Shown: positions 1-64,000 of the stretch, piece after piece | How positions within the stretch are numbered: the stretch's first letter is position 1 | Layout: each line of letters opens with the position of its first letter | From: Papillibacter cinnamivorans DSM 12816 | GTDB taxonomy: Bacteria; Bacillota; Clostridia; Oscillospirales; Oscillospiraceae | DNA: 64,000 nt | Assembly (NCBI RefSeq): GCF_900176335.1 | Contig: NZ_FWXW01000002.1 | Location: forward strand, 359,395 to 423,394 | Direction of reading: 5' to 3' | Translations under genes and position numbers: made by a program | The notes under the pieces: model-generated | Database searches by the model: none | Told to the model about the DNA's origin: nothing | The model's input: only the letters and a program-made list of their open reading frames with translations

Positions 1-1
1 C

Positions 2-760
2 TATATGCTGGTGGTCAACGCCTCCAACCGGGACAAGGATTTTGCCTGGATCCGGGACCGTCTCTTCGGGGACTGCGTCCTGGAGGACATCTCCGATACC
101 GTCGCCCAGCTCGCCCTTCAGGGTCCGGAAGCCGAAGCGATTTTAAAGCCCCTTGCGGATTCTCCTCTTCCCGAAAAATATTATACCTTCACTTTAAAAG
201 CGGACGTGGGCGGCGTCTCCTGCCTGGTCTCCCGGACGGGCTACACCGGGGAGGACGGCTTTGAGCTCTACTGCGCTCCCGGGGACGCCCCCGCCCTCTG
301 GAACCTGCTGCTCCGGGCGGGGGAGGGGAGAGGCGTCATCCCCTGCGGCCTGGGCGCCCGGGACACCCTGCGTCTGGAGGCCGCCATGCCTCTCTACGGC
401 CACGAGCTCCGGGAGGACATCACTCCCCGGGAGGCGGGCCTGGGGATCTTCGTGAAGATGGATAAGCCGGACTTCGTGGGCCGTGCCGCCCTGGAAAAGG
501 CGGGGATCCCGTCCCGCAAACGGGTGGGCCTCCGGGTGACCGGAGGGATCGCACGGGAAAATTGTCCCGTATTTTCAGACGGCGCCCCCGTGGGCTTCAC
601 CACCTCCGGCACCCACTGCCCCTATCTGGGGTACGCCGTCGCCATGGCCCTGGTGCCCCGCGCCGTATCCGAGCCCGGCCGGGTTCTGGAGGTGGAGGTC
701 CGGGGCCGCAGGCTCAGAGCCGAAATCGTCCCCCTGCCTTTTTACTCCAGAAAAAAATAA
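2..760 (+). CDS. gcvT: aminomethyltransferase GcvT, C-terminal part (gene enters from the left)
   Basis: T-protein of the glycine cleavage system. It moves the methylene group from aminomethyl-lipoyl GcvH to tetrahydrofolate and releases ammonia. About 250 residues are visible against a usual 360 or so. The first visible residues, YMLVVNASN, are an internal conserved stretch of GcvT, so the ATG at 5 is not the true start and the 5' part is outside the window. Conserved blocks seen are GYTGEDGFELY and, further on, CGLGARDTLRLEAAMPLYGH. It is the first visible gene of a tight operon running to lpd. If the element interrupting spoIVA extends leftward, this gene may be part of that element. Confidence 0.93.
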   Translation, partial: YMLVVNASNRDKDFAWIRDRLFGDCVLEDISDTVAQLALQGPEAEAILKPLADSPLPEKYYTFTLKADVGGVSCLVSRTGYTGEDGFELYCAPGDAPALWNLLLRAGEGRGVIPCGLGARDTLRLEAAMPLYGHELREDITPREAGLGIFVKMDKPDFVGRAALEKAGIPSRKRVGLRVTGGIARENCPVFSDGAPVGFTTSGTHCPYLGYAVAMALVPRAVSEPGRVLEVEVRGRRLRAEIVPLPFYSRKK

Positions 761-795
761 AAAGTCTGTCATGAATCATATAGGGAGGAATCGTC

Positions 796-1173
796 ATGCA
801 TTTTCCTGAAAATCTTCAGTATTCCGAATCCCACGAATGGGTCTCCTTTTCTGAGGACAAAACGGCTCTCGTCGGCCTCACCGACTACGCCCAGCACGAG
901 CTGGGAGACCTGGTCTTCGTCACTCTCCCTGAAGAGGGAGACGGCGTTACGGCGGGGGACCCCTTCGGTGAGGTGGAGTCCGTCAAGGCGGTCTCCGAGG
1001 TGCTCAGTCCCGTCACCGGCGTCGTGTTGGAAATCAACGTGGCGCTCCAGGATTCTCCCGCCTCCATCAACGAATCCCCCTATGAAGCCTGGTTTGTCAG
1101 GGTGGGGGAGATCACCGGGAAGGTCCGCCTCATGAACGCTTCGGAGTATGAAGCCTTCGTGGAGGGAAAGTAA
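796..1173 (+). CDS. gcvH: glycine cleavage system H protein
   Basis: Lipoyl carrier that shuttles the aminomethyl group between the P, T and L proteins. It has 125 residues, the normal length for the family. The lipoylated lysine is K64 in [11 protein letters not shown], and the N-terminal SESHEWV block is typical. An AGGGAGGA ribosome binding site lies before the ATG. It sits 36 bases after gcvT, and its stop codon directly precedes the gcvPA ATG. The lipoate ligase and the lipoamide dehydrogenase that service this carrier are encoded in the same operon. Confidence 0.96.
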
Positions 1174-2493
1174 ATGGGCGGTTATATCCCCTCCCCGGAT
1201 ACCGAACGCCGGGAGATGCTCGCCGCCCTGGGTCTTGAATCCGCTTCGGATCTGTTTTCTCATATTCCCGGCGGGGTGAAGCTCTCCGCCCCCCTGGATC
1301 TGCCCGGGGGAAAGAGCGAGCTGGAGGTACGGCGGGAGGTCTCCGCCCTGGCCGCCCGAAATACCGTCTTTCCCACCGTCCTGCGCGGAGCGGGGGCCTA
1401 CCGGCACTATATCCCCTCGGTGGTGAAGTATATCCCCGCCAAGGAGGAGTTTCTCACCGCCTATACCCCCTATCAGGCGGAGATCAGCCAGGGGATTCTC
1501 CAGGCCATCTTCGAATATCAGACCATGATCTGTGAACTCACGGGCATGGACGTCTCCAACGCCTCGGTTTACGACGGAGCTTCCGCCGCCGCCGAGGCCG
1601 CCGCCATGTGCCGGGAGCGGAAGCGGACGAAAACTCTTGTCTCCGCCGCCGCGAGTCCCGAAACCATAGCCACCCTGCGCACCTACTCCGAAGGCGCGGG
1701 CGCCGAAGTTGTTCTCATTCCGGCCCCGGAGGGCAAAACCGATCCGTCTGCCCTGGTCGCTCTTCTGGACGGGGAAACGGCCTGCGTCTATATCCAGCAG
1801 CCCAACTTCTTCGGTCTTCTGGAGCCCTGTGAAGCCCTGGCCGCAGCTACCCATACTGCCGGGGCCAAATTCGTCATGGGTGTCAACCCCATCTCTCTGG
1901 GGCTTATAAAATCTCCCTCCGAGTGCGGAGCCGACGTGGCCGTGGGGGAGGGCCAGCCCCTGGGCCTGCCTCTTTCCTGGGGAGGGCCCTATCTGGGCTT
2001 CATGGCGGCAAGCCGCGCCCTTATGCGCCGCCTTCCCGGCCGCCTGGTGGGCCAGACTCATGATGCCGAAGGAAACCGCGTCTTCGTCCTTACCCTCCAG
2101 GCCCGGGAACAGCACATCCGGAGAGAAAAGGCGGGAAGCAACATCTGCTCCAACGAGGCCCTCTGCGCCCTCACCGCCGCCGTATACATGGCCGCCATGG
2201 GCCCCGGCGGCGTCAAAGACGCCGCCTCCCAATCCGTGAGCAAGGCCCACTATCTGGCAGGTCGGCTCTGCCGGATCCCCGGCGTTTCTCTCGCCTATCC
2301 CGGCGAGTTTTTCCATGAATTCGTGACGACCCTCCCCGTTTCCCGGGAAACAGCCCTCGCCGCCCTGGAAAAAGGGGGAATCCTGGGAGGTCTCCCCGTG
2401 GACAGGGGACTTCTCTGGTGCGTCACCGAGGTGGTCTCCCGGGCCGAGCTGGATAAAACCGCCGAAATTCTGGAGGAGGTGTGCCGGAAATGA
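1174..2493 (+). CDS. gcvPA: glycine dehydrogenase (decarboxylating) subunit 1
   Basis: N-terminal half of the split P-protein found in Firmicutes and archaea. With GcvPB it forms the PLP enzyme that decarboxylates glycine and loads the aminomethyl group on GcvH. It has 439 residues, normal for the split form. The start YIPSPDTERREMLAALG and the block QAEISQGILQAIFEYQTMI are typical. The ATG follows the gcvH stop with no gap, and the 3' end overlaps the gcvPB start as ATGA, which suggests translational coupling. Confidence 0.95.
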   Translation: MGGYIPSPDTERREMLAALGLESASDLFSHIPGGVKLSAPLDLPGGKSELEVRREVSALAARNTVFPTVLRGAGAYRHYIPSVVKYIPAKEEFLTAYTPYQAEISQGILQAIFEYQTMICELTGMDVSNASVYDGASAAAEAAAMCRERKRTKTLVSAAASPETIATLRTYSEGAGAEVVLIPAPEGKTDPSALVALLDGETACVYIQQPNFFGLLEPCEALAAATHTAGAKFVMGVNPISLGLIKSPSECGADVAVGEGQPLGLPLSWGGPYLGFMAASRALMRRLPGRLVGQTHDAEGNRVFVLTLQAREQHIRREKAGSNICSNEALCALTAAVYMAAMGPGGVKDAASQSVSKAHYLAGRLCRIPGVSLAYPGEFFHEFVTTLPVSRETALAALEKGGILGGLPVDRGLLWCVTEVVSRAELDKTAEILEEVCRK

Positions 2494-3917
2494 AGCTGCT
2501 TTTTGAAAAAAGCCTCCCCGGCTCCTGCGGAAGATATCTGCCGGACTCGGACGTCCCGGAATACGCCCTTCCGGAGGATGCCCTGCGGAAAACCCCTCCC
2601 GCTCTGCCGGAGCTTTCCGAAACCGAACTGAGCCGCCACTATTCCGCCCTGTCCCGCCGGACCTATGGCGTCAACTGCGGCTTCTATCCCCTGGGCTCCT
2701 GCACCATGAAGTACAATCCCCGCATCAACGAGGAACTGGCCGCCCTTCCCGGCTTTACGGAGGTTCATCCCCTCCAGCCGGAACACACCGTTTCCGGCTG
2801 CCGGGCGGTCCTGGATCTGGCTGAGGACGCCCTCTGCCGCGTCACCGGGATGGACGCCATGAGCTTCCAGCCCGCCGCCGGCGCCCACGGGGAATTTACC
2901 GGCCTTCTTCTCATCCGGGCCTATCACCGCGCCCGGGGGGACTTCAAGCGCATGAAAATCCTGGTGCCCGACTCGGCCCACGGCACCAACCCCGCCAGCG
3001 CCGCCATGGCCGGCTTCGACGTGGTGAATCTCCCCTCCCGGGAGGACGGCCTCGTGGACCTGGATGCCCTGCGCCGGGCGGCTGGGGAAGACACCGCCGG
3101 CCTCATGCTCACCAATCCCAACACACTGGGGCTATTTGACACCGGCATCCGGGAGATCGCGGACATCGTCCACGAAGCGGGCGGTCTTCTCTATTACGAC
3201 GGGGCCAACTTAAACGCCGTCCTTGGCGTCGCCCGTCCCGGGGACATGGGCTTCGACGTGGTGCATTTAAATCTCCACAAGACCTTCTCCACCCCTCACG
3301 GCGGGGGAGGCCCCGGCAGCGGCCCCGTGGGCTGCAAAGAGGCCCTGCGCCCTTATCTTCCCGCTTCCCGCCTTGCCGGCGCGGTTTCCCCGGAGAGCAT
3401 CGGGCAGGTGCGGGCCTTTCACGGCAATTTCCTGGTGGTGGTCCGGGCCCTGGCGTATCTTCTCTCTCTGGGAAGCGACGGCCTGCTGGAGGCCTCCGAG
3501 ACCGCGGTCTTAAACGCAAACTACCTGCTGCACAGGCTCTCGCCTAAATATAAGGCGGCCTATTCCGGCAGGTGCATGCACGAATTCGTCCTCACCCTGG
3601 AGGACCTGAAAAGCGAAACCGGCGTTTCCGCCCTGGACCTGGCCAAGGCCCTGGCCGACCGGGGCATCCATCCGCCCACCATGTATTTCCCCCTCATCGT
3701 CCACGAGGCCCTTATGCTGGAACCCACCGAGACCGAGACCAAGGAAACCCTGGACGAGGCGGCGGATCTCTTCCTTGAATTATATAAAGCCGCTCATGAT
3801 CGGCCGGAACTTCTGAAAAACGCCCCCCTGAACACTCCCGTCCGCCGCCCCGACGAGGTAGCCGCCGCCCGCAATCCCGTCCTCCGGTATACCCCCGGCG
3901 AGGCGGCGCAGGAATGA
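2490..3917 (+). CDS. gcvPB: glycine dehydrogenase (decarboxylating) subunit 2
   Basis: PLP-binding half of the P-protein, 475 residues. The cofactor lysine is about residue 264 in HLNLHKTFSTPHGGGGPG, and the SCTMKYNPR block near residue 75 is also characteristic. A GTG at 2481 would add three residues, but the ATG at 2490 is preferred: it overlaps the gcvPA stop (ATGA) and sits nine bases after GGAGGAGGT. Its position between gcvPA and lplA fits a complete glycine cleavage operon. Confidence 0.95.
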   Translation: MKLLFEKSLPGSCGRYLPDSDVPEYALPEDALRKTPPALPELSETELSRHYSALSRRTYGVNCGFYPLGSCTMKYNPRINEELAALPGFTEVHPLQPEHTVSGCRAVLDLAEDALCRVTGMDAMSFQPAAGAHGEFTGLLLIRAYHRARGDFKRMKILVPDSAHGTNPASAAMAGFDVVNLPSREDGLVDLDALRRAAGEDTAGLMLTNPNTLGLFDTGIREIADIVHEAGGLLYYDGANLNAVLGVARPGDMGFDVVHLNLHKTFSTPHGGGGPGSGPVGCKEALRPYLPASRLAGAVSPESIGQVRAFHGNFLVVVRALAYLLSLGSDGLLEASETAVLNANYLLHRLSPKYKAAYSGRCMHEFVLTLEDLKSETGVSALDLAKALADRGIHPPTMYFPLIVHEALMLEPTETETKETLDEAADLFLELYKAAHDRPELLKNAPLNTPVRRPDEVAAARNPVLRYTPGEAAQE

Positions 3918-3924
3918 GGTTTTT

Positions 3925-4905
3925 ATGATCTCCCAGCTTTTCACCTTCCGCAGCCCCGGAACGCATCCTTTCGAAAACCAGGCCCTGGAGTCCTTTTTCC
4001 TGGAGGCGGTTCCGGACGATGCCTGCGTTCTCTACCTCTGGCGCAACGACCGCACCGTGGTCATTGGCAAAAACCAGAACGCATGGAAGGAATGCCGGGT
4101 CTCCCGGCTGGAAGGGGAGGGAGGGCATCTGGCCCGCCGCATCTCCGGCGGCGGCGCCGTGTATCACGACCTGCACAATCTCAACTTCACCTTTCTTCTC
4201 CCCACCCGGGAGTACGACGAGGACCGGCAGCTGGAGGTGATCCTCCGCGCCGTGCGGGACCTGGGGATCGATGCCTCCAAGTCCGGGCGCAACGATCTGA
4301 CCGCGGAAGGCCGAAAGTTTTCCGGCAGCGCCTACTGGCACGGCCGGGGCCGCTCGCTGCACCATGGGACTCTCCTGGTGGGCTCCGACCTGGATACCCT
4401 CACCCGGTATCTGAGCGTGTCCCCGGATAAGCTTAAATCCAAGGGCGTGGAGTCCGTGCGCTCCCGCGTGGTGAACCTGGCCCAGCTTTGTCCGGGCCTC
4501 ACCGTGGAATCGCTGGTTCCGCGCCTGACGGAAGCCTTCGGCGAAGTCTGCGGCCTCCGCCCCCGCGCCTGGGAACTCACGGGGAAGGACAGAGAGCGGG
4601 TTTCGGAGCTCACGGGGCGCTTTTCCTCCCGGGAATGGCGCTTCGGGCAGAATGTTCCCTTTACCGCCGAACTGTCCCGGCGTTTTCCCTGGGGCGGCGT
4701 GGAGCTGTCCCTCCGCGTGGAGGGCGGCATCGTCCGCCAGGCCGCCGTCTATACCGACGCCATGGAAACCGAACTTTTTGACACTCTCTCCCGGAGCCTG
4801 GAGGGCGCCCCGTTTTCCTCCCGGGACCTTGTAAAGCATTTATCCTTTTCAGACTCTGCTCTTCTGGCCGACCTTCGCGCCTGGCTGGAAACCGAAGCGA
4901 TGTAG
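3925..4905 (+). CDS. lplA: lipoate-protein ligase A
   Basis: Attaches lipoate to carrier proteins through lipoyl-AMP; the likely target here is GcvH. It has 326 residues with the family signature RRISGGGAVYHDLHNLNF near residue 70 and the GRNDLTAEGRKFSGSA block near residue 115. It lies seven bases after gcvPB behind a GAGGT ribosome binding site, and its stop overlaps the site used by lpd. Its presence in the operon suggests the strain salvages lipoate for the glycine cleavage system. Confidence 0.93.
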   Translation: MISQLFTFRSPGTHPFENQALESFFLEAVPDDACVLYLWRNDRTVVIGKNQNAWKECRVSRLEGEGGHLARRISGGGAVYHDLHNLNFTFLLPTREYDEDRQLEVILRAVRDLGIDASKSGRNDLTAEGRKFSGSAYWHGRGRSLHHGTLLVGSDLDTLTRYLSVSPDKLKSKGVESVRSRVVNLAQLCPGLTVESLVPRLTEAFGEVCGLRPRAWELTGKDRERVSELTGRFSSREWRFGQNVPFTAELSRRFPWGGVELSLRVEGGIVRQAAVYTDAMETELFDTLSRSLEGAPFSSRDLVKHLSFSDSALLADLRAWLETEAM

Positions 4906-4917
4906 GAGGTGCCCCAA

Positions 4918-6306
4918 ATGGATTCTTTCGACCTGATCGTGGTGGGCGCGGGCCCGGGAGGGCTCGCCGCCGCCGTCCGCGCCGCCCGTCTGGGCATGAA
5001 AACCGCCCTGGTGGAATCCCGGGAGCTGGGAGGCACCTGCTTAAACCGCGGGTGCGTTCCCACCAAGGCCCTCCTGCGCAGCGCGGAGATCCTCCGGGGC
5101 GCCCGGGAGCTGGGGCTATCCGTTCCCGGTCCGGAAGAACTGGATTTCGGCGCCCTCCGCGCAAAAAAAGACGAGGCCGTGGAGCGCCTTCGCGCCGGGA
5201 CGGAAGCCCTGGTGAAATCCTGGAAAATCTCCCTCTTTCGCGCCGAGGCCCGGGTGCTGGGCTCCGGCCGGGTGTCCGCGGGTGAGCTGCTGCTTACCGG
5301 GAAGCGCATTCTGGTTTCCCCCGGAGGACGGCCCGCGCTGCCTCCCATTCCCGGCATAAAGCTGCCCGGCGTCTATACCAGCGACGGGCTGCTGGAATCC
5401 GGCTCGCCGCTCTTTCAGAGCCTCGTGATCCTGGGCGGCGGGGTGGTGGGAGCGGAAATGGCGAGCCTTTATGCCGCCCTGGGCTGCCGCGTCACTCTCC
5501 TGGAGCTCACGGACAGACTGGTGCCCTCCATGGACCGGGAGCTTTCCCAGAGCCTGGCCCAGCTTCTGAAAAAGCAGGGGGTACAGATAATCCTCTCAGC
5601 CAAAGTGTCGGAAATCCGGAAGTCGGATGGCGGCCTTGCCTGCGTGTATGCCGCAGGGGAGCGGGAAGGTCTCGCGGAGGGTTCCGCCGTCCTCGTGGCC
5701 GCGGGTCGAAGGCCCGCTCTGGATCGCCTTTTCGATCCCGGTTTGGAGATAAAAACCGAGAAGGGCTATATTGCGGTAAACGGGGACTTCGAGACCTCGG
5801 TTCCCGGCGTCTTCGCCGTGGGGGACGCCGTGGGGGGCATGCAGCTGGCTCATAAGGCCGAAGCGGAGGGCGTCTTCTCCGTGGAGCGCATGGCGGGCCT
5901 TGCACCGGAGGCCGATCTTTCCCTGATTCCCTCCTGCGTCTATACCGAACCGGAGCTTGCCTCCGTGGGGCTGACGCCGGACGAAGCCAAACTCCGGGGA
6001 ATCCCGGTGAAAACAGGAAAAAGCCTCATGACCAGTAACGCCCGGAACGTCATCGAGGGCGGCCAGCGGGGCTTTGTGCGCCTTGTCTTCCATGGGGAGA
6101 CCGAGGTTTTGCTGGGGGCCCAGCTTCTCTGTCCCAAGGCCTCCGAGCTCATCGGCGGCCTGACCGCGGCCGCCGCCGCGAAGATGACGCGCACGCAGCT
6201 TCTGAAAGGTGTCCGCCCCCACCCCTCTTTCTCCGAGGGGATCTTCGAGGCCCTGGCAGCGGTGGACGGCCGCTCGGTTCACACCTCTCCCGGCCTGGGG
6301 CGCTGA
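4918..6306 (+). CDS. lpdA: dihydrolipoyl dehydrogenase (L protein)
   Basis: FAD flavoenzyme that reoxidises dihydrolipoyl-GcvH with NAD. It has 462 residues. The N-terminal FAD motif is GAGPGG, the redox disulfide is C41 and C46 in GGTCLNRGCVPTKA, a second dinucleotide fold starts at ILGGGVVGAEMA, and the C-terminal active-site block is HPSFSEGIFEAL. A GTG at 4909 is in frame, but the ATG at 4918 is seven bases after AGGAGGT and is chosen. It is the last gene of the operon, followed by a strong terminator. Confidence 0.95.
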   Translation: MDSFDLIVVGAGPGGLAAAVRAARLGMKTALVESRELGGTCLNRGCVPTKALLRSAEILRGARELGLSVPGPEELDFGALRAKKDEAVERLRAGTEALVKSWKISLFRAEARVLGSGRVSAGELLLTGKRILVSPGGRPALPPIPGIKLPGVYTSDGLLESGSPLFQSLVILGGGVVGAEMASLYAALGCRVTLLELTDRLVPSMDRELSQSLAQLLKKQGVQIILSAKVSEIRKSDGGLACVYAAGEREGLAEGSAVLVAAGRRPALDRLFDPGLEIKTEKGYIAVNGDFETSVPGVFAVGDAVGGMQLAHKAEAEGVFSVERMAGLAPEADLSLIPSCVYTEPELASVGLTPDEAKLRGIPVKTGKSLMTSNARNVIEGGQRGFVRLVFHGETEVLLGAQLLCPKASELIGGLTAAAAAKMTRTQLLKGVRPHPSFSEGIFEALAAVDGRSVHTSPGLGR

Positions 6307-6337
6307 AACTTTGTTTTCCCTCACCATTCTCTTTTTT

Positions 6338-6388
6338 AGACAAAACCCGGACCGCGATCATTCGCAGTCCGGGTTTTGTCTGTTTTTT
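6338..6388 (+). terminator. terminator of the glycine cleavage operon
   Basis: A perfect 15-bp stem, with arms at 6338-6352 and 6367-6381 (AGACAAAACCCGGAC), is followed by a run of T. It separates lpd from the recombinase module. Confidence 0.88.
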
Positions 6389-6451
6389 CTGCTCGGCGCG
6401 GTTTCTATTTGGGACAGGTCCGGCATATAGTTTCCCAAGGGGGGATTTGCC

Positions 6452-6634
6452 TTGGAAATCGATCGCCCGGGGCTGGAGCGGGTCAAGCGTGAATGGATGC
6501 TCTCGGCCCTGAAAAAGCTCCTGGAGGAACAAATCGTCACGGAAGAAGCGTACCGCCGGACAAGGTCCGCGCTTTTAAAAGAGCGCCCGCCCCATGCCGG
6601 CGCCGCCGGAAAATCTGATACCGGGAGGGGATAG
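6452..6634 (+). CDS. small SHOCT-like protein upstream of the serine recombinase
   Basis: A 60-residue protein with a TTG start preceded by AAGGGGGG. The core, about residues 14-43, reads WMLSALKKLLEEQIVTEEAY followed by RRTRSALL. This resembles the SHOCT fold, a short amphipathic helix pair usually seen at protein ends. It lies eight bases before the recombinase start and is very probably co-transcribed with it. Small proteins made with large serine integrases often act as recombination directionality factors, so that role is a reasonable guess but is not shown by the sequence. Confidence 0.7.
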   Translation: MEIDRPGLERVKREWMLSALKKLLEEQIVTEEAYRRTRSALLKERPPHAGAAGKSDTGRG

Positions 6635-6642
6635 CGCAAAAC

Positions 6643-8271
6643 ATGGATCTCTACCGTCTGAAACAGGAACTGGAGGCAGGCAGGACGATTTACGACCTGC
6701 CCCTGCGCGTGTCCTATTACGCCAGGGTCTCCACCGAGAAGGACGAGCAGCTTCACTCTCTCAAAGCCCAGGTGGAATATTTCTCCGGCTTCATCCGGAG
6801 AAATCCCAACTGGGTCCTGGTGGGCGGCTACGTGGACGAAGGGCTCAGCGGCACCAGCGTTATAAAGCGGGAAAATTTCCTGCGGATGCTGGAGGACGCC
6901 CGCCTGGGCCGGTTTGACTTTCTGGTCACAAAAGAAATCTCCCGCTTTTCCCGCAGCACCCTGGACAGCATCCGGTACACCCGGGAGCTCCTGGGCTGCG
7001 GAGTGGGAGTCCTCTTTCAGTCGGACAACATCAACACCCTGGCCCCCGACGCGGAGCTCCGCCTGGCCATCCTCTCCAGCATTGCCCAGGACGAAGTGCG
7101 CAAAATCTCCGAGCGGGTCACCTTCGGCTTCCGCCGGGCGGTGGAACGGGGCGTGGTCCTGGGAAACGGCAGCATCTGGGGCTACCGGAAGGAAGACGGC
7201 CGGCTCATCGTGAAAGAGGACGAGGCGGTTCTGGTGCGGGAAATCTTCGAGCTCTATGCCGACCGGGGGATGAGTATCCGGGGCGTCTGCGCCCATCTGT
7301 CACAGCGGGGCCTGAAAAACTCCCGGGGAGGGGACTTTTCCTTCAGCACCATCCGCGGGATTCTTTCAAATCCCAAATACAAAGGCTACTACTGCGGCGG
7401 AAAATCCCGCAAGCTGGACTACAGGGAGGCCGCCCGCGCCCGCCTGGACCCCTCGGAGTGGGTCCTGTATAAGGACGAGGATACCGTGCCCCCCATCGTC
7501 TCCGAGGAGCTCTGGGACCGCGCGGGCCGCATGCTGGACGCCCGGGGCGGGAAAGGGAAGGGGAGCGCCCCCTGCCGCAGCCTTTACCCCTACAGCGGCA
7601 AGCTCTTTTGCTCGGTTCACGGCGCGCCCTTCTACCGCGCGGCCTACCGCGGTGCCGGCGGGCTCCGGGAGGTCTGGCAGTGCAGGGAATACGCCTCCGG
7701 GGGAAGGGCCGCCTGCTCCGTTCCCGTGGTATATACCGAGGAGCTGGATAGGCTTCTCCGGGAAGCCCTGGAGCTGGCGGGCGTCCGCCGGGAAGAGCTG
7801 GCCCGGGCTCTCGCGGACCTTCTTTCGGAACCCGCGGTCTCTCCCGTCCGGGAAAAGGAGCGCTCGTCCCTTCTCCGGGAGCGCGGCCGTTTGAGCGCCC
7901 GGAAGGACCGTCTTTTGGACCTCTGCGTCCGGGGCTCCCTTTCGGAGGAGGAGTTCCGGGAGCGGAACGAGGGCTTCAACCGGGAGCTGGAAAGCCTCGC
8001 CGCCCGCCTGGAGGCCCTGGAGTCCTCCGTCCCGGAGGAAAAGCCACTTTCCGTGGAAACCCTGCTATCCGCCGCCGCGGCCGCCCTGGAGCTTTCCGGA
8101 GGCTTTGACAGGGCCCTTGCGGACACGCTCCTGGACAGGGCGGAAGTTTCGGCGGGGGAGGGGGGCGCGGTGCTCGTCACGGCGAAGCTCCGATTCCTGA
8201 AGGAACCCCTGTCCTTTGTAATACGGCGCTGCCGGGGCAAGGCTTCCGTCTGCTCCGTGCAATACATATGA
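6643..8271 (+). CDS. large serine recombinase next to the spoIVA fragment
   Basis: Site-specific recombinase of 542 residues. The resolvase-like catalytic domain begins near residue 22 with RVSYYARVSTEKDEQ; the nucleophile is S30. The recombinase domain (about 180-290) is followed by a zinc ribbon near 325-365 with CSVH and WQCREYASGGRAACS, then a coiled-coil-rich C-terminal part. Its last codons run into the spoIVA coding sequence, and its stop overlaps the ATG inside spoIVA (ATATGA). The position and orientation match recombinases of elements that interrupt sporulation genes, such as SpoIVCA of the skin element. It is the likely agent that inserted the element and would remove it. Confidence 0.93.
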   Translation: MDLYRLKQELEAGRTIYDLPLRVSYYARVSTEKDEQLHSLKAQVEYFSGFIRRNPNWVLVGGYVDEGLSGTSVIKRENFLRMLEDARLGRFDFLVTKEISRFSRSTLDSIRYTRELLGCGVGVLFQSDNINTLAPDAELRLAILSSIAQDEVRKISERVTFGFRRAVERGVVLGNGSIWGYRKEDGRLIVKEDEAVLVREIFELYADRGMSIRGVCAHLSQRGLKNSRGGDFSFSTIRGILSNPKYKGYYCGGKSRKLDYREAARARLDPSEWVLYKDEDTVPPIVSEELWDRAGRMLDARGGKGKGSAPCRSLYPYSGKLFCSVHGAPFYRAAYRGAGGLREVWQCREYASGGRAACSVPVVYTEELDRLLREALELAGVRREELARALADLLSEPAVSPVREKERSSLLRERGRLSARKDRLLDLCVRGSLSEEEFRERNEGFNRELESLAARLEALESSVPEEKPLSVETLLSAAAAALELSGGFDRALADTLLDRAEVSAGEGGAVLVTAKLRFLKEPLSFVIRRCRGKASVCSVQYI

Positions 8272-8276
8272 TCCGC
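8255..8276 (+). other. probable attR junction of an element in spoIVA
   Basis: Here the recombinase frame ends and the spoIVA frame becomes recognisable, at the residues AIHM followed by IRADIKTEVSPIVG. Known SpoIVA proteins read SIHMI at this point, so the crossover probably lies within ATACATATG or close to it. The partner junction is outside the window, so the exact core cannot be fixed. Confidence 0.6.
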
Positions 8277-8543
8277 GCCGATATCAAGACGGAGGTATCT
8301 CCCATCGTGGGCAGCGAAAAGCAGTCCGAAGATTTGATCAATTATCTCCTCCAGGAGTTTGAGGGAGACACCAGCAAGATCTGGAAGTCCAACATCTTCG
8401 GCAAATCCTTCCACGAGCTGGTGAGCGAGGACCTCCATGCCAAGCTTAAGCGCATGCCCGAGGATGCCCGGGGCAAGCTCCGGGAGACCCTCCAGCGCAT
8501 TATCAACGAAGGCAGCGGCGGCCTCATCTGCATTATCCTGTAA
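8268..8543 (+). pseudogene. spoIVA: spoIVA, 3' fragment (split gene, not an ordinary complete CDS)
   Basis: Encodes the last 91 residues or so of SpoIVA, the ATPase that forms the basement layer of the spore coat on the forespore surface; the usual length is about 490. Recognised by MIRADIKTEVSPIVGSEKQS, by the block ESNIFGKS-type sequence near residue 42 (here KSNIFGKSFHELVSEDL), and by the end IINEGSGGLICIIL. No ribosome binding site precedes the internal ATG, so the fragment is not expected to be translated alone. The frame is open to the end and the sequence is well conserved, which argues against simple decay. The most likely explanation is a gene interrupted by a recombinase element, with the 5' part to the left of the window. 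Confidence 0.9.
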
Positions 8544-8612
8544 ACCGCCTGAAATTGGGAATGCTGAATCGTCCTGCCGGACCGCAGTATAAAAACCGCT
8601 GATAACAAACAT

Positions 8613-8662
8613 GGAAGCGGATCGAAAAATCCACAGGATTTTTCGATCCGCTTCCGTTTTCT
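8613..8662 (+). terminator. terminator after the spoIVA fragment
   Basis: A perfect 20-bp stem (8613-8632 with 8636-8655) with a three-base loop, followed by GTTTTCT. Confidence 0.85.
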
Positions 8663-8749
8663 CTGCCCCCTGGATAAATTTCGGCAATCGTGATATTCTT
8701 AGATCATAGATCCGGAATAAAGAATTCCGCCGGATCTCCGGGAGGAATC

Positions 8750-9415
8750 ATGGGTACGGTTACGTTTGAAACCATCAAAAACTCGCCTGAGATTCAGGCC
8801 TATATCCGCCAGGCGGACGTGACGCTGGAAGCCCTGGGCTATACCGAGCACTCTTTGGCCCATGTGACAAAGTGCGCCGAGGTGGCCAGCGATATCCTGC
8901 AGCGTCTGGGCTATTCCCATCGGGAAATCGAGCTTTCCCGCATCGCCGCCTTCATGCACGACATCGGCAACATGGTAAACCGCGTGGACCACGCCCAGAG
9001 CGGCGCGGTGATCGCCTTTCAGATCCTCAGCCGCATGGGGATGGACCCCGAGGACATCACTGTGGTGGTCTCCTCCATCGGAAATCACGACGAGGCCTCC
9101 GCCATCCCGGTAAACGCCGCCTCCGCGGCCCTGATTCTGGCCGACAAGACCGACGTGCGCCGCAGCCGGGTGCGAAACCCGGACTCTTCGAAATTCGATA
9201 TTCACGACCGGGTCAACTACGCGGTGTACGACTCCTCTCTGGACCTGGATACCGAACAGAAAACCATAACTCTGAGCCTGCGAATCGACACCGAAATCAG
9301 CGCCGTCATGGACTATTTCGAGATTTTTTTAAACCGGATGCTCCTGTGCCGCCGGGCTGCCGACTACCTCGGCCTCCGCTTCCGCCTGGACATCAACGAC
9401 GTCATCCTGCTGTAA
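8750..9415 (+). CDS. HD-domain phosphohydrolase-like protein
   Basis: A 221-residue protein of the HD superfamily. Putative metal ligands are visible in HSLAHV (near residue 37), AAFMHDIGNM (near 67) and GNHDEAS (near 107), with ADKTD near 131. Members hydrolyse phosphate esters of nucleotides or similar compounds; the substrate here is unknown. The ATG at 8750 is chosen because GGGAGGAA lies just before it. The gene stands alone between two terminators. Confidence 0.85.
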   Translation: MGTVTFETIKNSPEIQAYIRQADVTLEALGYTEHSLAHVTKCAEVASDILQRLGYSHREIELSRIAAFMHDIGNMVNRVDHAQSGAVIAFQILSRMGMDPEDITVVVSSIGNHDEASAIPVNAASAALILADKTDVRRSRVRNPDSSKFDIHDRVNYAVYDSSLDLDTEQKTITLSLRIDTEISAVMDYFEIFLNRMLLCRRAADYLGLRFRLDINDVILL

Positions 9416-9432
9416 AAACTTATTGAAAAAGG

Positions 9433-9466
9433 GAGCTGCCCAAAAGCGCTTTTGGGCAGCTCTTTT
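9433..9466 (+). terminator. terminator after the HD-domain gene
   Basis: A perfect 15-bp palindromic stem (GAGCTGCCCAAAAGC and its complement) followed by TTTT. Confidence 0.85.
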
Positions 9467-9613
9467 ACATTACTTAGTTTGGACGGGAGCTGCGCGCTCC
9501 CGTCCAAAGCTTTCGTAGGCGGTCTTTTCAAAAGGCTAAGATAACGAGTATTACGCGCCTCCGGCGGGGGGCCATTTTCCCCCTCGCAGGGAAAAGTGGC
9601 CGAAAAAGGTGCG

Positions 9614-9635
9614 CCAAGAGGCTCCGGCCCCTTGG
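9614..9635 (-). repeat. 22-nt hairpin repeat, copy 1 (inverted)
   Basis: Read on the minus strand it matches copy 2 at 10106-10127 in 20 of 22 positions. It is nearly self-complementary (core GGCCGG with flanks CCAAG and CTTGG). Confidence 0.7.
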
Positions 9636-10105
9636 ATCCCAAAGAAGAGTTTTGCGGCAAATGCGCCTCCGAAAGAACCCGGCCATCGGCAGGAAGAACC
9701 GCACGAATAGCTCAAAAAACAGGAACTCCATTTTTCAGCCCGCGACAGGCCTTCCGAAAATCAGTCCCGACGGCTCAGAAAATCTGCTAAAACCTTCTGC
9801 CAGCAACATCGAAGAAGATAGTAAAGCAATCCCCATATTGTTAACATAATACAAAAAGCAACAGTCGGAAGCTTTGAAATTCTGAAGTGTCCCATAGACC
9901 AGACGCTTTTAAAAAAGTTAATCCTCTCAATCGTCGTATAAACTCGGTTTTCGCAGACTCCTTGAGCCCCACAGTCCAAAACCTGGAGAGCTCCGATCGC
10001 GGGCTCAAAACAGACCTCTTGCCATAGAGCTGTCCGTGCGCTCGAAATTACCGATAGTCAATTACTCATTAAGAGCGTCTCAAGGAGCACCCGTCCCATG
10101 GAGAT

Positions 10106-10127
10106 CCAAGAGGCCGGGGCCTCTTGG
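10106..10127 (+). repeat. 22-nt hairpin repeat, copy 2
   Basis: Nearly perfect palindrome with arms CCAAGAGGCC and GGCCTCTTGG. Followed by a T-rich stretch, so it could also terminate transcription to the right. Confidence 0.7.
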
Positions 10128-10257
10128 TCTGTTTTTGGTGACTTTTTGCAGAAACAAAAAGTTACCGCCAGCGGGGAGCGCGTAACTCCCATCCAAGCTT
10201 ATAAATATCAATAATAAATGCTGAAAAGCCTTGCAACCGCCGAAAAACAAAAGCACC

Positions 10258-10911
10258 CTATATCCCCGCAAAATGCCTCAGTTCCTCCCGTTTGAGGATC
10301 CGTATCTTCCGGTACCCCGTATCGATCCAGCCCAGGCGTTCGAACTCCCCCAGCACCCGGCTCACCGTCACCCGGCTCACCCCGGCGGAGGAGCCCAGCT
10401 CCTCGTGGGTGCAGAAGATGTCCTCGTCCCTCTCCTGGAGGTTAACAAGCAGCCGCGCGATCCGCCGGTCGGCCTGGAGGAAGGTCATGTTGTCCACCTG
10501 GGCCGAGAGCATCCGTACCGTCCGTGCCAGGTACCGGAGCATGGAAAGGGCCAGAGAGGGATCCTGGGCAAACTGCTCGGCCACCACCTCCCGCGAGATG
10601 GAGACGATCCGGGAGCGCGTCAGGGCTCTTGCCGAGGAGACCCGGGGCATCCCGTCGAAAAACGACGCCTCTCCGAAAATGTGCCCTGCCTGGTAGACCG
10701 TGAGGATCTTTTCCTCCCCCTCGCCGGAGCTGATGAAGGTCTTGACCCGGCCTTCCGTGAGATAATAGAACCGTTCCGCCGTCTCCCCCTGCCAGTAGAT
10801 CATCCGGTCCTTTTCATAGACCCGGGGCGGCAGGGCGGAGGCAAACCTATGCCACACGTCGGGAGCAAGCCCCAGCTCCCGGGTGTTGAAATACTCGTAT
10901 CGGTACTGCAT
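10258..10911 (-). CDS. Crp/Fnr-family transcriptional regulator
   Basis: A 217-residue DNA-binding regulator. The N-terminal half is a cyclic-nucleotide-binding-type beta roll (about residues 20-140), and the C-terminal winged helix carries the recognition helix in GSSAGVSRVTVSRVLGEFERLG near residue 175. No cysteine cluster typical of Fnr iron-sulfur sensors is present, so the signal is unknown. The promoter faces left: TTGCCG and TACAAT are readable on the minus strand near 10970-11000. It is divergent from leuC, but nothing shows that it controls leucine synthesis. Confidence 0.88.
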   Translation of the reverse strand: MQYRYEYFNTRELGLAPDVWHRFASALPPRVYEKDRMIYWQGETAERFYYLTEGRVKTFISSGEGEEKILTVYQAGHIFGEASFFDGMPRVSSARALTRSRIVSISREVVAEQFAQDPSLALSMLRYLARTVRMLSAQVDNMTFLQADRRIARLLVNLQERDEDIFCTHEELGSSAGVSRVTVSRVLGEFERLGWIDTGYRKIRILKREELRHFAGI

Positions 10912-11098
10912 GCTTCCTCCTTTCCGGTCCGGATAATCCGTTCCGGAAATCTTCTTGGTAAGATTGTATCACAGTTTACATTCTTGCGGCAAGAGTCCTT
11001 TTATACTGGAACTATCCTACCACCCCCATTATCAGGATTTTATCCCGGCTCCGGCAGGGCAGGGGAGGCGGACACACGAGTTTCGGAGCGTCCCCGCG

Positions 11099-11140
11099 TT
11101 GCAAACAAAAACGGCCGGTGCTATAATACTGACACCGGCC
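11099..11140 (+). promoter_or_regulatory. leuCDB promoter with an overlapping dyad
   Basis: TTGCAA at 11099-11104 and TATAAT at 11122-11127 are 17 bases apart. The -10 box lies inside an inverted repeat, GGCCGGTG (11113-11120) and CACCGGCC (11133-11140). Because the dyad covers the promoter rather than the transcript, it looks more like an operator than an attenuator. Confidence 0.75.
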
Positions 11141-11158
11141 TGTAAAGGAGGAAAAGCC

Positions 11159-12418
11159 ATGGCAATGACGATGACCCAGAAAATCCTGGCCAAACACGCG
11201 GGCCTTCCCGAGGTGAAGGCCGGACAGCTCATCGAGGCGAAGCTGGACCTGGTCATGGGAAACGACATCACCGCCCCCGTGGCCATCAAGGAATTTGAAA
11301 AGGCGGGCTTTACCCGTGTCTTCGACAAGGACCGGGTCTGCATCGTCCTGGACCACTTCACCCCCAACAAGGACATCAAGGCCGCCCAGCAGAGCAGCGA
11401 GTCCCGCGCTTTTGCAAAAAAGCACGGCCTCACCAACTTTTTCGACGTGGGGAACATGGGTATCGAGCACGCCCTGCTTCCCGAAAAGGGTCTGGTGGCA
11501 CCCGGCGAGACGGTCATCGGGGCCGACTCCCATACCTGCACCTACGGGGCCCTGGGCGCTTTTTCCACCGGCGTGGGCAGTACCGACATGGCGGCCGGCA
11601 TGGCGGCCGGCGTTGCCTGGTTCAAGGTACCCTCCGCCATCCGCTTCAACCTGATTGGCAAACTGCGTCCCTGGGTGGGCGGCAAGGACGTCATCCTCCA
11701 CATCATCGGCAGAATCGGAGTGGACGGCGCTCTTTATAAATCCATGGAGTTTACCGGCCCCGGAGTTAAGGAGCTCACCATGGACGACCGGTTCACCATC
11801 GCCAACATGGCCATCGAGGCGGGGGCCAAAAACGGGATCTTCCCCGTGGACCAGGCCGTGCGGGACTATGTGAAAGACAGGGTCACCCGCCCCTGGGAGG
11901 CCTTCGAGGCCGACCCCGACGCGGAATACGACGAGGAGATCACCATCGACCTGTCCGAGATCGAACCCACGGTTTCACTGCCCCATCTGCCCTCCAACGC
12001 CCAGAAGGTCAGCCAGGTCCGCGGCCTTAAGATCGACCAGAGCGTCATCGGCTCCTGCACCAACGGGCGTCTGGGCGACCTGCGTATCGCCGCTTCCATC
12101 CTGAAGGGCCGCAAGGTGGCCCCCGGAGTCAGATGCATCGTCATCCCCGCCACCCAGCAGGTCTATCTGGACGCCCTGGCGGAAGGGCTCATCGAGATCT
12201 TCGTGAAAGCCGGCTGCGCCGTGAGCACCCCCACCTGCGGGCCCTGCATCGGCGGCCACATGGGCGTCCTCTACAAGGGCGAGCGGGCCGTAGCCACCAC
12301 CAACCGCAATTTTGTCGGCCGCATGGGACATACGGAATCTGAAATTATTCTGGCAAGCCCGGCGGTCGCTGCGGCTTCCGCCGTGGCGGGGGTCGTTGCC
12401 TCCCCCGACGAACTGTGA
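11159..12418 (+). CDS. leuC: 3-isopropylmalate dehydratase large subunit
   Basis: Aconitase-type iron-sulfur enzyme that isomerises 2-isopropylmalate to 3-isopropylmalate in leucine synthesis. It has 419 residues, the length of the archaeal/clostridial type. Cluster ligands are visible in SCTNGR (near residue 298) and [10 protein letters not shown] (near 360), and [15 protein letters not shown] is conserved near residue 120. Start ATG at 11159 follows AAAGGAGG with seven bases between; the longer open frame to 10955 lacks coding character. First gene of leuCDB; leuA is not in the window. Confidence 0.95.
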
Positions 12419-12434
12419 GGAGGGAGAAAAGAAT

Positions 12435-12926
12435 ATGAAAACCACCGGAACCGTTTTCAGATACGGAGACAACGTGGATACCGACGTCATCATCCCCGCG
12501 AGGTACTTGAACACCTCCGACCCCGCGGAGTTGGCTAAGCACTGCATGGAGGATATCGACGCCTCCTTTGTTGGCAAGGTACAAAAGAACGACCTGATCG
12601 TGGCCGGAGCCAATTTCGGCTGCGGCTCCTCCCGGGAACACGCGCCCATCGCCATCCGGGCCTGCGGCGTCTCCTGCGTCATCGCGGGCAGCTTTGCCCG
12701 GATCTTCTACAGAAACGCCATCAACATCGGCCTTCCCATCATGGAATCCCCCGAGGCGGCAGCGGACATTAAACCCGGGGATCAGGTGAGCGTGGACTTC
12801 GATACCGGACTCATTGTAAACGAGACCACGGGCCGCTCCTTTCAGTCGGCCCCCTTCCCGGAATTCGTGACCAATATCATCCGCGCCGGCGGCCTTCTCA
12901 ATTCTCTCAAGGAAAGGGGCGTCTGA
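12435..12926 (+). CDS. leuD: 3-isopropylmalate dehydratase small subunit
   Basis: Small (swivel) subunit of isopropylmalate isomerase, 163 residues. Typical blocks are [17 protein letters not shown] near the start and the loop [17 protein letters not shown] near residue 60. It begins 16 bases after leuC behind AGGGAGAAA and is followed by leuB after two bases. Confidence 0.96.
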
Positions 12927-12928
12927 GG

Positions 12929-13999
12929 TTGAACTTCAAGATTGCTCTCATCCGGGGCGACGGCATCGGCCCCGAGGTGGTGGAAGAGGCCGTGGGCGTC
13001 CTGGAGACCGTGGGAGCCCGCTTCGGCCACAGCTACGAATGGATCGACGTCCTCATGGGCGGCTGCGCTTACGACGCAAAGGGAACGCCCTATCCCGAGG
13101 GGACAAAGGAGGCCTGTCAGCGGGCCGACGCCGTTTTGCTGGGCGCCGTGGGCGGGCCCAAATGGGACAATCTGCCTCCCGCTCTCCGTCCGGAAAAGGC
13201 ACTTTTGGCCATCCGTTCCGACCTGGGGCTTTACGCAAACCTCCGCCCGGCGGCCCTCCGCCCGGCTCTGAAGGCCGCCTGCCCTCTGAGGAGCGATATA
13301 GCGGATAAGGGCTTCGATCTCATGCTCTTGAGGGAGCTCACCGGGGGAATCTACTTCGGAGAGCGGAAACGGTATCAGACCGAGGACAGGGGAGAGGAAG
13401 CCTCCGATCTCATGAAGTACAGCGAGATGGAGATCGAGCGGATCGGCCGCCGCGCCTTCGAGCTGGCCCGCCTGCGCCGGAAAAAGGTCGTGAGCGTGGA
13501 CAAGGCAAACGTCCTGGAAACCTCCCGCCTCTGGCGTGCCGTCATGCACCGGCTGGCCGCGGAGTACCCCGACGTGGCCTATTCCGACATGCTGGTGGAC
13601 AACTGCGCCATGCAGCTGGTGCGGGACCCCTCCTTCTTCGACGTCCTGGTGACCGAGAACATGTTCGGGGACATCCTATCGGACGAAGCCAGCATGCTCA
13701 CCGGCTCCATCGGCCTTCTGCCGTCGGCCTCCATAGGGGACAGGACCCCCGGCCTTTACGAGCCCATCCACGGCTCCGCCCCCGACATAGCCGGTCAGGA
13801 CAAGGCAAATCCCGTGGCCGCCATCCTGTCCGCTGCCATGATGTTCCGCTATTCCTTCCGTCTCGCCGGGGAAGCCGCCGCCATTGAAAAGGCGGTGGAT
13901 CTTGCCCTCTCTTCCGGCTGCCGGACCGCCGACATGGCGGGCTCCGGCGCTCCCCTGGGTACCCGGGAGATGGGAAAAATCATCCGAGGCAATATCTGA
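12929..13999 (+). CDS. leuB: 3-isopropylmalate dehydrogenase
   Basis: NAD-dependent oxidative decarboxylase of leucine synthesis, 356 residues. The start GDGIGPEVV, the lysine/tyrosine block [10 protein letters not shown] near residue 135, and [12 protein letters not shown] with the metal-binding [12 protein letters not shown] near 245 are typical. It uses a TTG start at 12929, two bases after leuD, so it is probably translationally coupled. Confidence 0.95.
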
Positions 14000-14072
14000 C
14001 GTCGTCTTTCGCCCTTTTACGTCCTGAACAATCCCCAGGGCTCTGCACGTTCGTTTTAGTAAATCAGAAAGG

Positions 14073-14104
14073 CTCAGAGCCGGCCGCGCCCGCGGCCGGC
14101 TGAG
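14073..14104 (+). terminator. GC-rich stem-loop after leuB
   Basis: Arms CAGAGCCGGCCGCG and CGCGGCCGGCTGAG pair with one internal mismatch. No T run follows, so it may be a weak terminator or an mRNA 3' stabiliser. Confidence 0.5.
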
Positions 14105-14134
14105 CTCCCAAACAGCATGAATGGAGGTATCGCC

Positions 14135-14785
14135 GTGAACGTAACCGAAGCATTGTCGGCCCGCCGCTCCTGCCGGGCGTTTAAACCCGATCCCGTGAAC
14201 CGCAGCGTCATTCTGCAGCTTCTGGAAGCCGCAGCCCGCACGCCCTCCTGGGCCAACACCCAGCCCTGGGAGGTTTACGTCGCAGCGGGCGACGTCCTTC
14301 AGGCAATCAAGGACGGCTTCCTGGAACGGTTTGGCAGCGGGACGCCGCCGTGTCCCGATCTCCCGCGCCCGAAAAGCTGGCCGGAGGAACACAAAAAACG
14401 CACCCAGCAGCTCACGGCGGACATGGCCCTGGCCGCGGGGGAAGCGGTAAAACAGTTCGGGCAGCTGAACCTGAAGGGGTTTTACGCCCCCGCCGTCATC
14501 TATCTGTGCATGGACAAAACACTCACACCCTGGTCCATCTTCGACCTTGGGGCCTTCAGCCAGAGCATCATGCTGGAAGCGGCCCAGCGCGGCCTTTCCA
14601 CCATTCCCGCCGTCAATCTGGTCCATTATCCGGATGTGATCCGAAGGGAACTGGGTATCCCCGATACTCTTTCCGTGATCTTCGGCATCGCCATAGGGTA
14701 CGAGGATACGTCCCATCCCATCAACGCCTTCCGGAGCGCCCGCAGGCCGGCGGGCGAGTTTGCCGTCCTGAAGGGATTTGACTGA
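14135..14785 (+). CDS. nitroreductase-family FMN oxidoreductase
   Basis: A 216-residue flavoprotein of the nitroreductase superfamily. The N-terminal FMN-binding RRSCRAF block, TPSWANTQPWEVYVA near residue 38, and the C-terminal SVIFGIAIGYED fit. The substrate cannot be read from sequence. A GTG at 14135 is chosen as start because GGAGGT lies six bases before it; an in-frame ATG further upstream overlaps that site. Apparently a single-gene unit. Confidence 0.88.
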   Translation: MNVTEALSARRSCRAFKPDPVNRSVILQLLEAAARTPSWANTQPWEVYVAAGDVLQAIKDGFLERFGSGTPPCPDLPRPKSWPEEHKKRTQQLTADMALAAGEAVKQFGQLNLKGFYAPAVIYLCMDKTLTPWSIFDLGAFSQSIMLEAAQRGLSTIPAVNLVHYPDVIRRELGIPDTLSVIFGIAIGYEDTSHPINAFRSARRPAGEFAVLKGFD

Positions 14786-14861
14786 GTAACCGCCCCGCGG
14801 ACGTTTTGGCTTCCTCTCTTCGGCTTTGGTAACTGCTTATTGGGATAAAGGGGGATCTGTC

Positions 14862-15641
14862 ATGCTTCTGGCCATCGATATCGGAAATTCCACCATCTCC
14901 GTGGGCCTGTTCGGCGAGGGCGCGCGGCTGGTCTTCATCTCTTCGCTCAACACCGACAAGAACGCCACCTGCGACCAGTGCGCCATCGCCATCATGAACC
15001 TGTTCCGGCTCTATAAGTGCGACCTGGCCGCCGTTACCGGGGCCATCGTCTGCAGCGTGGTGCCTCCCGTCACCTCCAGTGTGGCCGCGGCCATCGAAAC
15101 GCTTTTCGGGAAGCCCCCCATGGTGGTGGGGCCTGGCATCAAGACCGGGCTAAATATCAAAACGGAAATTCACGCCCAGCTGGGTTCCGACATCGTGGCC
15201 AGCGCGGTTTCCGCACTCAATAAGTACAAGACTCCCATCGTCGTCATCGACATGGGAACCGCCACCACATTTTCCCTCATCAGCGAGCGCAACACCTTCG
15301 AAGGCTGCATCATCTTTCCCGGCGTGCGCATCGCCCTGGAGGCCCTCTCCGAGCATGCCGCCCAGCTTCCCTTTATCTCCATCGATACACCGGACTCCCT
15401 CATCGGGAAAAACACCATCGACTCCATGCGCTCCGGTATCCTGTACGGCAACGCCGGCATGATCGACAATGTCATCGGCCGCATTGAGGAGACGGCCGGC
15501 TCCGTCTCCACCGTGGTGGCCACCGGGGGCAACGCTCCCCTTATTCTTCCTCAGTGCCGCCGCAGCATCATCTACAATAAGGATCTCCTCATGGAGGGTT
15601 TGTACCTTATCTATTACCGCAACGCCGAGTGCTGCCGGTAA
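14862..15641 (+). CDS. coaX: type III pantothenate kinase
   Basis: First step of coenzyme A synthesis: phosphorylation of pantothenate. It has 259 residues of the ASKHA fold. The phosphate-1 loop is AIDIGNSTISVGL at the start, the pantothenate-binding block GSDIVASAVSAL is near residue 108, and IDMGTATTFSLI is near residue 130. ATG at 14862 follows AAAGGGGGAT. CoaX is the common form in anaerobic Firmicutes. Confidence 0.93.
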   Translation: MLLAIDIGNSTISVGLFGEGARLVFISSLNTDKNATCDQCAIAIMNLFRLYKCDLAAVTGAIVCSVVPPVTSSVAAAIETLFGKPPMVVGPGIKTGLNIKTEIHAQLGSDIVASAVSALNKYKTPIVVIDMGTATTFSLISERNTFEGCIIFPGVRIALEALSEHAAQLPFISIDTPDSLIGKNTIDSMRSGILYGNAGMIDNVIGRIEETAGSVSTVVATGGNAPLILPQCRRSIIYNKDLLMEGLYLIYYRNAECCR

Positions 15642-15974
15642 GCTCCGGCAAAACGGCTGCGGGGCAGGGTATTGGACAGAATAGAAAGGTCGGGGCGGAT
15701 ACTGACAGGATTTTTGTCACTATTCGCCCTGCTTTTTGGGTCAATTTTGCTGTATAATGAGTTCTCTGCCGCCCGTATCCTTCCCTCGGGGATTTTTTCC
15801 CGCATGTTGTTTGTGAAATTGAATCATCCTTCGCCGCCGCATTCAGATTTCATGATTTTTTTGTAAATTTTCTTGCAATTCTGCAAGTTGGAACATATAA
15901 TGTTGTAAAACCAAATTCCGTATAAAAAAGGGCTGCAGGAACTGCGGCCTTTGCAGCGAACAGGGGAGTAGAGT
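15642..15974 (+). promoter_or_regulatory. intergenic region with the promoter of the aminotransferase gene
   Basis: TTGCAA at 15873-15878 and TATAAT at 15896-15901, 17 bases apart, form a good sigma-A-type promoter. The transcript would start near 15908, and a GGGGAGTAGAG site precedes the ATG. The stretch 15642-15870 shows nothing further. Confidence 0.75.
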
Positions 15975-17165
15975 ATGAAAGAAGTATCCAGAATCGCCGC
16001 CGCGGTCACCCCGTCCACCACCATGGCCATCGACGCGATGTATAAAAAGATGAAGGCGGACGGGATCGACGTCATCGGCTTCGGCGCCGGCGAACCGGAT
16101 TTCGACACGCCGGACAATATTAAAAAGGCCGCCGTCGCCGCCATTGAGGCGAATTTCACCCGGTACACCCCCACGCCGGGTATCGAGCCGCTGCGCGCGG
16201 CCGTCTGCCGCCGGCTGGAGGCCGACTGCGGCGTTTCCTACGCTCCTTCCCAGATCACCGTGGCCAGCGGGGCCAAGCACAATGTGTATATCGCCCTGCA
16301 GGTGCTCCTCAATCCCGGGGACGAGGTCATCCTGCCCGCGCCATACTGGGTCAGCTATTACGAGATGATCAAGATGGCGGGGGGAGTTCCCGTTGTCGTA
16401 AACGCCCCGGAGGAAGATGACTTCAAGCTGAACATAGACAAGCTGCGCTCAGCCGTCACGGAAAAAACCAAGGCGATGATTTTAAATTCCCCCTCCAATC
16501 CCACGGGAATGGTGTATAATAGAGAAGAGCTTTCCTCCATCGCCCGCATCTGCGTGGAAAACGAGATCTATCTCATCTCCGACGAGATCTACTACAAGCT
16601 GATCTACGACGGCCTGCCCTTTGTGAGCGTGCCCTCTTTGGGGGAGGATATCAAGGAGCTCACCATCCTGGTAAACGGCGTGTCCAAGTCCTATGCCATG
16701 ACGGGCTGGCGCGTGGGCTACGCCGCGGCGAACCAGCGCCTTTCCTCCCTCATGTCCGCCTATCTCAGCCACTCCACCTCCGCCCCCAGCTCCATCTCCC
16801 AGATGGCCGCCCTGGAAGCCCTCACCGGCCCCCAGGACAGCGTGGAGCGCATGCGGGAAGCCTTTGAGGAACGTCGGAATTACATCGTCTCCCGGATGAA
16901 CTCCATCTCCGGCGTGAGCTGCCTGAAGCCCTCGGGAGCCTTCTATGTGATGATGAACCTCAAGCGGCAGCTGGGCCGGACCCTGGGAGGAATCGAAATC
17001 CGCGACTCCGACGATTTTGCGAAGGCTTTCCTCAAAACGGGTCTCGTGGCCCTGGTGCCCTGCTCCGGTTTCGGAGCGCCGGACTTTGTCCGCTGGTCTT
17101 ACGCCACATCCATGGAGAACATTAAAAAGGGGCTCGACCGCCTTGAACAATTCTTAAAAGGATAG
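15975..17165 (+). CDS. PLP-dependent aminotransferase, aspartate aminotransferase type
   Basis: Class I aminotransferase of 396 residues, probably acting on aspartate and 2-oxoglutarate. Seen: GFGAGEPDFDTP near residue 35, NSPSNPTGMVY near 172, the cofactor lysine in VNGVSKSYAMTGWRVGY near 235, and the C-terminal RWSYATS block with a carboxylate-binding arginine. It is followed after a few bases by purB, and aspartate is the nitrogen donor in purine synthesis, so the pairing is sensible. Exact substrate range is inference. Confidence 0.9.
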   Translation: MKEVSRIAAAVTPSTTMAIDAMYKKMKADGIDVIGFGAGEPDFDTPDNIKKAAVAAIEANFTRYTPTPGIEPLRAAVCRRLEADCGVSYAPSQITVASGAKHNVYIALQVLLNPGDEVILPAPYWVSYYEMIKMAGGVPVVVNAPEEDDFKLNIDKLRSAVTEKTKAMILNSPSNPTGMVYNREELSSIARICVENEIYLISDEIYYKLIYDGLPFVSVPSLGEDIKELTILVNGVSKSYAMTGWRVGYAAANQRLSSLMSAYLSHSTSAPSSISQMAALEALTGPQDSVERMREAFEERRNYIVSRMNSISGVSCLKPSGAFYVMMNLKRQLGRTLGGIEIRDSDDFAKAFLKTGLVALVPCSGFGAPDFVRWSYATSMENIKKGLDRLEQFLKG

Positions 17166-17168
17166 GGT

Positions 17169-18602
17169 ATGATGAAAGACACCTATGAAAGCCCGCTGGC
17201 CTCCCGCTACGCCAGCGACGAGATGCTCGCCCTCTTTTCTCCCGACCGGAAGTTTTCCACCTGGCGCCGCCTCTGGATCGCCCTTGCCCGGGCGGAAAAA
17301 TCTCTGGGCCTGCCCGTTTCCGGCGAGCAGATCGCCCAGATGGAAGCCCATAAGGACGACATCAACTACGACTCCGCCGCCCGCTGGGAAAAGGAACTGC
17401 GCCATGACGTCATGGCGCATATCCACGCTTACGGCGAGCAGTGCCCCGCGGCCATGCCCATTATCCACCTGGGGGCCACCAGCTGCTACGTGGGGGACAA
17501 TACCGACCTGATCCTTATGCGGGAGGGGCTCACGCTGCTGAAGGCCGGCCTTCTCCGGGTGATCGCCGCCCTTTCGGAATTTGCTTCGGAATACAAAGCC
17601 CTTCCCACCCTGGGCTTCACCCATTTTCAGCCCGCCCAGCTCACCACCGTTGGTAAGCGCGCCACTCTCTGGATCCAGGATTTTCTCACGGATCTGGAGG
17701 AGGTGGAATACCGCCTGGAGCATTTGAAGCTCCTGGGTTCCAAGGGGACCACCGGTACCCAGGCCAGTTTCCTGGCCCTCTTCGACGGGGATCATGAAAA
17801 GGTGAAAAAGTTGGATGCCATGATCGCCGAGGAAATGGGCTTTTCCGGCGTGGTGCCGGTTTCCGGGCAGACCTATTCCCGGAAGACGGACGCCGCGGTC
17901 TGCGCCACCCTTTCGGGCATCGCCCAGAGCGCTTCCAAATTTGCCACCGACCTGCGCCTTTTGGCCCACCTCAAGGAGGTGGAGGAACCCTTCGAGGCTA
18001 AGCAGGTGGGCTCTTCCGCCATGCCCTATAAGCGCAACCCCATGCGCTCCGAGCGGATCTGCTCCCTTTCCCGGTATGTGATGACAGATGCTCTGAACCC
18101 CGCCTTTACCGCCGCCTCCCAGTGGCTGGAGCGCACCCTGGACGACTCGGCCAACAAGCGCATCGCCATTCCCGAGGCCTTTCTCGCATCCGACGCCATC
18201 CTGATCCTCTGCGAAAACGTCGCCTCCGGCCTCGTGGTCCACGATAAAGTCGTTTTGAAGCACGTCCGGGAGGAGCTGCCCTTCATGGCGGAGGAAAATA
18301 TCCTCATGGAGGCCGTCAAGCGGGGAGGCGACCGCCAGGAGCTTCACGAGCGCCTCCGGGTCCACTCTCTGGAAGCCGGACGGAACGTGAAGGACCTGGG
18401 GCTTCCCAACAACCTGATAGAGCTCATCGCGGGGGATCCCGCCTTCGGCATGACCCTGGAGGAGCTCTCCGGACATCTGGAGCCCGCCCGGTATACGGGC
18501 CGGGCCAAGGAGCAGACGGAGGAATTTTTAAATGGGGAAGTGTCGCCCGTCCTTCGGCGCTGTGCCGATCTGATGAAGGACGGCGCGAAACCGAAGGTAT
18601 AG
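17169..18602 (+). CDS. purB: adenylosuccinate lyase
   Basis: Cleaves SAICAR and adenylosuccinate in purine synthesis. It has 477 residues, the longer eukaryote-like form rather than the 430-residue Bacillus form. The fumarase-superfamily signature SSAMPYKRNPMRSERI is near residue 280, and HLGATSCYVGDNTDL is near residue 99. Two ATGs (17169 and 17172) are possible after AAAGGATAGGG. Likely co-transcribed with the aminotransferase gene. Confidence 0.94.
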   Translation: MMKDTYESPLASRYASDEMLALFSPDRKFSTWRRLWIALARAEKSLGLPVSGEQIAQMEAHKDDINYDSAARWEKELRHDVMAHIHAYGEQCPAAMPIIHLGATSCYVGDNTDLILMREGLTLLKAGLLRVIAALSEFASEYKALPTLGFTHFQPAQLTTVGKRATLWIQDFLTDLEEVEYRLEHLKLLGSKGTTGTQASFLALFDGDHEKVKKLDAMIAEEMGFSGVVPVSGQTYSRKTDAAVCATLSGIAQSASKFATDLRLLAHLKEVEEPFEAKQVGSSAMPYKRNPMRSERICSLSRYVMTDALNPAFTAASQWLERTLDDSANKRIAIPEAFLASDAILILCENVASGLVVHDKVVLKHVREELPFMAEENILMEAVKRGGDRQELHERLRVHSLEAGRNVKDLGLPNNLIELIAGDPAFGMTLEELSGHLEPARYTGRAKEQTEEFLNGEVSPVLRRCADLMKDGAKPKV

Positions 18603-18700
18603 GCCGCCGGGCGGAAAGAAAATAGGTGCGCCGCCGGAGCGTCGACGGAAGCGTAGGCGCTCTTTTTCACTGTCAAAATGGAAGAATTGCAGAAAAGCTC

Positions 18701-18728
18701 TTGCCTTTTGGGCAAACTGAGGTATACT
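18701..18728 (+). promoter_or_regulatory. secDF promoter
   Basis: TTGCCT at 18701-18706 and TATACT at 18723-18728 with 16 bases between them. A GGAGGAA site before the ATG at 18778 completes the start region. Confidence 0.6.
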
Positions 18729-18777
18729 TGATATTTGTTCAATTAATATACCTGGAACGAACTGGAGGAATGCGTAT

Positions 18778-20046
18778 ATGGGATCTGCGCGGATGAAACC
18801 TGCCTTTTTCATTGTTGTGCTGATCACGGCGTTTGCCCTGTATGTGGCGCTCTTCGGCCTGAAGCTGGGGGGCCTGACGCTCAACGGCGCCAACAACATG
18901 CGGTTCGGCATCGATATCCGGGGCGGTGTGGAGGCCGTCTATTCGCCCAAGGATCTGGACCGCGCGCCCACGGATGACGAACTGGAAGCGGCCAAGGCCA
19001 TCATCGAAACCCGAATGGACGCCCAGAACATCACCGACCGGGATGTAAAAATCGACTCCGCCAACGGACAAATCATCGTGCAGTTTCCCTGGAAGTCCGA
19101 TGAAACCGATTTTGATCCCCAGAAAGCGGTCTCCGAGCTGGGCGAAACCGCACACCTCACCTTCCGCGACCCTGACGGGAACATCGTTCTGGAAGGCTCA
19201 GACGTGAAAAAGAGCTACGCTGATTTCACAAGCACCACCAAGACTCCCATCGTCGTGCTGGAGCTCACCGACGATGGAGCCACCAAGTTCTCCGAGGCCA
19301 CCGGGCGTCTGGTGGGCCAGAAGATTTCCATCTACATGGACGATACCCTCATTTCCGCTCCCACGGTAAAAACCCAGATCACCGGCGGCGAGGCGTATAT
19401 CGACAACATGGAAAGCGAAGATGCCGCAGCAGCTCTGGCTCAGAAGATCAGCTCCGGCGCGCTGCCCTTTTCCATGGAGGCGAAAACCACCAATATCATC
19501 AGTCCCACACTGGGAACCGGCGCTCTCAACGTCATGGTTCTGGCCGGCGAGGTGGCCTTCGCTCTGGTGTGCCTGTTCATGCTGCTGTACTATAGGGTGC
19601 CCGGCCTTGTGGCCTGCGTCGCCCTGGCTCTTCAGGTGACGGGCCAGCTTCTGGCCCTGTCTATTCCTCAGTTCACCCTCACCCTCCCGGGCATCGCGGG
19701 CGTGATCCTCTCGGTGGGCATGGGAGTGGACGCAAACGTCATCGTCTCCGAACGCATCAAGGAGGAGCTGAACTCCGGCAAGACCCTCCGCTCCGCCATC
19801 GACACCGGCTTCTCCCGCGCCTTCTCCTCGGTTTTCGACGGCAATATCACGACCATTATCGTGGCCATCATCCTCCTCATCTTCGGTTCCGGGTCCCTTC
19901 TGTCCTTCGGTTACACCCTCCTGTGGGGCATCATCATGAACTTTGTGGCGGGCATCTCGGCCTCCCGGCTCATGATCCGCTCTCTGGCGGAGTATAAGGG
20001 ACTGCGCAAACCCCAGTATTTCGGCGCGAGGAGGCTTGCACAATGA
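18778..20046 (+). CDS. secD: protein translocase subunit SecD
   Basis: Membrane subunit that uses the proton gradient to help proteins leave the Sec channel. It has 422 residues: one N-terminal membrane helix (near residues 8-28), a large outside domain with SecD signatures (FGIDIRGGVEAVY near 43; DDTLISAPTVKTQITGG near 185), then five membrane helices with SVGMGVDANVIVSERIKEEL near 315. The stop overlaps the secF ATG by four bases. Confidence 0.95.
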   Translation: MGSARMKPAFFIVVLITAFALYVALFGLKLGGLTLNGANNMRFGIDIRGGVEAVYSPKDLDRAPTDDELEAAKAIIETRMDAQNITDRDVKIDSANGQIIVQFPWKSDETDFDPQKAVSELGETAHLTFRDPDGNIVLEGSDVKKSYADFTSTTKTPIVVLELTDDGATKFSEATGRLVGQKISIYMDDTLISAPTVKTQITGGEAYIDNMESEDAAAALAQKISSGALPFSMEAKTTNIISPTLGTGALNVMVLAGEVAFALVCLFMLLYYRVPGLVACVALALQVTGQLLALSIPQFTLTLPGIAGVILSVGMGVDANVIVSERIKEELNSGKTLRSAIDTGFSRAFSSVFDGNITTIIVAIILLIFGSGSLLSFGYTLLWGIIMNFVAGISASRLMIRSLAEYKGLRKPQYFGARRLAQ

Positions 20047-20981
20047 ACGTCAAGAGAGTTTTCTTTTTCAAACACCGCTATGTGTATTTCGCCATTTCCA
20101 TCGCCGTCATCCTTACCGGCGTTATTTTCACCCTGGTAAACGGCCTTCAGTTGGACATCAAGTTCAAGGGCGGCACCATTCTGAATTACTCCTGCGTCGG
20201 CGACGTGGACGTCACCAAGGCCGAATCCGTGATAGGGAGCACACTGGGGCAGACCGTCGACTGTCAGATCCAGACCAATATCACAAACGGTGGGCAGACG
20301 CTGGTGATAAACCTGGCGGGGAATGAGGGCATCACTTCCCAGGATCAGCAGACCGTCACCCAGGTCCTCACCGTCACTTTCCCGGACGCCAATATGAACC
20401 TTACGAACTCCCAAACCGTGGAGCCTTCTTACGGAGCGCGATTTTTCAAAAACGGGATGATTGCCATCGCCCTTTCCTTCATTTTGATTTTGATTTATGT
20501 GGGCATCCGTTTTAGGAATATCGGAGGCTTCTCCGCCGGCGCAATGGCCATCGTCGCCCTGATTCACGACGTTCTGGTGGTCACCTCGGTCTTTGCCATC
20601 TTCCAGATTCCCGTAGGAGATTCCTATATCGCCGCGGTCCTTACCATCATCGGCTTTTCCATCAACGACACCATCGTTATCTACGACCGGATCCGTGAAA
20701 ACGCGCGCCTTCTGGGCAAAAAGGTGAATACGGAGGAGCTGGTGGACATCTCCATCACCCAGTCCATTTCCCGCTCCATCAACACCAACATCACCGTCTT
20801 CGTCAGCATCACCATCGTCTTTATATTCGCCCAGATTTACAATATCACGTCCATCCGCACCTTCGCCCTTCCCATGATGTTCGGTACCATTTCCGGCTGC
20901 TATTCCACCGTTTGTATCGCCGGCCCCCTCTGGACCATGTGGAAGAACTATAAGAGCAGAAAGCGCGCCGCCCGGGCGTAG
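20043..20981 (+). CDS. secF: protein translocase subunit SecF
   Basis: Partner of SecD, 312 residues and six membrane helices. Signatures include LDIKFKGGTILNYS near residue 38 and GFSINDTIVIYDRIREN near residue 208. The gene overlaps secD (ATGA type), so the two are translated together. Confidence 0.95.
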   Translation: MNVKRVFFFKHRYVYFAISIAVILTGVIFTLVNGLQLDIKFKGGTILNYSCVGDVDVTKAESVIGSTLGQTVDCQIQTNITNGGQTLVINLAGNEGITSQDQQTVTQVLTVTFPDANMNLTNSQTVEPSYGARFFKNGMIAIALSFILILIYVGIRFRNIGGFSAGAMAIVALIHDVLVVTSVFAIFQIPVGDSYIAAVLTIIGFSINDTIVIYDRIRENARLLGKKVNTEELVDISITQSISRSINTNITVFVSITIVFIFAQIYNITSIRTFALPMMFGTISGCYSTVCIAGPLWTMWKNYKSRKRAARA

Positions 20982-21026
20982 GTCCCGGAAAGCTCGGTTT
21001 TCCCAAAATCATCATAGGATATGCAG

Positions 21027-21063
21027 TGGGCTGCTGAAAATCCAAAGGATTTTCAGCAGCCCA
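21027..21063. terminator. bidirectional terminator between secF and pfp
   Basis: A perfect 17-bp stem (TGGGCTGCTGAAAATCC and its complement) lies between two converging genes. Confidence 0.75.
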
Positions 21064-21114
21064 TTAAACACGATATCCCCCCTTCCCCCCGGGAAGGGGG
21101 AAGAGGGATGGGGT

Positions 21115-22371
<1,257 letters not shown>

Positions 22372-22597
22372 TGGTGAGTCCCCCTTGCCCGTATGTTTTA
22401 GGCCGGATTTTCCGGCCGTTAATTCTGGTAAAAAAATCATATCACGGAAACCCGATAAAATCAAACCGCCCGTTCATACTGATAGGAGTACGGTGCATAC
22501 TATCCCGCAGCGTTTCCCCCACAGCGTCGATTTTTCTTGCAATCCGCCCAAAAAGCTGGTAAAATTTATGTAGAATTTCTACAAGGAGATGGGTTCA

Positions 22598-23533
22598 ATG
22601 CTTGTCACATCCAAGGAGATGTTCCGGAAGGCCTACGAGGGCGGATATGCCATCGGCGCCTTCAACGTCAATAATATGGAGATCATTCAGGGCATTACGG
22701 AAGCGGCCAAGGAAACCATGTCCCCCCTGATCCTGCAGGTTTCCGCCGGCGCCCGGAAATACGCGAAGCATGTCTATCTCATGAAGCTCATCGAGGCTGC
22801 CATAGAAGACACGGGGCTTCCCATCTGCGTTCACCTGGACCACGGGGAGGATTTTGAAATCTGCAAATCCTGCATCGACGGCGGCTTTACCTCCGTGATG
22901 ATCGACGGCTCCAAGCACTCTTTTAAAGACAACATCCGCCTGACGAAGCAGGTGGTGGACTACGCCCACGAAAAGGGAGTGGTGGTGGAAGGGGAACTGG
23001 GCCGTCTGGCCGGCATTGAGGACGCAGTTAATGTGTCCGCCGAGGACTCGTCCTATACCGATCCCGGCCAGGTGGAGGAGTTTGTCCGCTCCACCGGCGT
23101 CGACTCTCTGGCCATCGCCATCGGCACCAGCCACGGGGCGTATAAATTCAAGCCCGGGCAGAAGCCTCAGCTCCGCTTCGATATCCTGGAGGAAGTGGAA
23201 AAAAGGCTTCCCGGATTTCCCATCGTCCTCCACGGGGCCTCTTCGGTGATCCCCGAGTATGTGGCCCAGATCAATGAGTTCGGCGGCGCCATGCCAAACG
23301 CCATTGGAGTTCCCGAAGACATGCTGCGCAAAGCCGCTCATATGGCGGTGTGCAAGATCAACATCGACTCGGATCTCCGCCTGGCCATGACCGCCGGAGT
23401 CCGCAAACACCTGGCGGAACACCCGGACCACTTTGATCCCAGACAGTATCTGACTCCCGGCCGGGACAACATCCGGGCCCTTGTTGCCCACAAGATGATC
23501 CATGTCCTCGGCTGCAACGGGAAAGCATATTGA
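22598..23533 (+). CDS. fba: fructose-bisphosphate aldolase, class II
   Basis: Zinc-dependent aldolase, 311 residues. The zinc-binding HLDHGED block is near residue 82, the GELGRLAGIED block near 134, and IAIGTSHGAYKF near 175. Start at 22598 follows ACAAGGAGA; an in-frame ATG at 22589 overlaps that site and is rejected. It may instead prefer a tagatose-type substrate, but the phosphofructokinase next door favours the glycolytic role. Confidence 0.92.
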   Translation: MLVTSKEMFRKAYEGGYAIGAFNVNNMEIIQGITEAAKETMSPLILQVSAGARKYAKHVYLMKLIEAAIEDTGLPICVHLDHGEDFEICKSCIDGGFTSVMIDGSKHSFKDNIRLTKQVVDYAHEKGVVVEGELGRLAGIEDAVNVSAEDSSYTDPGQVEEFVRSTGVDSLAIAIGTSHGAYKFKPGQKPQLRFDILEEVEKRLPGFPIVLHGASSVIPEYVAQINEFGGAMPNAIGVPEDMLRKAAHMAVCKINIDSDLRLAMTAGVRKHLAEHPDHFDPRQYLTPGRDNIRALVAHKMIHVLGCNGKAY

Positions 23534-23548
23534 TTCCTGCCGGAATAA

Positions 23549-23592
23549 AAAACCGAGGCGCGCGGGCTATTAAGCCCGCGCGCCTCGGTTTT
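23549..23592 (+). terminator. terminator after the aldolase gene
   Basis: A long GC-rich perfect stem (AAAACCGAGGCGCGCGGGCT and its complement) ending in TTTT. Confidence 0.85.
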
Positions 23593-23671
23593 ATAAGCCT
23601 GACGGAATCGGGAAAGTGCCCCGAGACCGTCCGTACCTATATGGAGTCAGCCCGGAATCTTATTCAACCTC

Positions 23672-23733
23672 TTGACAAAATCGGGAAAGGGAAGTAGTAT
23701 GAACGTATGAACAATTGTTCATACGTTCATACT
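23672..23733 (+). promoter_or_regulatory. cad promoter with a 38-bp palindromic operator
   Basis: TTGACA and TAGTAT (23695-23700) are 17 bases apart. A perfect palindrome of 38 bp covers 23696-23733, overlapping the -10 box; its centre TGAACAATTGTTCA matches the 12-2-12 type sites bound by ArsR/SmtB metal sensors. The repressor gene starts just downstream, so self-regulation is likely. Confidence 0.85.
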
Positions 23734-23771
23734 TATTTTGTGATATGTTGTCCGCAAGGGAGGCGCCGATA

Positions 23772-24146
23772 TTGAATAAAGAAACCCATTTCTCCGACTG
23801 CTGTGAAACTACGGTGATTCACGAGGAGGCTTTGTCCGAGGTCCGGAAGAAAATGCCCCCGGAGGATCCGCTCATCGAGGTGGCCGAACTCTTCAAGGTC
23901 TTCGGGGATTCCACGAGAGCGAGGATCATCTGCGCTCTGAACCTCTCCGAGCTCTGCGTCTGCGACCTGTCGGTCCTGCTGGGCATGTCTCAGTCCGCCG
24001 TTTCCCACCAGCTCCGTATTCTCAAGCAGGCGCGCATGGTGAAATTCCGCAGGAGCGGCAAGGTGGTCTATTATTCCCTGGACGACGAGCACATCGGCCA
24101 GATTTTTGCCGTGGCGTTCCAGCACGTTCAGGAGGGATCCGCATGA
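23772..24146 (+). CDS. cadC: ArsR/SmtB-family metal-sensing repressor, CadC type
   Basis: A 124-residue winged-helix repressor. The recognition helix is in LLGMSQSAVSHQLRILKQA near residue 68. The metal-site motif ELCVCDL gives C62 and C64, and C10-C11 lie near the N-terminus as in CadC sensors for cadmium, lead or zinc. A TTG at 23772 is chosen because AAGGGAGG lies eight bases before it; an ATG at 23745 is in frame but has no such site. The gene overlaps the ATPase start (ATGA). Confidence 0.9.
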   Translation: MNKETHFSDCCETTVIHEEALSEVRKKMPPEDPLIEVAELFKVFGDSTRARIICALNLSELCVCDLSVLLGMSQSAVSHQLRILKQARMVKFRRSGKVVYYSLDDEHIGQIFAVAFQHVQEGSA

Positions 24147-26152
24147 CCGGCAGGAAAAAGAGCCGCCCCGGTCCCCGTCATGGCGGCACAAGCGAATCCG
24201 CCTGCGCCTGCCGGGAGGATCCCTGCAGCAGTTCCGCATCCGCACAGGACTGCGCCTGCTGCGCGTGTCACGATCACAGCCATGCCCACGGCGGCTCCGG
24301 CGAAGAGGGAAGGGGAGCCTCCCGGCTCCGGCTGATTGTCTCGGGGCTTCTTCTGGCGCTTGCCTTTCTCCCCGGTCTGCCGGGGCCGCTGTCTTTTTTG
24401 CTGGGCGCCGCGGCTTATCTTCTGGCCGGCTGGGATGTTCTGCTCCGGGCGGGAAGAAATCTCGCCGCGGGCCGCGTCTTTGACGAAAATTTCCTCATGT
24501 CTTTGGCCAGCCTCGGCGCCTTTTTCATCGGCCAGCGGGCGGAAGCCGCGGCGGTCATGCTCTTTTATCAGGTGGGCGAGCTCTTTCAGGGGTACGCGGT
24601 GGACCGTTCCAGAAGATCCGTCAGGGAACTTATGGACCTTCGGCCTGACAGGGCCTTCCGCATCGTGGACGGCCGTCCGGTGGAAACAAACCCCGAGGAT
24701 ATCGCCGTGGGAGATCTCATTCTGGTGCATCCCGGCGAAAAGATCCCCCTGGACGGCGATGTGCTGGAAGGGGAGTCCTGGCTGGACACCTCCGCCCTCA
24801 CGGGAGAGTCTGAGCCCCGGCCCGCGAATCCCGGGTCTCCCGTCCTCTCCGGCTTTCTCAACCAAAGCGGCGTCCTCAAGGTCCGGGTACAAAAAACCTA
24901 TGGAGATTCCACCGCCTCCAGGATCCTGCGTCTGGTGGAGGACTCGGCGGAAAACAAAGCCGTACCCGAGCAGTTCATCACGAAGTTTGCCGGAATCTAT
25001 ACCCCCGCGGTGGTGGCTGTGGCAATCATCCTCGCTCTTCTGCTCCCGCCTCTCGCCGGTATCGGCTGGGCCGAGGGGCTGCACCGGGCGCTTATCTTTC
25101 TGGTGGTTTCCTGTCCCTGTGCCCTGGTGATCTCCGTCCCCATGGGCTATTTTGCCGGGATCGGCAGGGCCTCCCGGGCCGGGGTGCTGGTCAAGGGCGG
25201 CAACTACCTGGAAGCCCTGTGCCATGCGGAAATTGCCGTCTTTGATAAGACGGGGACCCTCACCCGGGGAAAATTCCGCGTGGTGAAGCTCGCTCCTGTT
25301 TCCGTAAGCGACAAGGAGCTTCTGGAATATGCCGCTCTTGTGGAAAGCCTGTCTTCCCATCCTGTGGCGCGGTCTATCCGGGAAGCCTGGGGGGGATCGG
25401 CCGATACCACCCGCATCTCGGAGTATACCGAGCTTCCCGGAAAAGGCGTCCGTGCTCGTGTGGACGGGCAAAGCGTCTGGGCCGGAACCAGGATCCTTAT
25501 GGAAGATCTGGGCCTTTCCGTCCCCGGGGACGATCCCGGCGAGACGGTCGTCCACGTGGCAAAAGGCGGCGCGTATCTGGGCGGCGTCTTCCTGCGGGAC
25601 ACTCTGAAAAAAGACACGGCGGAAGCTCTCCGGGCTTTGAAGTCCGCCGGCGTGCGAAAGACCGTCATGCTCACCGGCGACAGGGAGGAAGTGGCCGCCC
25701 GGATCGGCAAGGAGGCGGGAATCGACGAGGTTGTGTCGGGCCTTCTCCCGATCGACAAGGTATCCCGGATAGAAGTGCTCCTAAAGGAAACCTCTCCCGG
25801 CAGGACCCTTCTTTACGCCGGCGACGGGATCAACGACGCTCCGGCCCTCCGCCGGGCTGACGTGGGCGTCGCCATGGGGGCCCTTGGGTCCGACGCCGCA
25901 ATGGAGGCCGCCGACGTGGTCATCATGACCGACGAGCTGTCCTCTTTGGTTTCCGCCATGAAAATCGCCCGTTCCACCCGGCGGATCGTGCAGGAAAATA
26001 TCGCCTTTGCCATATCGGTGAAGCTCCTTGTTCTGGTGATGGGCGCCCTGGGCCTTGCCGGTATGTGGCAGGCCGTTTTCGCGGACGTGGGCGTTTCCCT
26101 CCTTGCCGTGGCAAATGCCATGCGCCTGCTGCGTTTTCGTGTGAACGAATGA
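24143..26152 (+). CDS. cadA: heavy-metal-exporting P1B-type ATPase (cadmium/zinc type)
   Basis: Membrane pump of 669 residues. Seen in order: a Cys/His-rich N-terminus (CACREDPC, CACCACHDHSHAH), membrane helices, TGES near residue 219, the ion-binding CPCAL in a helix near 323, the phosphorylated Asp in DKTGT near 368, the HP motif (SSHPVARSI) and GDGINDAPAL near 560. CPC is found in zinc/cadmium as well as copper pumps; the CadC-type neighbour favours zinc, cadmium or lead. The usual N-terminal HMA fold is replaced by the short Cys/His stretch. Confidence 0.93.
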   Translation: MTGRKKSRPGPRHGGTSESACACREDPCSSSASAQDCACCACHDHSHAHGGSGEEGRGASRLRLIVSGLLLALAFLPGLPGPLSFLLGAAAYLLAGWDVLLRAGRNLAAGRVFDENFLMSLASLGAFFIGQRAEAAAVMLFYQVGELFQGYAVDRSRRSVRELMDLRPDRAFRIVDGRPVETNPEDIAVGDLILVHPGEKIPLDGDVLEGESWLDTSALTGESEPRPANPGSPVLSGFLNQSGVLKVRVQKTYGDSTASRILRLVEDSAENKAVPEQFITKFAGIYTPAVVAVAIILALLLPPLAGIGWAEGLHRALIFLVVSCPCALVISVPMGYFAGIGRASRAGVLVKGGNYLEALCHAEIAVFDKTGTLTRGKFRVVKLAPVSVSDKELLEYAALVESLSSHPVARSIREAWGGSADTTRISEYTELPGKGVRARVDGQSVWAGTRILMEDLGLSVPGDDPGETVVHVAKGGAYLGGVFLRDTLKKDTAEALRALKSAGVRKTVMLTGDREEVAARIGKEAGIDEVVSGLLPIDKVSRIEVLLKETSPGRTLLYAGDGINDAPALRRADVGVAMGALGSDAAMEAADVVIMTDELSSLVSAMKIARSTRRIVQENIAFAISVKLLVLVMGALGLAGMWQAVFADVGVSLLAVANAMRLLRFRVNE

Positions 26153-26262
26153 AATTGACTTTAAGAAAAAAGTCCCAGTAAGAAAACATCACGAAAGGCG
26201 AATAAATCAGGCTCTGCCTCCGTCTTGGTATCATCCGCTCCCGCCCCGGCATACTATGGACC

Positions 26263-26337
26263 AAGGCGAGGAGGATAACGCAGCCAACCGCGCGTCAGGC
26301 TTCCGGAAACCGGGTCAGGTTCGACTCTCCTCGCCTT
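26263..26337 (+). other. inverted repeat, possible structured RNA
   Basis: Perfect 11-bp arms, AAGGCGAGGAG at 26263-26273 and CTCCTCGCCTT at 26327-26337, enclose 53 bases that contain GGTTCGAC. It is tRNA-sized, but the inner arms do not fold as a cloverleaf. No further identity could be given. Confidence 0.4.
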
Positions 26338-26364
26338 AATACGGCGGAAAAGGGGATAGAGTGT

Positions 26365-26868
26365 GTGCCGCTGAGAATCGTGGAATACAACCGCAGCGCG
26401 GCGGTCAAGTACGCGCACCGCTGGGCATACGCCCGCAATCCTGCCTATTATGACTACGGGTCTTTGGGCGGAAACTGCACCAATTTTGCCTCCCAGTGCA
26501 TCTATGCCGGCAGCAGGGTGATGAATTACACTCCCACTTTCGGCTGGTACTACCGTAATGCCGGAGACAAAGCCCCCGCCTGGACCGGAGTCGCTTACCT
26601 CTACAATTTCATGACCCGCAAAACGGAGAGCATCGGCCCCTTTGGAAGGGAAGCGCCCCTGAGCGAGGCAAGGCCCGGGGATATCGTGCAGATTTCCTTT
26701 GACGGAATGTCTTTTCAGCATTCCCCCGTGGTGGTCCAGACCGGACAGAATCCGGCCCCGGAAAATATTCTGGTTGCCGCCCACACCCAGGACGCGGATT
26801 ACCGTCCGCTGGGCACCTATACATACAAGAAGCTGCGGCTGATTCATTTCCTCGGCGTCCGCCGGTAG
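26365..26868 (+). CDS. amidase-domain (Amidase_6) protein, sporulation-type
   Basis: A 167-residue protein matching the putative amidase domain found in Bacillus YhbB and many clostridial proteins. Visible blocks: YNRSAAVKYAHRWAYARNPA at the start, LGGNCTNFASQCIYAGS with the likely catalytic cysteine near residue 40, and AHTQDADYRPLG near 137 with the likely histidine. No signal peptide is seen. GTG at 26365 follows AAAAGGGGATAG. YhbB-type genes are mother-cell genes in Bacillus, so a role in the spore envelope is inferred. Confidence 0.82.
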   Translation: MPLRIVEYNRSAAVKYAHRWAYARNPAYYDYGSLGGNCTNFASQCIYAGSRVMNYTPTFGWYYRNAGDKAPAWTGVAYLYNFMTRKTESIGPFGREAPLSEARPGDIVQISFDGMSFQHSPVVVQTGQNPAPENILVAAHTQDADYRPLGTYTYKKLRLIHFLGVRR

Positions 26869-26884
26869 CACAAGTACCGAAACG

Positions 26885-26928
26885 AGCAAGGCAGACCCGG
26901 TCTGAAAAAACCGGGCCTGCCTTGCTTT
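26885..26928 (+). terminator. terminator after the amidase-domain gene
   Basis: Stem of AGCAAGGCAGACCCGGT and its near-complement around AAAAA, followed by TTTG. Confidence 0.8.
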
Positions 26929-27037
26929 GATCATATCGCTTTGACAGGATGGCGCAATATGTAAATCCATGAGGGGAACAGCCTTCATCGGCTGCACCTT
27001 GAACAAGCGAATAATCAGAAAAACAATAGAAAAAGCC

Positions 27038-27066
27038 TTGACAATCTAGAACAAGTGTTCTATATT
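27038..27066 (+). promoter_or_regulatory. promoter with a LexA-type box, facing the recombinase gene
   Basis: TTGACA (27038-27043) and TATATT (27061-27066) are exactly 17 bases apart. Between them lies TAGAACAAGTGTTCTA (27047-27062), which contains GAAC-N4-GTTC, the core of SOS boxes in Firmicutes. No gene follows on this strand; transcription would run antisense into the tyrosine recombinase gene. Confidence 0.65.
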
Positions 27067-27091
27067 GGAATCAGCCGATATCCCCGCAGGA

Positions 27092-28102
27092 TCACCCGCT
27101 CCGTTTCTTGTTCCGGCGCACCCGGGAGAGGGGATTGGCCCGGGCGGCCGTGCGCAGCGCCTCGTTGTCCACATGGGTGTAAATCTCCGTGGTGTTGAGG
27201 TGCTCGTGACCCAGCACCTCCTGAAGGGCCCGCACGTCCACGCCGTTTTGGAGCATCAGGGTGGCCGCCGTGTGCCGCAGCTTATGGGACGAATACTTAT
27301 CGCTGTCCAGCCCCGCCTCGGCCAGATGGTGCTTCACGAGGCTGTGGACCGTTGCGCGGCTGATCCTTTTGTGCTGCTGGGAGAGGAAAAGGGCTCCCTT
27401 GTCTCCCACGGCGCTCTTGCTCCGGATCTCCCGGTAGGCTTTCAGTGCATCCAGACAGGCGTCGTTGAGATAGACGATCCGTTCCTTTCCGCCTTTTCCA
27501 AGGACCCGCAGATGGTCCTCCCGCACATCGGAGACATTGAGTCCCGTAAGCTCGGAAATCCGCAGACCGCAGTTTAAAAACAGCGTCAGGATGCAGTAAT
27601 CCCGCTCCGGGTGCTTTCCACCCACGTTGGAGAGCAAAATAATGCTTTCCTCCAGAGAGAGATAGCGGGGGAGACTCCGCTTGAGCTTGGGGGAGTCCAG
27701 GTCCTTCACCGGGTTTTCCTCCATGAGTCTCGCCTTGTTGGTCAGATATTTATAAAACGATCGGATGCAGGCCACCTTTCTGGCCCTGGAAGCCGCGTTA
27801 AGCCCGTATTCCGGGTTCCTGCTCTTATGGTTTTTCACCTTGTCCCGGCTTAAAAAGCTCATATATTCGTAAATATCGGTAAGCGTAACGGATTTGACAA
27901 GCTCCAGATCCACGTCCAGGATGGAGACGTTCTCCATATCGGTCTCCCGGGGAACCTTGTCCCGCCGAATCTTCAGATAGCGGAAGAAGTTTCGAAGGTC
28001 CAAAAAATATTCGTCCACAGTCTTCTTGGAATGCCCTTTGATGGTCTCATGATAGGCCAGAAAGTCCCGCAGGATTCCCGGCGCTTCGTTTCTGTAGTCC
28101 AT
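27092..28102 (-). CDS. tyrosine recombinase, XerC/XerD-like
   Basis: A 336-residue integrase-fold recombinase. The N-terminal SAM-like domain spans about residues 10-115. The catalytic set is visible: R in GLRISELTG, HKLRHTAATLM, the LGHEHLNTT block with its histidine, and the tyrosine in IYTHV. It is somewhat longer than XerC/D (about 300). No att sites or cargo are seen beside it, so a housekeeping Xer role is as likely as a mobile-element role. Confidence 0.88.
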   Translation of the reverse strand: MDYRNEAPGILRDFLAYHETIKGHSKKTVDEYFLDLRNFFRYLKIRRDKVPRETDMENVSILDVDLELVKSVTLTDIYEYMSFLSRDKVKNHKSRNPEYGLNAASRARKVACIRSFYKYLTNKARLMEENPVKDLDSPKLKRSLPRYLSLEESIILLSNVGGKHPERDYCILTLFLNCGLRISELTGLNVSDVREDHLRVLGKGGKERIVYLNDACLDALKAYREIRSKSAVGDKGALFLSQQHKRISRATVHSLVKHHLAEAGLDSDKYSSHKLRHTAATLMLQNGVDVRALQEVLGHEHLNTTEIYTHVDNEALRTAARANPLSRVRRNKKRSG

Positions 28103-28891
28103 TCCGCCCCTCCTTCAATATTATCTCATATAGCGATATCCCTGTATGTGTTATTTCGGGTCTTTTTTAATCCGTCGTGCCGGATGCTGCGTTCCCCGGA
28201 CATTCACCGTTTTATATTGAGTCATCGCCACGCCGCAAAAAACAGTCGTTTTGATAAGCCATCCGGAACAGAGTTTAACAATAAAACCGCATGGAGTGAA
28301 ACCGATCACACGCATTTTTTATTTGTGCACCGTTTATCCTGAAATTGCGCGATTTCCGTAACACCTATATACAATAAATTTTGGCTTTGAATCAGCCGGC
28401 CGGATTCAGGCGGCGCTGTGCGTGGTCCGGTCGGCCGCCGCGGAATAACTCTGACGCGGAAGAATTCAGATAACGCAGCGTATCACGGTCCATGCGGCAG
28501 GCGGTTTTCATTTTTGCATGTTCCGCGTTCTGAAGTATCCGGCAGAACCAACGGCTCAAGTCCCCGGAGAAACCCCCGGGAACCCCCCTTCCGAGTCGTT
28601 TTCTTCCCCTCTATTTTAAACAAAATTTTTATTTTGTTTAATTATAAATCCGCAGAGTTTTTTTGTCAAGTCTTTCTTTTCTCCTCCTCCCTCCGGCAGG
28701 AGGATTTCTGCGTACCTGAACATTTCTGTTACAGCCATTCGTGCCTCCGCTCTCTCCCGGCCGGCTCTCCGGAATGCCTTGCGTTTCTGTGCCGCCCCTT
28801 CCGTTTTTCGCAGCGGTTTGCCGATAAACCCAGCGGAGCTTTTCCGGCATATCGCCGCATCCCGCAGCTCCCCGCCGTATTGAGGGAAATT
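28103..28891. other. 789-base region without a recognised gene
   Basis: Open frames here have no family resemblance or ribosome binding sites. The stretch 28616-28641 is an AT-rich perfect dyad (arms TTAAACAAAAT and ATTTTGTTTAA, 4-base loop), which may be an operator or a terminator. The part near 28120-28400 is AT-rich and probably contains the promoter of the recombinase gene. Confidence 0.5.
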
Positions 28892-29656
28892 TCATAGCTC
28901 TTCCAGCGCAGGCAGCAGAGAGCCCGCGTCAAAGACCGGCTCCTCCGTCAGATATTCCGCCGTCATACCCTGCGCCGCGATAAACCTCAGGATCGCCTCG
29001 TGGTCGGGGTGCCCGTCCAGACGTCCCGTAAAGGCGATCCTGCGCGGCCCCAGTTTTCCGCAGCAGCCCCCGATAAATCCCGTGTCGTATCCCGGCAGCA
29101 GGATATGTCCCGGCCGGATGAGAAGAATCTCCAGGCCCCGGTTTTGCAGTGCGGCGGCAATTCCGGTATCCGAAGTAATAGCGGCCTTTTCGGACAGAAT
29201 ACAGAGAGAACACTTTGCGTATCCCTGTCGGACGTGGATCATTTCCAGCCCCTTTTGCAGCAAAATCTTTTCCAGCACCGGATCGCACTTGTCTCCGCAG
29301 ACGGCAAGCCGTCCCATAACGGCCGCGTTGAGGCCGCAGTCGCGGGGATATTCCGGACTTTGGCTCCCCTCGTCTTTTTGCATTCCGGCCTTCTCCCCCC
29401 AGGCCGTGAAGAACCGGTTCTTGAGTGTTATGTAAACTGATTCGGCGGCAATCCAGTCCCCTTCCCCGGCGTGGCAGACCGATAAATCGGCGTGTCCCCG
29501 CAGCGGCGAGGCCACAAGCGGGTTCTCAGGAACGGGGATTGTCTCCGCTCCCCTTGCCGCAAGACCGGGCCGCAGCTTTTCAAAATAGGTCTCCCCTGTC
29601 AGTACGGCAAGGACTCTTCCTTCCGGCAGATTGGGTTTTCTCAGAAACCTCCTCAT
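28892..29656 (-). CDS. conserved Clostridia protein, probably of the GME-fold (DUF6873-like)
   Basis: A 254-residue protein. It has no signal peptide. The blocks GRLAVCGDKCDPVL, HVRQGYAKCSLCILSEKAAITSD and LLPGYDTGFIGGCCGKLG resemble a Clostridia family that has been assigned to the guanidino-group-modifying-enzyme fold; that assignment is from memory and moderate. Several cysteines, including CSLC and GGCCG, are notable. The start at 29656 is taken because AAAAGGA lies nine bases before it. Function unknown. Confidence 0.6.
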   Translation of the reverse strand: MRRFLRKPNLPEGRVLAVLTGETYFEKLRPGLAARGAETIPVPENPLVASPLRGHADLSVCHAGEGDWIAAESVYITLKNRFFTAWGEKAGMQKDEGSQSPEYPRDCGLNAAVMGRLAVCGDKCDPVLEKILLQKGLEMIHVRQGYAKCSLCILSEKAAITSDTGIAAALQNRGLEILLIRPGHILLPGYDTGFIGGCCGKLGPRRIAFTGRLDGHPDHEAILRFIAAQGMTAEYLTEEPVFDAGSLLPALEEL

Positions 29657-29779
29657 GTTTTCCGTTCCTTTTCTCCTTAAAAATATCCTTGTCAAATGAA
29701 TCCTGTTTAGTTTCTTGTGCCCGGGTCAAACTACGGATAGAAAATCCCATTTTATCAACCGGTGAAAGGACGTTGCTGT

Positions 29780-29965
29780 ATGAGCCTGATTGCCTGTACG
29801 AGTCATTGCGTATACCAGCAGGACGGCTTCTGTTCCCTGGAACGGGCCGCTTCCTCAGGAGAACCCTCCGGCGACAACGCATGCGTCAATTTTGTCCCGC
29901 TGCGCGGAAAAAGCGCCTCTCCCCTTCCCTATCCGGCCGGGTCCGGTGATAAAAATCCGAGCTAA
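29780..29965 (+). CDS. small cysteine-containing protein (DUF1540-like)
   Basis: A 61-residue protein with CTSHCVYQQDGFCSL followed by a later cysteine in NACVNFVP. This spacing recalls the DUF1540 group of small metal-binding proteins common in spore formers. GAAAGGA precedes the ATG. Function unknown. Confidence 0.65.
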   Translation: MSLIACTSHCVYQQDGFCSLERAASSGEPSGDNACVNFVPLRGKSASPLPYPAGSGDKNPS

Positions 29966-30068
29966 ATAGTAGACATAACATTATTATTGTAAACTATATT
30001 GCTGGTCCCTTACCGGCTTATAAAACCGACCCGTCCGCCGCGCCCGATACTCAGGCGCGGCGGATCGG

Positions 30069-31442
30069 TTATTTCCCGCATTCTTTCAGAACGGTGCGCA
30101 GCGCGTCCCGGACGCTGTTGGCGCGGAGAAGCTCCAGTCCTTCCGGACCGGCCTTGAGCTTTTCCGCGCTCCGCCCCGGAATGACGCATCGGGTGAATCC
30201 CAGTCTGCGCGCCTCGCTCAGCCTCTGCTCCAGCGCGCTCACGGGGCGCAGCTCTCCCGTGAGCCCCACTTCCCCAACGGCCGCGAGCCCCGTGGGTACG
30301 GGCTTGTCCAGGTAGCTGGACGCCAGGGCGATCACCAGGGCCAGATCGGCCGCGGGTTCGTCCAGGCTCAGGCCTCCCACGACGTTGATATAGCAGTCGC
30401 AGCCTCCTACCGGCAGTCCTCCCCGTTTCTCCAGCACTGCTAAAAGCATCATGGCCCGGTTATAGTCGAAACCGTTGCTGCTCTTTCGGGGAACGCCCAG
30501 AACGCTGGGGGTGACCAGGGCCTGCACCTCCGCCAGAATAGGCCTGGCTCCTTCCATCACACAGGCCACACAGGTTCCCGGCGTGTCTTCGGGCCGCCCG
30601 GACAGAAGCATTTCCGAGGGATTGGGCACCTCCCGCAGTCCCGAATCCTGCATCTCGAATACCCCGATTTCATTGGTGGCCCCAAACCGGTTTTTCGCTG
30701 CCCGGAGGATCCGGTAGCTCATGTGCTGCTCCCCTTCGAAGTACAAAACGCAGTCCACCATGTGCTCGAGTACCTTCGGTCCCGCGATGGAACCCTCCTT
30801 GTTGATGTGTCCGATGACGAAAACGGTGATCCCTTCCCCTTTCGCCAGCTGCATGAGGGCAAGGGTGCAGTCCTTCACCTGCCCCACGCTGCCGGGAGGC
30901 GTGTCCAGTTCCCCGTTGTACATCGTCTGAATGGAGTCCACAATGAGGATGTCCGGCCCCAGCTCCCGAACCGCCTCCAGCACGTCTTCCATCCGGGTTT
31001 CCGCCAGGACGTGAAGCCGCTCCCCGCGCACCCCCAGCCTGTCCGCCCGCAGCTTCAGCTGCCGGACGGATTCCTCTCCGGACACATACAGAACGGTGGC
31101 CGAACGGCAGAGGCTGTCGCAGATTTGGAGCAGCAGGGTGGATTTTCCGATTCCCGGCGCTCCCCCCACCAGCACCATGGAGCCGTTAACGGCGCCTCCG
31201 CCCAGTACCCGGTCCAGCTCCGCCATTCCCGTGGAAAAGCGCAGCTCCTCCGAGGCTTCCACCTGATCGATGGGCCGGGCCGTATTCCGTTCCCCCGGCT
31301 TCTGTTTTCCGGAGGCGGCTCCCTTCCGTGCGGCCGGCCGTTCCGCCAGGGTGTTCCAGCTCCCACAGGCGGGACATTTCCCCTGCCATTTAAGCGTCTC
31401 GTTGCCGCATTCCGTGCAGAAAAAAACTGTTTTTTCCTTCAT
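30069..31442 (-). CDS. radA: DNA repair protein RadA
   Basis: RecA-like helicase that drives branch migration in recombination, 457 residues. An N-terminal zinc finger (CTECG then CPACGSWN, residues 10-30), Walker A GAPGIGKST near residue 94, the RadA motif KNRFG near 255, and a C-terminal Lon-like domain near 350-455 are all present. Start ATG at 31442. Upstream on the same strand lies cwlD. Confidence 0.95.
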   Translation of the reverse strand: MKEKTVFFCTECGNETLKWQGKCPACGSWNTLAERPAARKGAASGKQKPGERNTARPIDQVEASEELRFSTGMAELDRVLGGGAVNGSMVLVGGAPGIGKSTLLLQICDSLCRSATVLYVSGEESVRQLKLRADRLGVRGERLHVLAETRMEDVLEAVRELGPDILIVDSIQTMYNGELDTPPGSVGQVKDCTLALMQLAKGEGITVFVIGHINKEGSIAGPKVLEHMVDCVLYFEGEQHMSYRILRAAKNRFGATNEIGVFEMQDSGLREVPNPSEMLLSGRPEDTPGTCVACVMEGARPILAEVQALVTPSVLGVPRKSSNGFDYNRAMMLLAVLEKRGGLPVGGCDCYINVVGGLSLDEPAADLALVIALASSYLDKPVPTGLAAVGEVGLTGELRPVSALEQRLSEARRLGFTRCVIPGRSAEKLKAGPEGLELLRANSVRDALRTVLKECGK

Positions 31443-31498
31443 GTCTCTCTTTCCCGTCTTTCGTATTCGTTATGCCGGACCCGTTCCCCCGGCAGAGC

Positions 31499-32221
31499 TT
31501 ACCCCCTGGTCTCCTGATATCCCAGATAGGCGATGCACAGGGAGAGGGCGATTTTTTTCTGATATGTATCGCTTTTCAGCAGCTGCGCTTCCCCCGGATT
31601 GGACAAAAAGCCGCATTCCACAAGGATTCCGGGGCAGGTGATATGGTTCATGAGATATACCGTTTGGGGAATTTTGGCAGCCTTCCGCCGGTTTGTGTCG
31701 TCCAGCACGGCCCGGAGAATCTCTTGTGCCGCGGTTGCAAAAGCCAGGCTGCTCTCCTCGTCGGCATAAAAGACCTGGGCTCCGCGCAGGCTTTTGTCGG
31801 GAAACTTGTTCTGGTGGATACTGATGAGAACTCCGTCCCCCACTCCGTTAATGAGCTCCACCCGGTTCTTGAGATCCGATTTTTTCTTTTCCCGCAGGCT
31901 TTCCGCCCCTTCGGAATGCAGGGAAATGTCCTCCCGCCGGGTCAGTATCGTGTTCACGCCGAAAAGGCCCATGAGCTGCTCCGTCCGCAGAGCGATATCC
32001 AGGTTCAGGCCGCTCTCCTCCTGCCCGTCCGCCGATTCCGCTCCGCCGTCTTCTCCGCCGTGCCCCGCGTCCAGAATCAGGGTACCCGTGGAATAACTGT
32101 CCGGATGAAAAAATACCGGCTCGGCCATCCGGCGGTAAAGCCATGCGCTTCCCGCCCCCAGCATCAAAACGGCGCAGAGCAGAGCCGCGATCCATTGTCT
32201 TTTTGAAATCAGAATGAACAA
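31499..32221 (-). CDS. cwlD: N-acetylmuramoyl-L-alanine amidase CwlD
   Basis: Zinc amidase that trims side chains during synthesis of spore cortex muramic lactam. It has 240 residues: an N-terminal signal-anchor helix (residues 10-30), the zinc-binding LDAGHGGEDGGA near 55, SIHQNKFPD near 142 and VECGFLSNPGEA near 205. It appears to start with TTG at 32221 behind GAGGGAGG. The length and the single catalytic domain fit CwlD rather than vegetative amidases. Confidence 0.88.
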   Translation of the reverse strand: MFILISKRQWIAALLCAVLMLGAGSAWLYRRMAEPVFFHPDSYSTGTLILDAGHGGEDGGAESADGQEESGLNLDIALRTEQLMGLFGVNTILTRREDISLHSEGAESLREKKKSDLKNRVELINGVGDGVLISIHQNKFPDKSLRGAQVFYADEESSLAFATAAQEILRAVLDDTNRRKAAKIPQTVYLMNHITCPGILVECGFLSNPGEAQLLKSDTYQKKIALSLCIAYLGYQETRG

Positions 32222-32454
32222 AGCGGATCCCTCCCTCTGTACCTTATGAGGACATCCGATTTGTTATTCCTTTCAAATGAAATCGGGATTCCACGCAAAT
32301 CGGGATGTTTGTCGCGAAAAAGCGCCGCCGTCCTCCCAAAAGGGAATCGTACAGCCTCTGCACCGGTTTTTCAGGCGGTTTCCATTGTCCTTGCCTCATC
32401 ATAAAATAGATGGAAGACAGATGTCTTTCAAATAAAGCAGAAGGAGGAACAGAT

Positions 32455-32913
32455 TTGAATTCTGAAAACGGCACGGGCAGCGCCTGCGGGTATCGGAGCG
32501 GTATCCTTCCCGAATGCGCGCCCCTCGCCTTCCCGTATATCCCGTTTCAGCAGAGCAACACGCGGATGTACGGTCAGGGAGAAGGCCTCAGTAAAGGCAC
32601 CCTTTTTCCGGGCCTGAATCTTCCGTATCAGGAGAAAACGGAGCCCCACGGCGAACTGGCAAACAACGCCCTCACCGAGCTCATGGCCCTTGGTTTTGCG
32701 ATCGTAGATTTGGGCCTGTATCTGGACACTCATCGGGAGGACACGGAAGCACTTGAGCTTTACACCTATTACGTGAAGCTCTATCAGGAATCCCGGGCAA
32801 GCTACGAAAAGCTCTATGGCCCCATCGTTCAGACCAATGTCACCATGAAAACCGGCTATACCTGGCTTAACGACCCCTGGCCCTGGGAGCGCACGGAAGG
32901 GGGAGCAAAATAG
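32455..32913 (+). CDS. cotJB: CotJA-CotJB fusion, spore coat proteins
   Basis: A 152-residue protein with two family regions. Residues 20-60 (CAPLAFPYIPFQQSNTRMY and GTLFPGLNLPY) match CotJA. Residues 65-150 (LMALGFAIVDLGLYLDTHRE, YEKLYGP and NDPWPWE) match CotJB. In Bacillus these are separate genes. The TTG at 32455 follows AAGGAGG by seven bases. It is followed after one base by cotJC, giving the normal cotJ order; the operon is known to be sigma-E dependent in the mother cell. Confidence 0.85.
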   Translation: MNSENGTGSACGYRSGILPECAPLAFPYIPFQQSNTRMYGQGEGLSKGTLFPGLNLPYQEKTEPHGELANNALTELMALGFAIVDLGLYLDTHREDTEALELYTYYVKLYQESRASYEKLYGPIVQTNVTMKTGYTWLNDPWPWERTEGGAK

Positions 32914-32914
32914 T

Positions 32915-33133
32915 ATGTTCGTCTACGAGAAAAAACTGCAGTATCCCATCAACATTAAAAATTCCAACCCCAGGCTGGCTTCGTACATCATCAGCCAGTA
33001 CGGCGGACCGGACGGCGAGCTGGGCGCTTCCCTCCGGTATCTGAGTCAGAGATACTCCATGCCGTACCCAGAACTGAAAGGACTTCTCACCGACATAGGT
33101 ACGGAAGAATCCGGACCGCGGGATTCTCTCTGA
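32915..33133 (+). pseudogene. cotJC: cotJC, 5' part of a gene split by a 5.77 kb element
   Basis: Encodes residues 1-65 of CotJC, a manganese-catalase-like spore coat protein, then seven foreign residues before a stop. Recognised by FVYEKKLQYPINIK, QYGGPDGELGASLRYLSQRY and GLLTDIGTEE. The break falls exactly in the metal-ligand motif E-E-x-x-H, so this piece cannot be active. It rejoins the 3' part at 38872-39278 in frame if the sequence between the two AAGAAT copies is removed. The product would then be 198 residues, close to known CotJC (about 190). Confidence 0.93.
33102..33126 (+). other. attL of the cotJC element
   Basis: Core CGGAAGAAT at 33102-33110 is shared with the right end. Directly inside it lies CCGGACCGCGGGATTC (33111-33126), the exact complement of the repeat inside the right end. 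Confidence 0.9.
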
Positions 33134-33327
33134 ACCGCCGCGAATATTTCCTGTGTCGCGTGCAAATTATGTACAGTGTATTTACTTTACATGTTGACCT
33201 TTCATCTCTCTCGCATTCTGTATGTGATGTCAATTCCTTTACATGCGGCGCGAGAGAGCTTTACACCTTCCGTTCAGCCGGCTCTCATGCTTGCGTTCCA
33301 TTGTCTTTTATCGGAAATACAGATTTC

Positions 33328-34104
33328 TTAAAGCCGGATCTCGCCTTCGAGATATAATACGGCGTTCCCCGCAATCCCGACCCGCTCCCCTCTGTTTTCA
33401 CAGAACAGAGTCCCTCCCCGCTTGGACAGCTGCTTGGCCGTCATCTGATTTTTGCCGAGTCTTGCGCTCCAGAACGGGATCAGGGTGCTGTGGGAAGAAC
33501 CCGTCACGGGATCCTCCGGGATTCCGGCTCCCGGAGTGAAAAAACGGGAGACAAAATCGGCGCTTTCTCCTTTTGCGGTCACCACTGCCGCATGTCCCAG
33601 CTGCAGGCGCTCCAGGGCTTCCATATCCGGCCGCAGGTTCCGGACGGTTTCCTCGTTTTCCAAAAGCGCCACAAGATCACGGGACCGGTGGGTTTCCAGC
33701 ACTTTTGCTCCCAAAGCATTTTCCAGTCCCTCCGGAATGGGAACCGCTTCCGGAGGTCTCGCAGGAAAGTCCATTTCCAGCCGCTCTCCCCTTCTCTCCA
33801 CCGTCAGCTCCCCGCTCATGGTCCGAAACCGGATCGTTTTCGCCTCCGGTTTTACAAAGCGGAACAGTACGAACGCGCTTGCAAGAGTGCCGTGTCCGCA
33901 CAGGTCGATTTCCGTTTCCGGTGTGAACCATTTAAGTTCGTAATATCCCCCGGCCGGCTTCAGAAACGCGGTCTCCGGCAGGTTGTTTTCCGCCGCGATA
34001 GACTGTAGCCTGTCCCTCTCCGGCCACTCCTCCAACAGGCACACTCCCGCCGGATTTCCATGGAACGGTTCCTGGGTAAAGGCGTCTACAATGTAATACT
34101 TCAT
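33328..34104 (-). CDS. PhzF-family isomerase/epimerase-like protein
   Basis: A 258-residue protein with the diaminopimelate-epimerase-like double fold of the PhzF family. Blocks: YYIVDAFTQEPFHGNPAGVC at the start, ETAFLKP with the family Glu near residue 46, DLCGHGTLASAFVLF near 68 and GIPEDPVTGSSHSTL near 200. Start ATG at 34104 sits behind GAGAGGA; the longer frame lacks a site. Substrate unknown. It is the first cargo gene of the cotJC element and reads against the host gene. Confidence 0.88.
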   Translation of the reverse strand: MKYYIVDAFTQEPFHGNPAGVCLLEEWPERDRLQSIAAENNLPETAFLKPAGGYYELKWFTPETEIDLCGHGTLASAFVLFRFVKPEAKTIRFRTMSGELTVERRGERLEMDFPARPPEAVPIPEGLENALGAKVLETHRSRDLVALLENEETVRNLRPDMEALERLQLGHAAVVTAKGESADFVSRFFTPGAGIPEDPVTGSSHSTLIPFWSARLGKNQMTAKQLSKRGGTLFCENRGERVGIAGNAVLYLEGEIRL

Positions 34105-34417
34105 GTCGTCCTCTCCTTTGACAGGCTGTCGGGTCAAAAAACAGCCGTTTTCCAGCATGCTGCCCATCTGATATGATAAAATTCCGCCTGATACGGCTTA
34201 TTTTTACTTCATTTTAACGTTCATAATCCTTCTTTGGACGGGAAAACTACATTTGATTCATGAAAATGAATCACCGCCGCCGCTTCGCGGCGCCGGAAAT
34301 CACAGCATCCCATTGGGTTGGAAACAGGAGGACACAGGCAAACCGCCTTTCGGCGATATGCCGGAAACGGAGATTCTTTCTGAAAACGCAGCGGATACGG
34401 ATAAAGGAGGAAGCGAT

Positions 34418-34585
34418 ATGCATAAAAGCATTATGTCGGAAAATCTGAAAACGGAGATCGCAAAACGGATGGGCGTTTACGACACGGTAAGCACCAGAGG
34501 CTGGGGCGAGGTATCGTCCCGGGATTGCGGAAAGATGGTTCGCACGGCCATTGAGATCGCCGAGCAGAGCGCCGGCAGCCGCTAG
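34418..34585 (+). CDS. small acid-soluble spore protein, alpha/beta type (short)
   Basis: A 55-residue protein. MSENLKTEIAKRMGVYDTVS and WGEVSSRDCGKMVRTAIEIA fit the alpha/beta SASP pattern, which coats forespore DNA and protects it from damage. The ATG at 34418 follows AAAGGAGG. It is shorter than Bacillus SASPs (60-70) and diverged at the usual GPR protease site. It sits inside the cotJC element, 36 bases before a second SASP. Confidence 0.8.
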   Translation: MHKSIMSENLKTEIAKRMGVYDTVSTRGWGEVSSRDCGKMVRTAIEIAEQSAGSR

Positions 34586-34621
34586 TGTCTCTTCCCGCGT
34601 TCCCCCGGAAAGGAGCGGCAA

Positions 34622-34828
34622 ATGGCTGACCGCGCAACAAAGGAAGCCCTCAATAAACTGAAAATGGAGGCCGCCCGGGAAATCGGAAGGCTCCAGTACG
34701 TGAAGGAAAACAACGACCATTACAAGGGCGACCTGCCTTCCCGCGTAAACGGCGAGCAGGGCGGCCCCATCGGAGGGCAGATGGTCAAGAAAATGATTTC
34801 GGCATATGAAAGCCAGGATCTGACGTAA
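34622..34828 (+). CDS. small acid-soluble spore protein, alpha/beta type
   Basis: A 68-residue protein with the C-terminal SASP block GGPIGGQMVKKMISAYE and an N-terminal LNKLKMEAAREIG helix. AAAGGAGC precedes the ATG. Alpha/beta SASPs are made in the forespore under sigma G. That is the compartment in which a mother-cell element stays integrated. Confidence 0.85.
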   Translation: MADRATKEALNKLKMEAAREIGRLQYVKENNDHYKGDLPSRVNGEQGGPIGGQMVKKMISAYESQDLT

Positions 34829-35118
34829 GAGGCCTTTTTCGCCGGAATACAGCAGTCCGCCGTCCGGGTTCCGGGCGGCGGATTGTATTGCAGCCTGTCC
34901 GTATCCTGAAAATAGTATACTACATAAATACGTTTCAGCGGAAGAGACTTCCGGTTCGAATTTCAGTCAAAGGCGGCGGGGACTTAATCATGGAGCGCAA
35001 TCCATCTGCCTTGCGGATGCTTTCGCTCCGCCGTGTTGCCTTCGTCTGCATCCGGAGTTCTTGTGAAACGCGGTTCGGGCCTCTTCCCTGCTGACGGCTG
35101 GAAAGCGGCCCGAACGGT
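34829..35118. other. spacer with a stem-loop after the SASP pair
   Basis: A stem around 34858-34882 (TCCGCCG, TCCGGG and complements) probably ends the SASP transcript. An open frame at 34888-35094 has no ribosome binding site or known features and is not called. Confidence 0.5.
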
Positions 35119-35769
35119 TCAGTCCCCGAAGCTGTCGTGATAGCGCTTGAGGATTACGGCGAATTGTTCCCTGGTCAAAGACTCCTGCCAGCGGAGGTTC
35201 CCGTTCTCATCTCCCAGGATGAGCTTTTCCTCTGTTGCCCACTCGGCTCCCTCCTCCGCCCAGCTGCTGGGCCGGCCGCCCTCCGGTTCCGTATCCGCGG
35301 CGCCGTCCGGCTGCCCGGATTCTGCCTCCTCGGCCTTCCCGAAGGTGGCAATCGTCTCTGCGCTTCCGTTTTTGCTCTTTTGGATCCAGCGGACCTTTCC
35401 GCTGCGCACATCCACATGGGTGAAACCGCCCTCGTATTCGTACAGACCGATTCCGCCCGCCTCCAGTATCTCGGCGTACCGGGCCACCTCGCGGCTGGTA
35501 GCACCGTTCACCCGGATGTCCGCGGCTTTCCCCAGAACATGCTGGGATTTAGAAGCGCCGCCGATTTTTGCGTTGTATTCCGGCGTCCGGTATGCACTGG
35601 TGATGGAAACGGCCGCCTCAAAGTGCTCCCGGATCTTTTCCAGTAGCGCGTTTAGTTCTTCCGAAATCAGGATTTTATCCGTTCCGTCGTGACAGGCAAA
35701 TTCCCGGACCCGGAAATGTTCCGACAGCTTCCGGTCCCCGTCGGTCCGGAGGCTGTAAGGGATCACCAT
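35119..35769 (-). CDS. peptidase M15-family protein, endolysin-like
   Basis: A 216-residue protein. The first 120 residues match the M15A zinc carboxypeptidase fold of phage endolysins: HFRVREFACHDG, SAYRTPEYNAKIGGASKSQH with ligand His, GKAADIRV with ligand Asp, and GFTHVDVR with ligand His. A linker follows, then an SLH-like stretch (WAEEGAEWATEEKLILGDEN and LTREQFAVILKRY). ATG at 35769 is preferred over the GTG at 35778, since GGAGGG lies right before it. It overlaps the upstream Gly-Pro-rich gene by seven bases. Confidence 0.85.
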   Translation of the reverse strand: MVIPYSLRTDGDRKLSEHFRVREFACHDGTDKILISEELNALLEKIREHFEAAVSITSAYRTPEYNAKIGGASKSQHVLGKAADIRVNGATSREVARYAEILEAGGIGLYEYEGGFTHVDVRSGKVRWIQKSKNGSAETIATFGKAEEAESGQPDGAADTEPEGGRPSSWAEEGAEWATEEKLILGDENGNLRWQESLTREQFAVILKRYHDSFGD

Positions 35770-35960
35770 CTGGGGCACCCTCCGGGCCTGTTACAGCCCC
35801 AGGGGCCGCCGACCCACCACCAGAACGGCGGCGGACAGGGGCGTCCCGGGCCGCAGCCCCCGCCCCACCAGGGTCCGGGTCCCGGTCCCGGTCCTGGGCC
35901 TGGACCCGGGCCCGGGCCTGGACCCGGCCTTCCCGGACCTCTGAACATTGGATTTCTCAT
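35763..35960 (-). CDS. glycine-proline-rich small protein
   Basis: A 65-residue protein. After MRNPMFRGPGRPG it contains an uninterrupted run of about nine Gly-Pro pairs, then a part rich in Trp, Gly, Pro and Cys (WWGGGCGPGRPCPPPFWWW). A perfect AAGGAGGT site precedes the ATG, so translation is very likely. It is placed between the holin-like gene and the endolysin-like gene and overlaps the latter as ATGGTGA. No family recognised; a coat or wall surface component is possible. Confidence 0.7.
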   Translation of the reverse strand: MRNPMFRGPGRPGPGPGPGPGPGPGPGPGPWWGGGCGPGRPCPPPFWWWVGGPWGCNRPGGCPRW

Positions 35961-36050
35961 GCTTTTTACCTCCTTATGGGATTGGATACGATTGTGTCCC
36001 GCCTGCCCGCCGGTTTTATCGGCAGACAGGCGGGTCCATATGGCATAGGA

Positions 36051-36353
36051 TCAGCTGATGTCGATCTCGTCGTTTTTTACTTTCTTCTGCTTATCCGGCC
36101 AAAGGTTGTTTTTACTGAGGTTTTCCAGCAGGGCCTTGCAGGCGTAGACGGCGAAAACCCCCAGGATTTCCGTGACCACGGCCTTGGACAGGGATTCTGC
36201 GATTTCCTCCTTGCCCAGGTAAGCCAAATAATAGCTCAGGTAGGTCCAGATCGTGCCGTTGAGCAGCAGCCAGCCGACGATGATTTTTGTATACTCCGTT
36301 TTTTTGCGGTTTTTCAACCAGTCGGTCATTTTAGTAATCAGTCTCTTTAACAC
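36051..36353 (-). CDS. holin-like membrane protein
   Basis: A 100-residue protein with two hydrophobic helices (about residues 24-46 and 58-78) and a charged C-terminus. The block EIAESLSKAVVTEILGVFAV occurs in small proteins of clostridial phages. It lies upstream of an endolysin-like gene on the same strand, which is the usual order of phage lysis genes. Holin function is inferred from context. Confidence 0.6.
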   Translation of the reverse strand: MLKRLITKMTDWLKNRKKTEYTKIIVGWLLLNGTIWTYLSYYLAYLGKEEIAESLSKAVVTEILGVFAVYACKALLENLSKNNLWPDKQKKVKNDEIDIS

Positions 36354-36589
36354 AGGTACCCTTCTTCCGCTGCGGAAGTTGCCTGCACTCCATTGTATTC
36401 AGCGCCGTGCTCTCTCGCTCCGCCGTCCGAAAGGCACTGAAAACCTGCCGGATGCGAAAAACCCTCTTTCCCCTCGCAAAACGGTCCTCTTCCCGCCTCT
36501 TAAGCCCGATCCGCGGCTTGTTTTCCCTTGCTCCCTGTGCTACTATTTTTTTATACTTCCAGGCCCCCGCGCCGGAAAGGACATGTGAT

Positions 36590-37087
36590 ATGATCGGACG
36601 AATCGGCCCCCTCGTGGGGGAAATGATCGGTTTCTTCGGAAGCGATACGAGGCGGATAGGCCATTTTCTGAAGGTTTGGGGATTTGCCGCTGCCATCGGG
36701 AAGCTGGAGGGCCTGGATCCGGAAACCCAGGAGATCCTGGAAGCCGCCGCCGTGGTACACGATATCGGCATCCGGCCCAGCGAGGAGAAGTACGGCTCCT
36801 CCGCGGGGCACTATCAGGAGCTGGAGGGTCCCCCGCTGGCAAAGGAAATGCTCCGGCGCCTGGGATATCCCGAAGGGCTTACGGCCCGGGTTTCCTTTCT
36901 CGTGGGGCATCACCACACTTATGGGAGCATAGACGGAATCGATTATCAGATCCTGGTGGAAGCGGATTTTCTGGTCAACATCTCCGAGGATCGGATGGAC
37001 GCGGATGCGGTGTCCCGGATTCGCGGCAAAATCTTCCGGACCAAAACCGGTCTTGATTTCCTGGACGCCCAGTATCCCCCGGCATAA
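36590..37087 (+). CDS. HD-domain protein
   Basis: A 165-residue HD-superfamily hydrolase. Likely metal residues: HFLKV near 25, AAVVHDIGIRPSE near 55, GHHHTYGS near 105. ATG at 36590 follows GGAAAGGA. A larger frame upstream to 36407 has no coding character. Substrate unknown. It is the gene before the recombinase, with a terminator between them. Confidence 0.8.
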   Translation: MIGRIGPLVGEMIGFFGSDTRRIGHFLKVWGFAAAIGKLEGLDPETQEILEAAAVVHDIGIRPSEEKYGSSAGHYQELEGPPLAKEMLRRLGYPEGLTARVSFLVGHHHTYGSIDGIDYQILVEADFLVNISEDRMDADAVSRIRGKIFRTKTGLDFLDAQYPPA

Positions 37088-37160
37088 GTCTGGAAGCGTC
37101 GGACCCTGTCCGCCCTGCTTTGAATCTCCCCGCTCTGAGTCTTTCTTCAGCTGAAATGTC

Positions 37161-37215
37161 AGGACCCTCCGCGGCCTAAACCGGAATGTTTTCCCGTCCG
37201 GCCGCGGAGGGTCCT
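37161..37215 (+). terminator. terminator before the cotJC-element recombinase gene
   Basis: Perfect 16-bp arms (AGGACCCTCCGCGGCC and complement) with a 23-base loop, followed by TTCTGTTTTCTTCTG. Confidence 0.75.
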
Positions 37216-37314
37216 TTCTGTTTTCTTCTGCTTTCGCTTTCACGGCATACCCCGGAGCCCGCCTCCATACAATTTTCTTGCGAAGGATTTTCAAATTCCG
37301 AAAGGAGGCAAAAG

Positions 37315-38895
37315 ATGCCCTACTGCATGTATCTCAGAAAATCCAGGGCCGACGCGGAGGCCGAGGCTCGGTGCCCCGGAGACACCCTGCTGCGTCATGA
37401 GCAGGCGCTTACCGAACTGGCCGCCCGCCTGACCCTCCCTATAGAAGCCGTTTACCGGGAGCTGGTCTCCGGAGAATCCATCGATGCCCGGCCCGTGATG
37501 CGCCGCCTGCTCTCCGAGGTGGAGCGGGGGTGCTGGGAGGGGGTCCTCGTGATGGAAGTGGAGCGCCTCGCCCGGGGCGACACCGTGGATCAGGGTGTGG
37601 TGGCAAGAGCCTTCAAATACGCCGGAGCTAAAATCGTCACTCCCCTGAAAACATTTGATCCCTCCGACGAGTTTGACGAGGAGTATTTTGAGTTCGGCCT
37701 TTTCATGAGCCGCCGGGAGTACAAAGTGATCAACCGGCGTCTTCAGCGGGGCCGCCTGGCCTCGGTTCGGGAGGGAAAATTTGTGGGCAGCCGGGCTCCC
37801 TTCGGCTACCGCAGGATTCGCCGGGAGGGAAAAAACGGCTTTATTCTGGAACCAGATCCCCAGGAGGCCGACGCGGTGCGCCTCGTCTTCGGCTGGTTTG
37901 CCGGGGAAATATCAGACGGCGGCGGCGTCCGGCCCGGCCTTCGGGAAATCGCCCGCCGCCTGGACGCGCTGGGGATTTCTTCTCCCGGCGGCTGCGTCTG
38001 GAGCCCCGCCGCCATAGGATGCATGCTCCGCAATCCCGTATACGCCGGATGGATCCGGTGGAATTTCCGAAAAACCGTAAAGTCGCCCGCGGACGGAAGC
38101 ATAAAAGCCTCCCGTCCCCGCTCCCGTCCGGAGAATTGGATTCTGGTCCGCGGCCTGCACAATCCCCTTATAAGCCCCGGGCTTTTTGAAAAAACCCGTC
38201 TCCTGCTGCAAAGCCGTCCCATAAAACCCGGCCCTGTTTCCCGCTCCAAAAAAAATCCCCTCTCCGGCCTTCTTTACTGCGCCCTGTGCGGCCGCGCTAT
38301 GATCCGCCGGCCCGGAAAAAGCGGCTCTCCCGATTCTCTTTTCTGTCCCTCCCCGGGCTGCCCCACGGTGGGCGGTTACCTGTCCGCCGCGGAGGATTGT
38401 CTCCTCGCCGCCCTTGAATACTGGTACATCCTGCCTCATCCTCTGTCTCCGGCGCGCGCCGGCTCAGTCCCGGATTCTTCCCGCCTGATCCGAAGGCGGC
38501 TGGACACTGTGGTCCGGCAGAAAGATTCCCTCTGCGGTCTTCTGGAGCGGGGCGTATACGACGAGGAGACCTTTCTCCGGCGCAGAGAAACCCTGGAAAC
38601 GAAGGAAACGGAGCTTCTCGTCCTGCTCCGGGACACTCTCCGGGTACCCGACGCTCCGCTTCCTGACCTCTCCTCTCCGGTTTCTATGGCCGCGCTGTAC
38701 CGCGCCGCACCGTCGCCGGAGGAAAAAAACCGTCTTCTCCGAAGCCTCCTGGAAAAGGCGGAATACCGCAAGGAAGGACGCCTGCGGTTTAACGGCGGGC
38801 GGGAAACCCTGGTCCTCCCCCTCTATCCCCGCCTGCCCCCCGCCATGCTCAGCGCGAATCCCGCGGTCCGGAAGAATTGGGACACCTGGAGATGA
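37315..38895 (+). CDS. large serine recombinase of the cotJC element
   Basis: A 526-residue recombinase. The catalytic domain starts at the N-terminus with YLRKSRADAEAEARC; the nucleophile is S10. It ends near residue 150, followed by the recombinase domain (SRAPFGYRRI near 160), a zinc ribbon (YCALCGRAM and LFCPSPGCPTVGG near 320-350) and a coiled-coil region. The short N-terminus and YLRKSRAD motif are those of recombinases of clostridial sigK skin elements. ATG at 37315 follows AAAGGAGG. The last six codons (NWDTWR) lie across the att core and in cotJC sequence, so the protein end changes when the circle forms. Confidence 0.94.
   Translation: MPYCMYLRKSRADAEAEARCPGDTLLRHEQALTELAARLTLPIEAVYRELVSGESIDARPVMRRLLSEVERGCWEGVLVMEVERLARGDTVDQGVVARAFKYAGAKIVTPLKTFDPSDEFDEEYFEFGLFMSRREYKVINRRLQRGRLASVREGKFVGSRAPFGYRRIRREGKNGFILEPDPQEADAVRLVFGWFAGEISDGGGVRPGLREIARRLDALGISSPGGCVWSPAAIGCMLRNPVYAGWIRWNFRKTVKSPADGSIKASRPRSRPENWILVRGLHNPLISPGLFEKTRLLLQSRPIKPGPVSRSKKNPLSGLLYCALCGRAMIRRPGKSGSPDSLFCPSPGCPTVGGYLSAAEDCLLAALEYWYILPHPLSPARAGSVPDSSRLIRRRLDTVVRQKDSLCGLLERGVYDEETFLRRRETLETKETELLVLLRDTLRVPDAPLPDLSSPVSMAALYRAAPSPEEKNRLLRSLLEKAEYRKEGRLRFNGGRETLVLPLYPRLPPAMLSANPAVRKNWDTWR
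38856..38877 (+). other. attR of the cotJC element
   Basis: GAATCCCGCGGTCCGG (38856-38871) is followed by AAGAAT (38872-38877) and then the cotJC frame LGHLEM. The core CGGAAGAAT is at 38869-38877. Confidence 0.9.
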
Positions 38896-39278
38896 TAGGC
38901 GCCATTGTCTATCAGCTCACCCGGAATTTAAGCGAGGAAGAAATCAAGCAAAGCGGCTTTGGCCCCTATTTCATCGATCATACCACGGGGGTCTACCCCA
39001 CCGCGGCCTCCGGCTTCCCCTGGAGCGCGGCGGGCATGGCCGTTAAGGGCGACGTCATCGCCGATCTCACCGAGGACCTGGCCGCCGAACAGAAGGCCCG
39101 GGTCACCTACGACAACATCCTGCGCATGAGCGACGACCCGGACGTCAGCAATGTCATCCGCTTCCTCCGGGCCCGTGAAATCGTCCACTTCCAGCGCTTC
39201 GGCGAAGGCCTGCGCCTTGCAAAGGAGCGCCTGGACCAGAAGAATTTATATTATGTAAACCCCTCTCTCGATGCGTAA
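38872..39278 (+). pseudogene. cotJC: cotJC, 3' part of the split gene
   Basis: Encodes residues 66-198 of CotJC in the rejoined gene. Recognised by GHLEMIGAIVYQLTRN, the MAVKGDVIADLTEDLAAEQK block with AAEQKAR, MSDDPDVSNVIRFL, and REIVHFQRF with the second E-x-x-H metal motif. The frame can be read backward through GPEE in the element, which mirrors GTEE in the 5' part. No ribosome binding site lies before it, so it is silent until rejoined. Confidence 0.93.
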
Positions 39279-39313
39279 TCCTTCCCGCGAATTTACATTC
39301 CAGCTAAACAGAA

Positions 39314-39339
39314 GGCCGCTTCCCTGACCGGAAGCGGCC
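39314..39339 (+). terminator. stem-loop after cotJC
   Basis: Perfect 10-bp GC-rich arms (GGCCGCTTCC and GGAAGCGGCC) with a six-base loop; a short T run follows at 39351. Confidence 0.65.
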
Positions 39340-39354
39340 GCTGTCTGATCGTTT

Positions 39355-39750
39355 TCAGGTCTGTCTGAGCCTCTTCTTTCTGATCCATCCCGCCAGATAA
39401 AGGATTCCGATGAGAAACGCCGGCCCCGAGATGATGAGGCTCCAGGTCAGGGCGGTAAGCGGCGGCACGGATGCTCTGAAAAATACCAGAAAGACGTACA
39501 GTGCGCCCACGGCAAGAAACGCGATCCCGCCCACAATCTCGCGCTTCCAGGACAGGATCACTATGAAAAGCAGGATCAGAGATGGAATGTTGTGCATGAA
39601 TAATCCCAGCGCAATCTCCCCGGCGCTGAGTCCCGGTTCAAACACATCCAGGGAAAACAGAGCCAGAAAGAGGATAAACGCTATGGACAGGATGCGGGGA
39701 ACCCAGAAAATCCAGCCTCGTTTGTCTTCCAATTCTCTTGCGCCTCCCAT
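39355..39750 (-). CDS. small integral membrane protein
   Basis: A 131-residue protein with four hydrophobic helices (about residues 15-35, 45-65, 72-92 and 98-120) and a basic end (RKKRLRQ). It resembles an uncharacterised group of four-helix bacterial membrane proteins. No catalytic residues stand out. Function unknown. Confidence 0.65.
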   Translation of the reverse strand: MGGARELEDKRGWIFWVPRILSIAFILFLALFSLDVFEPGLSAGEIALGLFMHNIPSLILLFIVILSWKREIVGGIAFLAVGALYVFLVFFRASVPPLTALTWSLIISGPAFLIGILYLAGWIRKKRLRQT

Positions 39751-40130
39751 CCGCAGAATCTGAATTCTTTCCTCTTTCTTTGTATGCGTTGTCTTGCCCT
39801 CTGATGTCCGAAAATACTCCCTCGGCGTTATTTTACTCCCTCATGTCCGAATGATTAGCCCTCACAGCCCCGGTTTAAGGCGCCGTCATCCTGTGTCGTC
39901 CGTGTCCGGGCGTCTGCTCCCAGGCGGCCGGAACCTTCTCCGAACGCTGACGCTTTAAATGAGCCGCTTCATTTCCTTTTCTTACAATCTGATTATATCC
40001 TGCCCCGTAAACCCATACAACTCTCCTCTTAATCCGGCGTCATACAAGAGAACCGGCAGAGGCTTTTCGAAGCGGAAAGCCTCTGTCGGCGCTGCGGAGC
40101 GTTTTAATTATATAAGAATGATCTTCAGCT
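39751..40130. other. 380-base intergenic region with a terminator
   Basis: No gene seen. At 40053-40089 there is a stem with arms CAGAGGCTTT and AAAGCCTCTG; it lies just after the stop of the DUF1287 gene on the minus strand and probably ends that transcript. Confidence 0.55.
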
Positions 40131-40811
40131 TCATTTCTCCGCGGGAAATCGGTAATGCCCCACCAGTATGTCCGCCCACCCTGCAAGGCAGTCTTCCTCC
40201 CGGGGCATTCCGTCGGGATGGTGGATCACATAGGGCACCCCGTCCCGGTTTCGCTTGTCCGAAAGGATTCCGATGTGGTACTGGTCTCCGCTTTTGACGA
40301 TGACGATGTCTCCTCCCTGCCACTGATACAGGTTTTCCGCGTTGCCGGGCTGCAGATCCAGCGTGAGGACGGCTGCCTTCCGGGAAAAAAACACATTCAG
40401 GTTGGCAACCCTGCGAAAATCGATATTGGGGTCCGGCGCACCCGCCACGCGGGGATACTCCGAGGTATTTTCCGCGATATCCTCGTCCACCATGGCCTTC
40501 AGATCGTATCCCGCATGCTGGAACGCCCTCCAGATCACGTCCGAGCACACGCCCTCGCTCTCCGGCGGATATCCGCCTTCATAGTAAGTGCTTAAGTATA
40601 CCGGCCGGGCTTCCACTGACACTCTGGCCCCCTCCACCAGGTCGGCAAGGTCGTGCAGCCCGTCCCCGTCCGCGTCCGAGGACAGCTCCAGAGATTCCAC
40701 ATGAATGACGGGCCGATTCTGCCAGAGCAGAAACGCGGCCGCCCCTCCCAGAATGAAAAGGACCAGAATCAGCGCCGCGGATCCTCTTTTCTTTCTTTTT
40801 CTCTTCTTCAT
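40131..40811 (-). CDS. DUF1287 domain protein
   Basis: A 226-residue protein with a basic start (KKRKRKKRG) and one membrane helix (residues 10-30), so probably anchored and outside the cell. The rest matches DUF1287: GVCSDVIWRAFQHAGYDL near 87 with a Cys, YPRVAGAPDPNIDFRRVANL, QWQGGDIVIVKSG and YHIGILSDKRNRDGVPYVIH. The family is related to NlpC/P60-type peptidases, suggesting a wall-related activity. Confidence 0.85.
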   Translation of the reverse strand: MKKRKRKKRGSAALILVLFILGGAAAFLLWQNRPVIHVESLELSSDADGDGLHDLADLVEGARVSVEARPVYLSTYYEGGYPPESEGVCSDVIWRAFQHAGYDLKAMVDEDIAENTSEYPRVAGAPDPNIDFRRVANLNVFFSRKAAVLTLDLQPGNAENLYQWQGGDIVIVKSGDQYHIGILSDKRNRDGVPYVIHHPDGMPREEDCLAGWADILVGHYRFPAEK

Positions 40812-41017
40812 CTAGCCTTCGCCTTTCGGTTTTTCTGAAGGTATCATACCGCATTTACCTCCGGCGGAAATAAAGTTTTCTTTAAGGGAACGTTACAATT
40901 TTCTGAAATCTTTGGGACAATCAGGAATATGGCAGCTCCCTTTAAAGCTTTCTTCCATCTCCTGTCGCCATCCATCCGGCCGGTAATAGGTGTATAGCTC
41001 TTTCACTTTATATAATA

Positions 41018-41050
41018 AAACCGCGGACGGTCGTATGCCGTCCGCGGTTT
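41018..41050 (-). terminator. terminator of ligA
   Basis: Perfect 13-bp arms (AAACCGCGGACGG and complement); read on the minus strand the stem is followed by TTTTATTATA. Confidence 0.8.
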
Positions 41051-41062
41051 CTGTTGCTATGT

Positions 41063-43081
<2,019 letters not shown>

Positions 43082-43801
43082 CTATTGCAGGTTGAAATAA
43101 TCCTCGATTGCTTGCTGGGCGTCCTCCACACCGCTGAAGAAGGTGTAGCTCTCGGGGACGCTCCCCACGATCACGGTCTCCGCCACGTTCATCTGCTGCT
43201 CCACCGTGGCGGAAGTGGAAAACCCCGGCACAAGGATGCTGATCTGCACCTTGATGTTCAATATGATCTGATGCCGGGTCTGGTTGATCCCGGCGGAGGT
43301 GAACTGGTTTGCGAAGCTTGCCGTGGCCGAGCTTACGGACAGAATGCGCACGGGAATCCTGAAGCCCCGGCCGGACAGCAGGCTGATCCCCGTGAGGTTT
43401 CCGATGGGGATGTTCAGATCCGCCGTGTTGGTCTCCGAAATCCGCTCCACCAGAGCTATGACGATGCCGGACTGAAGGCGGTTGATTTCCGCCATGTTGC
43501 TGCGCAGGGCGGTGATTTTCCCATCCGAGTCCTTTTCAAAGGAGATGAGCTTTTCATAGCTGATCTCCCCCTCGTTCAGCTCGTCGGTCACCGTTTCGTT
43601 GATGGCCCGCGTCACGGAGTTGGAAACCTTGGCCACAGCCATGTTGCTGAGAAGGGGCTTCAGGTAGATTCCTGCCGCCAGCAGCACAAGAATGGCTCCC
43701 GCAGCCAAAAACAGAAAAAACAGCGCGCCGCCGCCTCTCCCGCTCCTCCGCCGGGCGGAATAAAGGCGCATTCTCCGGTATAGGTCCGTCCGGCGCATCA
43801 C
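43082..43801 (-). CDS. yunB: sporulation protein YunB
   Basis: A 239-residue protein with a basic N-terminus and one membrane helix (about residues 27-47). The body matches YunB: SNSVTRAINETVTDEL near 80, the SYEKLISFEKDSDGKI block near 100, and IPIGNLTGISLLSGRG near 150. In Bacillus, yunB is made in the mother cell under sigma E and is needed for normal spores. Its exact function is not known. Confidence 0.88.
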   Translation of the reverse strand: MMRRTDLYRRMRLYSARRRSGRGGGALFFLFLAAGAILVLLAAGIYLKPLLSNMAVAKVSNSVTRAINETVTDELNEGEISYEKLISFEKDSDGKITALRSNMAEINRLQSGIVIALVERISETNTADLNIPIGNLTGISLLSGRGFRIPVRILSVSSATASFANQFTSAGINQTRHQIILNIKVQISILVPGFSTSATVEQQMNVAETVIVGSVPESYTFFSGVEDAQQAIEDYFNLQ

Positions 43802-43867
43802 TTCTCACCCCCAAAGAAGTATATGCGCCGCCCGGCTTGTTTGAATACCTCGGGTCCTGTCTGGCTC

Positions 43868-45100
43868 CTACTCTTCCTCCGGATACAGCAGGGTCTGGAC
43901 CCCGCTGAGTACTCCCAGCTTGCCCGATTCAAAGGTGAGTCCTCCCTGGAGATAGACCGCAAACGGCTCCCGCATGGGCGCATCGCAGGACAGCTCCACG
44001 GAAGCTCCCTGGATAAAGGTCCCCGCCGCCATGATCACCTGGCAGCCGTACCCCGGCATGTCCCAGGGCTCCGGCGTTACGTAGGAATCCACGGGAGATC
44101 CCTTCTGGATTCCCCGGCAGAACCGCTTGAGCGCCTCCGGCTCCCCGAAAAGGATCCTTTGGACGATATCCCGCCTGATATCACCCGGGGCGGGGTCCGT
44201 CCCATATCCCAGCAGCTCCATGACGCGGGATGCGAAAACCGCCGTTTTCAGCGCCTGGGCCGTCACGTGAGGGGCCAGGAAAAGCCCCTGGTATAAAAGC
44301 CGGTTTTGCCCCAGAGAGGGTCCGCATTCCTTTCCGATCCCCGGCGCCGTAAGGTGCATGGCCGCCCGGCGCACCAGTTCCCGGCGCCCCGCGATGTATC
44401 CCCCGGTGGGAGCCAGCCCCCCTCCCGGGTTTTTGATGAGAGAACCGGCCACAAGATCCGCTCCGGCCTGCGCGGGTTCGGTCCTCTCCACGAATTCTCC
44501 GTAACAGTTGTCGACCACAACGGCGGCTTCCGGGTTGACTGCCCGGATCCGGGCGCAGATTTCCCCGATGTCGGACACCGAAAGGGTCCGCCGCCCCGAA
44601 TACCCCCGGCTCCTCTGCACCAGTACGCACCGGACGCTGGGATCCGCGGCAGCTGCGGCAATGGCGTCCAGGTCCGCGCTCCCGTCGCTCCGGGGCTCCG
44701 CCTGCCGGTATCCCACGCCGAACTCCCGCAAAGACCCCGGTCCCCTGTCCTCTATCCCGATGACGCCCTGGAGCGTGTCGTAGGGCGCGCCCACGGCGGA
44801 CAGCAGCACGTCGCCGGGCCGCAGGACGCCGAAGAGAGCCGTAGCGATGGCGTGGGTTCCGTTGACGAATCCTACCCGCACAAGGGCGTCCTCCGCCCGG
44901 AACACGTCCGCGTAAACCGCGTCCAGCATGTCCCGTCCCCTGTCGTCGTATCCGTACCCCGTGGTCCCGGCGAAATACCCGTCGGACACCCGGTTTTTGC
45001 GGAATGCGGAGAGCACCTTCCGTGTATTCTCCTCCGCTGTGGCGTCGATTTGGGAAAACTGCCCGGTAAGAGAGCTCTGGGCCCGGTCTCCCAGCTTCAA
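43868..45100 (-). CDS. methionine gamma-lyase-family PLP protein (YnbB type)
   Basis: A PLP enzyme of the Cys/Met metabolism fold, often labelled aluminium-resistance protein; 410 residues from the TTG at 45100. Blocks: FAGTTGYGYDDRGRD near 40, VDNCYGEFVE near 190, and the cofactor lysine in GSLIKNPGGGLAPTGGY near 225. The frame stays open further up to a strong AAGGAGG site whose next in-frame codon at the right spacing is ATC (45131-45133), not ATG. The true start is therefore uncertain. Substrate unproven. Confidence 0.85.
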   Translation of the reverse strand: MKLGDRAQSSLTGQFSQIDATAEENTRKVLSAFRKNRVSDGYFAGTTGYGYDDRGRDMLDAVYADVFRAEDALVRVGFVNGTHAIATALFGVLRPGDVLLSAVGAPYDTLQGVIGIEDRGPGSLREFGVGYRQAEPRSDGSADLDAIAAAAADPSVRCVLVQRSRGYSGRRTLSVSDIGEICARIRAVNPEAAVVVDNCYGEFVERTEPAQAGADLVAGSLIKNPGGGLAPTGGYIAGRRELVRRAAMHLTAPGIGKECGPSLGQNRLLYQGLFLAPHVTAQALKTAVFASRVMELLGYGTDPAPGDIRRDIVQRILFGEPEALKRFCRGIQKGSPVDSYVTPEPWDMPGYGCQVIMAAGTFIQGASVELSCDAPMREPFAVYLQGGLTFESGKLGVLSGVQTLLYPEEE

Positions 45101-45240
45101 TATATCTTCCTTCAGCTCAAATGAATCCTTGATGGCCGCTTCCTCCTTGGTATCAGGTCATGGGTGCTCCCAGCGCCGGATGCAGGTGACGAAGCCGCCC
45201 CGCCGTTCCCCGCGCCCGAGCCTCCCCGCGCTTTCCGACA

Positions 45241-46239
45241 TTATTGCGGCTCCAGCATGGCTGCCGCCGCCACCAGCCGTACGCAGGCCTCGATGTCCCC
45301 GGGGTCCGCCATCTCGTTGGGGCTGTGGATATACCGGGTGGGAATGGAAATCCCTCCGCAGGGGACTCCCTCCCGGGAAACGTGGATGGCCCCGGAGTCC
45401 GTCCCCCCCGCCTGGATCACGTCCCGCTGAACGGGGATTTCCTGTGCTCCCGCCGCCCGTTCCAGAAGCTCCACCGCCTTGGGATGGGCGATGAAGGAGG
45501 AGTCCATGATTTTGATCGCCGCGCCCTTTCCCAGGCTGCAGTGGTTCTTCACCTTCACGCCGGGCACGTCCCCGATGTCGGTCACGTCCACCGCGAAGGC
45601 ATAGTCCGGGTCGATGGCGAAGGCCGCGGTCTTGGCCCCCCGGAGCCCCACCTCCTCCTGGGAGGTGAAGACGAAATACAAATCGTTTTGCGTTTTTCCG
45701 ATCCGCTCCAGCGCCAGCAGCAGGACGATACATCCGATCCGGTCGTCCAGGTAGGGAGAGACCAGCCGGTCCCCCGCAAGGTAGGTCTCCGAGGCGAACA
45801 CCGCCGTGTCCCCCACCCGGATCTTCCCCCTGGCGTCCTCCTCGTCTTTGGCCCCGATGTCGACGAACAGATCCTCCACGGCAAGCTTCTGGAGGTCCGC
45901 CTTCTCCTCCTTGCAGACCACGCCCCGCACGCCGTTTTGGAATACCACCGGCGTGTTGATGGTCTCGGCGGGAAAAATCCCTCCCACCTTGCCGAAGCGG
46001 ACAAAGCCTTCCTTTTCAATATAAGTGGCGATGAGGCCGATGGAATCCATATGCGCGGCAAAGAGGAGCTTTTTCCCCTCTCCCCGCCGATGGACCACCA
46101 GATTTCCCAGAATGTCCGTATAGCATTCGTCCGCGTAAGGCGCGGCCAGTTTTAAAATTTCCTCGGCGACGGCGCCCTCGTTTCCGGATACGGCCCGGAT
46201 TGCCGTCAGCTTTCTGGTCAGTTCCAATAGATCCGTCAT
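45241..46239 (-). CDS. M42-family aminopeptidase, copy 1
   Basis: Two-metal aminopeptidase of 332 residues. Metal ligands and base are visible in AAHMDSIGLI near 62, YLDDRIGC near 175 and TSQEEVGLRGA near 205, with AVDVTD near 228. M42 enzymes form large tetrahedral assemblies that clear peptides in the cytoplasm. Its start overlaps the stop of the next gene by four bases, so the three M42 genes form one unit. Confidence 0.92.
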   Translation of the reverse strand: MTDLLELTRKLTAIRAVSGNEGAVAEEILKLAAPYADECYTDILGNLVVHRRGEGKKLLFAAHMDSIGLIATYIEKEGFVRFGKVGGIFPAETINTPVVFQNGVRGVVCKEEKADLQKLAVEDLFVDIGAKDEEDARGKIRVGDTAVFASETYLAGDRLVSPYLDDRIGCIVLLLALERIGKTQNDLYFVFTSQEEVGLRGAKTAAFAIDPDYAFAVDVTDIGDVPGVKVKNHCSLGKGAAIKIMDSSFIAHPKAVELLERAAGAQEIPVQRDVIQAGGTDSGAIHVSREGVPCGGISIPTRYIHSPNEMADPGDIEACVRLVAAAAMLEPQ

Positions 46240-47276
46240 ACTTCCGTTCCTCCCGTGATTTCAATAAATCCCCTGGCAAGGGCCGTAAGGGCGTCCAGGT
46301 CCTTTATACTGAAAACGCATGCCGGCGAGTGGATATACCGCACCGCCGCGGCGATTCCCGCCGTCCTGACTCCCGCCCGGCTCCGCTGGATCGCCTTGGC
46401 GTCCGTGCCTCCCGAGATAAACTGCTTCATCTGCCAGGGGATCTTTTTATTTTCCGCGTGCTCCCGCAGCGCCTCAAACAGCCGCCTGTCGTAAATGGTT
46501 CCCCCGTCCATGGCGACCAGCACCGCGCCCTTTCCGGGGGCGCAGACCTGCTTGTGGGGCTCCAGACCGGGCATGTCCGCCGCCGTGGTCGCCTCCACCG
46601 TCAAAGCGTAGTCCGGCCTTAGGGCAAAGGCGGCGCCGAAGGCTCCCCGGGTCCCCACCTCTTCCTGCACCGTGAAGACGAACCAGGTGTCGGCGGCCGG
46701 GTCCTCCTCGATCAGCCTGAGGAGCACCGCGCAGCCGATCCGGTCGTCCAGCGCCTTAGCCTTGAAGAATCCTTCGCCGAATTCCTCCCCCACGCTCTCA
46801 AAAGCCCCGTATTCTCCAAGAGAGACCAGGCGCTCGGCCTCTTCCCTGCCGGAAGCCCCGATGTCGATATACAGTTCCGTGAGCTTCGGGACCTTTTTCC
46901 GCTCCTCCTCGGTCACCAGGTGGATCGCCTTAAGGCCGATTACCCCGGAAACCCGGGCCTCCCCCAGGAAAATGCGCCTTCCCAGGGCCACCCTGCGGTC
47001 CACCCCTCCCACGAAGTCGAATTTCAGGTATCCCTCGTCCGTAATCGCCGTCACCATGACGCCCACCTCGTCCATATGGGCGCAGAGCATCCGGGTCTTT
47101 CCGTTGTTGCTGCTCCCCCGGCGAAATACCATGAGGTTCCCGTTGATATCCTCCCGGATCTCCTGTGCGTATGGTTCCGCTTTTTTCCGGATATAGGAGC
47201 GCACCTCGTCTTCAAAGCCGGACACGCCGTCTAAAGCGCACAGCTCCTTGAGCGTCTGCAGCATTTCATCGTGCAT
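46236..47276 (-). CDS. M42-family aminopeptidase, copy 2
   Basis: A 346-residue paralogue. Motifs: CAHMDEVGVMV near 65, ALDDRIGCAVLL near 180, VQEEVGTRGAFGA near 208, LTVEATTAADMPG near 230. It diverges widely from copies 1 and 3, so the set is an old duplication, probably with different substrate preferences. Two starts (47276 and 47264) are possible. Confidence 0.92.
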   Translation of the reverse strand: MHDEMLQTLKELCALDGVSGFEDEVRSYIRKKAEPYAQEIREDINGNLMVFRRGSSNNGKTRMLCAHMDEVGVMVTAITDEGYLKFDFVGGVDRRVALGRRIFLGEARVSGVIGLKAIHLVTEEERKKVPKLTELYIDIGASGREEAERLVSLGEYGAFESVGEEFGEGFFKAKALDDRIGCAVLLRLIEEDPAADTWFVFTVQEEVGTRGAFGAAFALRPDYALTVEATTAADMPGLEPHKQVCAPGKGAVLVAMDGGTIYDRRLFEALREHAENKKIPWQMKQFISGGTDAKAIQRSRAGVRTAGIAAAVRYIHSPACVFSIKDLDALTALARGFIEITGGTEV

Positions 47277-47277
47277 C

Positions 47278-48306
47278 TCAGTTCCCTCCCTTCAGCGACC
47301 GGGCGTAGGCGGCGATGAGCTTTGCCGCCGCCTCGGCGTCGTCGGGGCAGATGGTCTCCACGGGGCTGTGCATGTATTTCAGGGGAATGGAGAGTATCGC
47401 CGTGGCGATCCCTTCCCGCACGATCTGCATTTCCCACCCGTTGGTCCCCGTGTCCCCGGCCATGGGCTCTATGGCATAGGGAATTCCCTGATCCTTGCAT
47501 AAAGCGATGAGGTCCCGGGACATTTTCCGGTTCATATTGGGGCCCACGCCGATCACCGCGCCGCATCCCAGGGCGAATGTCCGCTCTTTCGGCGCGTCCG
47601 GCGTTCTCCCGTGGGTTACGTCCACGGCGATGCACAGGTCCGGGTTCACGGCAAAGGTCCCCGTGATGGCTCCCCGCCCTCCGGTTTCCTCCTGGACGCT
47701 TCCCATCACGTATAGGTCCGCCTCCAGCGCTTCCCCCTGCAGCAGCTCCAGCGCCCGCAGCAGAACGGCGAAGCACGCCCGGTCGTCCAGCGCCCGGGAG
47801 CACAGCTGCTTTTCTCCCAGGGCCCGGCAGCCTCCGGCGAACACAGCCGGGGTTCCGATGGGGATTTGTATTTCCGCCGACTCCTGGGAAAGCCCCGCGT
47901 CGATATACAGCTCCTCCACGGGAACCGGTTTGTTCCGGGTCTCTTTCGTGGTGAGGTGGGGCGGCGTGGAAATGACGACGCCCCGCAGAGGCTTCCCGGC
48001 CAAAACGGTAATCTCCCGCCCCGGCAGCATCCGCGCGTCCACGCCTCCGATGGTCCGAAACCGGAGGAATCCCTCCTCCCAGCCGGTAATCAGAAAGCCG
48101 ATCTCGTCCAGATGCGCGTCCAGCAGCAGCCGTTTAGCTCCTTCCTTTCCGCACCTGCGCACGCCGATGACGTTTCCCAGCGCATCGATCCGGACCTCGT
48201 CCATGTATGGCCCCAGAAGCTCCGCCGCCCGTTCCGCCGCCCGGCCCTCGAAACCGGAGGGCCCCGGCTCCGCCGTCAGGGCCAGAATGGTCTCCCGTAT
48301 GCTCAT
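47278..48306 (-). CDS. M42-family aminopeptidase, copy 3
   Basis: A 342-residue paralogue. Motifs: DAHLDEIGFLI near 65, ALDDRACFAVLL near 177, VQEETGGRGAI near 208, AVDVTHGRTPDAP near 232. It overlaps the murD stop by four bases and precedes copy 2 directly, so murD and the three peptidase genes are probably read as one transcript. Confidence 0.92.
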   Translation of the reverse strand: MSIRETILALTAEPGPSGFEGRAAERAAELLGPYMDEVRIDALGNVIGVRRCGKEGAKRLLLDAHLDEIGFLITGWEEGFLRFRTIGGVDARMLPGREITVLAGKPLRGVVISTPPHLTTKETRNKPVPVEELYIDAGLSQESAEIQIPIGTPAVFAGGCRALGEKQLCSRALDDRACFAVLLRALELLQGEALEADLYVMGSVQEETGGRGAITGTFAVNPDLCIAVDVTHGRTPDAPKERTFALGCGAVIGVGPNMNRKMSRDLIALCKDQGIPYAIEPMAGDTGTNGWEMQIVREGIATAILSIPLKYMHSPVETICPDDAEAAAKLIAAYARSLKGGN

Positions 48307-49703
48307 GTCTCGCTTCCTCCCATTTCCTGCACGAGTTTCTTGAAATGCTCGCCCCGCTGGGCGAAATTCTTGAAGCGGTCGAAGGAGGCGCAGGCCGGCG
48401 ATAAAATCACCGTGTCCCCCGGCTTTGCCTCCCCCGCCGCCGTTTTCACAGCCTCGTCAAACTCCGGTATCATTATAATTTTCGGCTTTCCCTCCCGGTA
48501 CTCCGGCGCCTTTTCCACCGATTCCCGGATCTTCTCCGCCGTGCTCCCCGTGAGAACCAGAGTCTTCACGTGCCGTACGACCTCCGGGCCCAGAACGTCG
48601 AAGGGGATATGCTTGTCGTACCCTCCGGCAATGAGGATAACCTTATCGGGGAAGGAGCGCAGCCCCGCGATGGTCCTGGACGGGCTGGAAGCGATGGAAT
48701 CGTTGTAATAGGCCGCCCCGCCCAATTTCCTCACCAGCTCGATCCGGTGCTCCACGCCGGGAAAGCTCGCCGCCAGAGACCGGACGGTCTCGTCCCGCAC
48801 CAGGCCTTCCGTGGCCGCGATGGCCGCCATGTAGTTTTCCACATTGTGCATTCCCGGAATCAGGATGCCGGAAACCGGCAGCACCGCCCGCTCCTTTCCG
48901 CCCCTTCTGCTCCATATGGTGTCTCCCCGCAGGAAAACGCCCTCCTCCGGCTCGGTGAAGCGGCTGAACAGGCGCACGCGGCCCGGCGCCTTTTTCGCAA
49001 ACCCTCGGGTGATCTCATTGTCCCCGTTGAATATCGCGATATCGTTCTTCTTCTGGTGTGTAAAGATATTTTCCTTTGCGGCAATATACTCCTCCATGGA
49101 GGTGTGCATATCCAGGTGGTTGGGGGCGAGATTGGTCACCACTGCAATGTGCGGGCTGCGTTCCATGGTCATAAGCTGGAAGGAGGAGAGCTCCAGCACG
49201 GCGAAATCACCGTGTTTCATGCCCCCGGCGTCCGACAGCAGCGGCCGCCCGATATTGCCTCCCAGGTGGACCCTCTTCCCCTCGCTCCGGAGCATTTCCG
49301 CGATGAGGGTGGTGGTGGTGGTCTTCCCGTCGCTTCCTGTGACCCCGATAAGGGTGCAGGGGCAGACCTCGAAAAAAGCCTCCATCTCCGAGGTAACGAC
49401 GCTCCCGCGCTCCTTTGCCCGAAGCAGCTCCGGCAGATCCGGCCGCATCCCCGGCGTCCGGAAGATGACGTCCTCGGTGAGGTCCCGGAGGTAATCTTTC
49501 CCCAGCCGGAGCTCCGCTCCCAGGCTGATAAGCTCCTCCGCCTCGTCTCCCAGCTGCTCCATGGTTTTTTTATCGCAGGCGGTAACGGAAATCCCGGTTT
49601 TCAGCAGAAGCTGCACCAGGGGCGTGTTGCTCACGCCGATGCCCATCACCGCCACTCGTTTTCCCTTCAGTGCCGCGAGATACTCATGAATGGTTACGCT
49701 CAT
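48303..49703 (-). CDS. murD: UDP-N-acetylmuramoylalanine-D-glutamate ligase
   Basis: Adds D-glutamate in peptidoglycan precursor synthesis; 466 residues. The N-terminal fold starts GKRVAVMGIGVSNTPL, the ATP loop is VTGSDGKTTTTTLIAE near 118, and later NLAPNHLDMH near 190 and YYNDSIASSP near 330 are typical of Mur ligases and MurD. No other mur genes are adjacent. Confidence 0.95.
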   Translation of the reverse strand: MSVTIHEYLAALKGKRVAVMGIGVSNTPLVQLLLKTGISVTACDKKTMEQLGDEAEELISLGAELRLGKDYLRDLTEDVIFRTPGMRPDLPELLRAKERGSVVTSEMEAFFEVCPCTLIGVTGSDGKTTTTTLIAEMLRSEGKRVHLGGNIGRPLLSDAGGMKHGDFAVLELSSFQLMTMERSPHIAVVTNLAPNHLDMHTSMEEYIAAKENIFTHQKKNDIAIFNGDNEITRGFAKKAPGRVRLFSRFTEPEEGVFLRGDTIWSRRGGKERAVLPVSGILIPGMHNVENYMAAIAATEGLVRDETVRSLAASFPGVEHRIELVRKLGGAAYYNDSIASSPSRTIAGLRSFPDKVILIAGGYDKHIPFDVLGPEVVRHVKTLVLTGSTAEKIRESVEKAPEYREGKPKIIMIPEFDEAVKTAAGEAKPGDTVILSPACASFDRFKNFAQRGEHFKKLVQEMGGSET

Positions 49704-49925
49704 ATTTGCTCCCGAAAGAGCGGCGCCGGATTCCCGTTTTCCCCTCAGGGACAGAATCTGCGCCGTTTCCGCCGCTTAGCGGCCGGCGGAGGCCGAATTT
49801 GCTGTTTCCGGATATCAAATCCCATTGCCGGCCGAAAGACGGCATGAAGATTATATAGTATTTTACCCAGAATTTCAATCAAACCGCAAATCTTTCCTCC
49901 CTTCGCGCATATACAAAGATATCCT

Positions 49926-49954
49926 TTGACATTGGCTTTACAGTCGGTTACAAT
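49926..49954 (+). promoter_or_regulatory. rnpB promoter
   Basis: TTGACA (49926-49931) and TACAAT (49949-49954) are 17 bases apart, placing the start near 49961. Confidence 0.85.
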
Positions 49955-49960
49955 AATTCT

Positions 49961-50306
49961 GCGAGTAAACCAGGCAGCCGCGTGGGCATGCGCCGAAAGG
50001 CCGTTCACGAGGAAAGTCCGGGCTCCATAGGGCAAGGATAACGGGTAACGCCCGCCGAAGGCGACTTCAGGAAAAGTGCAACAGAGATATACCGCCGGGG
50101 TTTTCCCGGTAAGGGTGGAAAGGCGAGGTAAGAGCTCACCGGCCGCCGGGGAACCGGCCGGCCCTGTAAACTCTATCCGGAGCAACACCGCAGAGGGGAC
50201 ATTGGTCGGCCCGGCCGTCCCCGGGTAGGTGGCTTGAGCCCGGTGGCGACGCCGGGCCTAGACAGATGGCTGTCATTGACAGAACCCGGCTTACAGGTTT
50301 GCTCGC
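49961..50306 (+). ncRNA. rnpB: RNase P RNA, class A
   Basis: Catalytic RNA that trims the 5' ends of tRNAs. The ends pair as the P1 helix (GCGAGTAAACC with GGTTTGCTCGC). Universal core sequences are present in order: GAGGAAAGTCCGGGCTCC, GGAAAGGCGAGGTAAGAGCT, GTAAACTC, TAGACAGATGGCTG and ACAGAACCCGGCTTA. The length, about 346 nt, and core layout fit the type A form. Confidence 0.95.
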
Positions 50307-50310
50307 AGAA

Positions 50311-50349
50311 AAGAGCGCCCGGCATTTAAAATGCCGGGCGCTCTTTTCT
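50311..50349 (+). terminator. rnpB terminator
   Basis: Perfect stem (AAGAGCGCCCGGCATTT and complement) followed by TTTTCTT. Confidence 0.9.
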
Positions 50350-50371
50350 TGGTATCTGAATATTTTGATAA

Positions 50372-50405
50372 ACAGGGCTCCGCACGTTAACGTGCGGAGC
50401 CCTGT
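50372..50405. terminator. 34-bp perfect palindrome, terminator of the S-layer fragment
   Basis: Symmetrical around GTTAAC with arms ACAGGGCTCCGCACG; TTTT follows on the plus side. It lies between rnpB and the converging S-layer fragment. Confidence 0.75.
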
Positions 50406-50439
50406 TTTATGCCTTTGCGTTGTATTGTTCCGAACCGGA

Positions 50440-51262
50440 TTATGATTTTTCGAGGGTGAAGGTCAGGTCCGCCGCGGCCCTCGCCCAGGAGGAAACCGTG
50501 CTGTAAGCGATGTTGCCGCCCGCATATGTCCCCACACCTTTCACCGCGTACAGGGTGATCTCATAGGAACCGATGGCCTGCCCGTCCGTCAGGGCGAAGG
50601 TATGGTTCGCGCCCACCATCTGGTTGAACCGCTCGCAGGCCGCATTGGAAACCGGCAGGCTCAACGCCTTGTAATACGCCTTGGTAAGGGAATAGGTGCT
50701 GCCGGTTATCAGGGAATCGGAATCAAATGTCAGGGTGACCGGCGTCAGCTCGTTCTTCTGCCAGACGATGCTGGTGACCCCTTCCGGCAGCACGATCCAT
50801 GTGTCGGAAGCCATTGTGTTCGCAGCAGTGCCCGCCGCCGCGGTGTAGGTAACGGCAGCCGTAGCGCCGGCGCCCGTCACAGACGCGGAACCGTAAGTCA
50901 CAAAGGGAAGCGCGGAATCCAGATGCGTGACCGAGGCCGTGAACGTAAAGGTCTTCACCTCGTCGCTTGCGTTCTTGGCAACGATCTTGACTGCGGTGGA
51001 GGCCGGAGTCAGCAGGCTCCAGTCGGAAACTACAGCCGCGCTCAGCGTTGCCGCGCCGTTTCCGGCCACCGGGATATTTACGTACAGTTTTCCCGAATCG
51101 GTGATCACCGATCCGCCTTCGCCGTCATAATAGACGTCGGTCACCGTGCCGTAGTCACCCAGCTGCCGTCGTCCACATATACGGCGTTCACCACAGAACC
51201 GTCTGCCGTGACCACGCGGACAGCTCCGTCGTCGGTCTTTTCACTTACCGGCAGCTTCACCA
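50440..51262 (-). pseudogene. S-layer-type surface protein, C-terminal piece with a frameshift
   Basis: About 270 residues of a secreted beta-rich protein rich in Thr, Ser, Ala and Val. It reads from LVKLPVSEKTDDGAVRVV into GSWVT, then shifts frame near 51153; one added base would give GSWVTYGTVTDVYYD and continue to the end (TFTLEKS). Immediately upstream of LVKLP the frame meets a stop, and the sequence switches to a piece reading on the other strand. Without a start or signal peptide it is not a functional gene in this form. Confidence 0.7.
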
Positions 51263-52265
51263 GCGTTCAGATCCGCGCGGACGTCACCGTAAACGCCGTG
51301 GGCGCCGCCATTACCAATCTGGCGGTATCCGGCGGAACGGCCACCGTGAATGTGGACGCAAGCTCCCATGTGGGGACGCTGACGGCCAACGTATCCGTCA
51401 CCGTCAATAACAGCGGCACGATTACGACGGCGGTTGTCAACGCCGACAACGTTGTGGTGGACGGCAACAGGCCCTCCAGCATCCAGGTAAACGATGCCGT
51501 TACCGTGGCTCCCGTGGACGGGAACGGGAACTCCCTGGTCACTACGCCGATTTCCGGCGGAGGGGATTATACACCGGTGGTAACGCTGGGCAATGTGAGC
51601 GTTTCCAAGATCGCATCGGGCAGTCTGCTTGACACCATGCCCGGATACGCAGCCGCGCAGGCCGGCTGATGGGATATCAGACCCAGAGTTCCAACCGCTT
51701 TTCCGATCTGGGACAGGCCTTTTATACCCAGGCCGTTTTAAAGGCGAACGCAGCCGGAGTGATCCAGGGTTACGGAGACAAGATCCGGCCGCTGGACAAC
51801 ATCACCCGGGAAGAAGCGGCCGCAATGCTGGGGCGGGCACTGGGACTTTTAACATCCGATTCTACATCCGTCCGTTTTTCCGACACCGGCAGCATTTCCG
51901 ACTGGGCGGCGGGATATGTGAACGCAATGGCGAATCACGGATATATGCAGGGCTATGGGGGAAAATTCAACCCCGGCGCCGACATCAGCCGGGCCGAGGT
52001 GGTTACGGTTCTGGACAATTCGATTAAGGGCCTGTTCAACGAGGCGAAGGAGTACACCGGGAACGTGGCCGGGAGCGCCATCGTCAGCGCGGACGGGGCT
52101 GTGCTCCGGAACATGGTGATTACAGGCGATCTCATCATCGCCCAGGGTGTGGGCGACGGAAACGTCACGCTCACAAACGTCACCGTCCAGGGCAGGACCA
52201 TCGTACGGGGCGGCGGAGCCAACTCCATTCACATCACCGGAAGCAGCAGCCAGGGGGAACTCTTC
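51262..52265 (+). pseudogene. S-layer-type gene pieces in reverse orientation
   Basis: Two pieces lie head to tail. The first (51262-51669) encodes a beta-rich stretch, VQIRADVTVNAVGAAITNLA and on to GYAAAQAG. The second (51669-52265) encodes two SLH repeats (NRFSDLGQAFYTQAVLKANA near its start; WAAGYVNAMANHGYMQGYGG later) and a beta-helix part (TLTNVTVQGRTIVRGGGANS). In related proteins the beta-helix part should come before the VQIRAD part, so the order looks permuted. No start region belongs to either piece. Confidence 0.65.
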
Positions 52266-52404
52266 ATCCCAGCTCGCTCCATTTTTCGGCGGCTGCCTGC
52301 CCCCAATGCCCGTCCACGTCGGAAAATGCCGCCAGTGCGGCGGCGGGCAGCAGAGAGATCAGCATCGCTGCCGTTACCAGAAAACTCAATACCTTTTTCT
52401 TCAT
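52264..52404 (-). pseudogene. S-layer protein start: signal peptide and first part of an SLH repeat
   Basis: From an ATG with a good GGAGGT site: MKKKVLSFLVTAAMLISLLP, then AAALAAFSDVDGHWGQAAAE and KWSELG, then a stop. This is a signal peptide followed by the beginning of an SLH repeat, broken after 46 residues where the sequence switches strand. It is probably the original start of the gene whose end lies at 50440. Confidence 0.75.
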
Positions 52405-52982
52405 GTTTACCTCCGTCTTTCAGTTTAATTTTATTTCTGCCGACTCTTGCAATGCCATTTTATTTTTACGGCCGCGTTCATGGGGCTTTCATGCCGCTGC
52501 CGCAAACTTCACCCGGTACAGAATAAAAATGAGCAAAATAAAAGGAGATGGCAAGCCCATCCCCGAAAAAAAATACAACTGGCTGCCGTTCGTTAAGAGA
52601 TAGGCCCTATAGCTTTGCGCCCCTGTCTTTCGGCAGGTTTGCCCAGTATTTAATTTTAAAAATCAACAATTCCCATAAATAGAAGTATATGCCATTATTT
52701 CCGAAAAAGCAATCGTTTCCGGGGAATTTTTCATTGTATGGAACGGCTTACTTTCTGAGGTTTTTATGGGTTCTGTTCCCAATTCATATTATCGAACAAA
52801 ATCCCCTCCGTATTAATAGGGAACTGTTGTAAAATGCACATATTTAAAATTTTAGTGGGATTCCCCCGCCAACGGCGGGGGGAATCCCACTAAAATGTCA
52901 ATATTCCTACAAATTTTGTGAATGCTTCAACAAACCCGCTCATGTTCATGATTCTCTCGTAAGAAGAAGCCGCTGATATCCT
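52405..52982. other. AT-rich intergenic region with a long hairpin
   Basis: No gene seen. At 52850-52895 there is a stem with 20-bp arms (TTTTAGTGGGATTCCCCCGC and its near-complement), flanked by A and T runs on both sides. It probably terminates the SLH gene that ends at 52983 on the minus strand. Confidence 0.65.
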
Positions 52983-54473
52983 TTACTCCTCCGTGATCTC
53001 CAGCGCAACCTCCCCGTCCGGCAGGCTCACGCTGTAGCGGTAGACTCCCTTCTCGTGGAGAAACATTTCCGAATCCAGGCCCTCGTCGATAACCGCCCGG
53101 TAGGTAAAGGTAACCTCATAATATAAGGTCGCTTTGTCCTCGGAAAGGCGCAGGTTTTCCGGCTCGGAAGGATTCCCCCACCCGCTCTCCTTCGGCAGCG
53201 GCAGCGAAACCATGGATCCGTCGTATCCCACCACATACAGGAAATAATACGGCGCGTGGGGGATCCCGCCCAGCACCCCGTATAAAACGGTGCAGTCCTT
53301 GCCCTCCAGCTGTTCCTGGACGGTCATCCCCGTGCCGGAGAGCACCTCCTGAAGAGCCTGCTCATAGGTAGGCTGATAGGCCTCGAAGACCTCGGTCCGG
53401 TAAGTTTCCGCTCTTTTGTCGCAGACCTTCTGCATGAAGCTCAGGTCCCCTCCGACATCCGAGTACAAAGAGAGAACGTCGTCGGAAAACCTGGACTGGA
53501 GGCTGGCCTCGGGATCGCTTTCCGTGTCCCATAAACTCCAGTAATCCGTCTCACTATAGGTTCCGTCGCTCCCCTGCCGCAGGGCAATGGAAGCCAGGGA
53601 GGAATAGGCGGCGCTTCCGGAACCGCCGTCTTTGGAGAAGTGGTAGATACAGGAATAGTAGAGCGCCGAGACCCGGATGGTGTCCCCCTCCCGGGCGGTC
53701 TCCAGCAGCACATGGCTTTCCGTGCCGAAGTAAAAAGCGCTGAGCCCCTCCCGGCCTTCATGGGCCTGGATAGCTGCAGATACCGCCGCGTCCAGCGCCT
53801 TCCAGTCCAGGATCGTGTTCTCATCGATTGCCGCCTCATACTGCTCCCGGCTGAACGCGCCCTGCTCCTCCAGCCGCTCGGCAAGCGTCTGTCCGCCGTC
53901 TTTCAAAGACGCCGCCAGCGCGGCGTAGAGATCCGTCACCGCGTCTGCCCGTAAAAAGATATCCCCCTTCATGCCTTCCGGCAGGATTCCGCAGTCCGAG
54001 GCCAGGGCCCAGGGAGTGTCCCAGGCGAAATCCTCGTCCATAGCGTCGGAATACCCAAGCGCCCGCAGAAGAAAGGTCAGGAACATCGCCTCGCTGCAGG
54101 TCTCCCCCGCCCCGAACTTCGTTTCGGACTCGCCGTTGGTAAGCCCGTTTTCATAGGCGTATCCCACGTAGGCCGCCGCCCAGTCCGGTACGTCCGCAAA
54201 GGAATACGTCCAGGAGCCTGCCAGAGCTTCGCTCTCCTTCCCCAGCGCCCGGACCAGAAGGACGATCCCTTCCTCCCGCGTGGGGGCCCGGTCCAGGGCA
54301 AAGTCCGTGTCGCTTATCCCCCGGAAGAGTCCCAGGTTCTTTAAATCCTCCGCCAGCGCCTCTTCCCGGGAAACGTCTCTCCCGCTCCCCGCCGCCATTC
54401 CCGGCAGAGCCAGGGCCAGGCACAGGCAGCCACCGACGGCTGCGGCAAGCAGTCTCCTTACCGTTTGCTTCAT
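52983..54473 (-). CDS. SLH-domain surface protein
   Basis: A 496-residue secreted protein. The signal peptide spans residues 1-28 (MKQTVRRLLAAAVGG start, ALALPGMAAG end). SLH repeats follow: LGLFRGISDTDFALDRAPTR, FADVPDWAAAYVGYAYENGL and a third to about 210; these bind cell-wall polymers. The C-terminal half (from about 260) matches nothing I recognise. Start 54473 is chosen because GAAGGAGGA lies before it and a signal peptide follows. Confidence 0.82.
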   Translation of the reverse strand: MKQTVRRLLAAAVGGCLCLALALPGMAAGSGRDVSREEALAEDLKNLGLFRGISDTDFALDRAPTREEGIVLLVRALGKESEALAGSWTYSFADVPDWAAAYVGYAYENGLTNGESETKFGAGETCSEAMFLTFLLRALGYSDAMDEDFAWDTPWALASDCGILPEGMKGDIFLRADAVTDLYAALAASLKDGGQTLAERLEEQGAFSREQYEAAIDENTILDWKALDAAVSAAIQAHEGREGLSAFYFGTESHVLLETAREGDTIRVSALYYSCIYHFSKDGGSGSAAYSSLASIALRQGSDGTYSETDYWSLWDTESDPEASLQSRFSDDVLSLYSDVGGDLSFMQKVCDKRAETYRTEVFEAYQPTYEQALQEVLSGTGMTVQEQLEGKDCTVLYGVLGGIPHAPYYFLYVVGYDGSMVSLPLPKESGWGNPSEPENLRLSEDKATLYYEVTFTYRAVIDEGLDSEMFLHEKGVYRYSVSLPDGEVALEITEE

Positions 54474-54759
54474 GTTGTCCTCCTTCTCCCATTGACGTAC
54501 GTTCTCATGCTCGGCCGGTTCATAAAATCCATCCCCGGAAGACCCGGGGAGGAACCGTATGCTTCGGATTTTCCTCGCCATTTGTTTTATGTAAACTACA
54601 TGTAAGTATCTGCGTAAAAAGGAATAATATATACGGTTCACGGCAAGTATAGCATAAATACATGGGGTCATTCAAGCTTCAAACGGTCTGTCCCCGCTCC
54701 CTGCGCCGTTTCTGTCACTTAATCCGAAAACTCCGCATGTACAAAGGAGGTAAGATGTC

Positions 54760-54894
54760 ATGCCGAAAGACAGCCAACCGGATAATAAACGGGCCCGGCG
54801 GGAAAAGGCCCGCGGTCAGACCGCCATCACCCGCGAAAATCAGAATCAAAATAAAAACGCAAAAAAGCAGTCCGTTGAAAACGACGATGTCTGA
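54760..54894 (+). CDS. 44-residue basic, Asn/Gln/Lys-rich protein
   Basis: Reads MPKDSQPDNKRARREKARGQ then TAITRENQNQNKNAKKQSVE and NDDV. AAAGGAGG lies nine bases before the ATG. The composition recalls minor SASPs and other tiny clostridial spore proteins, but no family is certain. An overlapping ATG frame at 54755 looks less protein-like. First of four small genes of similar character. Confidence 0.6.
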   Translation: MPKDSQPDNKRARREKARGQTAITRENQNQNKNAKKQSVENDDV

Positions 54895-55323
54895 ATGCTT
54901 ATCTCCTGCGCTGCCGCCAAATAACGTCGGTCACGCTTTTTTAAAATGTAGGATTCCATAGAATGGCAGCCGATAGTGTCATAGCAGTCGAAAATAGGAG
55001 CATACTATTATCCGGGTACGATTCGCGTACCTCATTGAGCAAAGATTTAATTGGATTCGGGAGATGATCGGAATGGACCGGCTTATCTTTGAACCCGTAA
55101 TGATTCGGGCCGTTTAGTCTGATGAAGGATGGCGGATGGTTAAGTTGTTATTCTTCATTTCTCCGGGGATAATTAAATAACTGGCCAAAAGGCAGGGGCT
55201 CTGAAAGGAGCTCCTGCCTCTGTTTGACAATAAAGTTCCCGTCCTTTTCGCCGGTATAAATCAACCCTTTTGCCCTATACTAAGTACGTTCGCAAATTCC
55301 GTGGGCATTGGGAAGGGAGCGCT
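54895..55323. other. 429-base region without a gene
   Basis: Nothing coding seen. A stem at 55190-55219 (AGGCAGGGGCTC with GAGCTCCTGCCT) may be a terminator. The promoter of the next small genes should lie in 55220-55310. Confidence 0.5.
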
Positions 55324-55482
55324 ATGGACAACAATAAAAACCGGAGGAAGGACAGACCCAAAAGCAACCCCGAGCTCAGAAAAATCAAACCGAAAGAGAA
55401 CTCCGGCGCCGGCATGATTCACGGCAAAAAAATCGGTTTACATGACGCCGGGCGGGAAAAAACAAGGGAGGACAGCAGATGA
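55324..55482 (+). CDS. 52-residue basic protein
   Basis: Begins MDNNKNRRKDRPKSNPELRK and contains GAGMIHGKKIGLHD. AAGGGAGC precedes the ATG. Highly charged and probably unstructured. It overlaps the next gene by ATGA, so the two are probably co-translated. No family assigned. Confidence 0.6.
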   Translation: MDNNKNRRKDRPKSNPELRKIKPKENSGAGMIHGKKIGLHDAGREKTREDSR

Positions 55483-55688
55483 ATCATCTGATGTGCCGTA
55501 TTTCAGGGATTCAAAACAAAGAGCACAAGACGCAGCTCAAGAACGCTTTGGATAAAATCGAGGGGGTCGGCAAAGTAGACGTCGATCTGTCTGCAGGCAC
55601 AATTGAAATCAAATATAACCAGCCGGCATCGGAAAACAGCATCAAGGACTGTATCTGGGAAAGCGGATTCAAGATAATCGGCGGGTAA
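55479..55688 (+). CDS. HMA-like protein lacking the metal-binding Cys pair
   Basis: A 69-residue protein with the ferredoxin-like fold pattern of heavy-metal-associated domains: MCRISGIQNKEHKTQLKNAL, then GVGKVDVDLSAGTIEIKYN and IKDCIWESGFKIIGG. The usual CxxC of copper chaperones is absent (IQNKEH region), so metal binding of the normal kind is unlikely. AAGGGAGGA precedes the ATG. Confidence 0.75.
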   Translation: MNHLMCRISGIQNKEHKTQLKNALDKIEGVGKVDVDLSAGTIEIKYNQPASENSIKDCIWESGFKIIGG

Positions 55689-55742
55689 CGCTCCGCTTCA
55701 ATTGGACGCAGGACGGATAGCGACCGGAAAGAGGAAATTACC

Positions 55743-55895
55743 ATGGGAAATGATAATAAAAAGAAAAGCACGGCAAACCGGAAAAAGGAAGACGGTTCGT
55801 TTCATTCCAGGAAGATAAAGCACGACCCCAACGCCGAGAGCGCAAGGGCGGTTTCTGGCCTGAAGGAAAAGCCCGAAAAGGAAACCCGTAAATAG
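55743..55895 (+). CDS. 50-residue basic protein
   Basis: Reads MGNDNKKKSTANRKKEDGSF then HSRKIKHDPNAESARAVSGL and KEKPEKETRK. The KHDPNAESAR part recalls a small clostridial family (CPC_1213 type), from memory only. GAGGAAA lies before the ATG. A terminator follows at 55981. Confidence 0.6.
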   Translation: MGNDNKKKSTANRKKEDGSFHSRKIKHDPNAESARAVSGLKEKPEKETRK

Positions 55896-55980
55896 GATGG
55901 TTTCAATACTGAGGGAAGCGGATCGGCACGTCTGCAGCGGCCTGAACCGGTCTTTTCGAAATCTCTGTTAAAAATATAGA

Positions 55981-56023
55981 AAGCCTTCCTGATGCGCCGC
56001 TCTCGCGTGTCTCAGGAAGGCTT
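55981..56023. terminator. bidirectional terminator between the small genes and yebC
   Basis: Perfect 12-bp arms (AAGCCTTCCTGA and complement) between converging genes. Confidence 0.75.
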
Positions 56024-56037
56024 AAATTCTAAATGTT

Positions 56038-56760
56038 CTATTCTTCCCAGTTGTGCCAGACGTTCTGCACGTCGTCGTTATCCTCCAGCAGCTCCAGGAG
56101 GCTCTGCATTTTCCTGACGTCGTCCTCCGACTGGAGGGCGATGTAGTTCTGGGGCACCATTTCCACCTCCGCGCTCACGAAGACGTAGCCCTTTTTCGCA
56201 AGAGCTTCCGTCACCGTGCCGCAGTCGTCCGGTTCGGTGTAGATCTCATAGACCTCGCCCTCGTTGGAGAAATCCGAGGCACCCGTCTCCAGGGCGTCCT
56301 CCAGTACCTTGTCCTCGTCCAGGTCCTCGCTCTCCACCACGATGACGCCCTTTTTGTCAAACAGCCACGAAACGCAGCCGGTGGCACCCAGGTTTCCGCC
56401 ATATTTGTCGAAATAATGCCGCATTTCCGAGGCGGTCCGGTTCCGGTTGTCCGTCATGGTCTCCACGATCACGGCCACGCCGCTGGGTCCGTACCCCTCG
56501 TATACGATGGTCTCGTAATTGGTCCCGTCGTTCCCGGCGGCTTTTTCAATCACCCTGCGGATATTGTCGCTTGGCACGTTGACTGCCCTCGCCTTGGCAA
56601 TACAGTCCTTCAGGCGGGAGTTGGCCGCGGGATCCGGGCCGCCCCCCTCTTTCACCGCCACGATAATTTCACGGGACATCTTGGTAAATACCTTGGCCCG
56701 CTGAGAATCGGTCTTTTCTTTCTTATGCAGTATGTTTTTCCATTTGGAATGTCCTGACAT
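56038..56760 (-). CDS. yebC: YebC/PmpR-family protein
   Basis: A 240-residue protein. The start MSGHSKWKNILHKK, GGPDPAANSRLKDCIAKA near 40, NYETIVYEGYGPSGVAVIVE near 80 and TRNRTASEMRH-type DNRNRTASEMRHYF near 105 are all family hallmarks. Members act as transcription regulators or in translation of proline-rich stretches. ATG at 56760 is preferred over 56766 by its spacing from GGAAGGG. Confidence 0.95.
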   Translation of the reverse strand: MSGHSKWKNILHKKEKTDSQRAKVFTKMSREIIVAVKEGGGPDPAANSRLKDCIAKARAVNVPSDNIRRVIEKAAGNDGTNYETIVYEGYGPSGVAVIVETMTDNRNRTASEMRHYFDKYGGNLGATGCVSWLFDKKGVIVVESEDLDEDKVLEDALETGASDFSNEGEVYEIYTEPDDCGTVTEALAKKGYVFVSAEVEMVPQNYIALQSEDDVRKMQSLLELLEDNDDVQNVWHNWEE

Positions 56761-56896
56761 GCCCATCTTCCCTTCCTGAAATCAGCATTATTACTCTATC
56801 ACATCGGGTGAAAAAACTCAAGGGCGTATAAAATACGGCCTCCGGAGCAATCTATTTCCAGCCATTCTGGGAAAATTCTGCGAAAGGAGGATCATT

Positions 56897-57040
56897 GTGG
56901 GCAAAGACGAGAAAAAGAAAGACGGCAAGGATACAAACAAAAGCCGGGGAACCCTGCCCTCCGAGCGGACGGGAAAAACCGCAGGTACCGACCCCTCCAG
57001 TAAACCGACTCCCAAATACCATTATACGGACGCCCTGTAA
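56897..57040 (+). CDS. 47-residue basic protein (GTG start)
   Basis: Too short for usual gene finders. AAAGGAGG lies six bases before the GTG. The protein begins MGKDEKKKDGKDTNKSRGTL and ends PTPKYHYTDAL, and a strong terminator follows, so it is probably real. Its character (Lys, Asp, Asn, Thr) matches the tiny proteins at 54760-55895. Confidence 0.6.
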   Translation: MGKDEKKKDGKDTNKSRGTLPSERTGKTAGTDPSSKPTPKYHYTDAL

Positions 57041-57086
57041 CCCGCCGGAGACCGGCTCCCGGCCATTAAAATGAAACCCCTGCCCC

Positions 57087-57122
57087 GCGGATAAAAGCTC
57101 CGGCTTTATCCGCAATTTTTTT
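57087..57122 (+). terminator. terminator after the 47-residue gene
   Basis: Stem of GCGGATAAAAGC and complement followed by AATTTTTTT. Confidence 0.85.
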
Positions 57123-57154
57123 GGGTAACGGCCACCTCCGAAAAGGCATTTATC

Positions 57155-57949
57155 TTATAAATACCGGATGACCTCCCGGTGCCTCGCCGATTTAACAACC
57201 GTAAGCTCCGGGTATTTTCCCCGGATGCGCTGTACCAGGACGGGGATTACCGTGTCCTCCGTGGGATAGTGACCCGCGTCCGCGAGGTTTATGCCGATCG
57301 CCGCGGCTTCCAGAAACACATTGTATTTCACGTCCGCAGTCAGATAGGTGTCGCATCCCCGCGCCGCCGCTTCTTCCAAAAGGTCTCCGCAGGCACCGCC
57401 GCCGACGCCGACCCGGAAAACCGGCCTCCCGGCGTCAAAGCACCGCAGTCCCCCGCAGCCCAGCTCTTTCTTGACCCTCCGGCAGAAGTCCTCCATGGGG
57501 AGAGCCTCCCTCAGCGTTCCGATCCGCCCCAGCCCGTAAACTTCGCCGTCCGGGCCCTTTCCCTCCATGTGAAGGATTTCCGCATTACACAGCCCAAGCC
57601 GCTGCGCCAGAGCGTCGTTAACCCCACCGTTTGAAAGATCCAGATTGGTGTGCATGCAGATGGCGGCGATCTGGCTCCGGATGAGGCGGATCACCCGCCG
57701 CCCCTCGGCGTCCTCGTCGGTAACATGCTTCAGGGGGGTAAAGATCAGGGGATGATGGGCCACGATGAGCTCCGCCCCCATCTTCTCCGCCTCGGAAATC
57801 ACGTCGTCGGTGATATCAAGGGCCGCCAGCACTTTCGTAACGGCTTTGTCCCGCTCCCCGGCCAGCAGCCCCACGTTGTCGAAAGACATCTTCGTCTCCA
57901 TGGGCGCCAGTGTATCCAGAAAATTCAGGATCTCTCTTACCGTCGGCAT
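57155..57949 (-). CDS. Nif3-like dinuclear metal centre protein
   Basis: A 264-residue member of the NIF3/DUF34 family. Metal-site blocks: SFDNVGLLAG near 22, VAHHPLIF near 63, CMHTNLD near 95 and LADAGHYPTEDTVIPVL near 225. The biochemical role is unsettled; it is often next to trmK in Firmicutes, as here. The start at 57949 follows AAGGAGT by a suitable distance. Confidence 0.92.
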   Translation of the reverse strand: MPTVREILNFLDTLAPMETKMSFDNVGLLAGERDKAVTKVLAALDITDDVISEAEKMGAELIVAHHPLIFTPLKHVTDEDAEGRRVIRLIRSQIAAICMHTNLDLSNGGVNDALAQRLGLCNAEILHMEGKGPDGEVYGLGRIGTLREALPMEDFCRRVKKELGCGGLRCFDAGRPVFRVGVGGGACGDLLEEAAARGCDTYLTADVKYNVFLEAAAIGINLADAGHYPTEDTVIPVLVQRIRGKYPELTVVKSARHREVIRYL

Positions 57950-58656
57950 ATGCTCCACTCCTTTTTCAGTTCCGCGAGGCCCTCCAATACCTGTCGGTAT
58001 TGCTCCGCCCTGCCGGCATCCTCCGGCTTGCCAGAACGCGCAAGCCCCAGTAGAGCACGCTCCGTTTTCCGGCTCAGCTCCGCAAGGTACTCTTCGGGAA
58101 GTCCCGGTTCCCCGGCCTCGGGACGGGAAAATCCCGCCGCCAGCCGGGCGGGCGTCATGGGAGGCGTCTTCCCTCCCCCCGCCAGCAGGATCGTTCGTAT
58201 TTTCCCCCGCTCCCGGACAAGCTTTTCCCGGGAAATGGCATACCCCGCGCCGGCAAGCCAGCCCCGCAGATCCGGGAGCTTGGACATGGGCTGCAGGATC
58301 AGCCGCTTGCCCTCCCGGGTCCAGCTTGCCGCCTCCAGAATGGAGGCGATGGTCTCCCCGCCCATCCCCGCGATGATGACGGTGTCAGCCTCCTCCGGCA
58401 GTATCCCGGAAAGCCCGTCGCACAGGCGAAATTCGATCCTGTCTCCCAGGCCGTACCGCTCCGCCGTCTTTACCGCCCTGGAAAGAGGCTCCGGGCGCAG
58501 ATCCGTGGCGATCACCCGCTCTGCCGAACCGCAGAGCATCAGCCAGACCGGCAGAAAGCCGTGGTCCGTCCCGATGTCCGCCGCCCGGGCGCCGGGCGGC
58601 ACCCACTCCGCGACGGCGGAAAGCCGGGCGGAAAGCTCCGGTCTCCGTGTTTCCAT
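57937..58656 (-). CDS. trmK: tRNA (adenine22-N1)-methyltransferase TrmK
   Basis: A 239-residue Rossmann-fold methyltransferase. LSARLSAVAEWVPPGARAADIGT and GTDHGFLPVWL form the cofactor-binding region near 25, and VIIAGMGGETIASIL near 90 is the catalytic block. It overlaps the start of the Nif3-like gene by 13 bases. ATG at 58656 is chosen since AGGGGGGAG lies before it. Confidence 0.92.
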   Translation of the reverse strand: METRRPELSARLSAVAEWVPPGARAADIGTDHGFLPVWLMLCGSAERVIATDLRPEPLSRAVKTAERYGLGDRIEFRLCDGLSGILPEEADTVIIAGMGGETIASILEAASWTREGKRLILQPMSKLPDLRGWLAGAGYAISREKLVRERGKIRTILLAGGGKTPPMTPARLAAGFSRPEAGEPGLPEEYLAELSRKTERALLGLARSGKPEDAGRAEQYRQVLEGLAELKKEWSICRR

Positions 58657-58741
58657 GGCCAGCTCCCCCCTGTCCGCGTCCTGCCGCACTCTGCGGTTTG
58701 CTTCGGATACCGTCTGTGCGGTTGTCCCGCTGTGCGGCGGT

Positions 58742-59266
58742 CTATTTCTCTTCAAAATCCTTGTATAAAAGGCTCGGCTGGATGCCGGTGTTGTTCTGGT
58801 ATTTTCCGCTCCGGTAGGGATCGTAGTCCCCCTGGATGGTGTGATAATAGATCTGGCAGACCTCCACGCCGGGGTAAATGCGGATGGGCTGGATACAGAA
58901 CATCTCCAGCGTCCAGAACCCGGAGAAGCCCACGTCTCCGAACCCCGCGGTCACGTGGATAAAGAGGCCGAGGCGTCCCGTGGAGGATCTCCCTTCCAGC
59001 ATGGGCACAAAGCCGTCTGTCTTGGTGTACTCTCTGGTTCTCCCCAGATACAGCCGGTTGGTCTCCAGCAGAAGGCCCTCCTCCGGTATGACGATCTTCC
59101 GCGTTTCATTGGGCTTCTTCATGTCCAGAATCCGGTTTTCATAGACCAGAAGCTCGTTGTGCAGCGAAAGGTTGTAGCTGTTGGGGTTGACTTTTTGGGG
59201 GTCGAAGGGGTCTATCACGATCTCCCGCCCCATGTGTCTGAGGATTTCTCTTCCGGACAGTATCAT
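58742..59266 (-). CDS. dcd: dCTP deaminase
   Basis: A 174-residue trimeric nucleotide hydrolase that turns dCTP into dUTP on the way to dTTP. The family core EGRSSTGRLGLFIHVTAGFG with GDVGFSGFWTLE follows near residue 100, and the C-terminal GKYQNNTGIQPS lid is present. ATG at 59266 is preferred to an upstream in-frame start, with GGAGAG just before it. Confidence 0.93.
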   Translation of the reverse strand: MILSGREILRHMGREIVIDPFDPQKVNPNSYNLSLHNELLVYENRILDMKKPNETRKIVIPEEGLLLETNRLYLGRTREYTKTDGFVPMLEGRSSTGRLGLFIHVTAGFGDVGFSGFWTLEMFCIQPIRIYPGVEVCQIYYHTIQGDYDPYRSGKYQNNTGIQPSLLYKDFEEK

Positions 59267-59307
59267 ATCTCTCCACTTCCTCGGCAAAAATGGGAAAACG
59301 CTCGGAC

Positions 59308-60426
59308 TCAATCCGTATTTCCGTCGTTTCTTGTCCGTTTCATTTCTTCCAGCAGCCGGTTTACCAGTTCCCGCTCCAGGATTCCCTGCCCCTTCAGGGG
59401 AAACCGCGGGACCACCGAAAGGGCCCGTCCGCAGAGCTCAAGAGCCTTTTCCCGGTCGCCCTCGGCGTAAAAGGCATAGGCCGCCTTCACCCGCAGGCCG
59501 TTGGCGTCCATATCTCTGTCCAGCGTCTTCCGGCATGCTTCCCGAAACCGTTTCGCGCCGTCTGGATCCCCGGCAAGGCAGCGCATATAGCAAAGCTCGT
59601 AATACACCCCCGGAAGCGACGGGGCGGGAAGCTTCTCGATAGACATCTCCATCTCCCGGGCAAACTGCCGGGCGCTCTCCGTGTCGCCTTCGTCCAGGGC
59701 CTTGAGATACCGGAAAAACAGGATTTGGCCCCCCGCCGCTCCAGGCTCCGCGAGCCCTTCTCCCAGTACCAGGTTTTTAGGGCGGACGCCCGAGGCGAGC
59801 TGCGAAGCCGCGCGGTTATATTCCATAATCCGCCGGGCGGAGGATTTATGGAACAGAAAGCTCCAGAGAATCATCCCGTCCGTGGGATTGTTGCCCGAAT
59901 AGAACGGAAAAAGGTTTATGCCTCCCGCCAGAAGTCCCATCAGGAAAAGATCCGTCAGAAACGTGCCCGGGCCTCCGGAAACCCCTGCGGATAAAAAGGG
60001 ATAGACTGCCGCCGCGGTAAGAAAATTGACGAGAATCCCGCCGGAGTAGTACAGTACGCTCACGGCGGCGGATGCGTTTTCCGGCGGCACCATGGCGCAA
60101 AGCCCGCTGTATCCCCGGTTGGGGATCCAGGTAAATTTCATTCTCCCGTTTTCATTGTTCCAGGACAGAGGGCCCACCCGGAAAGAAAACAGCCGCCAGC
60201 CAGTGAGCGTACCCGCCAGCAGGTGCCCCAGCTCGTGAAGCTGAACGGTGAGAAAAATTGCCGCGAAGAGGAGCAAAAATACGGTAAGCAGGCTTTCCCC
60301 TTCCCCCGCCGAATGAAAAAAGCGGTAAACTCCGGTAAATCCCAATGCCGTACCGATGACGGCTCCCACGGCAAGCTGGACGAGAAATCCGGAACGACGC
60401 CGTTTTTTCTTCTCTTTTCTCTTCAA
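59308..60426 (-). CDS. M50-like membrane metalloprotease with a tetratricopeptide-like tail
   Basis: A 372-residue protein with a very basic start (KRKEKKKRRR). Membrane helices include one with the zinc motif HELGH near residue 65, and INLFPFYSGNNPTDG near 168 supplies the second metal motif (NPTDG). The C-terminal third (from about 230) is helical and resembles TPR repeats. The family includes site-2 proteases, but the substrate here is unknown. TTG start behind AAGGGGG. Confidence 0.8.
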   Translation of the reverse strand: MKRKEKKKRRRSGFLVQLAVGAVIGTALGFTGVYRFFHSAGEGESLLTVFLLLFAAIFLTVQLHELGHLLAGTLTGWRLFSFRVGPLSWNNENGRMKFTWIPNRGYSGLCAMVPPENASAAVSVLYYSGGILVNFLTAAAVYPFLSAGVSGGPGTFLTDLFLMGLLAGGINLFPFYSGNNPTDGMILWSFLFHKSSARRIMEYNRAASQLASGVRPKNLVLGEGLAEPGAAGGQILFFRYLKALDEGDTESARQFAREMEMSIEKLPAPSLPGVYYELCYMRCLAGDPDGAKRFREACRKTLDRDMDANGLRVKAAYAFYAEGDREKALELCGRALSVVPRFPLKGQGILERELVNRLLEEMKRTRNDGNTD

Positions 60427-60721
60427 CGGGGACCCCCTTGTCTGTCCCGGAGGAAAGCGGTCCGCCCTGAAGCCCGGTAACGCTTGTCTCCGCCTGTCCC
60501 ACGCCGCCGGGTATTTTCGTATATCTCCCCCGGCTGCCGTGTTTTATACGAATTTTGATTAGATGCGATTCTTTGAGCGGGAATCTTTTATGTCGTCCCA
60601 TGGCGCAAAAAGCCGCCGGTCTGTTCCTAGCTGCCGCCGTAATCGGCAGTATACATTTTACCACGTACGCCACCGGCTGAAAAGTCCGCATTTTGCGGCT
60701 TCCTGTCCGCCCCATGAAAAT

Positions 60722-60750
60722 GCCCCTCAAAAGACCGTCTTTTGAGGGGC
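60722..60750 (-). terminator. terminator of the DUF1858 gene
   Basis: Perfect 13-bp arms (GCCCCTCAAAAGA and complement) just after the stop codon on the minus strand. Confidence 0.75.
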
Positions 60751-60763
60751 TGAATTCTCCGTG

Positions 60764-60970
60764 TTATTTTTTCTCCGCCAGCAGGGAATTGAGCTTCTTC
60801 AAAAGTGCCTCCGTGTCCACTCCGTGAACCATGCAGGCCTCATCCACCGTCTCTCCCCGGGAGGCCGGGCAGCCCAGGCAGTGCATTCCGATGGACAGGA
60901 AGATAGGGGTGGTTTCCGGCGCAAAGTCCAGAATCTCTCCGATAATGGTATCTTTTTTGATTTCCCTCAT
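60764..60970 (-). CDS. DUF1858 small protein with a redox-type Cys pair
   Basis: A 68-residue protein: TIGEILDFAPETTPIFLSIG, then MHCLGCPASRGETVDEAC. The CLGC motif in this setting is typical of small proteins associated with hybrid cluster proteins in anaerobes, where a disulfide function has been suggested. No such partner gene is nearby. Confidence 0.85.
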   Translation of the reverse strand: MREIKKDTIIGEILDFAPETTPIFLSIGMHCLGCPASRGETVDEACMVHGVDTEALLKKLNSLLAEKK

Positions 60971-61349
60971 GTTTTTTTAACCTCCGAAATGGTTTGGTAT
61001 AGATCTTCATGCGCGAAGGTGAATCGCGATAAACGCGAAAGCCGCGGCGCATGAAGTTTTTGCGCATTCGCTCGTTGAAGCGCCCGCGCGCCGGGATTTC
61101 ACGCCGCTGCCCGCTCAGAGCGCGGCACGGCCGTTTCTGCTGAAACTTGCATAGCAAAACAATACGCTTGTCCGGTTTCGTTACAGGAATACCGCTCTTC
61201 TGGCTGACCCCGGCGGTGCCGCAATCGGCCCTGCTGCCGGCGCCGCCGTAAAAGCATGCGCTGCCTTTCTCCGACAAAAGCGGAGAATAGCAGTATTATA
61301 CCCGTATACCCGCAAGGATTCAAGTGAATTCTCGGAAATTCGCAAAGTA

Positions 61350-61375
61350 GAGCGCCCGCCTTTCGGCGGGCGCTC
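61350..61375 (-). terminator. terminator of the zinc-ribbon gene
   Basis: Perfect 11-bp arms (GAGCGCCCGCC and complement) with a four-base loop, 13 bases after the stop. Confidence 0.75.
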
Positions 61376-61387
61376 AGGTCGTCCAAA

Positions 61388-61672
61388 TTAGTTGTTGTTG
61401 TTCTCCCGGATACGAGCGAAGCAGTCGCTGCAGTAAACGGGTCTGTCGGATTTCGGCTCGAAGGGAACCTTCGCTTCTCCTCCGCAGGCGGCGCACACGG
61501 CCGTGAAATACTCTCTCGGCGCTCTGGCGGCGTTCTTGCGGGCGTCCCGGCAAGCTTTGCAGCGCTGAGGCTCGTTCTGGAAGCCACGCTCTGCGTAGAA
61601 TTCCTGCTCACCGGCGGTGAACACAAACGTCTGGCCACATTCCTTGCAAGTTAGTGTTTTGTCTTCGTACAT
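61388..61672 (-). CDS. zinc-ribbon protein
   Basis: A 94-residue protein with four CxxC pairs: CKECG, CKACR, CAACG and CSDC, which would bind two zinc ions. The first half (TLTCKECGQTFVFTAGEQEF) matches a known zinc-ribbon family common in Firmicutes. Function unknown; probably nucleic-acid or protein binding. Confidence 0.85.
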   Translation of the reverse strand: MYEDKTLTCKECGQTFVFTAGEQEFYAERGFQNEPQRCKACRDARKNAARAPREYFTAVCAACGGEAKVPFEPKSDRPVYCSDCFARIRENNNN

Positions 61673-61764
61673 TTTTGAACCCTCTCTTTGACAAAATGAT
61701 TGCCCCCGACTAGTCGCACCGATTCTGGATGAACTAATTATCTTGTTTCAGGGCATATATGCGC

Positions 61765-62388
61765 TCAGCTTTTACTGAAGTCGCCTGGATTAATTTGCTG
61801 TGCCAATTTGCGCCGGATGCGCTGGACAGCGTTGTCCACCGATTTTGGGGACCGATTTACTTCGGCTGCGATTTCAAGATACGAAAGTCCCTTCAGGTAA
61901 TACCCCAAAATCTTTGCTTCAAACTCTGACAATTGGCCTTTTAGACCGTCCAAACGTTCAGCAAATTCTTCCCTTCCGATAATCAGTTCCTCGGGGTTGT
62001 TTTGCCGGAGATTGGATGCTCTATACGTCATGAGGTCGGTATTTTTGTCAAAGAAGGGTGTTTCCAGCGGAATGGAACGATTCAAAGGAGTATGCTTGTC
62101 ACGGGCCGCTGCCTTGATGGCGGAATACAATCTGCTACGTATGCAGATTTCCGCATACGTTCGAAAAGAGGCCTGCTTGGCGGGATCGTATTCCCTGACC
62201 GCCTTGAGTAATCCTACCATGCCCTCCTGGATCAGGTCCTCGCTGTCCCCGCCCGCAAGAAAATAAGGACGCGCACACGCGCGCACCAGACGGTTATAGC
62301 GGGTGACGATCGCCTCTTCTGCCTTTCGGTCGCCGTTGGAGACCATACTGCACAGCTGATCGTCTGTATACTCAGTCCAAGAGTTCAT
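61765..62388 (-). CDS. sigH: RNA polymerase sigma factor SigH
   Basis: Sigma factor for the onset of sporulation and stationary phase, 207 residues. Region 2 has GGDSEDLIQEGMVGLLKAVR near 47 and ASFRTYAEICIRSRLYSAIK near 73. Region 4 is EFEAKILGYYLKGLSYLEIA near 155 with a helix-turn-helix (NRSPKSVDNAVQRIRRKL). The promoter on the minus strand (TTGACA at 62449-62444, TATACT at 62425-62420) is independent of glmM upstream. Confidence 0.92.
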   Translation of the reverse strand: MNSWTEYTDDQLCSMVSNGDRKAEEAIVTRYNRLVRACARPYFLAGGDSEDLIQEGMVGLLKAVREYDPAKQASFRTYAEICIRSRLYSAIKAAARDKHTPLNRSIPLETPFFDKNTDLMTYRASNLRQNNPEELIIGREEFAERLDGLKGQLSEFEAKILGYYLKGLSYLEIAAEVNRSPKSVDNAVQRIRRKLAQQINPGDFSKS

Positions 62389-62467
62389 TAAAGTCCCTCA
62401 AGCCTTATAGTCCTTAAATAGTATAACCGGTTTTTTGCAGTTCTGTCAAGGGTTTATGCAAAATAAT

Positions 62468-63835
62468 TTAACATTTCCCTCCAGCGTCCAGTATTTTTAT
62501 TACTTTTGCTAAATCTTCGGCGCATTTTTTGGCTGTATTCGACTCTCCCGCCTCCACCATAACGCGGATAAGCGCCTCCGTGCCGGAGGGACGCACCAGA
62601 ATCCTTCCATCCCCTCCGAGTGCTTTTTCCTCTTTAAGAATGCGCTCCCTGAGAACGGGCGAATTCATGAGCCTGCTCTTCGCCTCCCTGTCCCCGGAAA
62701 CGGGGACATTCACCAGCACCTGGGGATATTGGGGAACCTGGGATACCAGCTCCGACACCCGTTTTCCCGAAGCGCACAGGACGCTGAGAAACTGCAGCGC
62801 CGCAAGCTGTCCGTCCCCCGTGGTGGCGTGCTCCAAGAAAATGAGATGCCCCGACTGCTCCCCGCCAAGGACGAAGCCGCCTTCCAGCATCCGCTCCAGC
62901 ACGTTCCTGTCCCCCACGTCGGTACACTCCAGACGAATTCCGGCACTTTCCGCGAACTTATGAAATCCCAGGTTGGACATCACCGTAGCCACGATGGTGT
63001 CCCCCGCGAGTCTTCCCCTTTTCTTCATAGCCTGGCCGCAAACGGCCATAATTCTGTCCCCGTCCACCGCCCGGCCTTTCTCGTCCACCACCAGACAGCG
63101 ATCCGCGTCTCCGTCGAAGGCGATTCCCAGGTCGTATCCGCCCTCCTTCACCCTCCGGCTGAGTCCCTCCAGGTGGGTGGAGCCGCAGCCGTCGTTGATG
63201 TTCACGCCGTCGGGTTCGTCGTTGATAAAATCCGCTTCCAGGGGAAAGCGGGAAAAGAGCTCCCGCGCCATCCTGGACGCTGCTCCGTTGGCGCAGTCCA
63301 CCGCGAGGTGCAGCCCCGCCGGCTCTTCTTCTAAGGTAGACGCAAGATGTCCGATGTAGGTGCGGATCTCCTTTTCTCCTCCGTCCCGTACCCGGCCCAA
63401 CTCGCCCCGGGTCTTTACCGGCAGCGGTTTCCCCGACAGAATGAGCTCCTCGATCTTTTCCTCCAACCGGTCGGAGAGCTTGAAGCCCTGTCCGTTGAAG
63501 ATCTTGATCCCGTTATGCTCAAAGGGATTGTGGGATGCCGAGATGACCACTCCCGCGTCGCCCTTCAGATGTACCGTAAGGTAGGCTACTGCCGGCGTGG
63601 GCATGACTCCCAGACGCAGAACATCTGCCCCGCAGGAGCAGAGCCCCGCAGTCAGAGCGTTTTCCAGCATGTCGGAGGAGATCCGCGTGTCCTTGCCGAT
63701 GAGAAAAAGCGCCCGGCCGTGTTTTTCCTCCCCCAGCACGATGGCCGCCGCCTGCCCAGCCCGGAAAGCAAGAGCCGCGTCCAGCCCTTCGTTGACCACG
63801 CCCCGGATTCCGTCCGTCCCGAATAATTTACCCAT
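62468..63835 (-). CDS. glmM: phosphoglucosamine mutase
   Basis: Turns glucosamine-6-phosphate into the 1-phosphate for peptidoglycan; 455 residues. FGTDGIRGVVN at the start, the phosphoserine in VISASHNPFEHNGIKIF near 100, the metal-binding DGDADRC near 245 and the sugar-binding GEQSGH near 330, and RPSGTEALIRVMVE near 420 are diagnostic. ATG at 63835 sits behind GGGAGG; an in-frame ATG at 63847 overlaps that site. Confidence 0.96.
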   Translation of the reverse strand: MGKLFGTDGIRGVVNEGLDAALAFRAGQAAAIVLGEEKHGRALFLIGKDTRISSDMLENALTAGLCSCGADVLRLGVMPTPAVAYLTVHLKGDAGVVISASHNPFEHNGIKIFNGQGFKLSDRLEEKIEELILSGKPLPVKTRGELGRVRDGGEKEIRTYIGHLASTLEEEPAGLHLAVDCANGAASRMARELFSRFPLEADFINDEPDGVNINDGCGSTHLEGLSRRVKEGGYDLGIAFDGDADRCLVVDEKGRAVDGDRIMAVCGQAMKKRGRLAGDTIVATVMSNLGFHKFAESAGIRLECTDVGDRNVLERMLEGGFVLGGEQSGHLIFLEHATTGDGQLAALQFLSVLCASGKRVSELVSQVPQYPQVLVNVPVSGDREAKSRLMNSPVLRERILKEEKALGGDGRILVRPSGTEALIRVMVEAGESNTAKKCAEDLAKVIKILDAGGKC

Positions 63836-63987
63836 AAAACCTCCCATGCGCTCTGCGCGTATTAACTGATTAAATGGTCTCTCCGCATGGGAGGTTTTTG
63901 TCCGTCATTTTCGGTTGCCGCGAAGCGGCGAGAAAATGGGACTAATATCTTATGTGGTTCGTGTGAATATCACACGAACCTCCCATG
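63836..63987 (-). promoter_or_regulatory. glmM leader with alternative pairing over the ribosome binding site
   Basis: On the transcript strand three related segments occur. Segment A (63977-63987) reads CATGGGAGGTT. Segment B (63884-63898) reads AAAACCTCCCATGCG. Segment C (63836-63850) reads CGCATGGGAGGTTTT and contains the glmM ribosome binding site. B can pair perfectly with C (15 bp) or with A (11 bp). Between A and B are two further stems, including a 25-bp dyad at 63957-63981 (arms GGTTCGTGTGA). This layout suggests control of translation start. Confidence 0.6.
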
Positions 63988-64000
63988 TGCCATATGCGTA

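Follow-up and report, generated by a model that had tools for sequence, protein, structure and literature searches.

The window analyzed here, a 64-kb stretch of Papillibacter cinnamivorans DSM 12816 DNA, contains a cotJ operon in which the coding sequence of cotJC is interrupted by an intervening element. The promoter, the parts of the gene and the predicted recombination sites are as follows.

32380..32407, + strand: sigmaE-like promoter ahead of the cotJ operon, TTCCATT-13-CATAAAAT, with a weak -35 box (4/7 against the consensus that we assume)
32410..32913, + strand: CotJA-CotJB fusion ORF, directly 5' of cotJC (Pfam CotJB and CotJA)
32915..33109, + strand: cotJC 5' part, codons 1-65 (frame, PF05067); in the integrated state the frame continues to a stop ending at 33133
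33102..38868, no strand assigned: intervening element, 5,767 bp (repeat and junction analysis)
33102..33110, + strand: attL copy of the 9-bp core CGGAAGAAT (repeat comparison)
33110..33126, + strand: left-end arm (17 bp) of the predicted attP dyad, an exact inverse of 38856-38872 (sequence)
38856..38872, + strand: right-end arm of the predicted attP dyad, 17 bp (sequence)
38869..38877, + strand: attR copy of the 9-bp core CGGAAGAAT (repeat comparison)
38877..39278, + strand: cotJC 3' part, codons 66-198 and stop (frame, PF05067)

The frames of the window place the 3' part of cotJC from LGHLEMIG to the stop. The initial annotation had described the gene as split with both parts in frame, which holds, and had ended the 5' part at 33110, which does not: codon 65 ends at 33109, and base 33110 is the final base of the repeat, outside that codon. 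Both halves match the Pfam Mn_catalase family, at profile positions 1-67 and 67-198, respectively. The rejoined frame has 198 codons and no internal stop, and its product, compared over 99-100% of its length, would share 83-87% identity with intact CotJC proteins (the best 120 listed), the search for which in relatives had been proposed as a check. The break falls within the E-x-x-H motif, as had been noticed earlier; its residues, like the other ligand motifs of CotJC, we take to be metal ligands. A second PF05067 match at E <= 0.001 was absent from the own genome, an assembly of 20 contigs at 99.1% completeness, in agreement with the assumption of a single cotJC. One explanation of such an arrangement is that each half is produced and functions as a chain of its own, since both have usable frames and the 3' part could begin at TTG 38877. 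However, the break parts Glu65 and His68, which belong to the same ligand motif, the recombinase gene extends into the beginning of the 3' part, and pieces in relatives may measure only about 27-46 codons, all of which makes this explanation most improbable.

The 9-bp core is repeated at both junctions, and the element size agrees with the earlier estimate of 5.77 kb. Removal of the element at this repeat would restore cotJC exactly, as predicted from the start. The joined element ends form a predicted attP with perfect 17-bp dyad arms; the dyad has 18/22 pairs, equalled by none of 200 shuffles. Long inverted pairs are not confined to the element ends: of the 34 16-mer pairs in the window, a few have arms kilobases apart, and for this reason the attP dyad counts chiefly for its position. 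No exact match to the predicted attP junction was found in viral_contigs. A search for an excised allele yielded no intact CotJC at least 88% identical among the 120 listed of 7,999 scored candidates. A separate search within the genus gave the own genome alone.

At its 3' boundary the element encodes its own site-specific recombinase, preceded by a putative promoter.

37245..37273, + strand: sigmaE-like promoter GCATACC-14-CATACAAT, 41 bp 5' of the recombinase ATG (scored against the same assumed consensus)
37315..38895, + strand: large serine recombinase, 526 aa (PF00239, PF07508, PF13408; phrog_95, integrase)

The recombinase ORF is intact and adjoins attR, where the initial annotation had placed it, and its C-terminal residues are encoded across attR within cotJC DNA. 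The protein has the Resolvase, Recombinase and zinc-ribbon domains of large serine recombinases, the last with a marginal match (25.1 bits vs. a cut-off of 25.3), and a serine, Ser10, within YLRKS as read from the sequence. The promoter is the sole one within the 64 kb that combines a perfect -10 box with at least 5/7 at -35, by the sigmaE consensus that we presume to apply. Such a promoter is not a general feature of recombinases of this type, for which the signal is weak: promoters scoring at least 12/15 precede 5 of the 23 cotJC-linked ones, vs. a mean of 1.6 and a maximum of 5 in shuffled sequences. Among the small ORFs of the element, no candidate for a recombination directionality factor could be named.

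The remaining genes of the element are diverse.

33328..34167, - strand: PhzF-family isomerase, cargo (PF02567, TIGR00654)
34418..34585, + strand: divergent alpha/beta-type SASP, cargo (PF00269, 24.7 bits, cut-off 22)
34622..34828, + strand: alpha/beta-type SASP, cargo (PF00269, 68.4 bits)
35119..35778, - strand: M15 peptidase with an SLH repeat, endolysin-like (PF08291, phrog_894)
35763..35960, - strand: small Gly/Pro-rich ORF (ORF list; no PHROGs match)
36051..36353, - strand: 100-aa protein of a phage-associated family of unknown function (phrog_27228, E 3.3e-7)
36590..37087, + strand: HD-domain protein, cargo (PF01966)

The PHROGs matches in the element are confined to an integrase, an endolysin/peptidase and families of unknown function. 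No head, tail, terminase or replication genes were found in this search of the eight element proteins, and the element does not qualify as a prophage; the M15 peptidase ORF is possibly a remnant of phage lysis. Beyond a SASP match in locus L003, no cargo is common to this element and the compared loci.

The sequence itself establishes that cotJC is split and flanked at the break by the repeat, that the joined frame is open, that the attP dyad is present, that the recombinase is intact and that there is no other cotJC; these points support a skin-type, self-excising element whose excision and timing are predicted. We consider it highly probable that the only cotJC of this genome, split after codon 65, would be rejoined through precise excision by the recombinase of the element, an event predicted to take place mainly in the mother cell and under sigmaE. 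Recombination of attL with attR would yield attB in cotJC and a circle carrying attP; sigmaE would switch excision on, and the forespore would retain the element and pass it to the progeny. The mother-cell timing is suggested by the sigmaE-like recombinase promoter and by the regulation of cotJ by sigmaE in B. subtilis, as given in the available text of PMC2648990; this regulation also places cotJC, here split in frame, in the mother-cell spore programme. Alternatively, the element may excise and re-insert at all stages, restoring cotJC in a fraction of cells regardless of sporulation. The yin element of yabG was excised at all culture time points, according to the accessible part of PMC10747680, and a directionality factor was not found here; but the only sigmaE-like promoter of such quality in the window precedes the recombinase, and irreversible loss in growing cells would purge the element from the lineage. 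We regard such phase variation as unlikely.

The initial annotation covered a single window; across the order the split recurs at five sites, and several genomes have two to three elements per gene. Of 395 genomes of the same order, 51 have no PF05067 match at all. The other 344 have one, and 136 of these, the own genome included, lack a full-length copy, defined by our own threshold as a best E > 1e-45; 24 of these 136 have a single partial match, in some cases possibly a ferritin-like paralogue. Six weak matches to such a paralogue (profile about 12-83, long frame; G003, G048, G069, G094, G101, and G177) were left out of the tally of the detailed set described below. A paralogue can also mask a split cotJC, as in G381 and G058, where the intact copies, considered as excised alleles, proved to be a different Mn-catalase paralogue. 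The detailed set comprised 55 genomes without a full-length match, hand-picked from the own family and from genomes with few contigs. The break spots are conserved, and four of the five lie at what we presume to be metal-ligand motifs of this manganese-catalase-like protein. A serine recombinase is encoded within 1.3 kb of a break in 26 of the 31 genomes with retrieved split regions, and the recombinases at the breaks belong to several lineages. Many relatives are draft genomes, which would favour an assembly or binning artefact. The probability of such an artefact is negligible: in the own genome a single long contig carries the element with both halves, the split is also seen in single-contig genomes (G174, G220, and G422, with halves near each other, and G127, with halves far apart), and only 3 of 372 genomes have a short copy of a control spore gene.

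With the junction script, 28 of 36 piece pairs, the own pair among these 28, gave an open join at the break; the script found no core in L031 and L138, joined L035 (second pair), L054, L142, L146, and L154 wrongly, and met pieces out of order in L155. A dyad at p <= 0.05 was present in 22 of the 28 predicted attP sites, vs. none of the five misjoined pairs, and the other six had no significant dyad. A single cotJC may hold up to three elements. Four collinear pieces in G069 join to an open 210-codon gene, and three pieces in Clostridium methylpentosum DSM 5476 to an open 209-codon gene; in Anaeromassilibacillus sp. An172, with four pieces on one contig, one of three junctions was resolved, G416, G381, and G220 were misjoined, and G058 was incomplete. 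Tails past codon 176 were found in two of the four genomes searched and were absent from the retrieved flanks of G292 and G024. Since relatives carry cotJC in two, three or four pieces, such elements likely favour this gene as a landing site.

Some pieces are arranged differently. In G127 a distance of 675 kb separates the halves, which lie in the wrong order on a single contig, one piece lies on the opposite strand in G187 and in G413, and the pieces of G354 are out of order, so that a single straightforward excision could not restore these genes. Such scattered or inverted pieces would fit a recent or dead insertion that inactivated cotJC, with the element staying and the gene being lost; no excised form was found in the searches above, and cotJC can be lost, as the genomes without any match demonstrate. 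Against this, both halves in the window are open and conserved, the recombinase is intact, the att sites fit, and every piece is open in the multiply split genes of G069 and C. methylpentosum. Compared with ten intact genes, pN/pS was 0.07-0.18 for the 5' half and 0.18-0.38 for the 3' half (0.17-0.31 in four intact-intact pairs), rough values given that synonymous changes approach saturation (pS 0.44-1.02). Both halves look to be under purifying selection, and inactivation is quite improbable.

Recombinases of the own type are found at the codon-65 break of cotJC in 31 of 81 ORFs, and relatives of this recombinase also adjoin two other kinds of broken gene, YaaH/SleL-like ones and those for asparagine synthase. 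In the tree of recombinases, cotJC-65 and GH18 targets cluster, and the own protein lies on an unresolved long branch; label counts in the tree are slightly off, as L041, L048, L052, and L060, labelled 'other', have an adjoining GH18 part. No large serine recombinase was found in the first flanks of the sigK halves; one resolvase/recombinase protein is encoded about 19 kb from the sigK 3' half, on the element side.

We propose, as the probable general scenario, that cotJC of spore-forming, gut-type Clostridia is a serial landing pad. Unrelated serine recombinases would use DNA of conserved motifs as attB in five places, and the dying mother cell would need to excise every one of up to three independent elements before making the protein. 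The elements would safely harbour passenger genes, for iron transport and nucleoside salvage as well as for cell-wall hydrolases and spore DNA-binding proteins, that are kept by the forespore line alone, and the same recombinase family would have reached further genes of the mother cell (YaaH/SleL type, asparagine synthase). The split may be tolerated because the gene is needed only in a dying cell and because the most conserved coding DNA would make the most dependable attB.

In the literature searched, as far as its available text goes, developmentally removed bacterial DNA is known from a handful of genes with one element each, mostly in model species; the sporulation genes named there are sigK, spsM, spoVFB, spoVR, gerE, and yabG, and cotJC was not found among the targets. 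New here are (i) a single coat gene of which roughly two fifths of the matched genomes lack a full-length copy and (ii) several recombinase lineages, fixed hot spots and apparently up to three elements per gene. If excision is confirmed, the split loci would be a source of many natural recombinase/att pairs and a system for measuring what programmed DNA loss costs, in which order it proceeds and how it is controlled. They also call for caution, as spore genes may be mistaken for pseudogenes.

XisF recombinases of the fdxN element act in developmental excision. The best NCBIfam match of the recombinase described here is XisF-type, at 62.7 bits vs. a cut-off of 375, which makes it kin and not a member. 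In the skin elements of B. subtilis and C. difficile sigK, as described in the accessible text of PMC4191935 and PMC5025042, an internal serine recombinase excises the element and rejoins a mother-cell gene. The cotJC element likewise splits a mother-cell gene and encodes its own serine recombinase, but the gene is another one, the element is 5.8 kb long with almost no phage genes and no directionality factor found, and cotJC of relatives has several sites per target gene. The gin element in gerE of B. cereus ATCC10987, according to the available part of PMC5595907, is also a non-prophage element with a 9-bp repeat, but it is 28.6 kb long and has three serine recombinases, whereas the cotJC element has one and carries different cargo. 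SPbeta in spsM, vfbin in spoVFB, vrin in spoVR and yin in yabG similarly lie within sporulation genes; as far as the accessible texts describe them, they differ in being prophages or prophage-like, with one element per gene.

The cotJC gene of Papillibacter cinnamivorans is interrupted by an element of 5,767 bp, a length set by the two copies of a 9-bp repeat at its ends. The relevant features are as follows.

Directly upstream of the cotJC 5' part: CotJA-CotJB fusion ORF (Pfam)
32915-33109: cotJC 5' part, codons 1-65 (PF05067 profile 1-67)
33102-33110 and 38869-38877: attL and attR, copies of the 9-bp repeat CGGAAGAAT, read directly from the sequence
37315-38895: serine recombinase (Pfam: Resolvase domain, Recombinase domain and, marginally, a zinc ribbon); matches phage integrases in PHROGs
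38877-39278: cotJC 3' part, codons 66-198 and stop (PF05067 profile 67-198)
Element cargo: PhzF isomerase, two SASPs, endolysin-like M15 peptidase, phage-associated small protein, HD protein

The initial annotation placed the halves in frame across a shared repeat, and this is borne out: both match Mn_catalase (PF05067) in Pfam, and fusion at the repeat yields 198 codons with zero stops. Among the matches listed, intact CotJC proteins share at most 87% identity with the rejoined protein at 99% coverage. The same annotation would have yielded to a second intact cotJC; the genome (2.89 Mb, 20 contigs, 99.1% complete) contains no other PF05067 match at E <= 0.001, and refutation by a second copy therefore fails. 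Comparison with the ten nearest intact genes gives pN/pS ratios of 0.07-0.18 (5' part) and 0.18-0.38 (3' part), and four intact-intact pairs lie at 0.17-0.31. The ratios are rough, since synonymous positions are almost saturated, but on this measure neither part resembles a pseudogene.

The recombinase had also been located correctly, at the 3' boundary. Its frame runs across attR and overlaps the cotJC 3' part (38877-38895), so that its C-terminal residues are encoded by cotJC DNA and would be altered in the circle upon excision. Excision at the repeat would create the attP junction GAATCCCGCGGTCCGGA-AGAA-TCCGGACCGCGGGATTC, with 17-bp arms and zero mismatches; its dyad score of 18/22 pairs was matched by 0/200 shuffles. 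Since the window also holds a few other inverted 16-mer pairs separated by kilobases, the weight of this dyad rests on its exact position. For relatives, our junction script found an open join at the break in 28 of 36 pairs of neighboring pieces. An attP dyad (p <= 0.05) accompanied 22 of these 28, the exceptions being loci L035, L135, L141, L164, the second pair of L145 and the first pair of L162; it accompanied 0/5 pairs misjoined by the script. A search for the excised allele found no intact CotJC of at least 88% identity among 120 listed, and no exact match to the attP junction in viral_contigs.

Splitting of cotJC is widespread in the order Oscillospirales. PF05067 is matched in 344 of 395 genomes, each at least 90% complete. 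No full-length copy (best E not better than 1e-45) is present in 136 of the 344, including P. cinnamivorans, and 112 of the 136 contain at least two partial matches. For a control of similar length, the SpoIVA ATPase domain, 372/395 genomes have a match and only three (G232, G111, G171) a weak best one. Within the family of P. cinnamivorans, 26/60 genomes have no full-length match, 25 of them with at least two pieces. Of 55 genomes hand-picked from those without a full-length match, 51 have their piece boundaries at one or several of three positions (20 near codon 33, 25 near 65, 14 near 136; two sites in eight genomes); G003, G051, G057, and G101 do not fit this pattern. A fourth site lies near codon 100 (L029, L030, L031, L034) and a fifth, in seven loci, after HFQRFGE near codon 176; the tail beyond the latter was found in two of four genomes searched (G416, G069).

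Residues Glu35, Glu65/His68, Glu136, and His169 of CotJC align with conserved residues of solved Mn catalases that bind manganese in the Lactobacillus enzyme. Four of the five break sites coincide with these residues or are at most about six codons away, and the best 9-nt window per site is at the 85th-99th percentile of nucleotide conservation in 38 intact genes. In the simplest reading, which we infer, recombinases would have chosen as attB the steadiest stretches of coding DNA.

One gene may harbor several elements. In G069, four collinear pieces on one contig, with cores GGTACCGAAG, CGCAGCAGA, and CGCTTTGGCGA, rejoin into 210 open codons. Three pieces in Clostridium methylpentosum DSM 5476, the first on a separate contig, give 209 codons. 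Anaeromassilibacillus sp. An172 has four ordered pieces on one contig (86.6-134.5 kb), with one of three junctions resolved by the script. In G127 the halves are out of order and separated by 675 kb, G187 and G413 have a piece on the opposite strand, and the pieces of G354 are in the wrong order; one simple excision could not rejoin cotJC in these genomes.

In 26 of 31 genomes with fetched split regions, a break has a serine recombinase no more than 1.3 kb away (not in G005, G060, G292, G354, G396). Of 81 ORFs (78 different) akin to the P. cinnamivorans recombinase, 31 adjoin cotJC codon 65, 24 along the gene direction and seven opposed; L053 and L054 carry closely similar recombinases in opposite orientations within cotJC. 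Recombinases at codon 33 and 136 breaks, and some at 65, score far lower against the profile of this type (67-144 vs >500 bits). In IMG/VR, a recombinase adjoins the cotJC 3' part in four of 22 related loci; hence sequences classed as viral also use the cotJC site.

The same recombinase type has other targets. Parts of a GH18/LysM gene of the YaaH/SleL type are found within 0.5 kb of the recombinase in 22/81 loci (L019, L020, L021, L024, L025, L026, L033, L037, L038, L041, L042, L044, L046, L047, L048, L052, L059, L060, L063, L219, L221, L223). Pfam supports the identity of three parts, and in five loci (L052, L059, L060, L063, L221) the recombinase has one gene half on each side. The break reads ...EWGYTY|GPPMAV... 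in most of the 22; Flavonifractor plautii (L020) and Lacrimispora amygdalina (L021) are among the hosts. Target labels cluster on the recombinase tree (29 changes vs a shuffled mean of 42, with the P. cinnamivorans row unplaced and four GH18 rows then unlabelled). In L011 and L213 a broken asparagine synthase gene adjoins the recombinase; Bacillus subtilis asnO is described as a mother-cell gene (PMC517825).

A sigmaE-like promoter, GCATACC-14-CATACAAT, ends 41 bp upstream of the P. cinnamivorans recombinase ATG. By the sigmaE consensus, no other site on either strand of the 64 kb combines a fully matching -10 with 5/7 or better at -35. Scores of at least 12/15 occur for five of 23 cotJC-linked recombinases of this type (shuffles: mean 1.6, maximum 5), and these counts tell against such a promoter as a general rule. 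Heat-induced cotJA expression in B. subtilis needs sigF and sigE, not sigK (PMC2648990). No candidate directionality factor could be named among the element ORFs, and none is apparent in very small cotJC elements, barely more than a recombinase (L153, 2.3 kb; L172, 2.4 kb; L141, 3.1 kb), so that the helper of the latter may be host-coded.

Elements in relatives carry other cargo: FeoB and an iron-dependent repressor (G381), pyrimidine-nucleoside phosphorylase (G220, 3.1 kb), amidase (G358, 2.3 kb), GH25 lysozyme and cupin (G194), and polysaccharide deacetylase (G323). Of the three alpha/beta SASP genes identified in P. cinnamivorans, two sit inside the element (34418-34828), and thus only the forespore would keep them after excision. 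The sigK gene of this genome looks split too, with halves at C11:174892-175230 and C9:564598-564951 (contigs C11 and C9; L132, L133). The 5' half ends ...AARCIENA near a contig end and the 3' half begins ...IANEILMYF on another contig; a resolvase/recombinase protein is encoded about 19 kb from the 3' half, on the element side.

Split sporulation targets reported in PMC4191935, PMC5025042, PMC5595907, and PMC10747680 are sigK, spsM, spoVFB, spoVR, gerE, and yabG. Searches of titles and abstract openings, mostly of open papers, on cotJC in connection with excision, prophages or recombinases and on broader topics found no split cotJC. We propose cotJC as a new target of a known excision-type machinery, with excision predicted from sequence. 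The likeness to the known sporulation-gene elements is that of the same kind of machine, whereas the difference lies in the cotJC target and in the multi-site and multi-element organization.
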